DNA of 64,000 nt, taken from assembly GCA_029931535.1 (NCBI GenBank), contig JAQPZY010001495.1:2640001-2704000 (forward strand), in the 5' to 3' direction. This document shows, piece after piece, positions 1-64,000 of the stretch; position 1 is the stretch's first letter, and every line of letters begins with the position of its first letter. Source of the stretch: Margaritifera margaritifera. Lineage: Eukaryota; Mollusca; Bivalvia; Unionida; Margaritiferidae. A program made the translations under genes and the position numbers. The notes beneath the pieces were generated by a model, which saw only the letters and a program-made list of their open reading frames with translations, was not told the origin of the DNA and made no database searches.

Positions 1-644
1 TTTTCTTCTTGCATTATTTTATTCTTTTAATTAGCTTTGCTAATCATGGCACTTACGTTATTATTTTCCTAATTTTGATTAGATTGTATCGCTTCGAATT
101 TTATGAGCAAATTCAAGTCTTACATAGGAAATTTTTTTTATCTCTTGGCAGTGGATTGATGTCTTGATATTAGTTCACTATTTTTACTTGACAAGAAGAC
201 GTGTTTTGTTATCACTATATGGTACTTAAAAAGTTACATAGCCTGACTGTTTCAGTTCAAGTTCACCATGATTCTCTCCAGGGCCAACATAATTAGCAAC
301 GCTCCTCACGACACTTGCCTCCTAAAATCCTGAGAAATTTGTGTCTTCGCTGCTTTTTGATACGAGATAAACAGTAGCTTATTGCGGCTGGTCAAAAAAG
401 ACAAATAAATAAATGAATAAATAAAAAAAATATTTAAAAAAATAAAACAAAACAAAATATGATTATCCATTTGTTCATTATGTTTATTTACAAAAATGCC
501 AGTAACAATCCATCAAATCCACATTATTCGTGTGAAGCCGCAAGATCTTCAATTGCAGTGCGCAATCGCTAAATTCTTTGTTTACGCATACATGTACTTG
601 CAAGATGTATGTGTACGTTTTCATGTATGTATAAACACACACTC

Positions 645-647
<3 letters not shown>
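1..647. other. AT-rich non-coding DNA
   Basis: I see no gene, RNA or mobile element here. The stretch ends at an (AT)n microsatellite. The reading frame that runs into the microsatellite is an artefact of the repeat. Confidence 0.6.

Positions 648-707
<60 letters not shown>
648..707. repeat. (AT)n microsatellite
   Basis: About 60 bases of almost perfect TA dinucleotides. Similar tracts of about 40 to 110 bases recur through the window. Confidence 0.95.
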
Positions 708-709
<2 letters not shown>

Positions 710-1439
710 GTTTAGTGTTATTAGATTTTTAAACTGCGCCGAAAAAGTAATTCAGTAAAATGTGTACGAACTGGTTTGTGAAGACACTTAAACCCGTACA
801 GTATAAGAAGACGGATACTTATGGACTGATTGTTGATGAGGAGGTCATGGTCATAATAAATAGTTCGTACGAGTGCCCTAATACACTTGTATAAGCTTAT
901 TAAGGATGACGTTTATAAGAAAATAATTTTCATGGAAAATATTCATTCTGGCAAGAGATTCTCTTTTATTCGTTGATCCCAGGAGACCACTGCGAATGAT
1001 GGATCAGTTTTAAAATTGATTATTTGCATAACAGTCTGCCGTATTTTCTAATATAGTCCTCTAAATGGGGCAGCTAGCAAGTATTCATAAATCAAAAATC
1101 ACAGTCTAAAAATACTCTGGATACATTAATTGGACAGTTGTGGCGAGGAGAGTATTGGTTATTTGGGACGCATCCTAATCCATTTCCTAAATCTCCTGAG
1201 ATCTCTCTTTATTCAGCAGTGGAGTTCATAAATGGATCTCTAATTAAAAGATCTAAAGAAAAAAACTGTCGCGGTTAAAAGTAATACATTCAAGGAAAGT
1301 AGTGACCTTGCCTTTTAATGTATTCATGCTCCTATTTGAAACAAGTATAAAGGTATAAAATAAGTAGGAATATTATCAGATAATACTTGTTCGTAATTTA
1401 TAGTTTTTTGTTTTGTTTTTTTGTTGTTGGTTTTAACGG
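708..1439. other. No feature seen
   Basis: AT-rich sequence with no convincing coding signal, leading up to the tail of a minus-strand SINE. Confidence 0.5.
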
Positions 1440-1605
1440 TACATAATACAATTATTGGATTCATCATGCCGAGGAAATTGGAGCTAAGTGTTTGTCCCAA
1501 GGACACACCGAGGCAACCGACCCGGGCTGGCCTGTGTAGGTATCGAACCAGCGGCCCTTGGAATACGATTCCTACGTTGTACCAACTGTGCTACCACGGC
1601 TCCCG
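1440..1605 (-). mobile_element. tRNA-derived SINE, minus strand
   Basis: On the minus strand, starting near 1604, the sequence reads GGGAGCCGTGGTAGCACAG, followed about 50 nt later by GGTTCGATACC. These match the A and B boxes of an RNA polymerase III promoter in a tRNA-like head. The body that follows contains a TTGGGACAAACACTTAGCT-type stretch. It resembles the body of the SINE at 6309-6486, so the two probably share a conserved SINE domain. The 3' boundary is approximate and I found no target-site duplication. The tRNA of origin is not identified. Confidence 0.7.
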
Positions 1606-2435
1606 CCTTCAGATGAAGGTTCATTGGCTATAAAAAAAATCAAACGAATCCCTTCGATAAGAGATTAATTACATGCACTATTTCTCTTACTAAGACATAC
1701 AATAAGAACATGGCTTTTTATTCATACAGCTTGGATTCCCAAATCCATGTAATTCATAATGGTCTGAGGCTTGCTACCAAAGGCCACCGACTTTATGATG
1801 AAAAAGACTCGCTTCAATCTATTTTTGCTGGAAAGCAGCCACTCCTTCCAAGTACGCTGTAGCCTAACTTCCAAAATGTTGCCCCATCCCACCCCCACCC
1901 CGCTCCCTGTAAAAATTTGGGATCTTGGTACTTACGCCACCGATAGAACGAATTATCCTTAATAACACAGGAATAACCATAACGTCTTAGTCCCTAAAGA
2001 ACTGTTAGATTATTACCCGCTTCTATTCAGCATAACAACATTTTTATGGCTTGTTGATACTGTTCAATCATTGCAGAAAAAATCAGAGGCGACGTTGAAT
2101 ATGAAGAAATGGAAGGCGAGGGGTGTTTGAAAAGTTCTGAATATTTTGTTATAACTGTTTTGTTTCTTTGAACCTGGCAATAAATGTAATGCCGATCGAT
2201 AGACAAAATAACGCTCTATAAAATGATCCGCAGCGGCACGTGCAGCATGCCGGACACCTGCAGATATATGCCTGTGACGTAACATAGATAAATGACACAT
2301 GTCGGAGGAGAACAATTCTGCTACTGTGCAAAGATCAAACTGTAAAATTCCGGGCGCTCTAAAGGACCTCTCCGACGGATATAAAGGCGACTTGGATAAA
2401 GTTTACTGATGCAATTCTCTCTCATCTTACAATTC
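1606..2435. other. No feature seen
   Basis: Unannotated AT-rich DNA. Short reading frames on both strands overlap each other and show no recognisable domain. Confidence 0.5.
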
Positions 2436-2453
2436 GGGGGGGGGGGGGGGGGG
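2436..2453 (+). repeat. Poly-G run, 18 bases
   Basis: Eighteen consecutive G on the plus strand. Such a run could form a G-quadruplex. Its exact length is hard to sequence. Confidence 0.9.
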
Positions 2454-2689
2454 TCATCGTTTTAAATATAGTCACAAATCCATGGAACATGACCCGTGTT
2501 CTAGAAGACTGTTGCCTGCGATTAGTGAGCGGGATGTGGCTGCTGTGAAGATAGCAATTAATAAAGATACTCGATACACATTGGAAGATATTTATGTTAT
2601 CATAAGCTTTAATTCTTTAGCAATTTTTAATATTTGTAAAAATCATTTCAAGCTCAAAACGGTTTGTGAAAGATGGGTCCCGCATTTGT

Positions 2690-3260
2690 TGACGGCTAAT
2701 TAAAAACAGACTCGGGTTGAAATCGCCAAACAGGTACTCGCCAAATCTGAAAAAAGTGACCAGAGACGTTTGAATGAGATTCTCTTAGTTGCTTGGATTT
2801 CCTTTTCTGAAGCCGTCTCAAGAGAAAATATCATAAAGTTTGGATCGGTGAAAACGAGCAGAGACCAAAAATCGCTCGAGGTAGTCGCACTGTCAAGAGA
2901 GTTTTATGCGCATTTAGGTATCTATGCCTGACTCGTGTCACTGGACATTTTTATGCCACCAAAGTGTTGCCAAAACTTGTGGAACGCTACCGAACCATCC
3001 GCGCACCGGTACCAGAGGTATCCATCTACTCCATGACAACGCACCGGCGCATAAATCCGCCGTCGTGACAGACTTCCTGAAAGAGCACAGCATCCAAACT
3101 TTGGCACATCCTCCATTCATCCCTGATTTAACTCCCACTGAGTTTTGGCTGTATCCCGTTACGAAAAATTCGCTGAGAGGCAGACGATTTGAAAATCGCC
3201 ATGCCGGTTGGACGTACGACCAGAGTATAAATTACATACCAAAAATGTGAATAAATACAT
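2690..3260 (+). pseudogene. mariner-family transposase relic
   Basis: The best-preserved part (2924-3250) contains LLHDNAPAHKSAVVTDFL followed by a PPF-IPDL-P-EFWL block and SLRGRRFE. This is the signature of the C-terminal catalytic half of Tc1/mariner transposases, around the second and third acidic residues (HDNAPAHK, then SPDLxPxDFWLF in the family). The third acidic position reads TPTEF here. Upstream sequence from about 2690 gives weaker transposase-like pieces in other frames, with many stops. Intact transposases are about 340 residues; less than a third is readable. I did not find the terminal inverted repeats. This is a dead mariner copy. Confidence 0.85.
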
Positions 3261-4237
3261 AATGGCATTTAATAATTGGATGATCAGACTGAGAAAGTGT
3301 GAAGAGGTGCATACAGAGTACTTTGAGGGGATGCACTGGTATACTATTCACTGATAAAGATCTTTGCTGTAGAGCGCACTAATATTCAGAACTTGTTTAA
3401 ATAGCTCTCATAGCGCGTCCGTTGGGAGATGAAACATAATCAACGATATAAGAATACAAGAATTGACATTTTTGCTTGTAAACTTAAAGAAGTTTTAATT
3501 TTTCTCCGCGATAGTTTTTTTTCAAGAGGCACACGAGTTGTGAATCATGTTTCTTTTTTATCATGCAGCATTCACATAATGTAAGGCAAAGCGTCCGTTC
3601 CTTCTGAATATTACGTTTAATAGTTTACCTATTCTAAAATTAAGTACATTGAAATCCGGGTCCAATCTTTCTTTAAATATTTATATCTAAAAGGGCTCTT
3701 CAGGTTCTAATTAAGATCAAAATTAAGATAAGATGAATGAATGGTGTATTTGGAAAACACAAAGTCGATATTGCCTTGTTAATAAAAAGTCTCATAAATG
3801 TAATCGTAAGTGATGAAGGCATAATACCAACTATTTAGAAAAACGTGCCTTCTTTATCTGGGAATACCCTACACATATAAGAATGAGTACATACATTTAG
3901 ATAGTGGAATTGCTCATAAGATGGTTTTAAGAAATAGGTCAACATAATGTTTGCATGCACGCATGTAAACTTATTAAGGAAATGGTTAGTAAGATAATTA
4001 AATTCGAGGAAAATAAAGATACAATCTTTATTCATCTTGCCCATGACGCAGTCACAAAGATTAATGTAGGTTGATAATTTATCTCGAGTTAAACATACAT
4101 TCTTATCAATGAAAGGCCATTTTCACTAATGCTTCTTAGGAAAGAAATCATTCATAAAAGTTCTTTATTAAGAATGTTACATCACAGGTTTCATAGTAAG
4201 AACCTTCTTACGATCTTTCATAAAACTTTAGTAAAGG
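3261..4237. other. No feature seen
   Basis: AT-rich DNA between the mariner relic and a minisatellite, with no supported gene. Confidence 0.5.
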
Positions 4238-4815
4238 AAACGTTAAAAAGGCAATAAATAGGATGGGGGGTAAATAGGCAATAAATATGATGGGGGGTAA
4301 ATAGGCAATAAATATGATGGGGGGTAAATAGGCAATAAATATGATGGGGGGTAAGTAGGCAATAAATATGATGGGGGTAAATAGGCAATGAATATGATGA
4401 CGATTCATATGCAATAAATATGATGGGGCTTAAATAGGCAATAAAGATGATGGGGGTTAAATAGGCAATGGATATGATGAGGATTCATATGCAATAAATA
4501 TGATGGGGGTTAAATAGGCAATAAATATGATGGGGGTTAAATAGGCAATAAATATGATGGGGGTTATATAGGCAATAAATATGATGGGTGTTAAATAGGC
4601 AATAAATATGATGGGGGTAAATAGGCAATAAATATGATGGGGGTTAAATAGACAATACATATGATGGGGGTAAATAGGCAATAAATATGATGGGGGTTAA
4701 ATAGGCAATAAATATGATAGGGGTTAAATAGGCAATAAATATGATGAGGTTTCATATACAATAAATATAATGGGGGTAAATAGGCAATAAGTATGATGGG
4801 GTGCTTGTAGACAAT
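4238..4815. repeat. Minisatellite, about 26-bp unit, ~22 copies
   Basis: Tandem units of the form TAAATAGGCAATAAATATGA followed by TGGGGG. The G-run varies between four and six, which changes the unit length by one or two bases. Some units replace the G-rich part with GAGGATTCATA. Long reading frames on the minus strand here are repeat artefacts. Confidence 0.95.
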
Positions 4816-5684
4816 AAATATAATGGGGGTGCTTGTAAACTTGCTCCTGATGATGACAATGACAATAGTTGCCTTTACGTTGTTATGCGAATTTTACTTC
4901 CACCACGCACCCACACCTTTCGTGCGTGCGGAGATTGATCAATACAAAAACATTCTTCCCCAAACATACAAATGCCAATATTGTCGTCATCATCACCATG
5001 CTAATCTATTTTATCATGAAAAGGAATGAAAATCTTTGCATTTGTTTTTTTCTTTCTTTTCTGTCATTCCTTTAAATTATGGTTTTCTGTAATCTGATCA
5101 TCGCCATAGATTGTAGTAATTCTTTGCTTGTCCGATTTTCATCTCACCGCAATACCACGATTTCAAAAGTCGACTTTCCTCCAGCTTGTAGGAGATGACC
5201 ATGTGTTTCCTCACCTGTGCACACATGTTTGATTAACTCAAATAAAAAACATTATTCATTAATGTATCCCATTTCTTGTAAGCTAGGGCTCTTGTGTTTG
5301 TAGAGATCAGAAAATCACATCTACATTGCTAATTTTTATTTAAAAAATGTTTCACATACACACCACACCCATATATTAACAGTTATACATATATATTCTT
5401 GTCATATTATTGCACAATATTATATATGTTATAAAAAGGTGAATGATATCCCAATCATTCATTCTTTTTTATGAGATTTAAGATATACAACCTTTTTTAT
5501 CTTTAACTATAGTATTTATGTGTTTAGAAGTTCTATAAATGACAATGAGAAACATCGCTAGGAATTGTAACTTTGCTTATTTCTGTAAATATTCTTGCTT
5601 TTTTATATAAATGGTTCAATTTAATTTTAAAATGCAACACTTCCTATGAGCGAAAAGGAAATAATAGGACTGCAGGCCATAAAA

Positions 5685-5685
<1 letters not shown>
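4816..5685. other. No feature seen
   Basis: AT-rich DNA without a recognisable gene. The last few decayed minisatellite units fade out near 4830. Confidence 0.5.

Positions 5686-5752
<67 letters not shown>
5686..5752. repeat. (CA)n then (TA)n compound microsatellite
   Basis: About 50 bases of CA repeats run directly into about 17 bases of TA repeats. Confidence 0.95.
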
Positions 5753-5753
<1 letters not shown>

Positions 5754-6294
5754 CATATACGTCCGAATTATTGTTTTATAAATATTTGATTTTTCTGCAT
5801 GTGAAATGTTAAACTTTTTCCTTTGATTTTCTTTTGTTTCGTTTCAGATTGTTCTTTTCTCTTTTTTCTGAGTTAATTTAAATTGTTTCTAGATTTTATA
5901 TGCTTGTTGTCTCACTTTATTTTAGTTTTGCATGTCCGTTTTGATTTGACTAATGATTATTGTTTCCATGTTATCATCTTGTTGTTCTCTTTGTTTCCGG
6001 TATTTGCTCCAGCCTGTTTCCTTTCCTGTTTGGTTTGCTTTACATATTTATTTTACCACGGTTTGTGGCTTAGACAGCGAGGGGCGGAGCACTTCCCATT
6101 TCAGGTATTGGCTGTACTCGTCACTTTCTGTTATTTCTCATTCTTGTCTGTCTTCTGTGTGTATTTGTTCCCTCATTCTATAGAAATGATTATATAATAA
6201 CTTCTATTTCAGTTGGATTTTTTTTTTCTTCTTCTTTTCTTTTTTCTTTTCTTTTTCGGGTTTTGTGTCTTTCTTATTTCGTGATTTTCCTTGT
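5753..6294. other. Pyrimidine-biased DNA, no gene
   Basis: The plus strand is T- and C-rich, with TTTCTTTT-type runs near 6220-6260. That bias produces long open frames of hydrophobic residues, which I do not regard as coding. Confidence 0.5.
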
Positions 6295-6308
6295 TTATTT
6301 GTGGCGTT

Positions 6309-6486
6309 GGAGCCGCGGTGGCTCAGTGGCTAGCGTACCGGACTCACGACCGAAAGGGTGCGGGTTCGAATCCTACCATCGGACTCGCCTGGGTCAGCTA
6401 CCATGGGCAAGAAATTTTACTACAATTGCTTAGGCACTAAATAACCTACTTGTGTTGTTGTGCCATAAAGCAGCAAACCAAACTAA
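6309..6486 (+). mobile_element. tRNA-derived SINE with target-site duplication
   Basis: The element starts GGAGCCGCGGTGGCTCAGTG (A box) and carries GGGTTCGAATCCTACC (B box) about 60 nt in, so the 5' part is a tRNA-like pol III promoter. The body contains a GGGCAAGAAATTTTACTACA stretch followed by TTGCTTAGGCA, related to the body of the SINE at 1440-1605. It is flanked by a 14-bp direct repeat, TTATTTGTGGCGTT at 6295-6308 and TTATTTGTGGTGTT at 6487-6500, with one mismatch. This is the footprint of LINE-assisted insertion. Length is about 178 bp. It needs a partner LINE for mobility. Confidence 0.9.
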
Positions 6487-6500
6487 TTATTTGTGGTGTT

Positions 6501-9500
6501 AATTTTACTACTCATGGATTTTCCATTTTGATTGTTTCTATTAAATGACTCTTAACTTGTTATCTTTGTCTCCTTCCTCCTGCTTATCTCTTGTTTCTTC
6601 TTCCTCTTTTTCTTCTAGCTTAATAAAAGATATCAATGGATTTGAAAGATTTCTGAGCTTAAGAAATATTCAAATTTTTCTCTGCAATAATATATTGGCG
6701 TTGTTTTCTTTGGTGTTACGAATTGTTATTTTGTCGATTGTGACAGTGGTTCAGAAGTATATTGTAGTTTATAGCTCTAAGGTGGGCTTGTACAAATATT
6801 CCACGCTTTGATGACATGGAGTAGTTAGACATCTTTTTAAATAGTTTCCAATCTAAATATTTCCTTAGCTTTTCTGATTCTCTGGATTTTTTCCAGGAGT
6901 CAGTTTCAGCTTTGTATTTTCATCACTCTCATGTATCTCATCATCTGAAAGACATCTTATTGGTCCTCAATTTAATCTTTTATCTTTTTCTTCTTTTGCT
7001 CTTATTTCTCCCTGTCTCTTCTTCCTCGTGTATGTTTGCCCCTAATTTTACTCTATGTGAGTAGTTTTGGTTTTATTCTTTTATCGGTTGTGGCGTGCAG
7101 TCGGTAGGTGTTTGACAGTATTTGAAACATGGACTGTGGAATATGCATCTCAGATATCATGTACGTGTTAAAAATCCCATACCGTAGACGACTGTCGGGA
7201 TATTTTTTTCTTTCTCCCTTCGGTATATTGAACAGACGTACCTCGTTCAATTATCTAAAGCAGTGATCATAGATCACTGTATTAAATTTGTCTTCCGTTT
7301 TATATATGTGTTAACGTGTATTGTTTCTCAGTTTCCCTACGAATTGGCATTGCCGAGTAGATTTGGAGAACTGTTTCCATTAGAATCATAGTTTCAGTGG
7401 AAGAAGGTTATTTGAGATAATCAGAAACTGACCGCTTCCCATATTTTGCAGATCCTTCACGAGTATCATGTCTAGTCGATTAACTTGAATGCCTGACAAA
7501 ATTTCTGCAGTCCTAAATTGTTCATCTTTGGGTTGTACACTAAAGGTAACTACTTTACATCCCTGTTTCCTTTCAGCAAAACAAATATTTGTTACACTTT
7601 TCTCTCCCTCAGCTTCAATGCGTACTTGAAAGCATGTGCTCATTTTCTTGGCTTATATATTGATGCTTCTTTCTCTACAGTCAACATTGGAATAAATGCA
7701 ATGTACCCAACTACTCGAATTATATTAGATAAATAAGCTCAGCTTTTCATTGGCTGATACAGGATCAACAACATAAAATGATTGGAGAGACTTCCTTCAA
7801 TCTGATTGGCTAATAGTATAAAAGAGATTCCTGTCTAATAATCAGATAAAGGTGGACTGAGTTGTAAAACTTAACAAAAAGCGACATCTATCTGATAAAA
7901 ACCATTACATATTTCATTCTTTTGTTACCATCATTCGCATAAGTTAATGACATAACTGCTGAGATTTAGCCATGTTACCTTTCGACAAAACTAGAGCAAA
8001 AAGTTGCATTTAAACCTTAATTAATAAAAACAGTAAACTAAAACTGCTACTTGAGTTTTACTTGTATATAAATGGGCAGTGTTTTATTCCAAACTAAATG
8101 CAATTCCAACCTTTAACTGTGGTTTCTGCTCTTTGATTTACTTTAGACAGTGCAACTCCAAAAGCCTCAATTTCCGCATGTTTCTAAAAATTCACATTTT
8201 TCTTTTGGTTTAAAAAAACTTATACTAAAACGAGATTCCTAGATGACTCAACATCTTTATCTCGGAAATAATTTATCAAACTGATAAAAAAAAGCCAGTA
8301 AGAATAATGAATTTTTCATTCTGGAGCTCTTTGAAGAACTCAAGCGTCAATGTAAAATTGTATTCTTGTAGTTTATTTATGTCTAATCAATACGTTGCTT
8401 GTGTTTTAAAACAGAACTTACTGGATCTATTGGATGCTTTGTTAAAACATTTTTGTAGCTGATTCACAACTAAAATCTCAGATAAAGATTTTCTAAATAA
8501 TTAGGTTCCTGGATATGATCCCTGGTGTTTGGCGACATGAGGTTTCAGAACTTGTTCCATGGTTTCTTTACTGTTGATACGTTGTTTCTAGGAACAATAA
8601 AGGACAAGTTTTTCGTGCCGTTTCGATAAGTTTCCAATTCTTGTAACACAACAGAAATTAAAAAAAGAAATAAAAATAGTCACAAGTTACAGATCGATTC
8701 CGCTATTGATGCAGTCCGTTTTAATGTGATCTAATTTATATGTATCAAGCTGTGTGCTGTGAAAGGAATGTCTAAATCGGTTCCAGTTTATGACTGTGCA
8801 CGGCGTAACTTATATATATTCATTCACGGGATAGAAAAGAGAGAAAACCACCACTTGTAAAGTCAGACGATAAGGGAATTCGAGCGACATTTGCCAGAAG
8901 TAATTACGTTATTGATACATATAACATTGCGACCTTCTTAAACTTAAAACTCACAGTTTCGATTTGTTTTAAATATAAGCGTGTACCAATTTTAAGTCGA
9001 CATCGTACAATCAATATTCAAATCATCAATAGCCGCTTGTACGGTACTAATGCGAAGTTCGATAATGTGAAGTACGCCATGTATCGAGCAATGTGTCTAG
9101 TACTTTCGGACACTTCTGAACTTCTAATGGAGAAATTGCTTTCTTATTAATATTTTCGCTTATAAGCTTTTTTCCACAAAGGTCTTTATAACTTGCTTTC
9201 AATTAGGCTTAAGTCCAAGACTAATAGTAATGTTCAAAGCCGGTAATGTTTGTAGGCCTTATATCGGGTTGCTGTTCATTTTCAAGACAATCCTGCATAT
9301 TCTTTAACTGGGATAGGATGTTTTTTTTCACTGGCTAAATCTTTTATTTTCTTTTTTTTCTCATATATCTATTGTATCGTTAATGAATCCCCTATAATGA
9401 TAATTGCGTCTCTTTCTCACGTATCTATTCATACCTTAAAGTGTGTTCTCCAATATACAACTTATATTTAGACGCTTCATATTCATTTTCCGATACAAAT

Positions 9501-12089
9501 GCAATATAACTTTCTTCACACGCTTGATATATAGTCGCTATTTCTAGTCAGTATATTAAAGGATGACTTGAAACTTATACACTGTTAAGGTATATATTTA
9601 TATACGGCTTGTTAAACTTATATAATGTCTCTTTACTAGTCTGTAATTGTCTTAACTGTTTACATCTATTATGTCTATACTAAATATGTCTTTAAGGACA
9701 ACAAATGCAACAAATAATTCTTGGCCCATCTTATTAAGAACTTTGAGGAGAGCATGATGAAATATTCTGAATAAACGCTAAGATTAAAAAGGCTGCTATA
9801 CTTGCATGCAAGATCTATGGTAATGATCACATAAAATGATCCAGTTACAGGATCGCTGACAGAAATTCCGGGCTAATGTGCAGCGAAGTCATGGGCCCCA
9901 AAACTAGTTTAATTGTTTGTATATAAACACCTGTATACAGTTTTGCATATAAAATATGTAGTAATCTACCATAACTTAGACTCTTGCAAGGAACATATTT
10001 TAACAGCTACTGCTTCAATGAATTTATTTTTTATAACTGAGTTGACGGCGGGCCCCTGGGCACATGCCCCTCCCCTCCCCTGCCCCCCCCCCCGGGATTT
10101 ATCCCTGTCCCATCCGCACCACCAAGAAAAGAAGTAAAATAGATTGGACTGAGAGGAAAAAATGCGCCACAGTACAAAATGTATATAGGTTAACTTATAT
10201 GTGTTCAAATCAAATAGTATGTCCCTTCTATTCATTTCCTCTAGGACAAGTAACGTTTGTTCCCCAAAACAAAGACAATTCATTTCTATGTCTTTGAAAC
10301 CACGAGATATCAAATACCGAAGGTTCTAGCTTTATGTTCTATTTGCAATCATTTTATACAGGTTGAATTATGAAATCCAATAAGACAAAAGTGGACAATA
10401 TATTGTGTCTAAATACTGTCACTCCTTAGTTTGTCAATATGAATTAATTTTCTTCTTGTCTGTGTCACTGGGGATTTTAGAAACGTTATAGTTCAAAAGC
10501 AGATATTTGTCAGCAAATGGTTGGCGATGTCCCAAGATACAATTTTTTTTCTTGACCCCAACGACCATTCTAATGTTACGTGCCTGCAATGTTTTCCTAG
10601 TAAGCTTAACGTTATAGTTTTGTTGAAGTTATGTAGTAATTTCTGAATACTAACAAAGTCAACAGTCACAAAAATATTCCTCATATAAATAGGACTATAA
10701 ATGAAGCTGTTGAGATTTAAAGTTACTATTAAACAACAAGAACAAAGCAATATGCATTACAACAATTCAACGGCTACTTCTCTGTTACTGCAACAACACT
10801 ACTACTATTTATTATGCTATCACTACCAATACTACTGGGAATTCTTCTTCTTCTTCTTCTTCTTATTATTATTATTTTTATTATTATTATTATAATTTAT
10901 CAACTATATTTAAGTCTTATAAGAAAATTGTGGCTCTCTTTTTGCGCCAAAATCTCATTTTGCCTGCTTGCTTTGACTCCAAGAGTAATGCTGAATGTTG
11001 CTGTAAAGAATATCTGTTTTGTTTCTGTAGAGAAAATAATGTTACATGCTTTAACAGAATCTGGGAGTGTATTTTAAGTTAGCATACCAGGAGGAGAAAA
11101 GAACCATTGTAAAAGATACTTTCTCCAGCCGTTATTTTCAAATTAATCTACATTTAGCAGAAAATCAGTCTATTGTTATTATACCTTGTTTGCTTTCCTT
11201 TCTAGAAAATTAATTTCGTCTTAATTAGCTTGGCTACTGAGGTATGAAATAGAACTTTTACTTTTCTTTTTTTTTTTAATAATTATCCCTCTGGAAAAAG
11301 TAGATTTTCGTTTCAAGTTAAAGAAAACAAAGGGGAATAAATATGAATGAGATCTTAAAAGCAACCATTCATTCCCACGTAAAATTGGTACAATGTTCTT
11401 CTTTAACTGTCACTAACTATGGAAGCTATTCATAGATCATACTATATGATTATTACTGTGAAGTATCTTCCTCGCTGTTTATGCTGGATTTTCCTCAATC
11501 GAATATATAGTGGAAATTTCCTACTTTCTAATCCTCACGTGCAAATTTTGAAATAAGGGTCCTAGATTTTAATTTCCCAAGAGATCTGAATCCTTCATTT
11601 AAATTTTTTCGTGGAAAAGGCAAAATTATTTCGTCTAAGCAGCGCCATTAAAGTGCATAACTAGCATGATAGTATATACAACTAGTCTCAACATAAAATG
11701 TTTTAATACAATTGTTAAATTCAAATTTAATATAGTCATCAAATGTGGAGGGAAAGAAAGATACGTGGATCATAAAATTCATTCCACTTCATGTACAGAG
11801 AAGGTTCGATTTTGAGGTGAAAACTACTCATATCGTCTCATCTGTTGAGCATTCTAGACCACATTGTCGAGTAATCGATTTAACAGTATTAATTAATTTT
11901 ATCAAAGGGACTTAGCCATTTCTTGAATTGATCTAAGGTCTGTATTTAATTACTCAGTACAAATCACCTAAAAATTACCAGACAAGTCAGACACGAGGAT
12001 ATTTTGAAAATCATTGAAGAATCACGAGACAATTCAGATCGCGTTCAGGTAAAACTTCATAATTTATTTTCTTACGTGTACATGACTAC
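6501..12089. other. Long stretch without a recognised gene
   Basis: About 5.6 kb of AT-rich DNA. Minus-strand open frames at 7386-7643 (85 codons) and 7053-7250 (65 codons) have fairly balanced composition but match nothing I recognise. A C-rich island at about 10029-10125 (GGGCCCCTGGGCACATGCCC, then a run of 12 C) looks like a fragment of an interspersed repeat. Simple CTT/ATT repeats occur at about 10841-10895. Confidence 0.5.
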
Positions 12090-12300
12090 TTTGGCTTAAC
12101 GATTATGCTCAGGATTTAAAGATTGAATTGTCTTCGGTTCGAAACTCGGCAGAGGTGGAATTTGTTTTGTATACGTAACTTAACACAACTCTTATGTCTG
12201 CCTGTCTCTCTAGTCACTTAATCGTCAAGTATGACTCTTACTGGGTTGAATGGTTTGAGTCAAAGCGAGTGGGACATTAAATAAGTGCCATGGATATTAG
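12090..12300 (+). mobile_element. Possible degenerate SINE
   Basis: A GGTTCGAAACTCGGCAGAGG stretch near 12138 resembles a B box with its flanking acceptor stem, and about 45 nt upstream is TTAACGATTATGCTCAGG, an A-box-like sequence. It ends in GGGACATTAAATAAGTGCC. No target-site duplication was found. The call rests mainly on the B box. Confidence 0.35.
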
Positions 12301-12515
12301 TTAACATTACTTCAGATTACATGGCATGCGGTCCACCTTAAATCTCTGGAGACTGTTTCACTGTGTCTCCAAGGTTGAATTACTTCCTGACCTTAAAGCC
12401 TTTCGTTTAAACCTTGGGGCTCAATGTGATTAAATTAGATTGTTGACTAGAAGGGATTGAGCGACATTTTTACTGATGCAAGGACCCTCCTGACTCAGCG
12501 TAGAAAGGAAGCGCC

Positions 12516-12627
<112 letters not shown>

Positions 12628-13187
12628 CTGTATCTTTCAACTGGAAATAGTAAAGAAGTACAAATAAATCAAATTTAAAAAGAATCATAAGGAATAGACT
12701 TAGAGATTCGTGTCAAAGAAATGTCAATTAGTACATATGCTACGCAGCAAAATCAAGATTCTTATTATTGTTTTTTCAACGACGGTTTGAAAAAATTTGA
12801 TAATTTGATCCCGTTAAAGCTCATTTAGACCTAATGATCAGACTTATGAAGAGATCCACTCAAGAAGGAGACATGGTCGACTAAATATTTTATTTTACAA
12901 CAGAACCTGACCTATTAATATAATGAATATATTATGCACACCAAATTTGACAGGGAATAAGCGAAAGTATACGATAGATTTTTGATAGGATCGAGTACAT
13001 ATAATTGCACAACAATTGGTATCAACCGCTCAGAGGGGACTCGTATATAGATATTCCTACATGGATAAAGAAAAGCAGAGATTGTATGAATGTAGAACAG
13101 TAAAGACAGCTGACGTTTTTCTTCCTGTGGAATTTGTGCCAAGCATACTCAATGATCATATGATCATGTAATAGACTATCAAAATAC

Positions 13188-13191
<4 letters not shown>
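12628..13191. other. No feature seen
   Basis: AT-rich DNA between two microsatellites. No terminal repeat of the neighbouring Polinton relic was identified here. Confidence 0.4.

Positions 13192-13267
<76 letters not shown>
13192..13267. repeat. (AT)n microsatellite
   Basis: About 76 bases of uninterrupted TA repeats at the downstream edge of the minus-strand Polinton relic. Confidence 0.95.
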
Positions 13268-13268
<1 letters not shown>

Positions 13269-13269
13269 T

Positions 13270-13960
13270 GACTAATAATTGTCATCAATTCCTTCAAGAT
13301 AAATTCATTTGTACAGATAGTTGCTTCCTGCAATGTTAAACTGGTAGCTGTTGCTCCTCCAATAATTAATCCTGCTGCTGTCAATTTTGATAATGCTGCC
13401 AGTTTTTGTTTTACATTCTGAAAGATCGGCTTCTTCTTTGGTTTTGAATCCAATTATTAAAAGACTGCTCTCTTCTAGATAGTAGTATGTGACTTTTTTT
13501 CCACAGTAAAGTTAAGAATTCAGATACTTTTTTAAGGTCGAACGTGCTAACAAAAGGTTTGTTGTTTACCTCTAATCCTATTTTATATTCAGTATAAAAG
13601 TGTATATACACCTGTTTTTGATTTGAATCACACAGTGCAGTGATTATCTTTGCTTTTGAAACTAGTATTCCACAAACGTTGAAAGAGCATAATTAAATCC
13701 ATACATGTTAACTAATGTCTCGGGTGTAGTTTCGGTCTAAAATGTCCAGCAACCATTTTCTTTCATAGTATTCAAAGTAGTTCTAAATTCGGATATAGAA
13801 TTCGCTTTAACATACGAAAATTACCTCTCATAATGTTCCACTTAATTCAATACCATCATGGTTATCGTGACTTGGAACAATGTGAAAATCGTAAAGCCAT
13901 ATACTTCCAGGCATTAGTTGGCTTTTGTCTTAAAAACCATTTTGTATTTTTCATTTTTCT
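13270..13960 (-). pseudogene. Unidentified coding remnant beside Polinton polymerase
   Basis: Minus-strand frames at 13411-13611 and 13270-13453 overlap and lie just downstream of the polymerase relic. The first contains NNKPFVSTFDLKKVSEFL. The second has a KPKKKPIFQNVKQKL basic start followed by a small-residue-rich stretch, AAGLIIGGATATSLT, that could be a membrane or packaging-type segment. Upstream, SIWLYDFHIVPSHDNHDG is readable in a further frame. The context suggests another gene of the same Polinton. I cannot assign it to a known Polinton protein, and the frames are broken. Confidence 0.35.
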
Positions 13961-13999
13961 GTTTTAATAATATTTGTTTTATTATCATAGCAACTTAAG

Positions 14000-15850
14000 C
14001 GACGTTTTTAAAGTAATATTGAATATCTCATGATGATTAATTAAATTCATCTCTTAGTGATTTATAGCTTGCTTAAATAAACAATTTTTGTACATTTCTA
14101 ATTTAAAATTCCTTTTATTATTTTTTTTTATACAACTGCATACTTCTTTTTAATCTTCGTCGGTTCTAAAATCACATAACTTACAACTAAGACCGTACCA
14201 TTCTTTTATTGATACACGATTCAGTTCATCTTTCAAAAGTCCTGGTACCGTTTTATTCATTTGAAAAACATCAAAAATATTATCCTTTTGTAATCGCTTG
14301 TGTCGTAGAACTGAATATTGTATTTTATGTCCTTGTACAAGTTATATGTCTCTACATAACAACACAATGAATATGCATCTGTCATTAAAGGTTTGTGGGT
14401 TTGATATAGTAGAAGTCATACATAATTAACTCAAATCTAGAATTGCAAAGCTAACATAAATTGGTTTGGTTGACTGTATTTCCTTCCTCTTTTCTGCGAT
14501 TATTCTCTTTACAAATGAAATATCCTTTGGAAGTCTAAAATATCTATCTTGGTTAGTACATTTTAACATTCGTTCTCTTCCTTAAAATTTTCCATCTGTT
14601 TAACGAAAACCGAATTATTCATCAGTTTATAGAAATCGTTTGCAAAGTTACTGGATGTTTAGTCTCAAAGATGCTTTCGTTTAAATATAAGATTTTAACA
14701 ATCGATCAGTTTTTGTTTCATTCCACAGTTAAATTACAACTTAAAATTACGGCAATGGATAACATAGTTTTCTTTGTTCTTTTTAACGCGTAAATAATTT
14801 AGGTACCAATGATTTTATCTTCTATCGATTTATTCTGGAATGGAGATAAATCAAACGCATTAAGAATCAGTTTTCTGGTGTTACAGGACAATCTTTACAA
14901 TAGTCGTGCAAATGTGTTGGCACTTCTAAATCTACTTCGAAAATACCACCAAAATGTTTATCATCTTTCTAAGATATAAGAACTTCTTCCATTACTTCCA
15001 ATTCCAGAATTAATCATCAGGAACATATATTTTACTGCTTACTATTTTGTGTTCGCTTAATGGTAATTCAGAACAAAAATAATTCAGACATTACTTAAAA
15101 TTATCTTTTATCGTGCCTGTTATTTACATTATATGATATTAATTTTGACAACTCCTTTATTCCACAAAAATGATAATTGTTATCATCAATACAATTAGCA
15201 TATCTACGTGACTATCTTTTTGTCTTGGGTTATTCTAACAGGTTTTATAAGTTTATCTACTGTTTCGTATACATTAACATTTATACGGAATTTTTTTTCA
15301 GTTTAATTTATATGCTGTATAGTTATTGGGCATTTAATAAATCAATGTTTATATTTGTCAAGGTTATATTTTTGTGGCCTCTGCGGATTATCTTTTGGTG
15401 GATTTATAATATATTTTAGGCATAAAACATATATTATCTCTATTTCTAACTTTAAGACACGTTTGTTTTATATTTATCCATTCTGCTAAATCTATGCATG
15501 AATCCCCTCTTATTGGTTGATGTCTGTCTATATGCAGCATTACATAATTTATTCACACAGAGACCGAATGTGTATCATGATTTATATCCCCACTAAATTT
15601 TGTATCTATGTTTATAATGATATATGTCATGTTCTCTCGCTGCATGTTTAATCAATAACTATAGCTGAACTTTTAATGGACCCAAGTCTTTAATTTTTTT
15701 ACAACTTCTTTATAAAAATATCCTGATTGATTTAATGATCTATTTAAATGCCTATTAAATGAGTCTTTGAACCTTCTTGTCATCATTTTATTTTTGGTTT
15801 GGGTAATAATTCTGGTTATTTCTATACTCGTTGGAAGACGAATTAGAAGA
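14000..15850 (-). pseudogene. Polinton-type family B DNA polymerase relic (protein-primed type)
   Basis: Read on the minus strand, 14424-14466 gives KPIYVSFAILDLS, the block that precedes the second catalytic aspartate in Polinton polymerases. About 40 bases on, 14368-14385 gives MTDAYS, at the place of motif C (TDTDS in the family). The second catalytic Asp has become Tyr, so the copy cannot be active. Beyond it come YKDIKYNIQFYDTSDY and, in shifted frames, further C-terminal pieces, with many stops. The N-terminal half (about 15000-15850) is only weakly readable. In living elements this enzyme copies the transposon from a protein primer. It lies downstream of the integrase relic on the same strand, which supports the Polinton assignment. 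Confidence 0.75.
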
Positions 15851-15859
15851 TTTAACCAT

Positions 15860-16500
15860 ATTCTTTCAGATCTGGTATATGGAGTAAATTTGTCACCATT
15901 TATTATGCTCCTGTTTTGTCAATTAAATTTACAGTGAAATCTGTTTTTTTAAATTGAATAATGAGCCTCTTTTGAAAGTTTTTGCACATTCGCAAGTAAT
16001 TATTTTCTGGTTGTATTCTCCGATTTTGTCATTTCCTCCAATAAAATTACAGTTTGAGTTAGTAGTATTTGCCCAGTTTTTACACTTTGTATAGTTTGTA
16101 TTTCGACGTTTCATTTGGTCAATAGATGTATTTTGACCCAAACTGAAACATATACTAATCTCATCCATTTATATTACTTGATATGTTTTCATGTGAGTCT
16201 GGCGTTGTTATTGTTCTCTAATAACATTGTTCCATACACACTATGTAAAGTTTTTAGATTATTTTTGCCTGTTCAGACTAAATAAAATAATAAACTGGTA
16301 AAATACTGAACCCATTCTCATCAAAAAAGTTTATAATGTTTTTTCTCAAGTTGTATCATACTCTGCCTGCAAATTTCTAATCAGAAATATCCAATATTAT
16401 TGGTGGGAAAATTTTATTATTTTCTAACATTTTGTTTAAGTACGAGGAGACATCTTGTGACTTCTGAGGAATTATTTCATCATACACGATGTCACAATAA
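15860..16500 (-). other. Weak coding remnant, probably within Polinton
   Basis: A 79-codon minus-strand frame (15929-16168) with NWANTTNSNCNFIGGNDKIG lies between the integrase and polymerase relics. I do not recognise it. It may be the N-terminal part of the polymerase or a separate Polinton gene. Confidence 0.3.
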
Positions 16501-16559
16501 CTGTCCTTCAGAATAATTTAATTTATTTCATTTTAAGATGGCTATTTGAATTTTGGAGC

Positions 16560-17640
16560 AACCAATTTAAATGTTTCATTTAATTTATCGACATAATATT
16601 TTCAACTATTAAATGAATCATATAATTTCTATTTTACTAACACATATTTGTACCGTTCATTGCTTTCGTCTTTAAAGTTATTTTCAACCTTAAACAGGTC
16701 ATCTTGTTTGTAACATATAGATAACTCTTCGTCGTAAAATATCTCTTCATTATTCTCCCGTTAAGTCTTCCAATTTATACACAGTAGGGTCAGCTAAAAT
16801 TACTCGCATGATTATAAATATTTCTTCCGTGAAAATAGAAAGATGTCTTTTTACAATAATAGATCTATATTGTGAGATCCTAACTTTCTCATCCATTTTA
16901 TGTTTAGGCGTTCCATAGGCATTAGTTGCTAGACACTCTAATTGGTTAATTCGTATATCCATTCTTTAGACCTATTTTGTATGGTTAATAGCATTAACTG
17001 GTAAGTGATAGTATTTATATTGATCTGTGATAAGTAATTACTGTGTCCCACAATAAGGTTAGGCAACATATCAAACAATTTACTGATTTCATTTTGAGTG
17101 AAATATTTACACATTGTCGTCTTAAGAGTACTATCAAATATATCTAGAACAGACGCGTTTTTGTCTGAGTAAATGAAATAGTAATTAATACTTTCTTTCT
17201 TCAATGATTCCTTGACCAATCTGTTGTAAAATTCTCTCCCTTCATCGAACTGTACTTTGTCTCTGATTTTCACTCAATAAAGACTTCTAAAATAGAGTTG
17301 TGCATATCGTCTCCTTCTTTGTTTTCGCTTTCTCAGCCCAAGCGTATTTTGAGAAAATATCTATCACCGTCAAAATGTATTAGTATCCATTGTTAAATTA
17401 TTGGTTTTCTTGCATGTGAACGATGTCTGTTTGCCGGTGGTCATCCACGTGATTAACATATACCCTTATAATTGGAAATCTTTTCTTGCTTGCTTGTGTA
17501 ATGTGTATATAGATTGTTCATTTAACCAAACCTTCAATTCAGAGAATTGTATATTCTTCTGATCACGTTATATCTGTTCCCACAATTGATTGATATTTGT
17601 GCAAGAAACTGTAATTTCATGTTCGTAGTATAGATGCTCT
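16560..17640 (-). pseudogene. Polinton/Maverick integrase relic with chromodomain
   Basis: The best frames are 16938-17273 and 16750-16962 on the minus strand. They show YYFIYSDKNASV followed by TLKTTMCKYFTQNE, matching the end of the Polinton integrase catalytic core; the glutamate-containing VERFNR block is degraded to LDIFDS. Next is DEKVRISQ and TEEIFIIMRVILADPTVYKL, the C-terminal DNA-binding region. Then, with a stop inside, comes a chromodomain-like tail (LFKVENNFKDESNERYKYVL, about 16600-16700). Upstream to about 17640, pieces such as a YILTVIDIFSKYAW-like block are present with stops. In active elements this enzyme inserts the double-stranded transposon; here the frame is broken repeatedly and the catalytic Glu block is lost. 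Confidence 0.85.
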
Positions 17641-17754
17641 TTAGTCATGTATTGTAAATTATTGTTGAGTTTCAAATAAGCTCAACGGTAATCAAGTCTA
17701 AGGTTTTTTGAATAACTAGTATGTCTATTTTTCTTCTTCTGTAGTAAAGCAACA

Positions 17755-18120
17755 ATGAGGATGTCTGAAAAAAAAGGTTTTTTATTTTTTTCATTTTTTT
17801 CAGGTTTAGATGGTGTACAAATATGGTCTAAAATAGTTGTTCCGGAAAGTAACATAATTAATATCAGACATATTAATCTTCCTATTTATTACATCAAGAA
17901 AATTATTCTTCCATGTTTTAAAAAGGCAGGAAAATTCAATTTAAAGTTGAATGAGCTTAACGTTGAAATTTCTAGCTCTACTGGTGAAAGCAAAAGCTCA
18001 AAAATGTTGAAATATGAATCAGGAATTTACATTATATTTCATTCAAACGTATTTTCAGATTTTTTTTTCATCTGTCTGCATATTACAATTCCAAGACATT
18101 TTAACTTTTGCCAGATCTAA
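17755..18120 (+). other. 121-codon open frame, unrecognised
   Basis: Open from 17755 to 18120 on the plus strand, immediately upstream of the minus-strand integrase relic. It contains IVVPESNIINIRHINLPIYY and a phenylalanine-rich end. It could be a remnant of a divergently oriented Polinton gene or chance in AT-rich DNA; I see no motif that decides. Confidence 0.25.
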
Positions 18121-20023
18121 CAATATTGACTAAAGTGAATTTTCAAACAGTTATGGTTAGAATTTAAATGGTAGAAAAGAAAACAAAATCAATACGCTTG
18201 AGAAATTGTATTTGCTATTGTGCGTTTAAAAGATGATATAACATTTTAAATGGCTGTGTAGTAATGAATTATATTTTTAATTTAATAAGATCACCTCAAG
18301 ATAAATTGTCAGATAGTATTCATTTGTTTAAACCACTCGATTTTTGAAAATGCACCTGTGTCTAGTCCGTCAGTCTCTAAGAAAGACATCCTCTAAGTAA
18401 TGTACTGCCCCAAACAGAATTATTTTTCATTCTTTTGGTCAATAGATAGGGTTGTCACGTCAAGAGATCATAACCTAAATCAGCCGAAATGTTACCTCCA
18501 TTGATTTAGATTGCAAAGGGTTGAATTTAACACACTATGCGAAAAGAAAGTCTATAATACCCGGAAAGTAATTCAATCTATACATATATGTCATCTCCCA
18601 GAAGATTATATATACAAATGACCGTTCATGTGTATGCAATTAACTTGGACTCGTTAACCTTGGCACCAATTTAGGATCGATTTCCTCATTCACTCAAAAC
18701 CAACATCTCAATCAGTCTTTCATACTGAAGAAACAAACTAACGAGAGACGATGGTGCGCGCGAATTAAATAATAACAATACTTCAATCAGCGGTTGGTTT
18801 CGACCCCGCATAAATCGCATTGCCTTAGATGCATGTACCCAGGCTTTATCTACCACGCCAAACGATCTGCTTAAGAGACTTTTTGCGGTAATAAAATATC
18901 AGAATAAATACTGCTGACATTTATTTTTCACAATGAAAATGAAGTGTCTTATACCTAAACCATGAATCATATTGTCTAAAGGAAAAAAATGTATCATGTA
19001 GAGTAGGGTGGGTTTTTTTCGGGAAAATTTATTTTGGTCACATTTGGGTGGAGTGGAGGTTGGTTTGGGGGTGATTTTTGAAAATGCAAAAAGGTTTGTG
19101 TGTGGCTGACCTGCAACGCATCATCTTAATACTACTGAGCTTTTATATTTACTTTTAATAATTTGCAACGTTTCTTTAATCCTCTAAAACGTATGAATTA
19201 TATTAAACTTATGTCAAATTTTGTCATTCCTATGGTTGATTCTTTTACAGTTACTTCATATACTGAGACACCATTTGCTATTTTTAAATCAAAGTTGATC
19301 TTCCATATGTTCTGTATCTGTTAATAATTGTTGAATCGATGTAGACTGACCTAGGAAAATTTAAGAATCTTCAAGTTTTAGTGTAAATTTAGCCAATTGC
19401 AAAATTCTGTATTTATACCACAACAAGTACGTGATTGCTTCTTTTGTTATACTGCATTGTTTTAATCATATTTGCTATCATGGTTGATGCCACTTATTGA
19501 AATGTTATCAGAATCGAAAAAAATCTGCATGCTTGCATCTTTTCTGAAACATCGCACTATATCCTAGCACTTTTATTATCTTTAATGTTTTTCTTCGACA
19601 TAACTAGCTTTGACCACACTTTTATCTCATCCAAACTTGTGAACAAATTATCTATTGGCACCAAAAATGTTGCTTTGTATCCTTTTTTATGTATTCTGCA
19701 CTTGACTCTTCATATTGTATGTGTGTTTTAGTTTTAACATGTTCATTAGATATATGGCTGGTCAAGTGAGTTTTCGATTTGGTAATTATAGACCACTATA
19801 AATAGTTTTGCAGTGAGTCATTAAATTTACGTTTATTTTCAATACGAAAAATGTACGAATTCCATATTATAGCAATAATTAACAGTGTAAATTCAATAAT
19901 TGGACTAATGGTCAAGTGTACTCAATATTTACCTACTGAAATGATTTTCTCTCAATACAATGATGCTCGACTTAAATGACACGTATGAAACGTTCTGCAT
20001 GATTATTACGCTTCAATGTAGAA

Positions 20024-20027
<4 letters not shown>
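18121..20027. other. No supported gene
   Basis: AT-rich DNA. At about 18755-18870 the minus strand has GGGGTCGAAACCAACCGC (B-box-like) with GGCGTGGTAGATAAAG about 50 nt upstream, perhaps a very old SINE head. The support is too weak for its own entry. Confidence 0.4.

Positions 20028-20066
<39 letters not shown>
20028..20066. repeat. (AT)n microsatellite
   Basis: About 38 bases of TA repeats, just beside the GPCR pseudo-exon. Confidence 0.95.
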
Positions 20067-20069
<3 letters not shown>

Positions 20070-20079
20070 TGAATGTCGT

Positions 20080-20430
20080 CGTAAATGTAAATGTTGACAT
20101 AGTAAAATTTATAGCACAGGATTAATTGCAGGTTTAATATAGAAATATACATAATTTATAACATGTCATGACCACGTCTATTGAAATTGACGTAGTAAAA
20201 AAGCTTTTGTAAAACAGTATTTGAGGCAGTTTCTTGCAAATAATATACACTAAAAAACTGACAACTAGCCTTTTTGCCTCCGTGTTTGCTCGCGTAAATG
20301 CTGTCAGTGGATCTAGCTGTTCAGCTCCGACAGTAAGGACACCTCTGCAACCATGTATGCAATTCCTCTGTAATAACAGTTTCGATCCATTACAAGGTAT
20401 AGAATACAGTGAGACATGTGCACGAGAGCC
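20080..20430 (-). pseudogene. Pseudogene fragment of the GPCR second exon
   Basis: This stretch aligns colinearly with about 26190-26545 of the intact receptor exon. Shared runs include AGCACAGGATT (20114 versus 26224), CATGACCA, GTATTTG, ATATACACTA, TGTATGCAATTC, ACAGTTTC and GTATAGAATA, in the same order and spacing with small indels. It therefore corresponds to the end of TM5 through intracellular loop 3 and TM6 to TM7. On the minus strand the reading frame is broken by stops and indels, so no receptor is encoded. It lies about 5.6 kb downstream of the gene's stop codon in the same orientation, as expected of an old local duplication. The open plus-strand frame at 20234-20449 is its antisense shadow. 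Confidence 0.75.
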
Positions 20431-22769
20431 ACTTAGAGAAAGTAGCTAAAACTGGCTGAAATATAACGGCGGCTCTAATATGGAGGTTATTTTTATATGG
20501 AATGTTTTGTTCGGGGTCTAAAAGATAAATTAGGTCGCTCTCCTATAACGATGCCTGATATACGTGTGACAAGCACCTAGTTCCGTTGTACAGTCATATG
20601 AAATTTACGTTGTTTTTCATAATCATCCAGTTTATTATATAAATTCTAAATTATGGTCAAGATAAGTGTTTAAAATAAAAAGATTTAATATGAAAAATTA
20701 TTGTTAAGGAAAATTAATGATAAAATAAATAATTCACACCAATGCTTTTAGACCCCACACAAAACATTCCATATAAACAGAACCTACCCACCGCTTCTAT
20801 TTCTCTGGAACAAATAGTATGCACTTTATGTCTGCCTGGTGTTAGAGTGTATTGAGTAAAAGATATATTACATTCTTTTCGTTAAAATGAGGGGTTATTT
20901 ATGTAGCTGGTAGGATATTATTTACTTATGAAGATTACTGACAAGGGATCCATGCCCAGGTGTTGACATTTATTTTTTCCCCTTATTGTTTGGCTCCTTT
21001 ATTGAATCTGTCACCGTAAATTTACGTTCCTTGGAAATTATCTGCACTGAATATTCAAAACACAAATTCTTTACAGTTGAACGTCATAATGCCGTAAGTA
21101 AAATTCATTCACGGGAAAGTCGTAACATAAATGTAGAATCTACAAACCATATGAATGCTGCAAAGTTCTGTATAAATCTATTTCACTTATAGTAACACAG
21201 AACTTTATATCTTGCAGAAAATGATATATTTTGACTGTAGGCATGAAACCTACGAGTCACCACTATGCGAAAGTTACCGGTTTCTTCTTCATCCAAACTT
21301 TATGACTGACTTGCGACTATAATTGTAACACATTTTCCTTGAATAAAAGACATAGGTTTCTCACCTTACGTTGATCCATCAGCTGATGGAATGTTCTCGA
21401 GAGTAATTAGGAAAAAGAAAAGCCATTAGACATCTGATCGCTGTAAAAGCTTTGCACCTGGAAAAGGTTTAAGCAACACAGATACGCTCGTTAATACTCT
21501 GGCGGCATTTTGAACCAAACGTTCCATGTCAGAACGTTATAACAATGCTAGAAAATACCTTAAAAATCCTCCAGCAAGCCACATGTTGCTGAATCCCTCA
21601 TTGTAGAAAATAAGTGCACGCCGTATGCATACACATTAATTATGCCTGAACATACAGCAGTAGACAAACAGTGACGAGTAATAAACAATCAATCTTCTCA
21701 TGTGTTTTCATAGGCATATGCTCAACTTATTACCTAAAAAAATGAGTGGTTAGTTCATTTAATCACATGAATGGCACTGTATTTCATTCTTATTTTCTTG
21801 TGGAACGAATCCGCTTAATTTTTAGGACCGTAAACTTGTTGAAATTTCCGCTTAAGTGTTCGATTATTACTATTATACATACAAACACATACCGCTTATA
21901 TACTTAATAAATACTTATATACAGAACACATACCTTTATATTCCGATCGCTTTCATTTGTGTTTTATATGAAGATACAATTGTTTTCATTTTTGTCAGGT
22001 ACCCTTGGATTGACACTCAAAATATAAGAGGAACTTTAGAGATCATATTCTGTAAAAACAATAACAGTCCAACTTTCGGCAAAGACTAATAACGACATGA
22101 CTCTATTGACGTATCGTCAGCAACATATTACGGTACTACTATTTAGGGTCAATGCAAAATATTAACCGTGCTTTCCCTGGTTTACCATCTCTATAAAAAC
22201 TAATACATGCAGAATAAAAGAAGAGCCAAGTTTAACTATATCTATTTATCAGTATGTCTATTGCTGAAATGGGTACTGACAAGAAGAACAAAGTAGGGGC
22301 GTCTTTTTAAAATGATCATATGAAAGATACTGATGTTTTCATATTTTAGCTAATAGCAATATTTGTGGGTGGAGGAGGTTGAAGAAAGGTTTACAGAAGT
22401 AGTGTTATATATACATTAATGTCACATTATAATGATATATCTAGGTATTTATTATTTAAATGTGTACTTAAACCAAGATCCTTTGAATGGTAATAGCAGT
22501 CTATACTTGTTACTCGCACTTAGACGTTCTTAACCCATGCACCAGTCTTTTGCATATCAATGAAGCTGTGATTTCTGACTTTAAAAATAAAGCTCTGCGC
22601 ATACATCTAATTCACGTACAACAGAAAAAAGGTGTCATCTTAAACAGTTTTATAGAATATCAATCAACCTTACTTTGTTTGCCTCAAATTAAGCACGCTG
22701 ATTTTAATTCTTCCTGGATATTCACACAATTTTTCAAAACTGAAGAAACACTCTTTTGCAGTGACATAT
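20431..22769. other. No feature seen
   Basis: AT-rich DNA. No gene, SINE or tandem repeat was recognised. Confidence 0.5.
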
Positions 22770-23010
22770 TTCCACACAGGCCGACTCGACCCAGGCCTAT
22801 GGCGGCAAATTTTACGGGGCGGCAAAATTCTGGCGGCATTTAAAAAAAAAAAAACGGCTGAGGTGAATAAAAATAAGTACCGAATACTACACTAAGAAGC
22901 ATTAGTTGAAAATGAGATTCGCGATTCGCCACTCTTCTCTTCCTGCCGCCCCTCACCTCTTTGCTATTGCGCGGGGGCGGCATGGGCCTAGGGGCGGCAA
23001 AAACCTAAAT
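22770..23010 (+). mobile_element. GGCGGC-rich interspersed repeat fragment
   Basis: A GC-rich island in AT-rich surroundings. It starts with ACCCAGGCCTATGGCGGCAA and ends with GGGCCTAGGGGCGGCAAAAA, which are direct rather than inverted copies of one motif (GGCCTANGGCGGCAAA). CCGCCCC is also present on the opposite strand at about 22942. The island probably belongs to a dispersed transposon or retroelement 3' end. The family is not identified. Confidence 0.45.
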
Positions 23011-23180
23011 ATGTCGTTGATCTTTTGTCCTGTTTGCTTTATTTTTTATCAACAAACTGACTTATAAAATCCCGACGATGCTATCGTCTGATTGGAATGC
23101 AAAATATATTATTTGTATAAAATGGAATGGGATAATGGGATGTTTCCTTCTTTAGTAAAAGTAATATTACCCCAATGTTT

Positions 23181-23216
<36 letters not shown>

Positions 23217-24383
23217 GGCGACAATTTATACATGAGATCTCCCATCGAATAATAGACTATTTGTACAATATTTATTTCTTATTTTCCATTGCAATTCTAA
23301 AATACAGATAATGTCAATATTAAATACACCTTCATGGCGAGAAATCAAATAGTAACTATGTCTTGCATAACTGTACTGAGATTCAATTACGTGAGGAGTG
23401 GTAAAGGGACCAAATCGTCCCCTCGCAAAATTTGCTGTATAAGGTGTTGATTGAATTATGAATTACCACACTTTCGTTCAGATTTTGATTTTTCATGTGA
23501 ATAAACCAACAGCACGTGAAACCTAATCCAATAATTCATTGGTTTCGTACCAAATGTGCCAAGTCCATATTTTTATGGGACTTATACAATTGTTTTGTTA
23601 AGTATTTCAACTTCACATGAACCGCTAAGGTACACTAAATAGCATTTTATTTATTTAAAATATTTGTTGGAAAACCGTGACACATTTTTAGCGCAATTAA
23701 CGTTCTTAATGGCGTGATTTTTTTGTATTTGAATCTCGTTAAAAATCGAAACAATTCATTAAAATATTTCTTCAAATGTTAGAGTAATTTTATTTCTCAT
23801 CTGTTCATCTTCAAAGTACTGTCCTGTATCTCTTCATGTTAATTTTTTCACTTCGATTTCTTTAAAGATTTTAAGATATTTTTACAAAAACTAAACCCGA
23901 TGAATTGCTTTTATACAAGTTTGCTCCTGAATGTATAGCACTGTGGTTGTCGCATGAATCTTAATTTCTGCAGACGCATGGGTTTCCAAGTATGTCTCTA
24001 GTTTGCCTTTGAATTTTTTTATTGTCATAAGCGACAATAAATTAAAACAGCATGTTGTACTTTTCAGGCATCCACAGGTAGCCAATCGATCGCGATGTAA
24101 TTACAATATAAATTACAGATGATTAAACAAGTTACATGTCGATTTATCCTATATTAACTGAACGTCATTTATATGCATCAAGCTGTCTCTGTGAACTGAA
24201 ATTAAGACAAAGTTACTCGTATGTAAACAGTTCACCAAGAATAGCAAGAAAGCAAATGTAAGTCTTCGTAAGGTAGAGAATTGTATGTAGCTTTCATTTA
24301 GGTAATAATCAGTTCAATTCATCGATGTGTTTTTTTTAATAAGATATATTACTAACTGAGGTAGCAAGGCCATGCACTTGTAA
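23011..24383. other. AT-rich DNA with poly-T run
   Basis: A run of 29 T at 23186-23214 is the only notable sequence. It would be the A-tail of a minus-strand retroposon, but I cannot recognise a body next to it. Confidence 0.5.
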
Positions 24384-24955
24384 ATGAAACAGTCGATGTT
24401 GATATGCATGAATATATATAAATTAAACAGTCGATGTTGATATGCATGAATATGTGTAAATTAAACAGTCGATGTTTATATGCATGAATATGTGTAAATT
24501 AAACAGTCGATGTTGATATGCATGAATATATGTAGATGAAACAGTCGATGTTGATATGCATGAATATATGTAAATGAAACAGTTGATGTTGATATGCATG
24601 AATATATGTAAATGAAACAGTCGATGTTGATATGCATGAATATATGTAAATGAAACAGTCGATGTTGATATGCATGAATATATGTAAATGAAACAGTCGA
24701 TGTTGATATGCATGAATATATGTAAATGAAACAGTCGATGTTGATATGCATGAATATATGTAAATGAAACAGTCGATGTTGATATGCATGAATATATGTA
24801 AATGAAACAGTCGATGTTGATATGCATGAATATGTGTAAATAAAACAGTCGATGTTGATATGCATGAATATGTGTAAATTAAACAGTCGATGTTGATATG
24901 CATGAATATGTGTAAATTAAACAGTCGATGTTGATATGCATGAATATGTGTAAAC
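24384..24955. repeat. Minisatellite, 38-bp unit, ~15 copies
   Basis: Tandem units of AAACAGTCGATGTTGATATG followed by CATGAATATATGTAAATG. Copies differ by one or two bases; the ATATG/GTGTG and AAATG/AAATT variants cluster at the array ends. All three minus-strand frames stay open through the array because 38 is not a multiple of three and the unit lacks stops. The resulting 130-residue repeat proteins are not real genes. Confidence 0.97.
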
Positions 24956-26057
24956 CTATAATGTAAAATTTATCTTTAAATTGTATGGACATTTTAGCAT
25001 ACATAACATAAACTTGTAAGGACCAGATTCAAATAGTTCCCTTCGAATTAGTCTCTAAAATACGTGCGGTTATGAATAACATTGGAGTGACTTGCCATAA
25101 AGCTTCGGGTAAACCGATGGGCAGGATATCTTTTATTAGAGGAAATGGCGATGTACAAATAAATCAGCTGTAAACAATCATCCCGCAGATTTTTTTTTCT
25201 CTGAATAATATGCTTTATTGAGATAAGTCATAAATTCCAAAAGGATGAAAAATATTATTTATAGTTTGGACCCTGAATGGGAAGCACGATTTAAGGAATC
25301 TACAAATTAAAATTTATTTTAAAAAAAGCAGTGATGGTGGTTTATTATGGATCGACGGGAAAAAAATAAGACGTACAAATAAATGCTTTATAGTTTTAAT
25401 AAAATACTTTCATTTTACTTGTCACAATCAAGGGTTTAAAAAATCCTGGCATAAATATTGATAAATTGAACTATAATGACATTGTTTGCAATTCACATTA
25501 TTTGACACATATCATCAGTAACAAATATTGTAAAGCAAATAAAAACCCTTAAAACAACTGTATTCCATCTTAAAATTCGAAAGGTATCTACTTTACATCT
25601 TTATTTCAAAGTAAATTTAATAAAGAAAGATATATATGTTTACCTTTCACACATTCAAACATTATTTAATATGTAAATATACCTACGCATAGACAAGATT
25701 ATGGATTGATACAAAGTTGTATGAAAAGATTCGAATAATAAAACAATATATGAAAACAAAATAGGTTGACAGACACATAGACAGATAGATGAATCGATAT
25801 ATAGATATATCGGAGGATGAATTTATCTTTATTCATATGTTAGAATATGATTGGGGAAATTCAACTTAGAAGGTTAAAAAGTATGACAAATATCAAGATT
25901 GAAAACAATTGCACATAATACAACAATACAAATTATTTTTTAAAGTCTAAAGAGTTGTAAACATTCATTAACGTATATGATATTTAAGTCCATGTTGTTA
26001 ATTTTCAATCGACTACATCACTCAAAATATCCACCTTCCATTTGAAAGGATATTATC
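24956..26057. other. 3' flank and probable 3' UTR of the GPCR
   Basis: AT-rich DNA downstream of the receptor stop codon. It contains a candidate polyadenylation signal (separate entry), short GATA-like repeats at about 25780-25810 and nothing else recognisable. Confidence 0.5.
25828..25833 (-). promoter_or_regulatory. Candidate polyadenylation signal of GPCR
   Basis: AATAAA on the minus strand, about 225 nt downstream of the receptor stop codon. This is a plausible distance, but AT-rich DNA yields this hexamer often. Confidence 0.35.
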
Positions 26058-26778
26058 TTATAAACGGGAAACTGTAGTCGGAGAGGAACTGATTTTCCGA
26101 GAAATAACCTTTGATTCAAATGACTCGAATAATACTTTCTGGTATGTTTGTGGCTTCTTAAGGCAAATAAAACAAAGATATTTCTTAAAATTTCTACGAA
26201 AATTTTGACTAAATATGCAGTAAAGCACAGGATTGGCGGCAGAATTAATATAGGAAATGACGTAACTGAAAACTTGCCATGACCATGTGACTTGAAACGT
26301 TCGTGGGGAAAGCGTGTTGTAGAGCATCAGTATTTGCGGTGGAGCGTAGCAAATGATATACACTAGCACACTGGCAACCAACATTTTTACTACATTTTTT
26401 CTTGCTTTAATGGTGTCCGTTGATCTGTCCATACGGCATTTAAAATCCGGGCGCATCTGGAACCGTGTATGCAATTCATCAGTGCTAGCATACAGTTTCC
26501 GTCCAATTACAGCGTATAGAATAATTTGTATGAACACTGGCACGAAGTAGAACAGAAGGAATTCCATGTATTGGAAAAGTATTAGGTTAGTAATGTGAGG
26601 AAAAACGATCATGCAATACTCGGCGCCCACTCCTGGATTACGTGACTGGACTGTGTTAAATATGACTGTCGGCATACCACACCCGATGGCTATTGGCCAG
26701 ACCAGCAGAACAGCAAAGATGATCTTACGTCGACCGCAGAGAATGTGGGCTTTAATTGGGTAAACGATGGCTACGAAT
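26058..26778 (-). CDS. Neuropeptide GPCR, exon 2 (TM4-TM7, C-terminus)
   Basis: Second coding exon of a rhodopsin-family receptor; with exon 1 it gives 412 residues. It begins after the acceptor CCCTTTTTCAG (AG at 26779-26780) and completes the Arg of the ERF motif, residues 172-174, the DRY equivalent that couples to G protein. It continues FVAIVYPIKAHILC, then TM4, the extracellular-loop-2 Cys (about 228) that pairs with Cys148, TM5, a basic loop 3, TM6 with CYAPP (316-320) in place of the usual CWxP, and TM7 NPVLY (355-359). It then gives SQNFRRNFKK and a Ser-rich tail. The IER-F/Y-xAI-xx-PIKAxxLC pattern and SQxFRxxF after TM7 recall thyrotropin-releasing-hormone receptors and related ecdysis-triggering/EFLamide receptors. 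The ligand is inferred only at family level. Confidence 0.92.
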
Positions 26779-27544
26779 CTGAAAAAGGGAAAAAAGGTAA
26801 GAAAGTTAGTATTGTTGAGGTTTCGTGTAGCAAATTATTTATCTACGTTTCGGAGCCATCTCGAAATTTAGTATTGGGTGTCCAGATTTCTCCATAAGTA
26901 TTACATATATGTGAAAGTTTCTGAATTATAGGTTTAAGACAATGTTGTATCATATAGGAAGCTGGTGATATAACAATTAAAAAAGAAAAAGGAAAAGTTA
27001 ATATAAAGCAATAATTCAAGCCATTTCCATCAAGCTATCCCCTTAATTCTCATGGTACCAAGATAAAGCACTCCGCTTTTATTGCCCTGTCTGTACCATC
27101 GAAGTCGCAGTGTTCCCCGGGTGTTACAGTTTTTAAGTGTCGATTTCTTTCATTTATTATGACATAGTATCAAGCTTTTTATGGCATTTAAAGATAACTG
27201 AAGTTAAGCATTCTCTGGTGTGTTATATGTTTTGTCAACCTGAGTGTGCGGCTCCATTCGAAGAAATTTTGCCATCGTTAATAATACAGTTCTCGAAAAT
27301 TCTATCATGATAAGTAATTTCGACATCAAACTATTGATTATTTTGAAGGTGATGAAATTCTTTCGCTGAAAATCGTAAACATCTCAGTCAAATCTAAAAA
27401 CCAGAAGTGTATCCTTTGGCAATCTTCTTTATTTATATTAATGTAAATGTCATTGTATTCCTTTCAGATATTCATAGGTTGTTATTACATGCATCAAAAC
27501 CTATAAATCATTATGTGAGTGTGAATATGAACGTGATTTTCTCT

Positions 27545-28165
27545 TCTTCCTCATAGCACGTTTAAGACTTAATGAAGCCTCATAGCGCGTTTAAGACTTA
27601 ATGATGCCTCATAGCATGTTTAAGACTTAATAATGCCTCATAGCACGTTTAAAACTTACTGATACTTCACAGCACGTTTAAAACTTACTGATGTCTCAAA
27701 GCACGTTTAAGACTTAATGGTGCCTCATAGCCCGTTTAAGACTGACTGATACTTCACAGCACGTTTAAGACTTACTGATACCTCATAGCACGTTTAAGAC
27801 TGACTGATACCTCATAGGACTTTAAGACTGACTGATACCTCATAGCACGTTTAAGACTGACTGATACCTCATAGCACGTTTAAGACTGACTGATACCTCA
27901 TAGGACTTTAAGACTGACTGATACCTCATAGCACGTTTAAGACTGACTGATACCTCATAGCACGTTTAAGACTGACTGATGCCTCATAGCACGTTTAAGA
28001 TTGACTGATACCTCATAGCACGTTTAAGACTGACTGATACCTCATAGCACGTTTAAGACTGACTGATACCTCATAGCACGTTTAAGACTGACTGATACCT
28101 CATAGCATGTTTAAGACTTACTGATACCTCATAGCATGTTTAAAACTGACTGATGCCTCATATTA
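27545..28165. repeat. Minisatellite, 29-bp unit, ~21 copies, intronic
   Basis: Tandem units of TGATACCTCATAGCACGTTT followed by AAGACTGAC. The first third is more divergent (TTAATGATGCC variants). Two units carry the same shortened ATAGGACTTTAAGAC form, three units apart, which points to duplication of multi-unit blocks. Confidence 0.96.
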
Positions 28166-31100
28166 TTGAAAAGATCATCAATAGAACAAGTCAGAGATTT
28201 CGCTCCTTAATTTTTTATGTACGGTAAAGACAGATGTCATGTTTCGAGCGCCGTTATAAAGAACAAGAAATGATGGAAGAAATTCGATTACTTTGGAATC
28301 AGGGCATTATACAGAGAATTTTAAAACAAGAGATATACCTTTTATTACAAATGAGGCTTTCTTTAATGGTACATTAATGAACAAATCCGACAATAAGAAC
28401 TGCCTTACTGTCCTCTCAGCGAGCAAGAGATTAATGACTTATTATCACGTTGAGCATATACAAACAGAATACACGAAATAATTATCAACTGTCAAAACAA
28501 TATTACACTGACTGACGGCACAGCGTAATATACACCATATTTAACACAATAATGCTGATTATTTTTCCTTTCCCATCAAGTATTAACGGCTGAATTAATC
28601 ATCTGAATGACTTTTAATTCTTGCATCATTTTCTTCTCGATTGTACTGGTTTTATAAGGTATAGAAATTCAACACAAATAACTCTTTATTCAACGGCATC
28701 AAACCTGTAAGGACACTCCTAATTTTGCGAAGGTATCTTTAAACAGGTAGAAGGTATCTTTAAATTTGAACCAAGAATGACTTAAGCGGTCGAGAGTTTT
28801 TGGACTCATCTAGATTTAAAGGTGTTTTACAGGAATTAAGCATGATGTGTCCAAATTCGGTTGACAATACTTAACTTCCTAAAGCAAATTTCGCAAGCTA
28901 AACATTCGGACAAGTCGCCACACGTGACGAGAAAGCCCCAAAATACTATAACTTATATGCAGATGATGATACCTTATCACTATTATCTTGAAATAATGGA
29001 TGTAGAGTTCACGACACCAGCCTGTTTGGTAAATAGATCGAACGTGTAATGCCCGAGAGAAAGCTACTCTTTTAATTCTAATTTTGTCTTTGCAAAAGTA
29101 TCTAAGGGAAAGAAATGAAGAAATATTATACCATCTTCGTCATATGCATCAAATTATAACCGATTAACTTGTCTATTTTGAGGAATACAATTACACTTTG
29201 TTGTTTTTGAAAGCTTCTTGTTCGTCTTGAAGAATAGAGCATATTTTCGTCAAAACGATAAAGCAGGTTTGTTGTTTGAACGAATTGTTCAATATGTAAT
29301 TATGATTCTTAAGTAAATCAGAGATTAATGATTCGTTAGTACATAGAGACAAAATTGCATTAAAGATTAAATTTGTTGCACACTCAGTGGTTCTTACGAT
29401 GGGCGATTCCTGGCAATTACTTCCAAGCATGGGTGTACAATTTTCTGTTTTCATCTTTCACCTGAAATTGTTTTTAGGATACTAAAAACAATTTTCAACA
29501 GCGTCTAGTGCAAAACTATTACCCGCTAACACCAACACTTTGTTACTATTTATTGAAAGTTGTGTCATGAGATTTTAATATTAGAAAACCTTGCTGAAAA
29601 TGAAAAAGATAAGTGGAAAAAATGACATGTTTAGTGTACATCGTGTCGAGATAAGTCAAGAGAAAATGTTCATCAAAATAGAAAACAAAGACTTATGATT
29701 TGTACAGTGGGATAAATAGAACCATTTGGCCGCTTATTATAGCGGTGTTGTGCGGAGAAAGATTCACAACAGAATACAATGAAGGTTTTAAGGTCATTCA
29801 TTTGTTAAATTTCTTTCCGGACAAAAGAAAAATCTTTTTTAGTTTTTTTTTGGCACCTGTTGTTTATGTATTTCGCTGAACTAGGTGCCACAGTACACCT
29901 TTATACTCGCAAATAATTATAATGGTATATGTATTTTAAATTGCTTAATAATGGATAACAAAGGCAATTCCAACATTATTAGAAGAACCACATAGTAAAG
30001 GGTAATATCTTGCCGCATCTGGAACCAATTCAATTATGATAAAAAGCATGACGTAACGTAGACTCCAAACAAGCAAGTATTGAGACAAAGAATCCACAAA
30101 TAGTCTCACGTATTCAAATCCCCAAGCTCCAGCAGCCAGAATGCTTTTAGAATATATTCGTCTCGAACATAAGCTTACTAATGGATGCAAACGTCGTCTA
30201 TCGTTAGAAGTGAATCAATCAAGCAAATTGACGTAAGCAATAGGTAGAAAAGGCAGCATCTTACAAATATTTATTGAGCGTCTTCTATAAGAATAACCAT
30301 GGAAATTTTATTTTATATTGTTCTATTCGGAAACCATTACGGTAGAATCCAAAATAAGATTAAAATAGATCAAGTGCTGATAGAGATTCGTAGACATCTA
30401 TAATGTAATCTATCAAAATTCAAGACGCAATGATGATCTCTCAGAACTATTGTTCTGTTGCCGTGAACCAATCCTTGCCAAACAAAAAATATCGAAGGCT
30501 TTTTGTGAGTCTAACGGAACAGGTATGAAAAGTGTGATCTTTGAAGAGTGTTTATTTGCCCTTTCTCATTTCAGGCAGATGAAGAAAATATGCACTTTTG
30601 TGAAGAAAAAAAATCCTGTTACACACTATCAAGCCAAGAAGTTTTTTCTGCAAGTTAAACAATAAATCAGGTTCATAAGATACAGTTAATCCATTAATAT
30701 AATGCTGATTGATAGTATGCAATGCAAGTGGAAAATTTTGGCTCCTTTTTAGTGAACAGACCCAATGACGACATTGTGTGGGAAAACTTGTGCATAATTG
30801 GACGTAAACTGCAGAAGAATTACAACCGTAGTGTCAGTGACAGATGGCAAGCGTCAGGGGAGTATCATAAATCTATCAAATAATCTTTAATTCGACGTTC
30901 ATTTTGAATCCATTATTGATATTGCCGGATAAGGTGTCTCGATGTACGAGATCCGAACGTTAATAAAATAAATTTTTCATGGAATCTGATTTTGTGAAGA
31001 TATTTACAATAACTGTATAAATTTAATATGGTAACTTACACAGCAATTTTCTTTGGGCCCGGAAATACGGCAACTATATAATGGGCAAGTATTAATAAAA

Positions 31101-31218
31101 TGTGTATTGTTTACTTTAAATAATCGGCAAATTAGGGAGGTACCGATCAAACATGCAGTAAAAAGATAATGAGCTCTGCTCATGTGCTTTTACACTTCAA
31201 TTACTAAGTCATCCATTA

Positions 31219-31221
<3 letters not shown>

Positions 31222-31264
<43 letters not shown>
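31222..31264. repeat. (CA)n microsatellite
   Basis: About 43 bases of CA repeats followed by GTGTGT. Confidence 0.95.
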
Positions 31265-31267
<3 letters not shown>

Positions 31268-31329
31268 TGTATATCTGCCACGCACGAATGCCTATACCAC
31301 CGACTTTGTAGCATCATTTTTTGGTGATG

Positions 31330-31430
31330 TGTACATGGTCGAGATGGTATAGGAGTTGGTGCTTACAGGCAAGGCGATGGGTGCCGTAACCCGCGGATCC
31401 GGGTTCGAATCTCCGTAGAGTACGAATATA
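31330..31430 (+). mobile_element. tRNA-like SINE head
   Basis: GGTCGAGATGGTATAGGAG (A-box-like) is followed about 45 nt later by CCGGGTTCGAATCTCC (a good B box), then a TATA/GATA microsatellite and a short CA tract. The spacing fits a tRNA-derived pol III promoter. The downstream body is absent or replaced by microsatellite, so this may be a short SINE or a tRNA pseudogene. Confidence 0.6.
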
Positions 31431-31930
31431 TATATATTGATAGATAGATATATAGATATACACACACATCGGGACCCTCTAATCATGAACTAGGATTAAA
31501 ACGAAATCCCGAAAAAAAATGAAATAATTTACCCCTGGAAACTTCTTGTTTGCTTTCTGTATTATCCTCGGTTAGTATGTATCGCTTAGCATGAAAACCT
31601 GTTATGATGAACAGAATTTCTGGACCGCTGGTCAATACATAGGTTGTGACATCTAGAGCTAATACGAAAAGAAAGCGGGAGTTGCTGCCGTAAACATCTG
31701 TCAAAAGAAGTGGCATATGACTTGCTCTTACTCCTTGAGCAACTGCAATGTTCTTGTTTAACAAAGTAAACAATTCTTTATATCGCTATTTAAAGTGATG
31801 ATTCAGTGTGGAGAAACTAATAAGAACACTTTATATCGATTATAACAAAACGTCATTTTGACCGAGGATGAAAACCAATAATCTAAAAGTATCATCGTTC
31901 AGTATTACAATGGGTAATGAAACTCCACAA

Positions 31931-32036
31931 TTTCATTGCAATTTTGATATTACTCGTGTTTTTGTTTTTTTGTTTGTTTTTTTGTTTGTTTGTTTTATTG
32001 TTGCTTTTTTTTTTTTTTTTTTTTTTTTTTTGCGAC
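31931..32036. repeat. T-rich low-complexity tract
   Basis: GTTTTTTT-type repeats ending in a run of about 25 T at about 32007-32031. Confidence 0.9.
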
Positions 32037-32239
32037 ATAAAAGTAGAGATCTAGCTAATACAAAAATCAGTTATATCATACCTTATGAGGCGATAGTGTT
32101 CTCTGTAATAGTTTTCATACATGTATCTCACATAAATATTAACACCCGTTTAGCACAAAATATTCATAGCAGTACCATCATATGCAAATACAACACCTTA
32201 TATATTTAATAACATACAAGGTGTGTTCAATCCAGGAAG

Positions 32240-32480
32240 TGGGGGAGACCGAAAACTAAACAGGAATATGAATCTACATGGATCCGACTGGCAAACCAAA
32301 CAGTTTCATAGAAGCCCCATTGCTGAACACTACTTCCACAACTTCAGTGGCGTTATCCTAACTGGAATAGCCCACAATTAAAATTGGAACCTCGAAACCC
32401 GAAGAGCTAAGGAAACTTACTGGATTCGCCGCTTCAGATCTCAGAGACCAGGCGGCTTGAATCAAGAAGAATAGAAACCC
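32240..32480 (+). pseudogene. Penelope-like element 3' end (endonuclease tail), tentative
   Basis: On the plus strand a frame reads SPIAEHYFHNFSG, then, after a stop, RRAKETYWIRRFRSQRPGGL followed by NQE. The R-x-x-E-x-YWIR-x-x-x-S-x-x-P-x-GLN pattern resembles the end of the GIY-YIG endonuclease domain that closes Penelope-like retroelement proteins. Only about 80 codons are readable, with at least one stop. Another retroelement with a similar tail is possible. Confidence 0.45.
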
Positions 32481-32622
32481 TTTTCCCCTTTCATGCTTAC
32501 ATTTGTTTGAAAGGGTTTACCTAAGAAGGTTGTTTGTGCAATTTTTGGCTTTTACATTTTTGGAACTTAACTTTTAATTGGTACCATATAACCATTATTG
32601 TGACGAGGTTTGGTTAAACGTT

Positions 32623-32684
32623 AATACATAGATACATACATACACAGATACATACATAGATACATAGATACATACATACATACA

Positions 32685-32712
<28 letters not shown>
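32623..32712. repeat. (CATA)n microsatellite
   Basis: About 90 bases of CATA/GATA tetranucleotides. Confidence 0.95.
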
Positions 32713-32715
<3 letters not shown>

Positions 32716-33029
32716 CATCTCATTCTTAATTTTGGAAGCATGGTATCATTACTCTTTGAATTATAACTGTACAGTAAATGTTGTCGGGATAACCATTGAT
32801 CAGCATTATTGTAGTAACCTGTTACGTTTCCTTTGTTTCAGTCAGTTAAATAGGTTACCTGCGAGTACGTTAAACACAGAAGATTGTTCTTGTCAAATTG
32901 AAACACCTGATTTATTGTTTTCGTTTGTATGTTTGTAATTGTAATTTGTTTGTGTCGTCCGCCTTGAAAAAAAATTGTATATCTGAAAAGACCTTGGCCA
33001 CAGTTTCTCTGACTTTCTGAACCGTGTTT

Positions 33030-33031
<2 letters not shown>

Positions 33032-33092
<61 letters not shown>
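33032..33092. repeat. (AT)n microsatellite
   Basis: About 61 bases of TA repeats inside the GPCR intron. Confidence 0.95.
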
Positions 33093-33094
<2 letters not shown>

Positions 33095-34398
33095 CGAGCA
33101 GCACGATATGGATGGACTAAGTTTTACTGGGAAATGTTTGTCATGACTGATGATGGTTAATTTATTGGAAGACAGCATAGTTTAGTCTTAAGAAAATATG
33201 ATTAAAGTAAATTAAGTGTTTTATATTGTATAGAGATTCTAGATTTTATTTTTATTTTCATCGTGAACAATTATTATACTCAACAAAACTTTATAAGTGA
33301 ATATCTTGAAATTATTATAATTATATTACAAAAATTGAAATTGTATAAAAATTAAACTCTCAAAGTGATATCGTTCTGTTGAAATAGAGAGAAAAGATGT
33401 GCTCTTTAACATATAGTGTTTTAAGCGTATTACATTCACCTGTCATTAAATAGTTGGTGTTACCATATTTAATCTTAATTGCCCATCTAAACAAAATCTA
33501 TTATAAAAATGACTTATTGGCAAGGTCAATACGTGTCTTCATAATGTTAATCAAGCCAGCTAGAAATGACTCTTGGACAATGAGATATATTTCGCTGTAT
33601 TAAAGCGCATGTCCTATTCTTATACATATAGTCTCTAATCCACAAGAATATGCCAGAACATTAACACTATCAATAAAAACCAAAATAATCGTTTTAATAG
33701 GAATTGAATGATATTTTCGTACACTTTTATTTAATTTGATCTCATCAATTACTAATAAAAATCCACATATTTCCATTAACTTACATTCCAGGAGCAGTCA
33801 ATAAGAAGGCCCGACAACTTATGCGACATAGACTTCATGTTTAGTGGAATCTTATCTCTTGACAGTAAAATAGCAGGTTCGTTCTTATAGCTTTTTGTAA
33901 GGCATATGCTTGTATACAAAGAAATACGAAATGCGAAACAACAATGGATTTACCTCTTCGGTGACGTGTCATATTTATTCTATTAGAAATAAATGGCTTA
34001 TCAAAAACAGAAGAGATTCTGCCAAACTTATATAATACGCGAGCAGATAACAATGTCATTTAACTCTGATACAGTTTAACAAATGACACAACAGTCTATC
34101 TGTACTATTTAGGATATAACCCATGAAGAAAGTTGCACTTATTGTTGCCATATTTTTCCTAATATAATTTTTGTGCCAAATATTCAATTATAGTTTACGA
34201 CTATTTTTGGCCTTATAACACCACTTGCTAATATATATGAGGACTTACGTATTGCCATTGGCAGGAAAAAGGAAACTAACATAACGGTTAGGAAGATGGA
34301 AATGAGAACTGCCTGATTTTATTCTCAAATAGTTTGCATCTATTCCTTCTGTGTGCAGTGAATTGTTGGACGGCGAGTTTGAATCATAAAAACAAATT

Positions 34399-34512
<114 letters not shown>

Positions 34513-35062
34513 TGTCTGGACCAGTTTCTTTGGCTTCTCCGGTACCTTGCAGAAACCTTCTCATCTCAAAATTTCTAAATCGTTTATTAAAACATTTAAT
34601 TAAGAAAAAATAACCTGTGATTTATTCATTTTTTCTTCTCATTCATATGTCAATGATGTCTGTAAATACACAACAATGGGTTAAAGTTCACTGATCTACA
34701 AATGTACTCATAATATAATTTTGAATAGTATACATTATAGCAACAAAGTATATGTATATTTTAACTAAATTTATCAAAGCTAAGCTGGTAAAATTGGGGT
34801 TTTGCACATATACAGACATTTGGTCGATAAGATATTTCTCTGTTGAATTCGAGTGATTCGAATAAATGGGAAGAATTACCTCTATCGTAACAAATCGCTT
34901 ATTAATATCTATTGAATCAGCAGTAATTGGAAAATCATATTTGCTTCCAATAGAAAGGCTAGTGATCATTATTGAAATGGGCGAAGGAACACGTTTAATT
35001 TTGCGTCTAGAGGTAACTTATAGTATATTCTATATTTTGTCACCATACATTTTCGTCAGGAT

Positions 35063-35279
35063 CAGGTATAAATAAGAGGTTAGCTCTGTAAGCCTGTATT
35101 CGTCAATATCAGGTACAAATAAGAGGTTAGCTCTGTAAGCCTGTATTCGTCAATATCAGGTACAAATAAGAGGTTAGCTCTGTAAGCCTGTATTCGTCAA
35201 TATCAGGTACAAATAAGAGGTTAGCTCTGTAAGCCTGTATTCGTCAATATCAGGTACAAATAAGAGGTTAGCTCTGTAA
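35063..35279. repeat. Minisatellite, 47-bp unit, 4.6 copies
   Basis: Units of CAGGTACAAATAAGAGGTTA followed by GCTCTGTAAGCCTGTATTCGTCAATAT start at 35063, 35110, 35157, 35204 and 35251. Copies after the first are nearly identical, suggesting recent expansion. Confidence 0.97.
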
Positions 35280-35329
35280 GACTTAGCGAATTAAAAGTTG
35301 TGAAATGAGTTTGCAGACGACCCTCCCCG

Positions 35330-35588
35330 AGTGACGGATTTATGATTTTGCCATCCCCATGCACAGTCAATTTTTCCGCCCCCTCTCCAAGCATAGCCTT
35401 AAAACCAGAGCCATTAAACACTTTACGCATTTAAATAATGGCAAAATTGAACTAGTGCTTTTTTATTTTTCCAAACGAAATAACTTTTTTTTTAACAGAG
35501 CCAGATTTTAATACTTTAAGATCTGCATCTCCATGAATTTCGCAGCCCTATGCAGCTGCCTTGTCTGCCTAATGGGAAATCCGCCACT
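35330..35588. mobile_element. Short non-autonomous DNA transposon (MITE), hAT-like ends
   Basis: The left end AGTGACGGATTT (35330-35341) and right end AAATCCGCCACT (35577-35588) are inverted repeats with one mismatch. Inside the right end, the minus strand reads GGCGGATTTCCCATTAGGCA and then a GCAGCTGCATAGGGC stretch, a terminal sequence style widespread among animal hAT-like elements. There is no coding capacity in the 259 bp. I could not find an unambiguous target-site duplication because both flanks are C-rich. Confidence 0.5.
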
Positions 35589-35654
35589 GCCCCCGCCTCC
35601 ATCCCTCTTCCCCCTTTGCACCTCCTCCCTCCCTCCCCAACGAAGATGATTAAG

Positions 35655-35952
35655 TCCGAAAGTAAACCACAGCATTGACGGATTTATACCATTACACATT
35701 GACGGATTTATACCATTACACATTGACGGATTTATACCATTACACATTGACGGATTTATACCATTACACACTGACGGATTTATACCATTACACATAGGTT
35801 GCAGGGATACTCAGTCCGAAAGAAAACCACAGCATTGACGGATTTATACCATTACACATTGACGGATTTATACAATTACACATTGACGGATTTATACCAT
35901 TACACATTGACGGATTTATACCATTACACATAGGTTGCAGGGATACTCAGAC
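35655..35952. repeat. 24-bp satellite in two higher-order blocks
   Basis: The unit CATTGACGGATTTATACCAT followed by TACA is repeated five times from 35673 and four times from 35833. Each block is preceded by GTCCGAAAGAAAACCACAG (one base differs) and followed by CATAGGTTGCAGGGATACTC. The whole block (leader, array, trailer) has therefore been duplicated in tandem. The unit shares TGACGGATTTAT with the left end of the MITE 330 bp away. Confidence 0.95.
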
Positions 35953-36078
35953 ACGAAAAAAGGAACACAATTGTGATGTCTTTTTTAAAATGTTAAGTAT
36001 GACATTGTTTACTTACCGCTGATGACAGCACTTATAAAAATAGAAATTATCTACTTCATGGTCATGCGTTTTTGAAAA

Positions 36079-36080
<2 letters not shown>

Positions 36081-36141
<61 letters not shown>
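36081..36141. repeat. (AT)n microsatellite
   Basis: About 60 bases of TA repeats, 170 bp from the donor splice site of GPCR exon 1. Confidence 0.95.
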
Positions 36142-36144
<3 letters not shown>

Positions 36145-36313
36145 TTGGTATAATTTTTATGAACACATGACTCAAGTTTATTTTGGTGGTTATTAATCAC
36201 TCATCCTTTAATATTTCCTTCATAAAAAATATATTTTGCGTAACCCAATTTTGTTTTGCTCTAAGCTTACAATTATTCATTACCTTTCAAGTAAATTAGA
36301 CAAATTGACTCAC

Positions 36314-36831
36314 CTTTCGATACACACAGAAACAAGTGACAGGATTGACACGTACAAAGCCACGACGAGAAGGAATCTGTTGATCCTGCAGACAGCTGTT
36401 CCTAGGAGCCAGCCCCTATTCAGCATGAACTGTACGATTTCCGGTACACCGAAAATCATAATGAGGAAATCCGCAATAGCAAGGTTCGTTATGAAAATAT
36501 TAGTAACGGATTGCCGCATCTTTCGGTCCAGCAATACAACGATGATGACGAGACAGTTACCTAGAAGACCGACAGCTCCGATACAACAGAACAGAACAGA
36601 AAGAATAATCACGGCCTCATAGCTTGCTGGAGCCTTAAATTCATCTAGGCCAAAACTTTCATTTCGGTCAATTTCTCCAGATGGAGAGTTCACTATATCT
36701 GTCAAATTGCTCAGGACACTATTTGATGAGATGATGTTGATGTGATGGTTGAGCTGGAAGTCATCAGACATTATGCCCAGTAGCTGTTCACTGAGCTGAG
36801 TAACTAGATCTGCAGTAGAATTCAACGTCAT
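36314..36831 (-). CDS. Neuropeptide GPCR, exon 1 (N-terminus, TM1-TM3)
   Basis: First coding exon, from the ATG at 36831 to the donor after 36314. The extracellular N-terminus (residues 1-70) has three possible N-glycosylation sites, at Asn4 (NST), Asn42 (NLT) and Asn57 (NES). TM1 (about 72-101) carries the conserved GN at 91-92, TM2 the LAIAD motif (Asp121), and the loop before TM3 has W141 and the disulfide Cys148. TM3 ends in the E-R-F motif completed by exon 2. There is no cleavable signal peptide, normal for this class. The protein should sit in the plasma membrane of neurons or target cells and signal through a G protein on binding a peptide. TRH/EFLamide/ETH-receptor type is my best guess; other peptide receptors remain possible. 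An upstream non-coding exon cannot be excluded. Confidence 0.93.
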
Positions 36832-39545
36832 GTTTAAATCTGTTTTGGATTTTATAATATCAATACTCTATTTTTCATCAGTATAAAAACATTTAAATAA
36901 ATCGGGTTTCTTGTATGAAATTCGCTGAATTTATCTGATGGTGTACATTATCTTCCATTCACTCTAGTCCATCTATTTGCGAACCGCCGTATCAGTAGTA
37001 ATCATCTCAACGCAGTTGAGTTAATATTAGGCAGAAAACTTCCAATAATTTAAATCCTAGGAACACTGCCTACACTCTAAACAAGCACCTTGTAAAGTCA
37101 ATTTAAGTTTTGTGAGCTACTCTCAAAATATCTTTCACTAAATCTTGCTTTGTGAGAAAGCTGGAACGAAATGATATATATGTTACAAGTCTCTGATGTT
37201 ATAATCAAACACAAACTTTCTAAATATGAAAGTCAATGATTATCCAAAATTTACTCTGATGACTTATTCGAAACGTAATCGACATAAAATAAATTTAAAG
37301 CCAGTGAAGGTGTTTGGATGTATATCCTTTAAGAAGGAGAAAAGCCCAAGTCATATGTTTGATGGTGTCTACGCCAGTTCACGGAAGCCTAGTTTAGTCA
37401 GTCCGCCACTATCCAAGTCAAGCACGTTATTGATCTACTAAGAAGAATGAAACTGCTTCATAATCATAGGGTAATAATGTTGGCAGTACCAGCTACGCAG
37501 GGCAAGGTGTGGGCATTTACATGGTGCTCCTATGGAATGAACAGTACTATACCAGACATCTCTGGTGGCAAATTAGTAAGCCAATCTGCCAAAAAAACGT
37601 ACCAATCACTGCCGCAAGTAGGCATAACCTCTTAGTTTAGAGATACGAGACAGAATGAGAATACGAAATGATCTGGTTTCAAATTTTACTGGAAGGTTTT
37701 TTGTTAGAAAGAAGCCGTTACATATTCACCATTCCTCTGTGGCATTACATTCAATGATGCCTGTATTAGAAAATATTCCGAATGGGCTTAAACTATTTTT
37801 GAATTTCAAATTATCCCATAGGGCATAGGCAATGGTAGAGAATATACATGGTAGGGAGGTCTCATCAATTGTAGAAAATCCTGTTTTAAACAAAATCAAG
37901 TTCAAGAATGAAATAATTTGTTTCAGTTCCCAAACAGCAAAGGCTGCAATAATAGAATGGAAGACAAAAATGGGGATTTAGTCAAAAGTTTAAGATTTCC
38001 ATAGAAATGAAATCATACGGGTCGGAATAACGTTACTTGTATGTTAAGTTCATCCTAGACTATATTGTTCAATGTCTGGGGGGGGGGGGGGGACACAAGT
38101 CAGTGTGGCCGCCGTTACAAGAGTGGCAAAGGTATGATAATCTATTTAAGCCGCATATGGTGATACGGGTTGGAAAGTAATCTAATTGTAATGAATATGT
38201 TAAATTCATTGCAATTAGCACATCCGCTTTTGTAAGGTCGCTTTTCATTCTCCACCCAACTAAGTTGGTGTTGGAGGTGTAAACCGGTTTCGATAGTCCG
38301 TCCCTCCGTCCGTCACGCTTTTGTTTCTACAATGTGATTCCAACACCGTTCAAGATCTCTTTATGAAACTTGGCAGACGTATTAGACTAGTAGTCTAGCT
38401 GTGTCTTTTGCTATTAACTTTATTTAATGTTTGTGTTTTCGTTTTCTGTTCAATCATCGATCTATTATATATACATTCGTTTCCGAGGCAAAACTCTAAA
38501 ACTGTTAATATATTTCTATAAAATCTGGTACACATATTTTAATAGAGGGCCGAATGTACACTTGCTATTCACATTTCTTCAGATTAAATATTTTAAGTTG
38601 GGGCAAGTGATTTGTTTTAAAGACCCTTGCCCTGGGCCTGTGTCTGAAAAAATTATTTGAACACTAATCTCTCTAAGATTTGGCACACATATGAAATTAT
38701 TGTTGTAGATGTGTCTTTTGATATTCGCAATTCTTCAATTTCAATGTTTTTAAGGTTTCTATTCAATTGTGTATTCATCTATCCATCCACCATTCACCCT
38801 TTGTTTCTGGAGCAAATCTCATGATGCCTATCGCTTCCCTGTATACGTTGTAAATACAAACTTTGTATTATATGAAATCTTTGACAAATCCTTCTGTCTC
38901 CTAGCAAATATGTTGGCTCAGCGGGGTATATAGATTACTCCGTCTTCTTGTTTTGTTTTAATTTCAGAAGGAATTTCTCTGTCACTTGGAAATTTTCATA
39001 CACAACTAGACTGCACATCTTTCAGTGTTTGAACTTTAAAATTTACCTTTGGGCACAATTGATTTTAAAGCATTCCGTTGCACACCCACTTATGCAAAGT
39101 CGTTTTTTATTTCAGAAGGAATGTCTCTATCACAAAGAATATTTTAAGGTAAAAAACTGCACTTCCTTCATTATTCGAACTTTTAAATTCACATTTTTGC
39201 ATAACTGTGTAGTCCAGCAAGAAATGACCTAAAGAGGAAACAATCCTCAGTGGCATTTGTTGCGTCTTTAACGAAACACACATACATGATCTATGCATAC
39301 CATGACACATACATGACCTATGCATACCTACTGAAGGGTAAACCTCGATCTGTGTGCATCCCTTGTCCAAGTCCACAGACAGTGGAGGATATACTTGTTA
39401 AGCATATCGACAGCCATCCTGTAAGACATATTTGTTTTTTAAAGTCAACTCGATGAAGGAGCATTTTGATGCTGTTCCACCAAACGAAATCATGCACTTT
39501 CTAAGAGAATGCGATTTATATAACATATTTTGATTCTATATTTTA
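36832..39545. other. GPCR upstream region, no gene recognised
   Basis: Contains a run of 15 G at 38078-38092. A plus-strand decayed coding-like stretch at about 37640-37980 (RNDLVSNFTGRFFVRKKPLH in one frame) may be the end of a retroelement protein, but I cannot name it. No promoter element stands out upstream of the receptor ATG. Confidence 0.45.
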
Positions 39546-39617
39546 AGGATTGTACCTATTTTATCTTTCTCTATTATTTATTTATTATTATTTATTTTTT
39601 ATTAATTATTTATTATT

Positions 39618-39669
<52 letters not shown>

Positions 39670-39800
39670 TTTAATTTTATTTTATTATTTATTTTAAAAA
39701 TCTTATTTTATATCATATTTTTATATTATATTTTATTTTATATTATATTATTATATAATTTATTATGACTGTTATTTATTTATTATTATTATTTATATAA
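39546..39800. repeat. (TTA)n and A/T low-complexity DNA
   Basis: About 250 bases of TTA/TTTA repeats, containing a near-perfect (TTA) core of about 40 bases. A 31-base segment with ATATAACATATTTTGA occurs on both sides (39516 and 39793), so the repeat tract is flanked by a local duplication. Confidence 0.9.
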
Positions 39801-40194
39801 CATATTTTGACTATATTTTAAGGATTTTACTTATTTTATCTTTCTCTATTATTGTATATAGCCTATAAAGAACTCGAACATTTTTTAAAAATTATCTTTT
39901 AACTTAACGATTACACATTTCCTTTTATTTAAATAAGTTTATCTTCCTTAAGATTTTAGCAGTTTCTTTTTTTTTTTTTTTTTTTTGTCACAGCTTTACT
40001 TTTTCTTGGCAGTATGTAGCCAGAATTGTGTCGATGTGCCGTTAACCCCCATGCATACATACTTTTAAAAAAATTGTGTCGGACATTACATTCCCATATT
40101 TGCGTCATTATGACTCCCACAGTCTGGGTTTGTATTCATGGTGTAAACTTCAAATTTCATAAAGTATATCCTTCGCACGTAGTTCTGCATGAAA

Positions 40195-40525
40195 ACTTAG
40201 TATACTTCAACATATCAATTCCAGTCAAACTTAGTATACTTCAACATATCAATTCCAGTCAAATACAGGTGGAAATGGTTTGTATACTTCAACATATCAA
40301 TTCCAGTCAAATACAGGTGGAAATGGTTTGTATACTTCAACATATCAATTCCAGTCAAATACACGTGGAAATGTTTTGTATACTTCAACATATCAGTTCC
40401 AGTTAAATACACGTGGAAATGGTTTGTATACTTCAACATATCAATTCCAGTTAAATACACGTGGAAATGGTTTGTATACTTCAACATATCAATTCCAGTC
40501 AAATACACGTGGAAATGGTATGCTC
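40195..40525. repeat. Minisatellite, 48-bp unit, ~7 copies
   Basis: Unit TATACTTCAACATATCAATT followed by CCAGTCAAATACAGGTGGAAATGGTTTG, with a shorter 34-bp first unit. Because 48 is a multiple of three and the unit lacks stops, open frames run through on both strands; I regard these as artefacts. Confidence 0.97.
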
Positions 40526-41066
40526 TCCAGTTGTTATAAAAAATAAAGTGTACAAAACATCTCAACAAATGCAATTAAATATTGTTCAATCCGAGATGGT
40601 CAAAGTCGAATGTGTGGAAGCCATAATTGATAATGTACAATAGAAACTGTAAAAACAGCATTTTAGGGTCTCACTGAAGCGAACATATAAGAATCAGCCG
40701 CGATTATTTTTTCTCTCTTTTGTTAATCTTATGAAACTGATTAAACCGACTTGCCGACGTTTGAGGTAGGTATGTTTAAAATAAGTACTTTAATTTCAAA
40801 TCCAAATAAAATAAACTGCAAGTAAAACAATGATATTCAGTTTGATCGATCACACTAAACACATATATTGTACCTATGTACAGTACCATTTACAGTTGTA
40901 TCGCTTTTCCATATTGTACTGTATTTCCTGTCAGAGTTTAATATGCTTATTTCGGCATGTTCATTGTTCAAGACAGTCGTGCTTCATTTCGCTTAAAATG
41001 AATTTTAAACCGTGTTTGAAGTGTCATTCTTCATGTAAATTTCCATTTCATGCATTCTTTTGGTTT
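40526..41066. other. No feature seen
   Basis: AT-rich spacer between two minisatellites. Confidence 0.5.
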
Positions 41067-41325
41067 TAAAGCGATCCTCAGTTGTAATTCACTATTGAGT
41101 TTTGTTAAAGCGGTCCTCAGTTGTAATTCACTATTGAGTTTTGTTAAAGCGGTCCTCAGTTGTAATTCACTATTGAGTTTTGTTAAAGCGGTCCTCAGTT
41201 GTAATTCACTATTGAGTTTTGTTAAAGCGGTCCTCAGTTGTAATTCACTATTGTATTTTGTTAAAGTAATCACTATTGAGTTTTGTTCAATCGATCCTCA
41301 GTTGTAATTCACGACTGTGTTTTGC
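41067..41325. repeat. Minisatellite, 39-bp unit, ~6 copies
   Basis: Unit AAAGCGGTCCTCAGTTGTAA followed by TTCACTATTGAGTTTTGTT. Five units are nearly perfect and a truncated and a diverged unit follow. The unit is a multiple of three and stop-free, so repeat-derived open frames appear on both strands. Confidence 0.97.
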
Positions 41326-41984
41326 TTGCTGCAGATATATAGACCTCCGCTTACTTAAATATATTCCTTGTCAACAATTGGCCTTGTTCAGTTGTTTCTG
41401 TCGGCGCACTAGGTTTGACGGTACCTATGTAAAATTCAATACACCCATTTATATTTTCTTCCTACTCTTCTAATAACTGACTAACACATTAACTGGTGAA
41501 TGCTGAAGCTCTATATCTAAACACAATTAATACATAAAAAAAATATGTTGTGGAAATTGAATTATTATGTACACTTTACCGAGACCACCAATTCAGTAGT
41601 TCACTGAGACATAATAAGGATCCTTTTCAATTTTGTAGTTTAAACAAATTCACACTAATAGAAAAATAAAATACCCTCTGGGGAAAAATGAAAACCTTGC
41701 TAAGTTAGCTTGATGACTACGGTGAGAAGCCATTCCTTTTGTCACCAATAAATACAAAGCAGATATAATTCCATCCGAAGAGCGTCTTTCAGGGGAAATA
41801 TATATATTGATGTCTTTGATAGGTTTCCCTTCATATAATTTATTAAGTGTTTTATCCTGAAAGTTAATGAAACTATAACACGTTATAGTATGTTACTTCA
41901 CTGTCTCGATGAGGTAGCTTGAACGTTGTCGCTACCGAAGACGGCAGAATCACGCTATAAAGAACTAAATAGTAAAAAACACAG
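41326..41984. other. No feature seen
   Basis: AT-rich DNA with no recognised element. Confidence 0.5.
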
Positions 41985-42086
41985 GGCAATAACAACACAT
42001 ATATAAACATAACTAACGACACATATATAAACATAATTAACGACACATATATAAACATAATTAACGACACATATATAAACATAATT
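41985..42086. repeat. Minisatellite, 24-bp unit, ~4 copies
   Basis: Unit GACACATATATAAACATAAT followed by TAAC, repeated about four times with small changes. Confidence 0.95.
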
Positions 42087-44239
42087 GACCATTTTGAAAT
42101 TTCATAAAATAAATCGTCTGATAAATTCCTCACTTCAAGTACAAAACACTAACACTCAGCATTATCCTTGATATGTAAGGTAAGGACTCAAAAGAGCAGT
42201 CTCTCCACGAAGCTCCAAGACTGTTTCAGTTAAAAATATGACACACTGATCACTGCTATTGGCCGCATACTAGAAATTTTATAAAAAAATATCTCCAGCA
42301 CTGCCTAATACACTCAACTAGATAATCAATCGCTATTTAAAACATCCTATATGCATAAGGTATTATTTGGTCTGGTTTTGCCTGTATTTGATTGTAAAAT
42401 GGCATTGCCAACCTTCAATTGGACATAACGAATCAGTTGATTTGCAGACGGGGCTTTTTGTACAATTATCGTGATTTTCTAAGGCTAGATCAAGATCATA
42501 CCTCATCTACTTCAAACCTCAAAGACGCGACAAATGTGTTTATTATTATATCATTCTTTTGTGTTCTTCTATTGTTGCGGAAGTCTAATTCGTTAAATAT
42601 CATTTCTATCCATTACTATTATTATAAAAAAAAATATGAACAAGTAGCAATACTATCGCCTTCAAATTCAGTAATATCATGCTTTTTGCAATGGAATCCT
42701 ATCAAGGAAGAAGCTTTTGTTTTTTTAACCTAATTCTTGCTGCAGTAGCTAAATAATTGTATGATAGCTTGTTTGCTTTGTTGTTGTTGTTGTTGTTGTG
42801 GTTGCATTAAAGCAACTAAACGAGAGTGTTCATAAAATGTCTCAATTGCTTTTTGCTGCGTACATGCATTAATTGAACAATTCATTGTCATATTAACTAC
42901 GTGATATTACATAGTACCTGATTTAAAGTCATCTGTCTGGTCGCACTCTCGCTCTAGTTTGAACTCTTGCACAAGCTGGGTTTAACCTATCTGGGAAAAC
43001 ACGGGAGTTATGTTGTAACAGAGTTTGTTTCGCAGTCGGCTTTTTCATGAAGAGAGTCTTTGCAAGCTGGCAGCCAAATATAAATATGGTGTACCTATAC
43101 TAAAAATAAATAACAAAATAAAATAAATAATTCGTACGGAAAATAACATTCGGGTAAGAAAATTTCGATTTTTACTGTTTATAATTTGATTTATTCTTGA
43201 TAATAGCTACCCCCGAATCTGAATGCATCTATTTAATATAATCATTTTCTCAGAATAAAGGTGAAAACCAAATTTCAACCAAATTTAATTCCTAATTATT
43301 TTCTGTTACTCACATACCATCTGATATAATATTCTCATTACTCATCTTAGTGAAACAAATACTTACTCGCGTGATCGTGAAAGTTTATGCAACATAACAT
43401 TTATGTAAGATAAAACAAACTGGAAAAAAGGTACGAGTAACAATGCAATTGTTTTCTTGTTCATTATTTCACTAAAATATATATAATATTAAAACACAAA
43501 ACTAAAGCTATACTTGTGACATGTTATAATAGCTACTGTACAATTTTGTTTAAATAAATGCATCTGCTTCACTTCTAAAGGAACATAGTTGTTTTGCAAA
43601 CAGCAGAGATTTTGTAATCATTACTTCAGTTCCCAATATAGCAAACTGTGATAGGGAAAGACACTGGGACATGACCCATGGTACATATTCTGACATATAT
43701 TGACATTTGGATAATCGATCAAACATGTTTATTTTCAGATATGCGAGACAAACGACTCAGGAGTTATTTCAAATTAATGTAAAAATCACCCTTACTAGTT
43801 CGTCCCACCTCAAAACCAAAATTTCAAAACTGTCGGCACAACCTAAATCCATAGGGCTATCATTAATCTAAGATTCAGGCGTCTAGCTTTAAGGGTGCAG
43901 AAGACTTTAAGGATATTACACGCACGACCGTGCACCAGTACGTACATTATGTTATTTATTTATTTTATTTTTTTATCGCTGGAGTGCGAATTTCACACAG
44001 ATAGTCTGCGCGAAAACTTTTAACATTACTCGAATTAGCAGTCACGAAAATTTCCATGTTAACATGTGCCCAGAAAAAAATCCCTTCATGTCGACAATGA
44101 TCATTTCAAACTCATCGCCATACATGTCGTCATAATTGTCCGCATTGAAGGAATCGAAAGAAACATAATACGATGATTATTTTTACATAAACCGCATTCA
44201 TTTAGAAAGTCCAGTATTTTCTCAGGTGGCAGCTTAATA
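42087..44239. other. No feature seen
   Basis: About 2.1 kb of AT-rich DNA, with a short (TTG)n tract at 42780-42800. No gene is supported. Confidence 0.5.
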
Positions 44240-44695
44240 AAAAGCTGCTTCATCGAGATCGCAAGACAAAAAATTAAAAAGTAAACCTTTTTTGGGAAGA
44301 GAATCGATAGACTCTAAAAGAATGTGAGCGACTACTTTTGCGTACTGATCCGTACACATTCGAGCCATAGAAAAATTGAGATCTTACTAAAGTATTGTAT
44401 AGCACCAGTAAAAACTTTCGATCTGCCTCCCAATCTGTATCTGCTAAGATTCGTATTAAATCTAGGACTTTTTTATATTTGTTCCTGATGTATCTAACAT
44501 GCGGCACAAAAGTTACCTTATGGTCCAGAATAAGTCCTAAAACTTTGGTTTTCTCTGCAACAGGAATGGGCGTACCGTCAAGATAGAGTTTGGGATCATT
44601 ATGAATTTATGCAATTGGCAAAAGTGCATACAAATAGTTTCAGATTTTGAAAGTTTGAACCCGTTTTCTTCTGACCATTTCTGAACTTCATTTAA

Positions 44696-44765
<70 letters not shown>

Positions 44766-46330
44766 GATGTTCAATAGTATGAATCTATTTTTATCTATAG
44801 CAGAGCAAAACGTCGTCCAAATATAATTAGCTGTCAGTTCTTTTATTAAAGTGTTTGATTGCATTGTAATTTTGATGTGGAAAAGGGTGCCTGAAAAATA
44901 TGCTGGCCTGAGGCACACCCATATCCTGATGCTTGCTTCCAAAAAGGGTGGTACCTGTCCTAAATCTCAAATATCTGTAAACAAAAAATCGATATAAAGA
45001 TAGGTAGGCGGTCCCTTACACCTAGGATGAATAAGTCATTCATTATTCCGTACTTCCATATAGTGTAATAATCCTTACCCAAGTCAAAAGAGATGGCTAA
45101 ATATGACCGATTGTGCTTCTCAGGTGTCTGAATCCATATTGAAAGTCTGATAGTAGTTGGTTGGCCTTATGACACCAGAGCAGTCTTTCATTTATCAATC
45201 GTTACATGGTTTTGCAAAATAAAGCTTGTTAGAAGTAATAACGATAGTTAGAATGGTCAGTGTTGTCCTTTCCAGTTTGTGGGTAGTTGTACACTGTTGT
45301 TTCTCAGCATGACGGAGGGAAGTCGCCAGTTTCCCAAATTTTATTGAAAATGTTTAGTAGTATATTGAAAGCTGTGTCAGGTTCGTGTTTCAGAAGTTTA
45401 TAGTGGATATTGTCTAGTCCCGCTGAAATGTCATGACACAATCAAGAGAGTCTCGTATTTTTCTCAGAGTGAAATGTTTATTGTAATCTTCTGCGTTAGC
45501 AAATTTAGCATTTAAATGAGCATTTTCTTTCAGGTCTTGTACAAGGTGGAAGTTTTCATAGTGTCCTCTGCTGTTGAAATTTGCAGACTCCTTCTGCCAA
45601 TGTGTTTGGAATTTCTGGTAAGGTTATAAACAATGTAACAGATTTCTTTAGATGTCTGACAGAGCTGTCTTTTTATTTTTAAAAAAATTTTTCTCAATAG
45701 TTTTTCGTACAATAGTTTATAGTGATTTATTAGAGGAGCGATAGTTTAACCTATACATATAATCTCCATGTTTTCCTCTTGCTCTCTCTAATAGTACGTC
45801 GAGGGTTAGCTCGGTATATACGGCATTTATTCAGATTGTTTCAGCTTGCCCATCCCTTGAGATTCCACGTATTAGTCTTCGATACATTGGTAAGTGGTTA
45901 TTACCACATAGGTCGTCACCAGCTTCCCAAGAGAAGTGAACTAAAAGAGATAGAACGCAGGTGGTCAGATCTAAGGATGTGTCATTTTGTGGCAGAATGT
46001 ATAGATAAGACTTATTATTCAAAAAGCAAAGAGTGTGGTGTTAAACAAAAGTTCTATATTTTATCCCCTCTCTGAATAGCTCTGCAGCCCAGATGTGTAT
46101 GGTTCCGATGAAGTCACTAAGTAGAACGAAAGGCGTTGGTAATTGTTCTATGGGTTGACCAAGCTGAGTTACGTTGATTGTAGTGTTTGGGGAAGATATA
46201 TTGCGCAAAGCGTAAATGTTTTGTCTATGGACAACGGATGGCTATAGATTGCAATGTAGTATTGTGACTAATTTGGCTGTGATGACTTTTGTTAGTGAAG
46301 AACGGTTTGATTTGTATAAAGGTTACTAGT
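44240..46330 (-). pseudogene. Jockey/I-superfamily LINE relic (endonuclease + reverse transcriptase)
   Basis: Read on the minus strand from about 46330. First come pieces of an AP-type endonuclease, ending in FSWEAGDDLCGNNHLPM (45840-45990), matching the family's W-x-x-x-DDLCGSDHFPI block. Then come scattered reverse-transcriptase pieces, including LRFRTGTTLFG and MGVPQASI (about 44890-44990), the latter the MGVPQGS motif. At 44274-44507 comes the thumb-like region with HVRYIRNKYKKVLDLIRILA, DTDWEADRKFLLVLYNTLVR and GSNVYGS. Stops and frameshifts are frequent, and the YVDD box region is not intact. Full elements encode about 1,200 residues, so roughly half is recognisable. A 65-base (AT)n tract interrupts the RT part. 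Confidence 0.85.
44698..44762. repeat. (AT)n microsatellite inside LINE relic
   Basis: About 65 bases of TA repeats between the MGVPQ region and the thumb region of the LINE RT relic, so it arose or expanded after the LINE inserted. Confidence 0.95.
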
Positions 46331-48323
46331 GCTAGGTTTCTGTAAAATAGAGTTCTATTTGAGAGTTCCAATAGCTTTCCTAATTTAAACTACATCATCT
46401 GCATGATAGAAAATTCACATTCCATGTTGGATCTCCAATTAGGCATGTTATGACTATCGAAACTTGCTTTGTACTAGTTTGGCTTGAAATAAAAATATAT
46501 CGTATTGATTAAAATTTGTGTACACTTTGTATTATTGTTCTCATATTAGCAATCTAAAAGTATGTCTCTTTTGAATTACTTTTCAGCTCTCACGGTGTAT
46601 GCAGAGTTCTATCTTTTCTTCAATTTCGTTTTTTTGAGGGGTGGGGGTGGGGGCTATACACTTTCATTCCTAGAACACTCCATCACTGACGTTAAATTGT
46701 TGGTCACGATTTTAAAGTAAAGCAAAATCACGTTTTTGCAAAATATGTCATACTTAGGTTTCTAATAGATAATCACCGCCGCAGACCGTCGCCGTTATGG
46801 AAGAAAATGTACATCACCTGTCCTGAAATATAGCACTAACATTGAAAATTAAAAATAATTTAGTTTGCAAAAAAAATATATTTCTGAACATTAGTAATCT
46901 TGCTCAATCAATTGGTTGTGGTGGTATTACTAAAGAGAAACACCTTTTCTGAAATCAAAAGTAATACATCTGCTATTAACGGAGTATACAGCGTGAGTTT
47001 ATTGCAAATATTCTTCCTGAAAGTCTTTTTTTTTTCTTCATATATTCAGAGATCTGAAATCTACTGAAAGTGTTTTGACGCGTATTTATTCGGAGTACAC
47101 ATATTAGAAAATAATGATGGATTTTATATGTGAAAGACAATATTCTTATTACAGCTTTCATCAGCCTCGATACTGTTTGCAAAATAAAAAAATAAACAGT
47201 CCGCGCTTAATACATTTTGCAAAAGATTTCGTGACTGCTGCATTAAACACGAACAAAACAAAACTGAAATAACAAATAAACATTTGAAACAAATATTGTA
47301 TTCAATATTTACAAGGAAATTTAAATATTTTAAGAACAAAAAATACAACAAACAAATTCATTTACCAAGCATTCCAGTCCCGGCAATCGCAAGCATTCTT
47401 ATTGCAAAGAATGCTAGGTTATTGCATAGTGTGTTTATGAAGACTGTAAACGTTGCAGCCTGCATGTACATGCATATATATGCACGCAATGTTGTTTTCT
47501 TTTCCCTCAGTCCACAGTTTTTGCTGTGTATTACGGCTCCAATTTGAAACCCTAAATTAAAAATCAATTATTTATTTAGCAGCATAAGATTTAAACATTT
47601 TATTTCTCAGAATAGTACAATACTAGTGCATACTCCTTTTTGCCGTGTAAGAGCAATAGATTCGTTCCACAAAGTTGATCTGGTGATGGGACAATTATAT
47701 CTGGATTGACAAATAAGACATACTATGTCCTGGTGTACTCATGTGTGGAACAATAATTTGTTACCTTGTTTGATTGCCTGCTACCGAATCGAAAAGTGAT
47801 TGTCTTTAATTTTATGTTGAACAATATGTATACAGTCGTAGGAAACTTTGTTCAGGAAGTAACTCGACCTAACATGATTGTGCCCGGAAACCCTGTCACT
47901 TACACAAATCCATCCTAATGAATCTATTTCGTGCTATGCTTTCTTTATTGAGCAGATGTTCTTTGAGTCGATTACAGACTATACAGGCATCAACAGCTTC
48001 CAGATTGTTTTAAGACTTTTCGCAAAAGGGTAGTTTGTCATCTGTCCAGTGTGAATATACATGACGACTGAAGATATCCGTATTTGAACTCGATGATAGT
48101 TCGCTCTAAGTAGAAAAAATTGATAAGAAACAAAAAAGAATCTAATAATAAAACAGCAGTTCGGATGGAGTTAAATATAATCAGTCAGTGCCAATTTATA
48201 CAAAGTTATGCGTTGTCATGGTAAGAAAATACGTTATTTTTGTGTGGTCTCTAATCTGGGATATTCAAATAATGTCGAAAAGAAGATACGATAGCCATAT
48301 ATGGAGGATCTCAAATAGGTAGG
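46331..48323. other. No feature seen
   Basis: About 2 kb of AT-rich DNA with a G-rich patch near 46635-46652. No gene is supported. Confidence 0.5.
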
Positions 48324-48433
48324 GATTTAATGTTGAATTTATGAAACGAGTTGAATAATTTCCAGTTTTTGTGAGCCATAAAGAGCAAAAGCTGGTAATT
48401 ATTTAACGAGTTTCATAAATTTAATATTAAATC
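48324..48433. repeat. Imperfect inverted repeat, 47-bp arms
   Basis: The left arm 48324-48370 and right arm 48387-48433 are complementary at about four fifths of positions, with a 16-base loop. The core TTTATGAAACGAGTT pairs with AACGAGTTTCATAAA with two mismatches. It could fold as a long hairpin and may be part of a transposon end. Confidence 0.8.
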
Positions 48434-48437
48434 ATTA

Positions 48438-48746
48438 TCCATCGGAGATTCTGTTTATCACAGTTTGTATTTTTATTTTACTGGAAAGAGTTTAGACACA
48501 AAGAAGAACAAATGATTTTCCGCATTTCATTTCATTCTGGCTAGTACACTGTACCTTTCAATTCTTGCGAGTGAAAACAATAGTCCCAGCCGCGAGTTGA
48601 ATCAATAATGCACAATTCGATAATCAGTAACATTTAAAAGTAGATTTTTACAAATCATAATTCAAAGAGCAACAATCATTCCAAATCAATAGAACATTTG
48701 ACACGGACACGGACAGCATTATTTTCAACACTGCATCTCCGATGGA
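48438..48746. repeat. 12-bp perfect inverted repeat pair
   Basis: TCCATCGGAGAT at 48438-48449 and its exact reverse complement ATCTCCGATGGA at 48735-48746 enclose about 285 bp. Twelve-base matches can arise by chance in this much DNA, so this is a hint of a small inverted-repeat element only. Confidence 0.4.
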
Positions 48747-48822
48747 AATCCTGTGTGATGTCACATAGTTCGCTCGCTTTGAGTAGTTGACACGCCATAT
48801 ACATAGATTTCGATGAGACTGT

Positions 48823-49200
48823 TTACAACGTTTCCACGGAAAATTGTGTCGATTCCACTATGGACTGCACAGATGCAGTATTGGATACGGCAGAAAAAAA
48901 GAAGTATTCCAGTAATGGATATTCGTGTGAAAGGATGATTACTCGATACAGCAATTGAACTAAATCTAGACTAGAGGTGTTGCTGGGTATGGTGATTCCA
49001 GATTTAATGTTTTTGTGACGGGATATTTGCATTATTTGATTTGGAAGAATGCTGTGGTTTGATAACTTTCTGTCAGTTGGGAGACCAGCATTTGTCGACA
49101 TTCTTTTCATAAGAGAGGTAAGTTTATTTAAACCACGCTTGTCCTGGGGGTAGTGTGCAAGAGCCATTTGGTGGTAGCAGCAATGTGCTCATCTTCTAGT
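48823..49200 (-). pseudogene. Crypton-type tyrosine recombinase relic (DUF3504-like)
   Basis: The minus-strand frame 49167-48823 reads KRGLNKLTSLMKRMSTNAGL, then PTDRKLSNHS, then LPNQIMQISRHKNIKS. This matches the C-terminal catalytic part of animal Crypton-derived tyrosine recombinases (the KIAA1958/ZMYM/QRICH1-type domain), where the LTNHSARK block holds catalytic residues and QIMQLSGHKN follows. Here the sequence jumps from NHS to ILPNQIM, so about 12-15 residues including the ARK segment are missing, and SGH is SRH. About 65 residues are recognisable, after which the frame diverges. The copy is dead. Confidence 0.75.
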
Positions 49201-49636
49201 TTTAGTTTGGCATTCGGAGACTTCTACGTAGGGTAAATGGCAATATTCCGACAAACGTAACGTGTTGACATATCAAAAATATCAAACTGTAAACACTGTA
49301 TGTAAAGTGTAACAACAATGTGATACATATATTTATCCAATTGTTTACAATTGTTGAAATAAATTTTACATTATCAAGACCTATTGACTTAATCGAACAA
49401 CGTATAATAACAAATCAGCTATACTGTCTTAATTCGTCGTTGATGTCCATATTAACGGCAACAATGGTAGAGTTTTAACCAATCGGCGAGATTTCTGCCA
49501 AGATGTATGACTTCTACATGTTACAATAAAAACAATAAAAAGATTTCTTCCATGTTTCCGGAACCCATTTTTAATGCAGAAACGGTTGATATTGTGTTTT
49601 ATATCTATATGAATCGGAAATCTTAAAGCACTAAAC

Positions 49637-49638
<2 letters not shown>

Positions 49639-49702
<64 letters not shown>
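49639..49702. repeat. (AT)n microsatellite, left flank of LTR element
   Basis: TA repeats that abut the 3' LTR of the Gmr1-like element. With the tract at 56215-56276 they form one microsatellite split by the insertion. Confidence 0.95.
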
Positions 49703-49706
<4 letters not shown>

Positions 49707-50457
49707 ACGACTCTATGGTCTAAGAAAAATGTAACAGAAAGAAAGTGAAACCAACAAATCAAGTAAAAAAAATCAACAAGCAATTTATTACTAGATAATT
49801 AAAATGAAAAATCAAAAAAGTCACTTACAGTAATGTGTTTTGAAATCCTAATAATCCAATAAGAATGATTGTTCTAATCACAAGTCCTAAATATAGAATG
49901 TTCCGAATTCACGGCTGTGTCCTTGAATATTATGATGTGCTCATGGTCTCCAAAGTCCTGATGTACTAGAAATCTTGATGTGCTGATGTCAAAATGAAGT
50001 ATTCCAAAATCTCTGAATAAAATTAGTTAAATTCCAAAATCATTAATTAAAAATCCAAAATCCAAAAGTTTATGAGCACTGTTATAATCCAATGAATATT
50101 TAAAATAATTCCTCTCTTAGAATTTGGAATGAATTTTCACAACTGTAATAGCTCTTTACAAGACTGATGGTAATGTCAAAACTGAATAAATGTCCACCAA
50201 ACATGGCATATATAAAGATTGGTCACATGACAGAATGTTCTAGAATATGAGTCATCTTAATGGAATTTTTACTTGTAAACAAAAATCAACCTTGACCTTC
50301 AAATTGAGAAAACATATTGATCAAAACAACCTAATTCAAGGACACTAGTTAAACATGTTTTTCCTGATAACATTAAGATTTAAGCAAATATTAAAGTGAA
50401 GAAACATTTATAATTTCCTAAAATATTTATAATATTATATAAACATCATACATAACA
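49703..50457 (-). repeat. 3' LTR of Gmr1-like element
   Basis: 755 bp, beginning TGTTACGACTC and ending CATACATAACA on the plus strand, so the termini are the 5-bp inverted repeat TGTTA/TAACA. It is colinear with 55460-56214, with five substitutions: one at about 49929, three clustered at about 50026-50030 and one at about 50312. Confidence 0.97.
49784..49789 (-). promoter_or_regulatory. Candidate LTR polyadenylation signal
   Basis: AATAAA on the minus strand, about 80 nt from the element's 3' end. The same hexamer is in the 5' LTR at 55541-55546. The position suits the R/U5 part of an LTR. Confidence 0.4.
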
Positions 50458-50464
50458 CCTCCCG
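50458..50464 (-). promoter_or_regulatory. Polypurine tract of Gmr1-like element
   Basis: On the minus strand CGGGAGG lies directly against the 3' LTR, in the right place to prime plus-strand DNA synthesis. It is short for a polypurine tract; a longer A/G-rich stretch (AAATCTTTC on the same strand) is not continuous with it. Confidence 0.55.
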
Positions 50465-50595
50465 TCATAAAGAAAAAGAAAGATTTATGTAATAAAGCTT
50501 TCTTTTGAATATACATCTAATACTATAATAACCAAAATTACATAAGAACATGTTTTATGATACTGGACTTAATTACATCAAGCAATATTACATTT

Positions 50596-53500
50596 CTAGG
50601 CACGTGAGAGTGCATCTGCAATCACATTGTCTTTTCCCCTGATGTGTCTGATGTCAATGTTATATTCCTGCAATATCAAACTCCATCTCAACAATCTCCG
50701 ATTTTTATCTTTCATTTTGTTGATGAAAGTAAGGGGATTGTGATCACTGTACACAATAATTGGAGAAAGAGCTGAGGTAACATACACTTCAAAATGCTGT
50801 AAAGCCAATATCAAAGCCAAACATTCCTTCTCAATTGTGGAATAATTTTTCTGGTGCTTGTTTAGTTTTTTAGAAAAATAACACACAGGGTGATCCACAC
50901 CACTTTTGTCTTCCTGAATCAATACTCCACCAACCACTACATCACTTGCATCAACAGATAATTTAAATGATTGGCTAAAATTTGGTGCAGAGAGAACTGG
51001 TGCATTCTTAAGCATGGCCTTTAACTTGTCAAAAGATTCCTGACACTTGTCAGACCAATGAAATTTGGTTTTCTTACTCAATAAACTTGTCAAAGGTTCA
51101 GCAATTTTGGAAAAATTGGAACAAAATTTCCGATAATATCCAGCCATACCTAGAAATCGCATCAGTTGCTTTTTACAAATTGGAACTTGAAATTCAGAGA
51201 TAGCTTTGACCTTAGCTTCTATAGGTTTAACTTGACCTTGTCCCACAATATGTCCTAAAAATGTGACACAAGCATGGCAAAACTCACTTTTGCTCAAATT
51301 AATTGTCAGATTCGCATCGCTGAGTCGATCAAAGAATTTTCGAATGGTTTCCAAATGATCTTCCCAGGTGTTTTTGTAGATAATGACGTCATCGATATAA
51401 GCGTCACAATTATCAAGACCAAATGTTATCATGTTCATCAGACGTTGAAACGTTGCAGGCGAATTTTTCATTCCAAACGGCATGACTTTATATTGATAAA
51501 GTCCATCTGGAGTTACAAATGTTGAAATTTCTTTTGCCCTTTCCGTCAGTGGAATTTGCCAGAATCCTTTTAAAAGGTCAAACTTGGTGACATATTTAGC
51601 ATTTCCAATTTTATCAATGCAATCGTCCATTCTTGGGATTGGAAATGAATCAGTTTTGGTGACACTGTTGACTTTTCTATAGTCAGTACACATACGGAAT
51701 GTATTATCTGGCTTGGGAACAAGAATACATGGTGAACTCCAGTTACTTTTACTTGTTTCTATGAAATCATTCTCCAGTAAATACTGAATTTCTTTCTTCA
51801 AATAGTTCTGTTTGAGAGGATTCATCCTATAAGGATGCTGTTTCACAGGCGCAGAATCTACAATGTCAACGTCATGATAAATTTTACTTGTTCGTGTTGG
51901 AACATCAGGAAACAAGTGCTCATATTCATATAATAGCTGTTTTAGTTCATTTCTTTCCTGTTGTTGTAGATGTGAAAGTTTCTGGTCTAGGTTGTTCAAT
52001 ATTTCTGAATTCCGAAGATTGGTTATACCAGAGTCACTATAGTCTGATCGTACTCCATCGTTGATATCTTCACTGTGTGGGACAGGTACAACTAAATTAA
52101 CTAAATAATTAGCTGAGCTATCTCTGTCAAAATATTCCTTTAACATATTTATATGACAAAGTTGTTTCTGTTTCCGTCTCCCAGGAGTGTTAATGATATA
52201 ATTTAAGTCATTTACTTTCTTTTCAACGGTATAAGGACCATAAAATTTAGCCTGAAGAGGATTCTGAGATATGGGAAAGAGAGCCAGAACTTTGTCACCA
52301 GGTTTAAAACTCCTTTCCTGTGAATTTCTGTCATACCTTAATTTCATTTTTGACTGGGTAGTGTGAAGATTAGTTCTTGCTACTTCACAGGCCTTTGACA
52401 ACTTGTATTTGAAATCAGAAACATAATCAAGAAGATTAATCTTTGAATCTTCATTTGAAAGAAGTTTCTCTTTCAATAATTTCAATGGTCCACGGACAGT
52501 ATGACCAAAAACTAGTTCAAAGGGACTAAAACCCAACGACTCTTGAACTGATTCCCTAACAGCAAACAACAACAAATGAACACCCTCATCCCAATCCTTT
52601 TCTGTATCAAAGCAATATGATCGAATCATATTCTTCAAAGTTTGATGAAATCTTTCCAAAGCACCTTGACTTTCAGGGTGATAGGCAGAAGATTTAAACT
52701 GTTGGATGCCTAATTCATGCATAACTTGTTGGAAAATTCCAGACATAAAATTTGACCCTTGATCTGACTGGACAGATTTGGGAAGGCCAACAAGTGTAAA
52801 AAACTTCACCAAAGTTTTCACAATAGTTTTAGTTTTTATATTTCTCAGAGGAATTGCCTCTGGAAATCTTGTAGATGCACACATGATGGTCAATAAGTAT
52901 TGGTTGCCTAACTTGGTTTTAGGTAAAGGACCAACACAGTCTACCATTATTCTACTAAATGGTTCATCAAATGCAGGAATAGGTTGCAGATAAGCCTTAG
53001 GTATCTTCTGATTGGGTTTTCCTACCATTTGACAAGTGTGACAAGATCTGCAGTATTTAGAAACATCACTTTTGAGTTTCGGCCAATAAAAATGATTCAA
53101 GATCTTGTGATAAGTCTTACGGACTCCTAAATGACCAGCCAAAGGAGTTTCATGGGCTAAATTAAGAATTTCCTGTCGATATGACTTAGGAACAACAATT
53201 TGATAGCTCACTGACCACTCGTCACCAGCGGGTACCTCAGGTGGTCTCCATTTCCTCATAAGGACCCCATTTTTCACAAAGTAACACACTGGAACTTGTG
53301 TGGCTTCAGTTTCACTAATAGCCCTCTGAAACAAACAAGATATCTCGGGATCTTGCTCCTGTTCAACGACAAGGGATTGTCGTTTGTCACCCTGAGTAGG
53401 ACAAAGAGAATGAGTTGCCAAAAGAGGATCACTGTGATCAATACCATTTGATTGATCAATACCTGAGGAAAAAGTGACCTCATCAAAAAACTGACCAATA

Positions 53501-54378
53501 CATGTGCCAGCTAAAGGAATAATATCCTGATCAACATCACTCTCAAGAGCTCTTTTTGCCATAGCTCTAGTAACTGCACAAGCAGGGTACAAATCAGGGA
53601 TTTCAGTTTCGACAGGATCAACTTTCTGATCCAAACAAGGCTTGTCAGTTACAAGTGGATTAACCACAACCTTATCTCCAGCTAGGTCATTGCCTAGTAA
53701 TAAATGAACACCCTCTATGGGTAAAGAAGTCACTGCCCCAACAGTCACAGGTCCAGAAACTAAGTCTGATGCCAAATTTACACAATGAAGAGGAACATTT
53801 ACAAAGCCGCACTCAACTCCCTGAACAAGAACACTTTCACTTGAAGAAGACTTCTCAGACAAAGGCAAAGTACCTGACAATAAAAGACTCTGAGAAGCTC
53901 CAGTGTCCCTTAATATTTTAATTGGGATAGGTTTGGCAGAATCACCAATAAGTGATATAGAACCTTCTGACATGAATGGTTCATAAGCCTCTAAAATAGA
54001 ATCAGACTGGGGTTTGTTTGACCCAACAAATGTATTGCTTTCAATACAAGACCGTGACCTTGACCTCGTAGAAATAAGAGCATTTGGAAAAGCTCTGTCT
54101 TTTCTCTGTTGCTTATTTTTCAACTTGAAGCAATCAGAAATAACGTGCCCTTTCGTTTTACAATAAGTGCACGTAGGAAGAGATAAGGATTTCTGATCAG
54201 TCTTATCAGATGTTTGATTCCTAACAGTTGTGCTGTTGTGAACTTTGGAAGTACTCGAATGAGATTGAAATGGTTTTTTACCAGAAAACTGCTGAGAGGA
54301 CGACTTATTGCCAAATGAAATTTTGTGAGTCAAGGAATAATCATCAGCCATACGAGCAGCATTTTCCAAAGTTTCCAC
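50596..54378 (-). CDS. Pol polyprotein (CCHC, protease, integrase, RT, RNase H)
   Basis: An uninterrupted 1260-codon frame. Residues 70-83: CCHC zinc knuckle (CTYCKTKGHVISDC), the end of Gag. 158-160: protease active site DTG in LRDTGASQSLL. 409-449: integrase zinc domain, His409/His416 and Cys446/Cys449. Integrase core Asp480, Asp539 and Glu575, with 35 residues between the last two (DDE). About 695-750: C-terminal integrase module with FYGPYTVEKKV. RT follows, with YRKVNSVTKTDSFPIPR (about 900-916), FDLLKGFWQIPL and YIDD at 994-997. RNase H has Asp1143, Glu1185, Asp1212 and Asp1255. All catalytic residues seem present. Integrase before RT is the Gmr1-like hallmark. The ATG used is an internal one; in the element the frame continues from Gag, upstream of two stop codons. 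Confidence 0.95.
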   Translation of the reverse strand: METLENAARMADDYSLTHKISFGNKSSSQQFSGKKPFQSHSSTSKVHNSTTVRNQTSDKTDQKSLSLPTCTYCKTKGHVISDCFKLKNKQQRKDRAFPNALISTRSRSRSCIESNTFVGSNKPQSDSILEAYEPFMSEGSISLIGDSAKPIPIKILRDTGASQSLLLSGTLPLSEKSSSSESVLVQGVECGFVNVPLHCVNLASDLVSGPVTVGAVTSLPIEGVHLLLGNDLAGDKVVVNPLVTDKPCLDQKVDPVETEIPDLYPACAVTRAMAKRALESDVDQDIIPLAGTCIGQFFDEVTFSSGIDQSNGIDHSDPLLATHSLCPTQGDKRQSLVVEQEQDPEISCLFQRAISETEATQVPVCYFVKNGVLMRKWRPPEVPAGDEWSVSYQIVVPKSYRQEILNLAHETPLAGHLGVRKTYHKILNHFYWPKLKSDVSKYCRSCHTCQMVGKPNQKIPKAYLQPIPAFDEPFSRIMVDCVGPLPKTKLGNQYLLTIMCASTRFPEAIPLRNIKTKTIVKTLVKFFTLVGLPKSVQSDQGSNFMSGIFQQVMHELGIQQFKSSAYHPESQGALERFHQTLKNMIRSYCFDTEKDWDEGVHLLLFAVRESVQESLGFSPFELVFGHTVRGPLKLLKEKLLSNEDSKINLLDYVSDFKYKLSKACEVARTNLHTTQSKMKLRYDRNSQERSFKPGDKVLALFPISQNPLQAKFYGPYTVEKKVNDLNYIINTPGRRKQKQLCHINMLKEYFDRDSSANYLVNLVVPVPHSEDINDGVRSDYSDSGITNLRNSEILNNLDQKLSHLQQQERNELKQLLYEYEHLFPDVPTRTSKIYHDVDIVDSAPVKQHPYRMNPLKQNYLKKEIQYLLENDFIETSKSNWSSPCILVPKPDNTFRMCTDYRKVNSVTKTDSFPIPRMDDCIDKIGNAKYVTKFDLLKGFWQIPLTERAKEISTFVTPDGLYQYKVMPFGMKNSPATFQRLMNMITFGLDNCDAYIDDVIIYKNTWEDHLETIRKFFDRLSDANLTINLSKSEFCHACVTFLGHIVGQGQVKPIEAKVKAISEFQVPICKKQLMRFLGMAGYYRKFCSNFSKIAEPLTSLLSKKTKFHWSDKCQESFDKLKAMLKNAPVLSAPNFSQSFKLSVDASDVVVGGVLIQEDKSGVDHPVCYFSKKLNKHQKNYSTIEKECLALILALQHFEVYVTSALSPIIVYSDHNPLTFINKMKDKNRRLLRWSLILQEYNIDIRHIRGKDNVIADALSRA

Positions 54379-54399
54379 TTTCTGCTCGTCAAGATAGGT

Positions 54400-55292
54400 T
54401 TTAACATCACTATGGATGCACCTCTTGAACTCTTCAATTAATACGAGCTGTCGGAGGTTATCATAACCTTGATCAACTTTCTTGGCTGAGCACCACCTAT
54501 CAAATAGTTATTCTTTATCCCTTGCAAATTCGACATGAGTTTGTCAAGTTTCTTTTCTACAATTCCTAAACCTTTGTCGATATGCCTCTGGTACCAACTC
54601 ATAAGCTTTCAAGATGTACTCCTTAACCACATCATAATCAGTGCTTTGTTGTACTGATAGTGAAATGTAGACTTCACGAGCTTTGCCAATAAGTACACTT
54701 TGTAATAACAAAGTCCAATGCTGTCTGGGCCATTTCAAGTTTTCAGCTATTTTCTCGAAATGAAGAAAGTATTTATCTACTTCTTTTTCCTGAAAAGGGG
54801 GTACTAACCTAATATATCTAGTAACATCAAAACCTGAACTTGTGTTTAAAGGAGTGGAGTGTGCTCTGTTTGCCAGTTCTAATTCTCTTAACTTAAATTG
54901 CATTTCCCTTTCTTCTCTTTGCATCTGCATCTGCATTTGTATTTGCCTCTCTTCCTTCTGCATTTGTAGCTGCCTCTCTTCTTTCTCTCTCTCTCTCTCT
55001 GAATCTGAAGCTTTGCCAATTCTAAATCCATCTGGTTCTTTAACTCTAATTCCCTTTATTTCCTGTCAGAACCAGATACAGGCTTTCTCTTCGAACTTAA
55101 TGCACTACTATCAAAATTTTCCTTTCCTACTAAATACTGAATTAAAATAATCTTTATCTCCTGTTTTGTCAATGATACTTTTGCCTCAGATAGACTGTAT
55201 TTTCTGGCAAGCTCGAGCAACTCATCCTTTCTCATGCACTCTAACCCCTCCTGGGTAGGTTTTGAAATGAAATTCTGAACATTAGATGCCAT
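54400..55292 (-). pseudogene. Gag of Gmr1-like element, broken
   Basis: Gag starts at the ATG at 55292 and should run in frame into pol. It is interrupted by TAA at 55056-55058, a frameshift in the (CT)8 tract near 54988-55003, TGA at 54544-54546 and TAA at 54508-54510. After the frameshift, the remaining gag is in the same frame as pol. The first part has KDELLELARKYSLSEAKVSL, then comes a Gln/Glu/Arg-rich coiled-coil region (MQMQMQREEREMQFKLRELE), then a domain with YIRLVPPFQEKEVDKYFLHF and LLLQSVLIGKAREVY, which resembles the SCAN-like capsid fold of related retroelements. Gag would package the RNA in a cytoplasmic particle. This copy cannot make it without help. Confidence 0.85.
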
Positions 55293-55428
55293 TGTAAATG
55301 CTTCTTGGTTTCACACACAAAAAATGTCTCTATTAAAAATCTTTGCCAAAGACAAAAAAAATTCTCCGAGACAAAATCAATATGAATTTCAAAAATAACT
55401 TTAATATCTCTAAAATGCTTTAAAGAAA

Positions 55429-55454
55429 TTCAAATCCCAGAAGACGAGCCCCCA
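55429..55454 (-). promoter_or_regulatory. Primer-binding site, tRNA-Pro type
   Basis: Five bases inside the 5' LTR the minus strand reads TGGGGGCTCGTC, complementary to the CCA-bearing 3' end of metazoan tRNA-Pro, as in many vertebrate retroviruses. After three extra bases, GGGATTTGAA continues the match into the tRNA T arm. The extended match with a bulge is my comparison from memory of tRNA-Pro. Confidence 0.65.
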
Positions 55455-55459
55455 ATTTC

Positions 55460-56210
55460 TGTTACGACTCTATGGTCTAAGAAAAATGTAACAGAAAGAA
55501 AGTGAAACCAACAAATCAAGTAAAAAAAATCAACAAGCAATTTATTACTAGATAATTAAAATGAAAAATCAAAAAAGTCACTTACAGTAATGTGTTTTGA
55601 AATCCTAATAATCCAATAAGAATGATTGTTCTAATCACAAGTCCTAAATATAGAATGTTCCGAATTCACGGCTGTGTCCTTGAATGTTATGATGTGCTCA
55701 TGGTCTCCAAAGTCCTGATGTACTAGAAATCTTGATGTGCTGATGTCAAAATGAAGTATTCCAAAATCTCTGAATAAGTTCAGTTAAATTCCAAAATCAT
55801 TAATTAAAAATCCAAAATCCAAAAGTTTATGAGCACTGTTATAATCCAATGAATATTTAAAATAATTCCTCTCTTAGAATTTGGAATGAATTTTCACAAC
55901 TGTAATAGCTCTTTACAAGACTGATGGTAATGTCAAAACTGAATAAATGTCCACCAAACATGGCATATATAAAGATTGGTCACATGACAGAATGTTCTAG
56001 AATATGAGTCATCTTAATGGAATTTTTACTTGTAAACAAAAATCAACCTTGACCTTCAAATTGAGAAAATATATTGATCAAAACAACCTAATTCAAGGAC
56101 ACTAGTTAAACATGTTTTTCCTGATAACATTAAGATTTAAGCAAATATTAAAGTGAAGAAACATTTATAATTTCCTAAAATATTTATAATATTATATAAA
56201 CATCATACAT

Positions 56211-56214
<4 letters not shown>
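55460..56214 (-). repeat. 5' LTR of Gmr1-like element
   Basis: 755 bp; promoter-bearing LTR for minus-strand transcription. It is identical to 49703-50457 except at five positions. A TTTATATATG sequence at 55964-55973 may be the TATA box. Confidence 0.97.
55964..55973 (-). promoter_or_regulatory. Candidate TATA box in 5' LTR
   Basis: TTTATATATG on the minus strand, about 240 nt into the LTR, with the LTR's AATAAA about 420 nt downstream. Position and sequence are plausible; the start site is not known. Confidence 0.35.

Positions 56215-56276
<62 letters not shown>
56215..56276. repeat. (AT)n microsatellite, right flank of LTR element
   Basis: About 62 bases of TA repeats abutting the 5' LTR, the other half of the tract at 49639-49702. 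Confidence 0.95.
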
Positions 56277-56282
<6 letters not shown>

Positions 56283-58469
56283 TTGTGTATAAAATCTGTT
56301 TGGATTTACCAGCAACCTTCATTTAGAGAAAGAGCCTGAAATAATGCGATGCTTTTTTTAAAAAATCAGCTTCAAAGTCCTGCAAGGTATGGATAAAAAG
56401 AGAGGAAAATCACTTGGTAAGTCAAATAATGGATTCCGAAATGTGTTACCTTACCGTTCAGTCTGCAACGCACGGGAAGGAAATGCATAACATCTTAAAG
56501 TTTTACGACTTACAATTTTATTGAAAGCTGGTGATAGTTTTCGTAGCCTGCTTCCTCTATAGCTTTTGAGTTTCTACAATTTAATATTTTTTCTGTATTT
56601 TTTTGATTGAGATAGAAATATATTCATTATTGCCCACGAGTTTTTAAGAAATTTTTGTGTGGTTACCGACAATTATAACTTATATTCTTAGTCTATTTTT
56701 TTCTTTTTTTAAATGGTGTTTGAGTTTATTAATTGAATACTGGCTTGACCTCAGAGTTTACTTTTTGCTGTTTCCCAGGAGTAATTTTACCTTGAGCTAA
56801 AGAAAAGATACCTTGAGCTAAAGAAAAGATAACTTGAGATTGAGGAGGAGTAATATGGATGCATCCAAAGTTAATCGCCTAGTTGATGCATAGCAAAACT
56901 AAAGCATAGGTTAATTATTTCTATTAACACTGGCAATAAGTCCATGAATATAAAGTTTGCAAGGGCATTAAAACCAAAGATTTAGTTATGAATCAATATA
57001 TTTAATCTTCCTGGTGGACACACTAAGCGTGATACTTGTTTTATTTTTAAATGGAAGTTGTACACTATTAACAAAATTGTGTTCAACTTCAATTAAAAAC
57101 AAAAAATAAAAACAAACAAACAAACAAAAATTGAAGTGAAGTGGGCCAACAACTTTTGTTCGAACCTTTGTTGTTTCGAGTTTTCGAGTTGTAAGTCCAA
57201 CAAAACTAAGCAAATCATTTGAAGGATACCATTTATTTGAGGTATTGATGTTTGAGTTCTCGAAGTTAGACTTCACTCAAGTGCGTTTCATGCATTTTGT
57301 ACCCTAAGAAGAGTTAATAGAAGAGAACTTCCTATATCCAATTGTATATGAACTATCACAGTAATTTTAATGCCCACAGCTCTAAATAACATAGAGCCAA
57401 TGCTACATGCCAATACTAACTAGCTAATAAAATCTGATATTATCAGTGCTTGGATGGTACTTTGAAACCAGGGTTCATTTTATTAAATTAAACATGTCAT
57501 GCATGTGACTATTGTGGTCCAAACAATGGTTCGTACGATGATTTAATGTCGCATAATTGACTAAGCAAGTAAACGCTACAAATTTGACTTTATTCCTCTG
57601 TTTTAGATTTATGTGTTGAAGAGAATTTAGCTTTCTCTAATATATTATTAGTAATTTATTTATTTTCTTCTTTTAATTGTGGACACGCATACGAAAGATG
57701 TTGTTTTCTTTACTTCAAGACTTCGACCTAGAATTCACTGGAAATTTCAAGATATATTTTTATAAAATTAATGAATATTTCTCCTCTAATTTCTTTTCTT
57801 TTCTAAAATATTACTGTATTTGCTTAAATGGAAATATGATTTCAGACAACACTTTTTGTGCAAATGTGTGAGTCTTCTACAAAACGTTATGTGAATTATA
57901 GGCCACATCGTAGATATTTTTTTCAGATGGATACAATTGATTTGAATCACTACCAAGTACTCTTTGAGCGAAGAAGCGACTTAATATTATTTAAGAGTGC
58001 AAACAGTAATTCATTAGTAATTTGCTTTTTCAATCATTCTAACTTATATAGAGAGCGTAGTTGTCACATATGATACCTATATAAGACCAGTCGTCAAGTC
58101 AAATAATTACCCGGTCTCTTCTGTAGATTCATCGGATGAAGGCGTTCCTTGTATATGTCTTATTATTCGAGACACTTTTCGTGTCGTCCAAAATCTGGTT
58201 CTTTTGCTAATTTTCTGCCGCAGAAAAAGATTAAACAAGTAAACGCTAAAAAAGTGACCTTGTTCTGTTTAGTTGTTGTTGATGTATTTGCTTATATGCA
58301 TTTTTGTTGATTTAAAAAAAAATTATTTAATTTTTTTTCCAGTGGCTTGCAATGATTATATGAATCCATATTCCTTTGATGTAAATTCTCTTGATTTCCT
58401 TCATAATGTTAACTAGTCTCAACTTATTTCTGCCCACTTACATAAGTTTTATTCCGCCCCGCTAAATCC
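56277..58469. other. No supported gene
   Basis: AT-rich DNA. A short tandem triplication of CCTTGAGCTAAAGAAAAGAT lies at about 56790-56840. Two similar stretches, CAAGTAAACGCTACAAA (57565) and CAAGTAAACGCTAAAAA (58237), suggest an old segmental duplication about 670 bp apart. Confidence 0.45.
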
Positions 58470-60240
58470 AATTGTATTATAAAGTTGGAGTGGACGGTAG
58501 TAGACAAGACCGACGCGGTAAAGACAGAATTACAAAGGCAAAAAGGTGGTTGAAATTAAGCGCGATAAGAAACGTGAACTTCATACTGGTATTGACAATT
58601 CTTACTGTGAGAATGCTTAACATGTGATTGCAGTAGTGTACGGCCTCTACCCCTGTCGAGAGGCCGGCAACCTGGTCCATTTAATGGACGGCGACCTTAA
58701 CAGCGTACGGTAGACCACTTTGAAAACGCCATCAGAGGCCAAGGCTTTACGGAATCCCGCCGTAAAAAAATTACTGAATGGGAAAGGCGAGTCAACGAGA
58801 CAGATGTAACCATCAGCAACATGGCCGAGCTAGAAAGAATCCTCTGGTGTGTAGTTATATTGAAGGACGTAGCCGGTGATGATATTTATTGCCGGAGGGG
58901 GGGGGGGGCTGCAATAGAGCTCATCGTCTAAAACGGCCACTCCTGGCCAAAAAACTCTCCACTTTCCATCACTCTGTGAGCGAAGCAGCGTTGAGTACTA
59001 CGAGGGCGACACCTTGGACGCTATTCAGCGGATTACGGAAGGCGAGCCAAAGGCAGTTTGGGTTCTTGGCAGAGGAAACGACAAAAAACTAGATCCTAAA
59101 ATTGTGGAGAAGTTTATGCTGGCCTACGGTAGGTGCTTCAGAACCCGGGAGAAGCACCTGCAGATTATCAAGGTCTGCAGCAAGTGCACAGATAACTCTG
59201 ACGAGTTGGCGACCAAAGCGAGGCCTCGCAGCTGCTTGTGTTATTCGAGTGCGAAACGGCTGGAAACCAACCCTCGCGGCGATGCTTTAGGACATCCAGC
59301 TGGCATGCGTCGAGTTTGGAAATGGGGGTCTTTGGAATAACCCTTATGGTTACAAGGTGTCTGAGATTTTGAGACTGGACATGGCCGCCTGCTACCCCGG
59401 CAGTGTCTTGGGCATGGAAGAGTGTTCCCAATACTTTACCGTTTTGACCACCCGTGAAGCGGATAGACCCGGGTAGCTATTAACGGACCACTCACTCAAG
59501 ACCTAATGGAATTTACACAGCTGCGGTCGTGCCACCCAGTCATCCCCGGCTGGTTTGGACGTCACTTTAGCAAGTCTAAAGAAAATGAGACTGCCCGCAA
59601 CAAGCGCGGCTGGGCTGCAAATGCTCTACAACAGTTTATGGTTGAGAAGGGCGTGCTCATGTACCTCGAGGTGACCGAGACCATTATCTCCTATAAGAAA
59701 CGTACCAAAGTATGGCTTCCGCAGAACAAGGAAATTGATGGCATTATCATAGGTGACGTTTCAGCCAGTATTGCTAACGGATGCTAGCGCATGACGCGCC
59801 AGATAATTGCTGATTGGGGCGAGCTAAACATTTTCGTGCGCCACAGCCGTGCAACCAACTTCCGGGTTGGTTATGTCAAGGCGCCCCTCCGGGACATCAT
59901 TACTTACTGCAACGGCTCACAGCAGCAGTACACGCACCTCCGGGCCTCCATGCTTGGCTATGTTGGCATTATCCTTATAAGCATGCTGCAAAGGTTTCCT
60001 ACTGAGGCCGTACGGGTGGCGACGGACTTACATCAAGCGGAGCACCTGGCCTGTCTAGAAGGATGCGCTTCGCGTGCCAATGCAAAAGAAGAGCCCATTT
60101 GCCACGAATGCGCCGCCCTTGTATTCAAAGACCATGACAGCAAGCAACAGACTGTTTCTGGGAGAATGGAATGTTAAGGATGAGAAGCTTCTGGCCCCCA
60201 ATGACAGTGCAGCCTACATACTCAAGCCCGAGTATTAGAC
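58470..60240 (+). pseudogene. Family-B-like DNA polymerase relic (virus/self-synthesising transposon type)
   Basis: Coding remnants in a GC-richer block, in several frames. From 58720 to 59092 frames give GFTESRRKKITEWERRVNE and then DAIQRITEGEPKAVWVLGRG. At 59357-59440 comes VSEILRLDMAACYPGSVLG, like polymerase motif A (catalytic Asp at 59378-59380, followed by the CYP of DxxxxYP). At 59506-59784 are NKRGWAANALQQFMVEKGVL and GDVSASIANGC, with a TAG at 59785-59787. The frame then continues in phase to 60177 with WGELNIFVRHSRATNFRVGY and FPTEAVRVATD (Asp 60025-60027), in the place of motif C. At least one frameshift (about 59220-59290) and several stops are visible. The polymerase identity rests on these two motifs in the right order and is inference. 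There is no close family I can name. Confidence 0.6.
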
Positions 60241-60244
60241 ATCG

Positions 60245-61370
60245 AAACAACAAGTGCCAGACTCAAAAGCTTCGAGGACAGATGATATGCTGCCAACGCA
60301 CCGTCTTTTCTGCCTCAATGGAGGAGGTTCTGGCAAGACCACAAGAGCAATCGCCGTGTTTTGTAACCGCAATCCACTTATTCTTACCCAGACACCCCTA
60401 CTCGCAAATGAGGCGTAGTGTCAGTACGGCGTCAATATAAGCGAACAAAGCTACCATAGCTTCTTTCACTGAAACCGCCGAAAGGAATGCACGCCAGTAC
60501 GTATGGGTCAAAAATACATTCCGTGGGTTATTATTTGGGACGAGATTTGCACAGTCCCTCTCCCATTCTTGAGACCTTTCTCGAATGGGTAGAGATGTGG
60601 GGCGTTCAAGTGATCTTCTGTGGTGACCATGGCCTACCGCCACCCATAGCTGAAGAGTTGCTGCACGAGTATGTTGACCACAATAAAGAGGTAAAAGAAC
60701 ACTACTGTGCCAAGGACTAGGCCCTTAGAGGTCTAAGAAAGAGGATGTGTCTCAAATTTGACCGAGTTCAGTGCCAGGAGATGCGCAAGGTCTCTACTGT
60801 CTGTCGTGGCTGGAGTTTCTTTCTGGAACAGTGGAAGTCAACCGACACGCTCTTGGTTTCTCGCACAGCTGTGAGTGACAGTGCACAGGAAACACCTATT
60901 CGAGCGACACAAAAAGCACTTTTCAGACATGCCGGTCCCACTCTTGTACCATCCACAGGACAGTCGGTGTCAAAATATTTTGTTCGTGTTGCATGAACAA
61001 ACGAGCAGCAGGAGCTTGTTCTAAACGAAATTGTTGAGGTGAGCGTTACAACTGCCGAGCACGCTTTTGTCATACCATCCACAGACTGGTGTTTTGTCTA
61101 TGCAATTACTGGGCACAGCTCTCAGACGTTTACCATCAAATACCAGCGCAAGGTATGGATTGTCGACGATTACCTCCAATGGTCCAACCTCGCGTATTTG
61201 GTTATTTCCCGCGTGGACTATCTGTCTCAACTCGAGCGAGTCCCTTCGCCACCGGCTGAGAGGGCCGAAGTTAAGCGGACATCTAAGGAGCAAGAAATCA
61301 TCCAGATCATACAGAAAAAGAACATCGCATATAAGCACCATGACCAAGCCAATGGTTTCCTCTGTTCCAT
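60245..61370 (+). pseudogene. SF1 (Pif1/RecD-like) helicase relic
   Basis: All diagnostic helicase motifs occur in order. Walker A GGGSGKTT is at 60320-60343 (in CLNGGGSGKTTRAI); the DE box is at 60539-60544 in IIWDEICTV. CGDHGLPPPIAEELL (60622-60645 core) is motif III, and YAITGHSSQT (61099-61128) is motif V. NLAYLVISRV (to 61215) is motif VI. Walker A and the DE box are in one frame and motifs III, V and VI in another, so there is a frameshift between 60545 and 60620. Stops lie at 60718-60720 and 60994-60996. It continues in frame from the polymerase remnant side and into the HNH remnant, implying one multidomain protein. In a living element it would unwind DNA during replication. Confidence 0.8.
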
Positions 61371-61620
61371 CGAAAAGACAAGCACACTCAAGGTGGACGA
61401 CGTTCTAAGGCTTAATGAGCACCAAAATAACCGCTGTGCCGCCTGCAACATCGAAATGCTCTGGGCTTACGAGCCAAAAGGCACATAACAGTTCAGTGTA
61501 GATTGTCTGGACATCTCCAAGGGGCACTCAAAGGGCACTGTGAGGTTGCCCTGTTTGGAGTGCAACGCAAAAGAGCGGCTGTCGGAAAACGGGAACAGCG
61601 GGAACGACTGTCGGAGAACG
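61371..61620 (+). pseudogene. HNH endonuclease domain relic
   Basis: In the same frame as helicase motifs V and VI. LNEHQNNRCAACNIEMLW holds the first Cys pair (61435-61446). After a TAA at 61486-61488, QFSVDCLDISKGHSKGTV holds the Asp/His region (His 61525-61527). CLECN (61552-61566) is the second Cys pair. Spacing and residues fit a zinc-stabilised HNH nuclease, the beta-beta-alpha metal fold. It ends with a Lys/Arg/Asn-rich tail. HNH at the C-terminus of a polymerase-helicase polyprotein is uncommon and is the main reason I do not call this a standard Polinton. Confidence 0.75.
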
Positions 61621-61639
61621 AGTAAGAACAACAGACGGC

Positions 61640-62560
61640 AGGCTTTGACCTCAGCGACGTGTATCTTGACTGAGGACTGGGCCTGGTGGTAGTTGTGTGT
61701 CAGGGAGCAAAAAAACTGCAACTCCGTACGCGCTGCACCGTAGGAGGTAAGCAGATAATACAGTAAGGGCGAGCCGGTTTTAGCAACCGCAGTCTCTAAC
61801 CTGCATACCTTTACGGACCACACAGGGTCTTTGGCGCAACGTTACCCGCCTTCCAGCTCTCCCGGTGCATATAGGTACCGCATCAAGGTATCTGAGGGCA
61901 GGTGTTTCTCTTCCAGACCGACCAGTCTTTTCACGATTGGCATAAATAGGTCTTTTGTTACCCTGCCGCTTAGGGTGGTCACAACAGCCGAACACCGGCA
62001 AACCCACTGAGTGTTACGCGCGCTTGGAGTCGTTTCGACGGTGGAAAGAAGAATCTTCTAGGCATACTGTTACCTAAAGAGCCGCACGGCCAGAATACGG
62101 TTGATCCGTTCCACAATGCCTGCGCGCGGTGATTGCCGGTCTCACCCTGCCTCACCTGCACGCTGTGATTGGCCAAGAGTTGCGACGCAGCGCCCATAAA
62201 CACCGACTGGGGTCAACCTGCAGCGCTTTAAACGGCTCCACTTGTAGATACGTGCCAAATCGTCAGAGACTTTGGAAGCCTCCTTTGTGGCCAAGGTCTC
62301 GGCCTCCTTGAAACGCATAAATGTACGCTGTATCACCCAACCTTGTCGTGCAGCAGAAATAAGAGGTAAGCCTAGTGCACATTGTTAGGGGTTGAAATTC
62401 TAAATAACGGCCAGGGGATTATGCACGGTGCCGGCAGGTAAATCTGACACATGGCCTCCTTCTTGAGACACGCCCTGGCAACATCTTGTGAGACTTTCTC
62501 CCAGCTTCTTGACCACTGCCACGCCCTTCCAGTAACCTCTCGAGCTGTAGTATATTGCCG
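61640..62560 (-). pseudogene. Retroviral-type (DDE) integrase relic, convergent with helicase-HNH
   Basis: On the minus strand, about 62125-62080 reads GIVERINRILAVRLFR, equivalent to the VERFNRTLKxRL helix carrying the catalytic Glu in retroviral and Polinton integrases. Downstream come VVTTLSGRVTKDLFMPIVKR (about 61950), MRYLYAPGELEGG, then, after a stop, DPVWSVKVCRLE and LLYYLLTSYG (61760-61880), a C-terminal DNA-binding-like region. Upstream pieces to 62560 (such as FMRFKEAETLATKEASKVSD) fit the catalytic core weakly. Stops are frequent. It ends tail-to-tail with the HNH remnant, about 20-60 bp apart. Integrase plus DNA polymerase on one unit is the hallmark of self-synthesising transposons and related viruses. 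Confidence 0.6.
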
Positions 62561-62636
62561 CAAGCTTAGAATCCATTGCGTTATGTGGTTTTTAAACGTT
62601 TAGCAGTTTGCCGTCCTTTGTCGTTCCGTAACTCTG

Positions 62637-62704
62637 TACATGTATTATTAATATTCTTCTTATTCTTCTTATTATTATTGTTGCTATTATCATCATCATC
62701 ATCA

Positions 62705-62760
<56 letters not shown>

Positions 62761-62761
62761 T
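62637..62761. repeat. (CTT)n/(ATC)n/(ATT)n compound microsatellite
   Basis: Trinucleotide repeats: short CTT, then ATC, then about 60 bases of ATT. It marks the right edge of the GC-rich coding block. Confidence 0.95.
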
Positions 62762-63353
62762 TAACTCTTGTCCGTTATCCCGCTATACCACGCTCTTGAC
62801 CTACTTCCTTAGTACCTCCATGCATAACTTTACCGGGATATAATTTCTTTTGCACATTTTGATGATGCCGTTGATTTTTCGTCGTGCATGGTGTCAGTCC
62901 TTTGTTTCCAGCCTGGAATTAGGTAAAAACACTTTGGTCCTCCGCGTGATACGGACGATAAACACTTTTTTACACAGCTTTGTAGGGCTGATGGCAGCAT
63001 AAAATAGATATGTAGTTTACCGGTTTTTGACCTTTTTTTATTTTGTCTTCTGTCTTTATTCTGTTCTTTATCCTTTGTTAATTTCCCCGTCATTGAACCA
63101 CTAAACGTGTGTTTAGTGTTTGTTTTGAGGATGTAAATTGTTTTGTGGATGTAAATTGTTTCTTCAACTGGCGAAGATCTTGTTTAGCTCACAACGTTGG
63201 GACGCAATAACTTACAAATATTGCGGCTTACCTTCATTCAACATTAAATACTACAATCTTACAGTTCCGTGTGTGGTATTTTAATTTCAATCCATTATTT
63301 TTGCACACATGGATTAGAATTTCATACACATTTAAACAAAGATTAATTCATAT
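62762..63353. other. No feature seen
   Basis: Moderately GC-richer DNA grading back to AT-rich. Perhaps remnant flank of a mobile element; no domain is recognised. Confidence 0.4.
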
Positions 63354-63611
63354 TTATGAAAGGTGATGAGGACAGAGAAAATGCCATTCTAAGATATGAC
63401 ACCAAGCAATAGAATACCCAGAGAGGAATCCATGATCGTGGTAAACCCATTGACAAGCAAATGTACGCTGATCCGCAGTCTTCATATATCCTGTGAAATA
63501 CCTTCTACAGTACATATCCCAATGTGATCCAACCGCTACAGGTCTAACATTTAGGACAAAAAAAAAAAAAAAAAAAAAGGATAGATGGTATCTGGTACTG
63601 GTAATTTTCAC
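63354..63611 (-). other. Unrecognised 85-codon open frame, possible exon
   Basis: On the minus strand a run of A/T (T-rich on this strand, 63559-63579) followed by GTCCTAAATGTTAG could be a splice acceptor. Behind it the frame VAVGSHWDMYCRRYFTGYMK continues to a stop at 63354 with normal-looking composition (Trp, Cys, His present). I recognise no family. It may be a terminal exon, a transposon remnant or chance. Confidence 0.25.
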
Positions 63612-64000
63612 TTAGCTTTGGGCCAGAGCAACTACCAGCTAAATTTGCAGGACATATCATGTAGACTATTTGTTTCAAGATCTCCAAAATGACGTATTAG
63701 TCTAAACATTGAAATATGTAAATATGAACGGTTTCCATATTCTCCTCATGAGGTATTGGCTTACATATTCATGCGCCCTTCTTGTGTTCTTTGACAATAT
63801 TTTGTAAATAATGGTTAAAAAGAAATAATTCTGTTAATTCTTGAATTTCATTATTATTTTTGTAACTATTTTATTTTTTAGAATTTAACTTCATATTGTA
63901 CAGGATTCAAAAAAGTCAGTAAGCTTCAAGTCGATTGCACTCGTTCTGTAATTGATTTTCAAGCTTCATGACTTCATGAACATTAAAAAATATGAAGTTC
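63612..64000. other. No feature seen
   Basis: AT-rich DNA to the window end. Confidence 0.5.

What the first reader, a model, noticed from the sequence alone, without database searches (positions are those of the whole stretch)
58470..62560. GC-rich relic joining polymerase, SF1 helicase and HNH, with a convergent integrase
Seen: helicase motifs I, II, III, V and VI in order, an HNH Cys/His pattern in the same frame downstream, polymerase-like motifs A and C upstream, and on the opposite strand a VERINRIL integrase block. Known: Polintons and virophages pair a family B polymerase with a retroviral-type integrase, but to my knowledge they do not carry a polymerase-SF1 helicase-HNH fusion in this order. 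Inference: this is a relic of a distinct self-synthesising transposon or endogenised DNA virus lineage, brought in with its own base composition. It is the best candidate here for something undescribed.
Basis: partly seen in the sequence, partly recalled or inferred. Interest (0 to 1): 0.88.

Follow-up and report, generated by a model that had tools for sequence, protein, structure and literature searches.

The report
Decayed Polinton-like virus in animal DNA
This stretch looks like a broken, truncated copy of a virus-like mobile element whose fused copying-and-unwinding enzyme resembles one described from viruses of single-celled organisms, and the same animal-like genome carries many more copies, some with that enzyme's gene unbroken.

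Summary
Window 58483-62628 is a GC-rich relic (about 50% against about 33%) holding, on +, polymerase-like motifs A, B, C, SF1 helicase motifs and HNH, and on - a retroviral-type integrase. Of 120 window fragments, 16 align collinearly to proteins of a better-kept relative, L040, in the same genome; reversed fragments, none. L040 has an unbroken 1172-aa polymerase-helicase-HNH frame, a convergent (broken) integrase, a DUF5679-phospholipase A2 protein and a Pox_A32-type ATPase. Copies are many (159 matches, 150 of 1096 candidates scored); two duplicate-related loci have inverted repeats 13.2-13.6 kb apart. So the parts form one element.

The fusion is not new: Tlr1-like helicases (pPolB palm-SF1 helicase, C-terminal HNH or GIY-YIG) are described from polinton-like viruses and transpovirons, and the Tlr1 element has such an integrase (PMC11071308). 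The animal host and gene set may be new; seven literature searches listed no such report. The palm rests on motifs; no capsid gene was proven; kinship with Tlr1 was not tested.

The parts
58483..62628 (.). whole relic: truncated copy of the element; no terminal inverted repeat kept
   Evidence: homology to other copies stops at about these limits; other copies extend further on both sides; GC profile
58701..58928 (+). replicase, region upstream of the palm (matches residues 230-292 of the 1172-aa relative)
   Evidence: blastp E=4e-9; matches pieces in other copies
58918..59337 (+). replicase, region upstream of the palm (residues 327-386)
   Evidence: blastp E=1.5e-6; matches pieces in other copies
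59291..59473 (+). polymerase palm motif A-like (DMAACYP at 59378-59398; residues 433-480)
   Evidence: blastp E=7e-18; motif
59467..59784 (+). polymerase part between motifs A and B (residues 490-572)
   Evidence: blastp E=1e-17
59788..60174 (+). polymerase motif B-like (59935-59955) and motif C variant A-T-D (60013-60027); residues 609-691
   Evidence: blastp E=1e-15; profile of this and six copies' pieces finds 74 proteins of 1269 candidates at E<=1
60239..60415 (+). SF1 helicase motif I / Walker A (60326-60343); residues 746-796
   Evidence: blastp E=4e-9; AAA_30 and AAA_19 in the relative
60473..60589 (+). SF1 helicase motif II (60530-60544); residues 820-848
   Evidence: blastp E=2e-11
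60460..60717 (+). SF1 helicase motif III (60619-60633); residues 845-898
   Evidence: blastp E=1e-10
60875..61021 (+). helicase, between motifs III and V (residues 957-997)
   Evidence: blastp E=1e-9
60997..61485 (+). SF1 helicase motifs V and VI and first half of the HNH domain (residues 993-1136)
   Evidence: blastp E=3e-29; 65 homologues; model of homologue P0037 matches SF1B helicases and HNH nucleases
61489..61689 (+). second half of the HNH domain (second Cys pair 61552-61566; residues 1141-1168)
   Evidence: blastp E=5e-7
62375..62599 (-). integrase, N-terminal part
   Evidence: blastp to relative's integrase E=3e-7; overlapping fragment 62403-62591 E=3e-7
62145..62384 (-). integrase, core
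   Evidence: matches copies' pieces L010:993-1448(-) and L026:9601-9999(+), which score rve E=0.0036 and 1.7e-6; no homologue of its own in the protein database and no row against L040
61982..62212 (-). integrase, core before the VERIN block
   Evidence: blastp E=2e-7
62100..62114 (-). VERIN block (integrase catalytic Glu region)
   Evidence: motif; same block VERFN in L040
61845..62057 (-). integrase, C-terminal half incl. YLYAPGELE (61851-61877)
   Evidence: blastp E=3e-10; motif
61470..61841 (-). integrase, C-terminal end
   Evidence: blastp E=6e-7

Best explanation
The window holds a decayed, truncated copy of an endogenous polinton-like element (virus or self-synthesising transposon). Shown: a fused replicase gene (polymerase-like motifs, SF1B-type helicase, HNH nuclease) and a convergent retroviral-type integrase, with many related places in the same genome, some with the replicase frame unbroken; terminal inverted repeats on other copies; packaging-ATPase and phospholipase A2 genes in one relative. 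Inferred: the palm copies the linear element from its ends (protein-primed, as proposed for Tlr1-like helicases), the helicase opens the duplex ahead of it, the integrase inserts the product into chromosomes, and the ATPase packs it into particles. The window copy is broken in both genes and lacks both ends, so it can no longer do this.
For: Replicase and integrase collinear with a better-kept relative. Helicase: Pfam AAA_30 5e-11 and AAA_19 1e-10, above their cut-offs; RecD 0.0034 and PIF1 0.0087 in the PDB by sequence. Helicase plus HNH by fold of homologue P0037: viral HNH nucleases from E=5e-6 in BFVD, Dda 0.0078, PacI 0.012 with probability 1.00, RecD and Pif1 in the PDB; Pfam HNH weakly in 6 of 24 homologues, best E=0.0036. 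Fusion: polymerase motif C and Walker A in one frame in homologues P0102, P0116, P0125 and in L040. Integrase: rve E=1.7e-6 in copy L026, 28.6 bits against a cut-off of 32.6, that piece in turn matching L040's integrase; D and E 34 residues apart in L040. Inverted repeats 73-76% identical over 206-234 bp. Pox_A32 8.5e-11, Phospholip_A2_4 6.7e-12, DUF5679 2.2e-11, all above cut-off, in L040. Copy number: 52 DNA matches with 40 of 374 candidates scored; 159 protein matches with 150 of 1096 scored.
Against: No Pfam DNA_pol_B hit on any polymerase piece or on the 1172-aa protein, none in the PDB for the polymerase profile, and the one polymerase model was useless (pLDDT 42), so the palm rests on motifs and position. 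No PDB fold match of P0037 reached E<=0.001. L040's own integrase pieces gave no rve hit. No capsid, minor capsid or Ulp1 protease was identified; 92 of 177 conserved pieces were scanned. ATPase and PLA2 were seen only in L040, with no match among the fragments of the ten copies of the window's subfamily. No C715-type terminal repeat was found in L040, though it may lie just outside the stretch fetched. One of ten copies (L020) shows no integrase side.
Confidence: 0.85

Rival explanations
1. A canonical Polinton/Maverick or adintovirus relic with a complete family B polymerase, misread because of decay.
For: Same integrase type, terminal inverted repeats, packaging ATPase.
Against: The unbroken 1172-aa relative gives no DNA_pol_B hit, has A-T-D in motif C, and carries an SF1 helicase and HNH in the same chain.
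Confidence: 0.05
2. A transposon without capsid: a self-synthesising element that only copies and inserts itself, never forming particles.
For: No capsid gene was identified; high copy number and scattered fragments.
Against: A relative carries a Pox_A32-type ATPase and a phospholipase A2-like gene, which in known viruses serve packaging and entry (recalled); conserved unidentified genes lie on the right side of the element.
Confidence: 0.2
3. Two unrelated insertions: a helicase-HNH element beside an integrase from another transposon.
For: The two genes are convergent and on opposite strands; 1 of 10 copies lacks the integrase side.
Against: 9 of 10 copies keep homology on both sides in the same order and orientation, and the better-kept relative has the same order.
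Confidence: 0.02

Closest known systems
Tlr1 element of Tetrahymena and other polinton-like viruses with 'Tlr1-like helicases' (PMC11071308: section 10 and passages read)
   Same: Fused polymerase palm and SF1 helicase in that order, C-terminal HNH (or GIY-YIG), first Asp of motif C replaced; Tlr1 also has a retroviral-type integrase.
   Different: There described from a ciliate, algal viruses, metagenomic viruses and transpovirons; here in an animal-like genome, with a DUF5679-phospholipase A2 gene in a relative. Direct sequence relationship to Tlr1 was not tested: no Tlr1 sequence was at hand.
Polintons/Mavericks and adintoviruses of animals
   Same: Retroviral-type integrase, terminal inverted repeats, packaging ATPase, animal hosts.
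   Different: Their pPolB is organised TP-vOTU-exonuclease-palm, at times with inserted homing endonucleases (PMC11071308, passages); a fused SF1 helicase is not part of that plan. Here no pPolB profile match was found.
OmPLV of Oxyrrhis marina (PMC12721341: abstract and passages read)
   Same: SF1 helicase fused to pPolB in an endogenous polinton-like virus.
   Different: Reverse order (helicase N-terminal), complete pPolB with exonuclease, and RVE integrase not detected there.
Transpovirons
   Same: Encode Tlr1-like helicases (PMC11071308, passages).
   Different: 7-kb DNA episomes associated with giant viruses (PMC7031253, start of abstract in search listing).

Membership tests
Tlr1-like helicase (pPolB-S1H) | SF1 helicase C-terminal to the polymerase part in one chain | tested here: met
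   L040 1172-aa frame; AAA_30 at 756-911 after motifs A-C at 460-691; homologues P0102, P0116, P0125
Tlr1-like helicase (pPolB-S1H) | family B protein-primed palm domain | tested here: inconclusive
   motif-like A, B, C in order (identification of the motifs partly recalled); no Pfam DNA_pol_B hit; model pLDDT 42
Tlr1-like helicase (pPolB-S1H) | first Asp of motif C (DTD) replaced | tested here: met
   V-A-T-D-S in L040; A, T and D invariant or at least 90% conserved in the homologue alignments; provided this is motif C
Tlr1-like helicase (pPolB-S1H) | C-terminal HNH or GIY-YIG nuclease (in members described) | tested here: met
   HNH: weak Pfam hits in 6 of 24 homologues (best 0.0036); viral HNH nucleases and PacI by fold
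Tlr1-like helicase (pPolB-S1H) | vOTU and further N-terminal domains upstream of the palm | not tested
Tlr1-like helicase (pPolB-S1H) | groups with Tlr1, TvV-S1 and transpoviron proteins in a tree | not tested
   no such reference sequences were obtained; seven IMG/VR scans gave no family member (one search gave phage Pif1-like helicases, a chance hit)
Polinton-like virus (Preplasmiviricota) | double jelly-roll major capsid and minor capsid proteins | tested here: inconclusive
   conserved unidentified pieces such as L014:3439-3846(-); no capsid profile hit in 92 of 177 conserved pieces; no IMG/VR relatives; search of own genome did not complete
Polinton-like virus (Preplasmiviricota) | packaging ATPase (A32/FtsK-HerA type) | tested here: met
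   Pox_A32 8.5e-11 in L040 only; no match among fragments of the window's subfamily
Polinton-like virus (Preplasmiviricota) | Ulp1-type protease | tested here: inconclusive
   no hit in 92 of 177 conserved pieces or in five L040 proteins; not every piece was scanned
Polinton/Maverick | retroviral-type (rve) integrase | tested here: met
   rve in 3 of 92 pieces, best E=1.7e-6, below Pfam's curated cut-off; L040's pieces have no rve hit of their own but match these pieces and have D-x34-E
Polinton/Maverick | terminal inverted repeats | tested here: met
   two duplicate-related loci on contig C715, 13.2 and 13.6 kb; C367 has both ends about 6.2 kb apart (coordinates); absent from the truncated window copy
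Polinton/Maverick | complete pPolB with exonuclease, without fused SF1 helicase | tested here: not met
   the one unbroken protein read has a fused SF1 helicase and no DNA_pol_B or exonuclease profile hit; a divergent exonuclease in its N-terminal part is not excluded

The most novel reading that the evidence does not exclude
An undescribed animal lineage of polinton-like viruses that replicate with a fused protein-primed polymerase-SF1 helicase-HNH enzyme (in the papers seen, described from protist viruses and transpovirons), integrate with a retroviral-type integrase, carry a phospholipase A2-like gene, and have colonised this genome repeatedly over a long time, with some replicase genes still unbroken and so possibly recent.
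Probability: 0.5. Interest if true: 0.7.

Novelty: new variant of a known kind. Interest (0 to 1): 0.55.

Why it matters
If true, the Tlr1-type replication module is not confined to viruses of single-celled hosts and giant-virus parasites but has invaded animals, with well over a hundred matches in one genome, old and apparently younger. That gives a fossil record and unbroken proteins for asking whether the Tlr1-like palm, once suggested to be inactive (PMC11071308), is an active polymerase, and it bears on how polintons, polinton-like viruses and animal DNA viruses exchanged genes.

Tried and rejected
Pfam on the window's own pieces gave nothing usable. Seven IMG/VR scans found no family member: searches gave nothing; one search's single hit L029 was chance; one search's three hits are phage helicases sharing motifs V-VI (ORFs; 'Pif1-like' recalled). 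One GTDB scan gave nothing, the other one 3152-bp contig filed under an archaeal MAG, taken as contamination. The integrase piece 62145-62384 found no protein homologue. The polymerase model had pLDDT 42 and was not used. Stretches downstream of other copies were fetched to look for a capsid gene; none was recognised, and the C961 relative falls back to host-like GC soon after its ATPase. Single weak Pfam hits on right-side pieces, among them RVT_1 (9.7e-5, on L014:3439-3846), DUF2878, 7tm_2, Vps52_CC and C2, and one PHROGs hit at 0.0048, were not followed. A terminal repeat in L040 was sought and not found. Rejected: canonical Polinton; two unrelated insertions.
Full report
WHAT IS THERE. The window lies in a 2.45-Gb genome (G000, contig C1151). 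It looks animal: two parts of a rhodopsin-type GPCR (7tm_1) and a DDE transposase piece, and a Gypsy-type retroelement. The species was not identified. Over 59001-62000 GC is 49-52%, against 25-41% in the other 1-kb windows outside the relic.

CHECK OF THE OBSERVATION. On + they lie in two frames, with stops between, so the gene is broken. Fragment 60997-61485 found 65 homologues among 116 candidates; in an alignment of 24 rows the motif V-VI residues are among the invariant ones. A profile of the motif B-C fragments found 74 proteins at E<=1 among 1269 candidates, the weakest at 0.24. Most hits are unnamed; 4 of 65 and 23 of 74 bear the name of Thiodiazotropha MAGs. That these are DNA of bivalve hosts is my inference (recalled: symbionts of lucinid clams).

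ONE PROTEIN. Three database homologues (P0102, P0116, P0125) carry motif C and Walker A in one frame. In the same genome, homologue P0001 gave 159 matches with 150 of 1096 candidates scored (not all rows were listed). Ten listed matches lie in frames of 1000 aa or more; six of these have no stop in the matched part, and four of the six (C961, C501, C1559, C408) match nearly to P0001's end. Only one, at C961 (L040), was read: a 1172-aa frame with motif A at residue 460, B at 661, C at 688-692, helicase motif I at 765, II at 832, III at 862, V at 1025, VI at 1057 and HNH cysteines at 1123 and 1162. Pfam finds AAA_30 and AAA_19 above cut-off and no DNA_pol_B; the PDB finds RecD and PIF1 by sequence. 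A model of homologue P0037 (pLDDT 75.8) matches viral HNH nucleases (35 BFVD matches at E<=0.001, not all HNH) and, more weakly, SF1B helicases and PacI in the PDB (best E 0.0078).

ONE ELEMENT. Of 120 window fragments, 16 match L040's replicase (11) or integrase (5), in order within each gene; reversed fragments match none. Of ten other copies (the ten best-scoring after the window), 9 keep homology over 70 bits on the integrase side and 7 over its core; L012 and L018 keep only the C-terminal side and L020 none. rve is recognised in 3 of 92 pieces, best 1.7e-6, 28.6 bits against a cut-off of 32.6. L040's own integrase pieces have no rve hit but match these pieces, and their D and E are 34 residues apart. 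In L040 the integrase lies in two frames and the copy ends soon after its ATPase, so L040 is not an intact element.

ENDS AND SIZE. Inverted repeats were found at the left side of four copies and the right side of four, six copies in all. Two have both: C715, 13.6 kb apart, and C367, about 6.2 kb apart by the coordinates. A second C715 locus, seen, has both 13.2 kb apart, but the flanks of the two C715 loci also match (93% over 1003 bp left, 84.5% over 789 bp right), so they are duplicates of one insertion. A genome search with the repeat gave 41 matches, 40 of 46 candidates scored. Exact termini and target-site duplications were not resolved. The window copy has no such repeat.

OTHER GENES. 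L040 carries a DUF5679-phospholipase A2 protein and a Pox_A32 packaging ATPase; that this PLA2 type occurs in parvoviruses is recalled. The right side of the window's own subfamily has conserved, decayed genes, with BclA_C-like hits in 3 of 92 pieces, below cut-off. None is recognised as capsid, ATPase or protease.

AGE. In DNA the longer matches (about 350 bases and up) are 68-76% identical to the window copy; short pieces reach 94%. This suggests old insertions. The six unbroken frames of 1000 aa or more are 45-56% identical to P0001 in protein. More than one wave of insertion is inference.

WHAT IS KNOWN. PMC11071308 (section 10 read; passages) describes Tlr1-like helicases as pPolB palm-SF1 helicase fusions with C-terminal GIY-YIG or HNH and a changed first Asp in motif C, and says that the Tlr1 element encodes RVE-INT. 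Our proteins have A-T-D there. PMC12721341 (abstract and passages) reports the reverse fusion. PMC10120064 (passages) says that Cnidarian capsid genes were the only metazoan ones outside its main Maverick-Polinton cluster. PMC11071296, a survey of animal viruses, has no occurrence of 'Tlr1', 'superfamily 1' or 'HNH'. Passages of PMC4642659 and PMC10328495 did not mention the fusion in animals. The listings of seven searches showed no report of it in an animal genome; most listed papers were not opened, subscription papers are missing, and Krupovic et al. 2016 was not held.

VERDICT. A genuine, multi-copy, Tlr1-type polinton-like element, here as a dead fragment. The architecture is known; the lineage in this animal-like genome appears unreported in the papers searched. 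Membership in the Tlr1 group is likely but unproven, because neither the palm fold nor a tree was obtained.

Noticed in passing
window 50596-55310 (-): Gypsy-type retroelement with a 1303-aa open frame in which the integrase (residues 439-611) lies before the reverse transcriptase (930-1088) and RNase H, the reverse of usual Gypsy order (Gmr1-like; order and name recalled).
   Followed up: partly
window 55461-56277 and L015:1-813: 97.6% identical repeat, also about 8 kb upstream of another helicase copy (contig C72); probably a terminal repeat of the retroelement.
   Followed up: no
window 26061-26834 (-) and 36313-36867 (-): Two parts of a rhodopsin-type GPCR (7tm_1; profile 75-260 and 1-83), apparently two exons of one gene.
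   Followed up: partly
window 2918-3247 (+): DDE_3 transposase fragment (mariner-like, recalled).
   Followed up: partly
G000:C1157:6326899-6363599: Seven matches to part of the terminal repeat at even spacing of about 6.1 kb: apparently a tandem array that has amplified a piece of the element.
   Followed up: no
L033 (3152 bp): A decayed copy of the replicase sits in a contig filed under a Diapherotrites archaeon MAG; 4 of 65 and 23 of 74 protein homologues are filed under Thiodiazotropha MAGs. Likely eukaryotic contamination.
   Followed up: partly
L041:1455-1777 (-): A second integrase relic (41-49% identical to L040's) lies beside open frames without Pfam hits, downstream of the replicase at C501; possibly another polinton-like element.
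   Followed up: partly
window 24423-24969 and 40020-40574: Open frames made of short repeated units in several frames, so probably tandem repeats; no repeat finder was run there.
   Followed up: no
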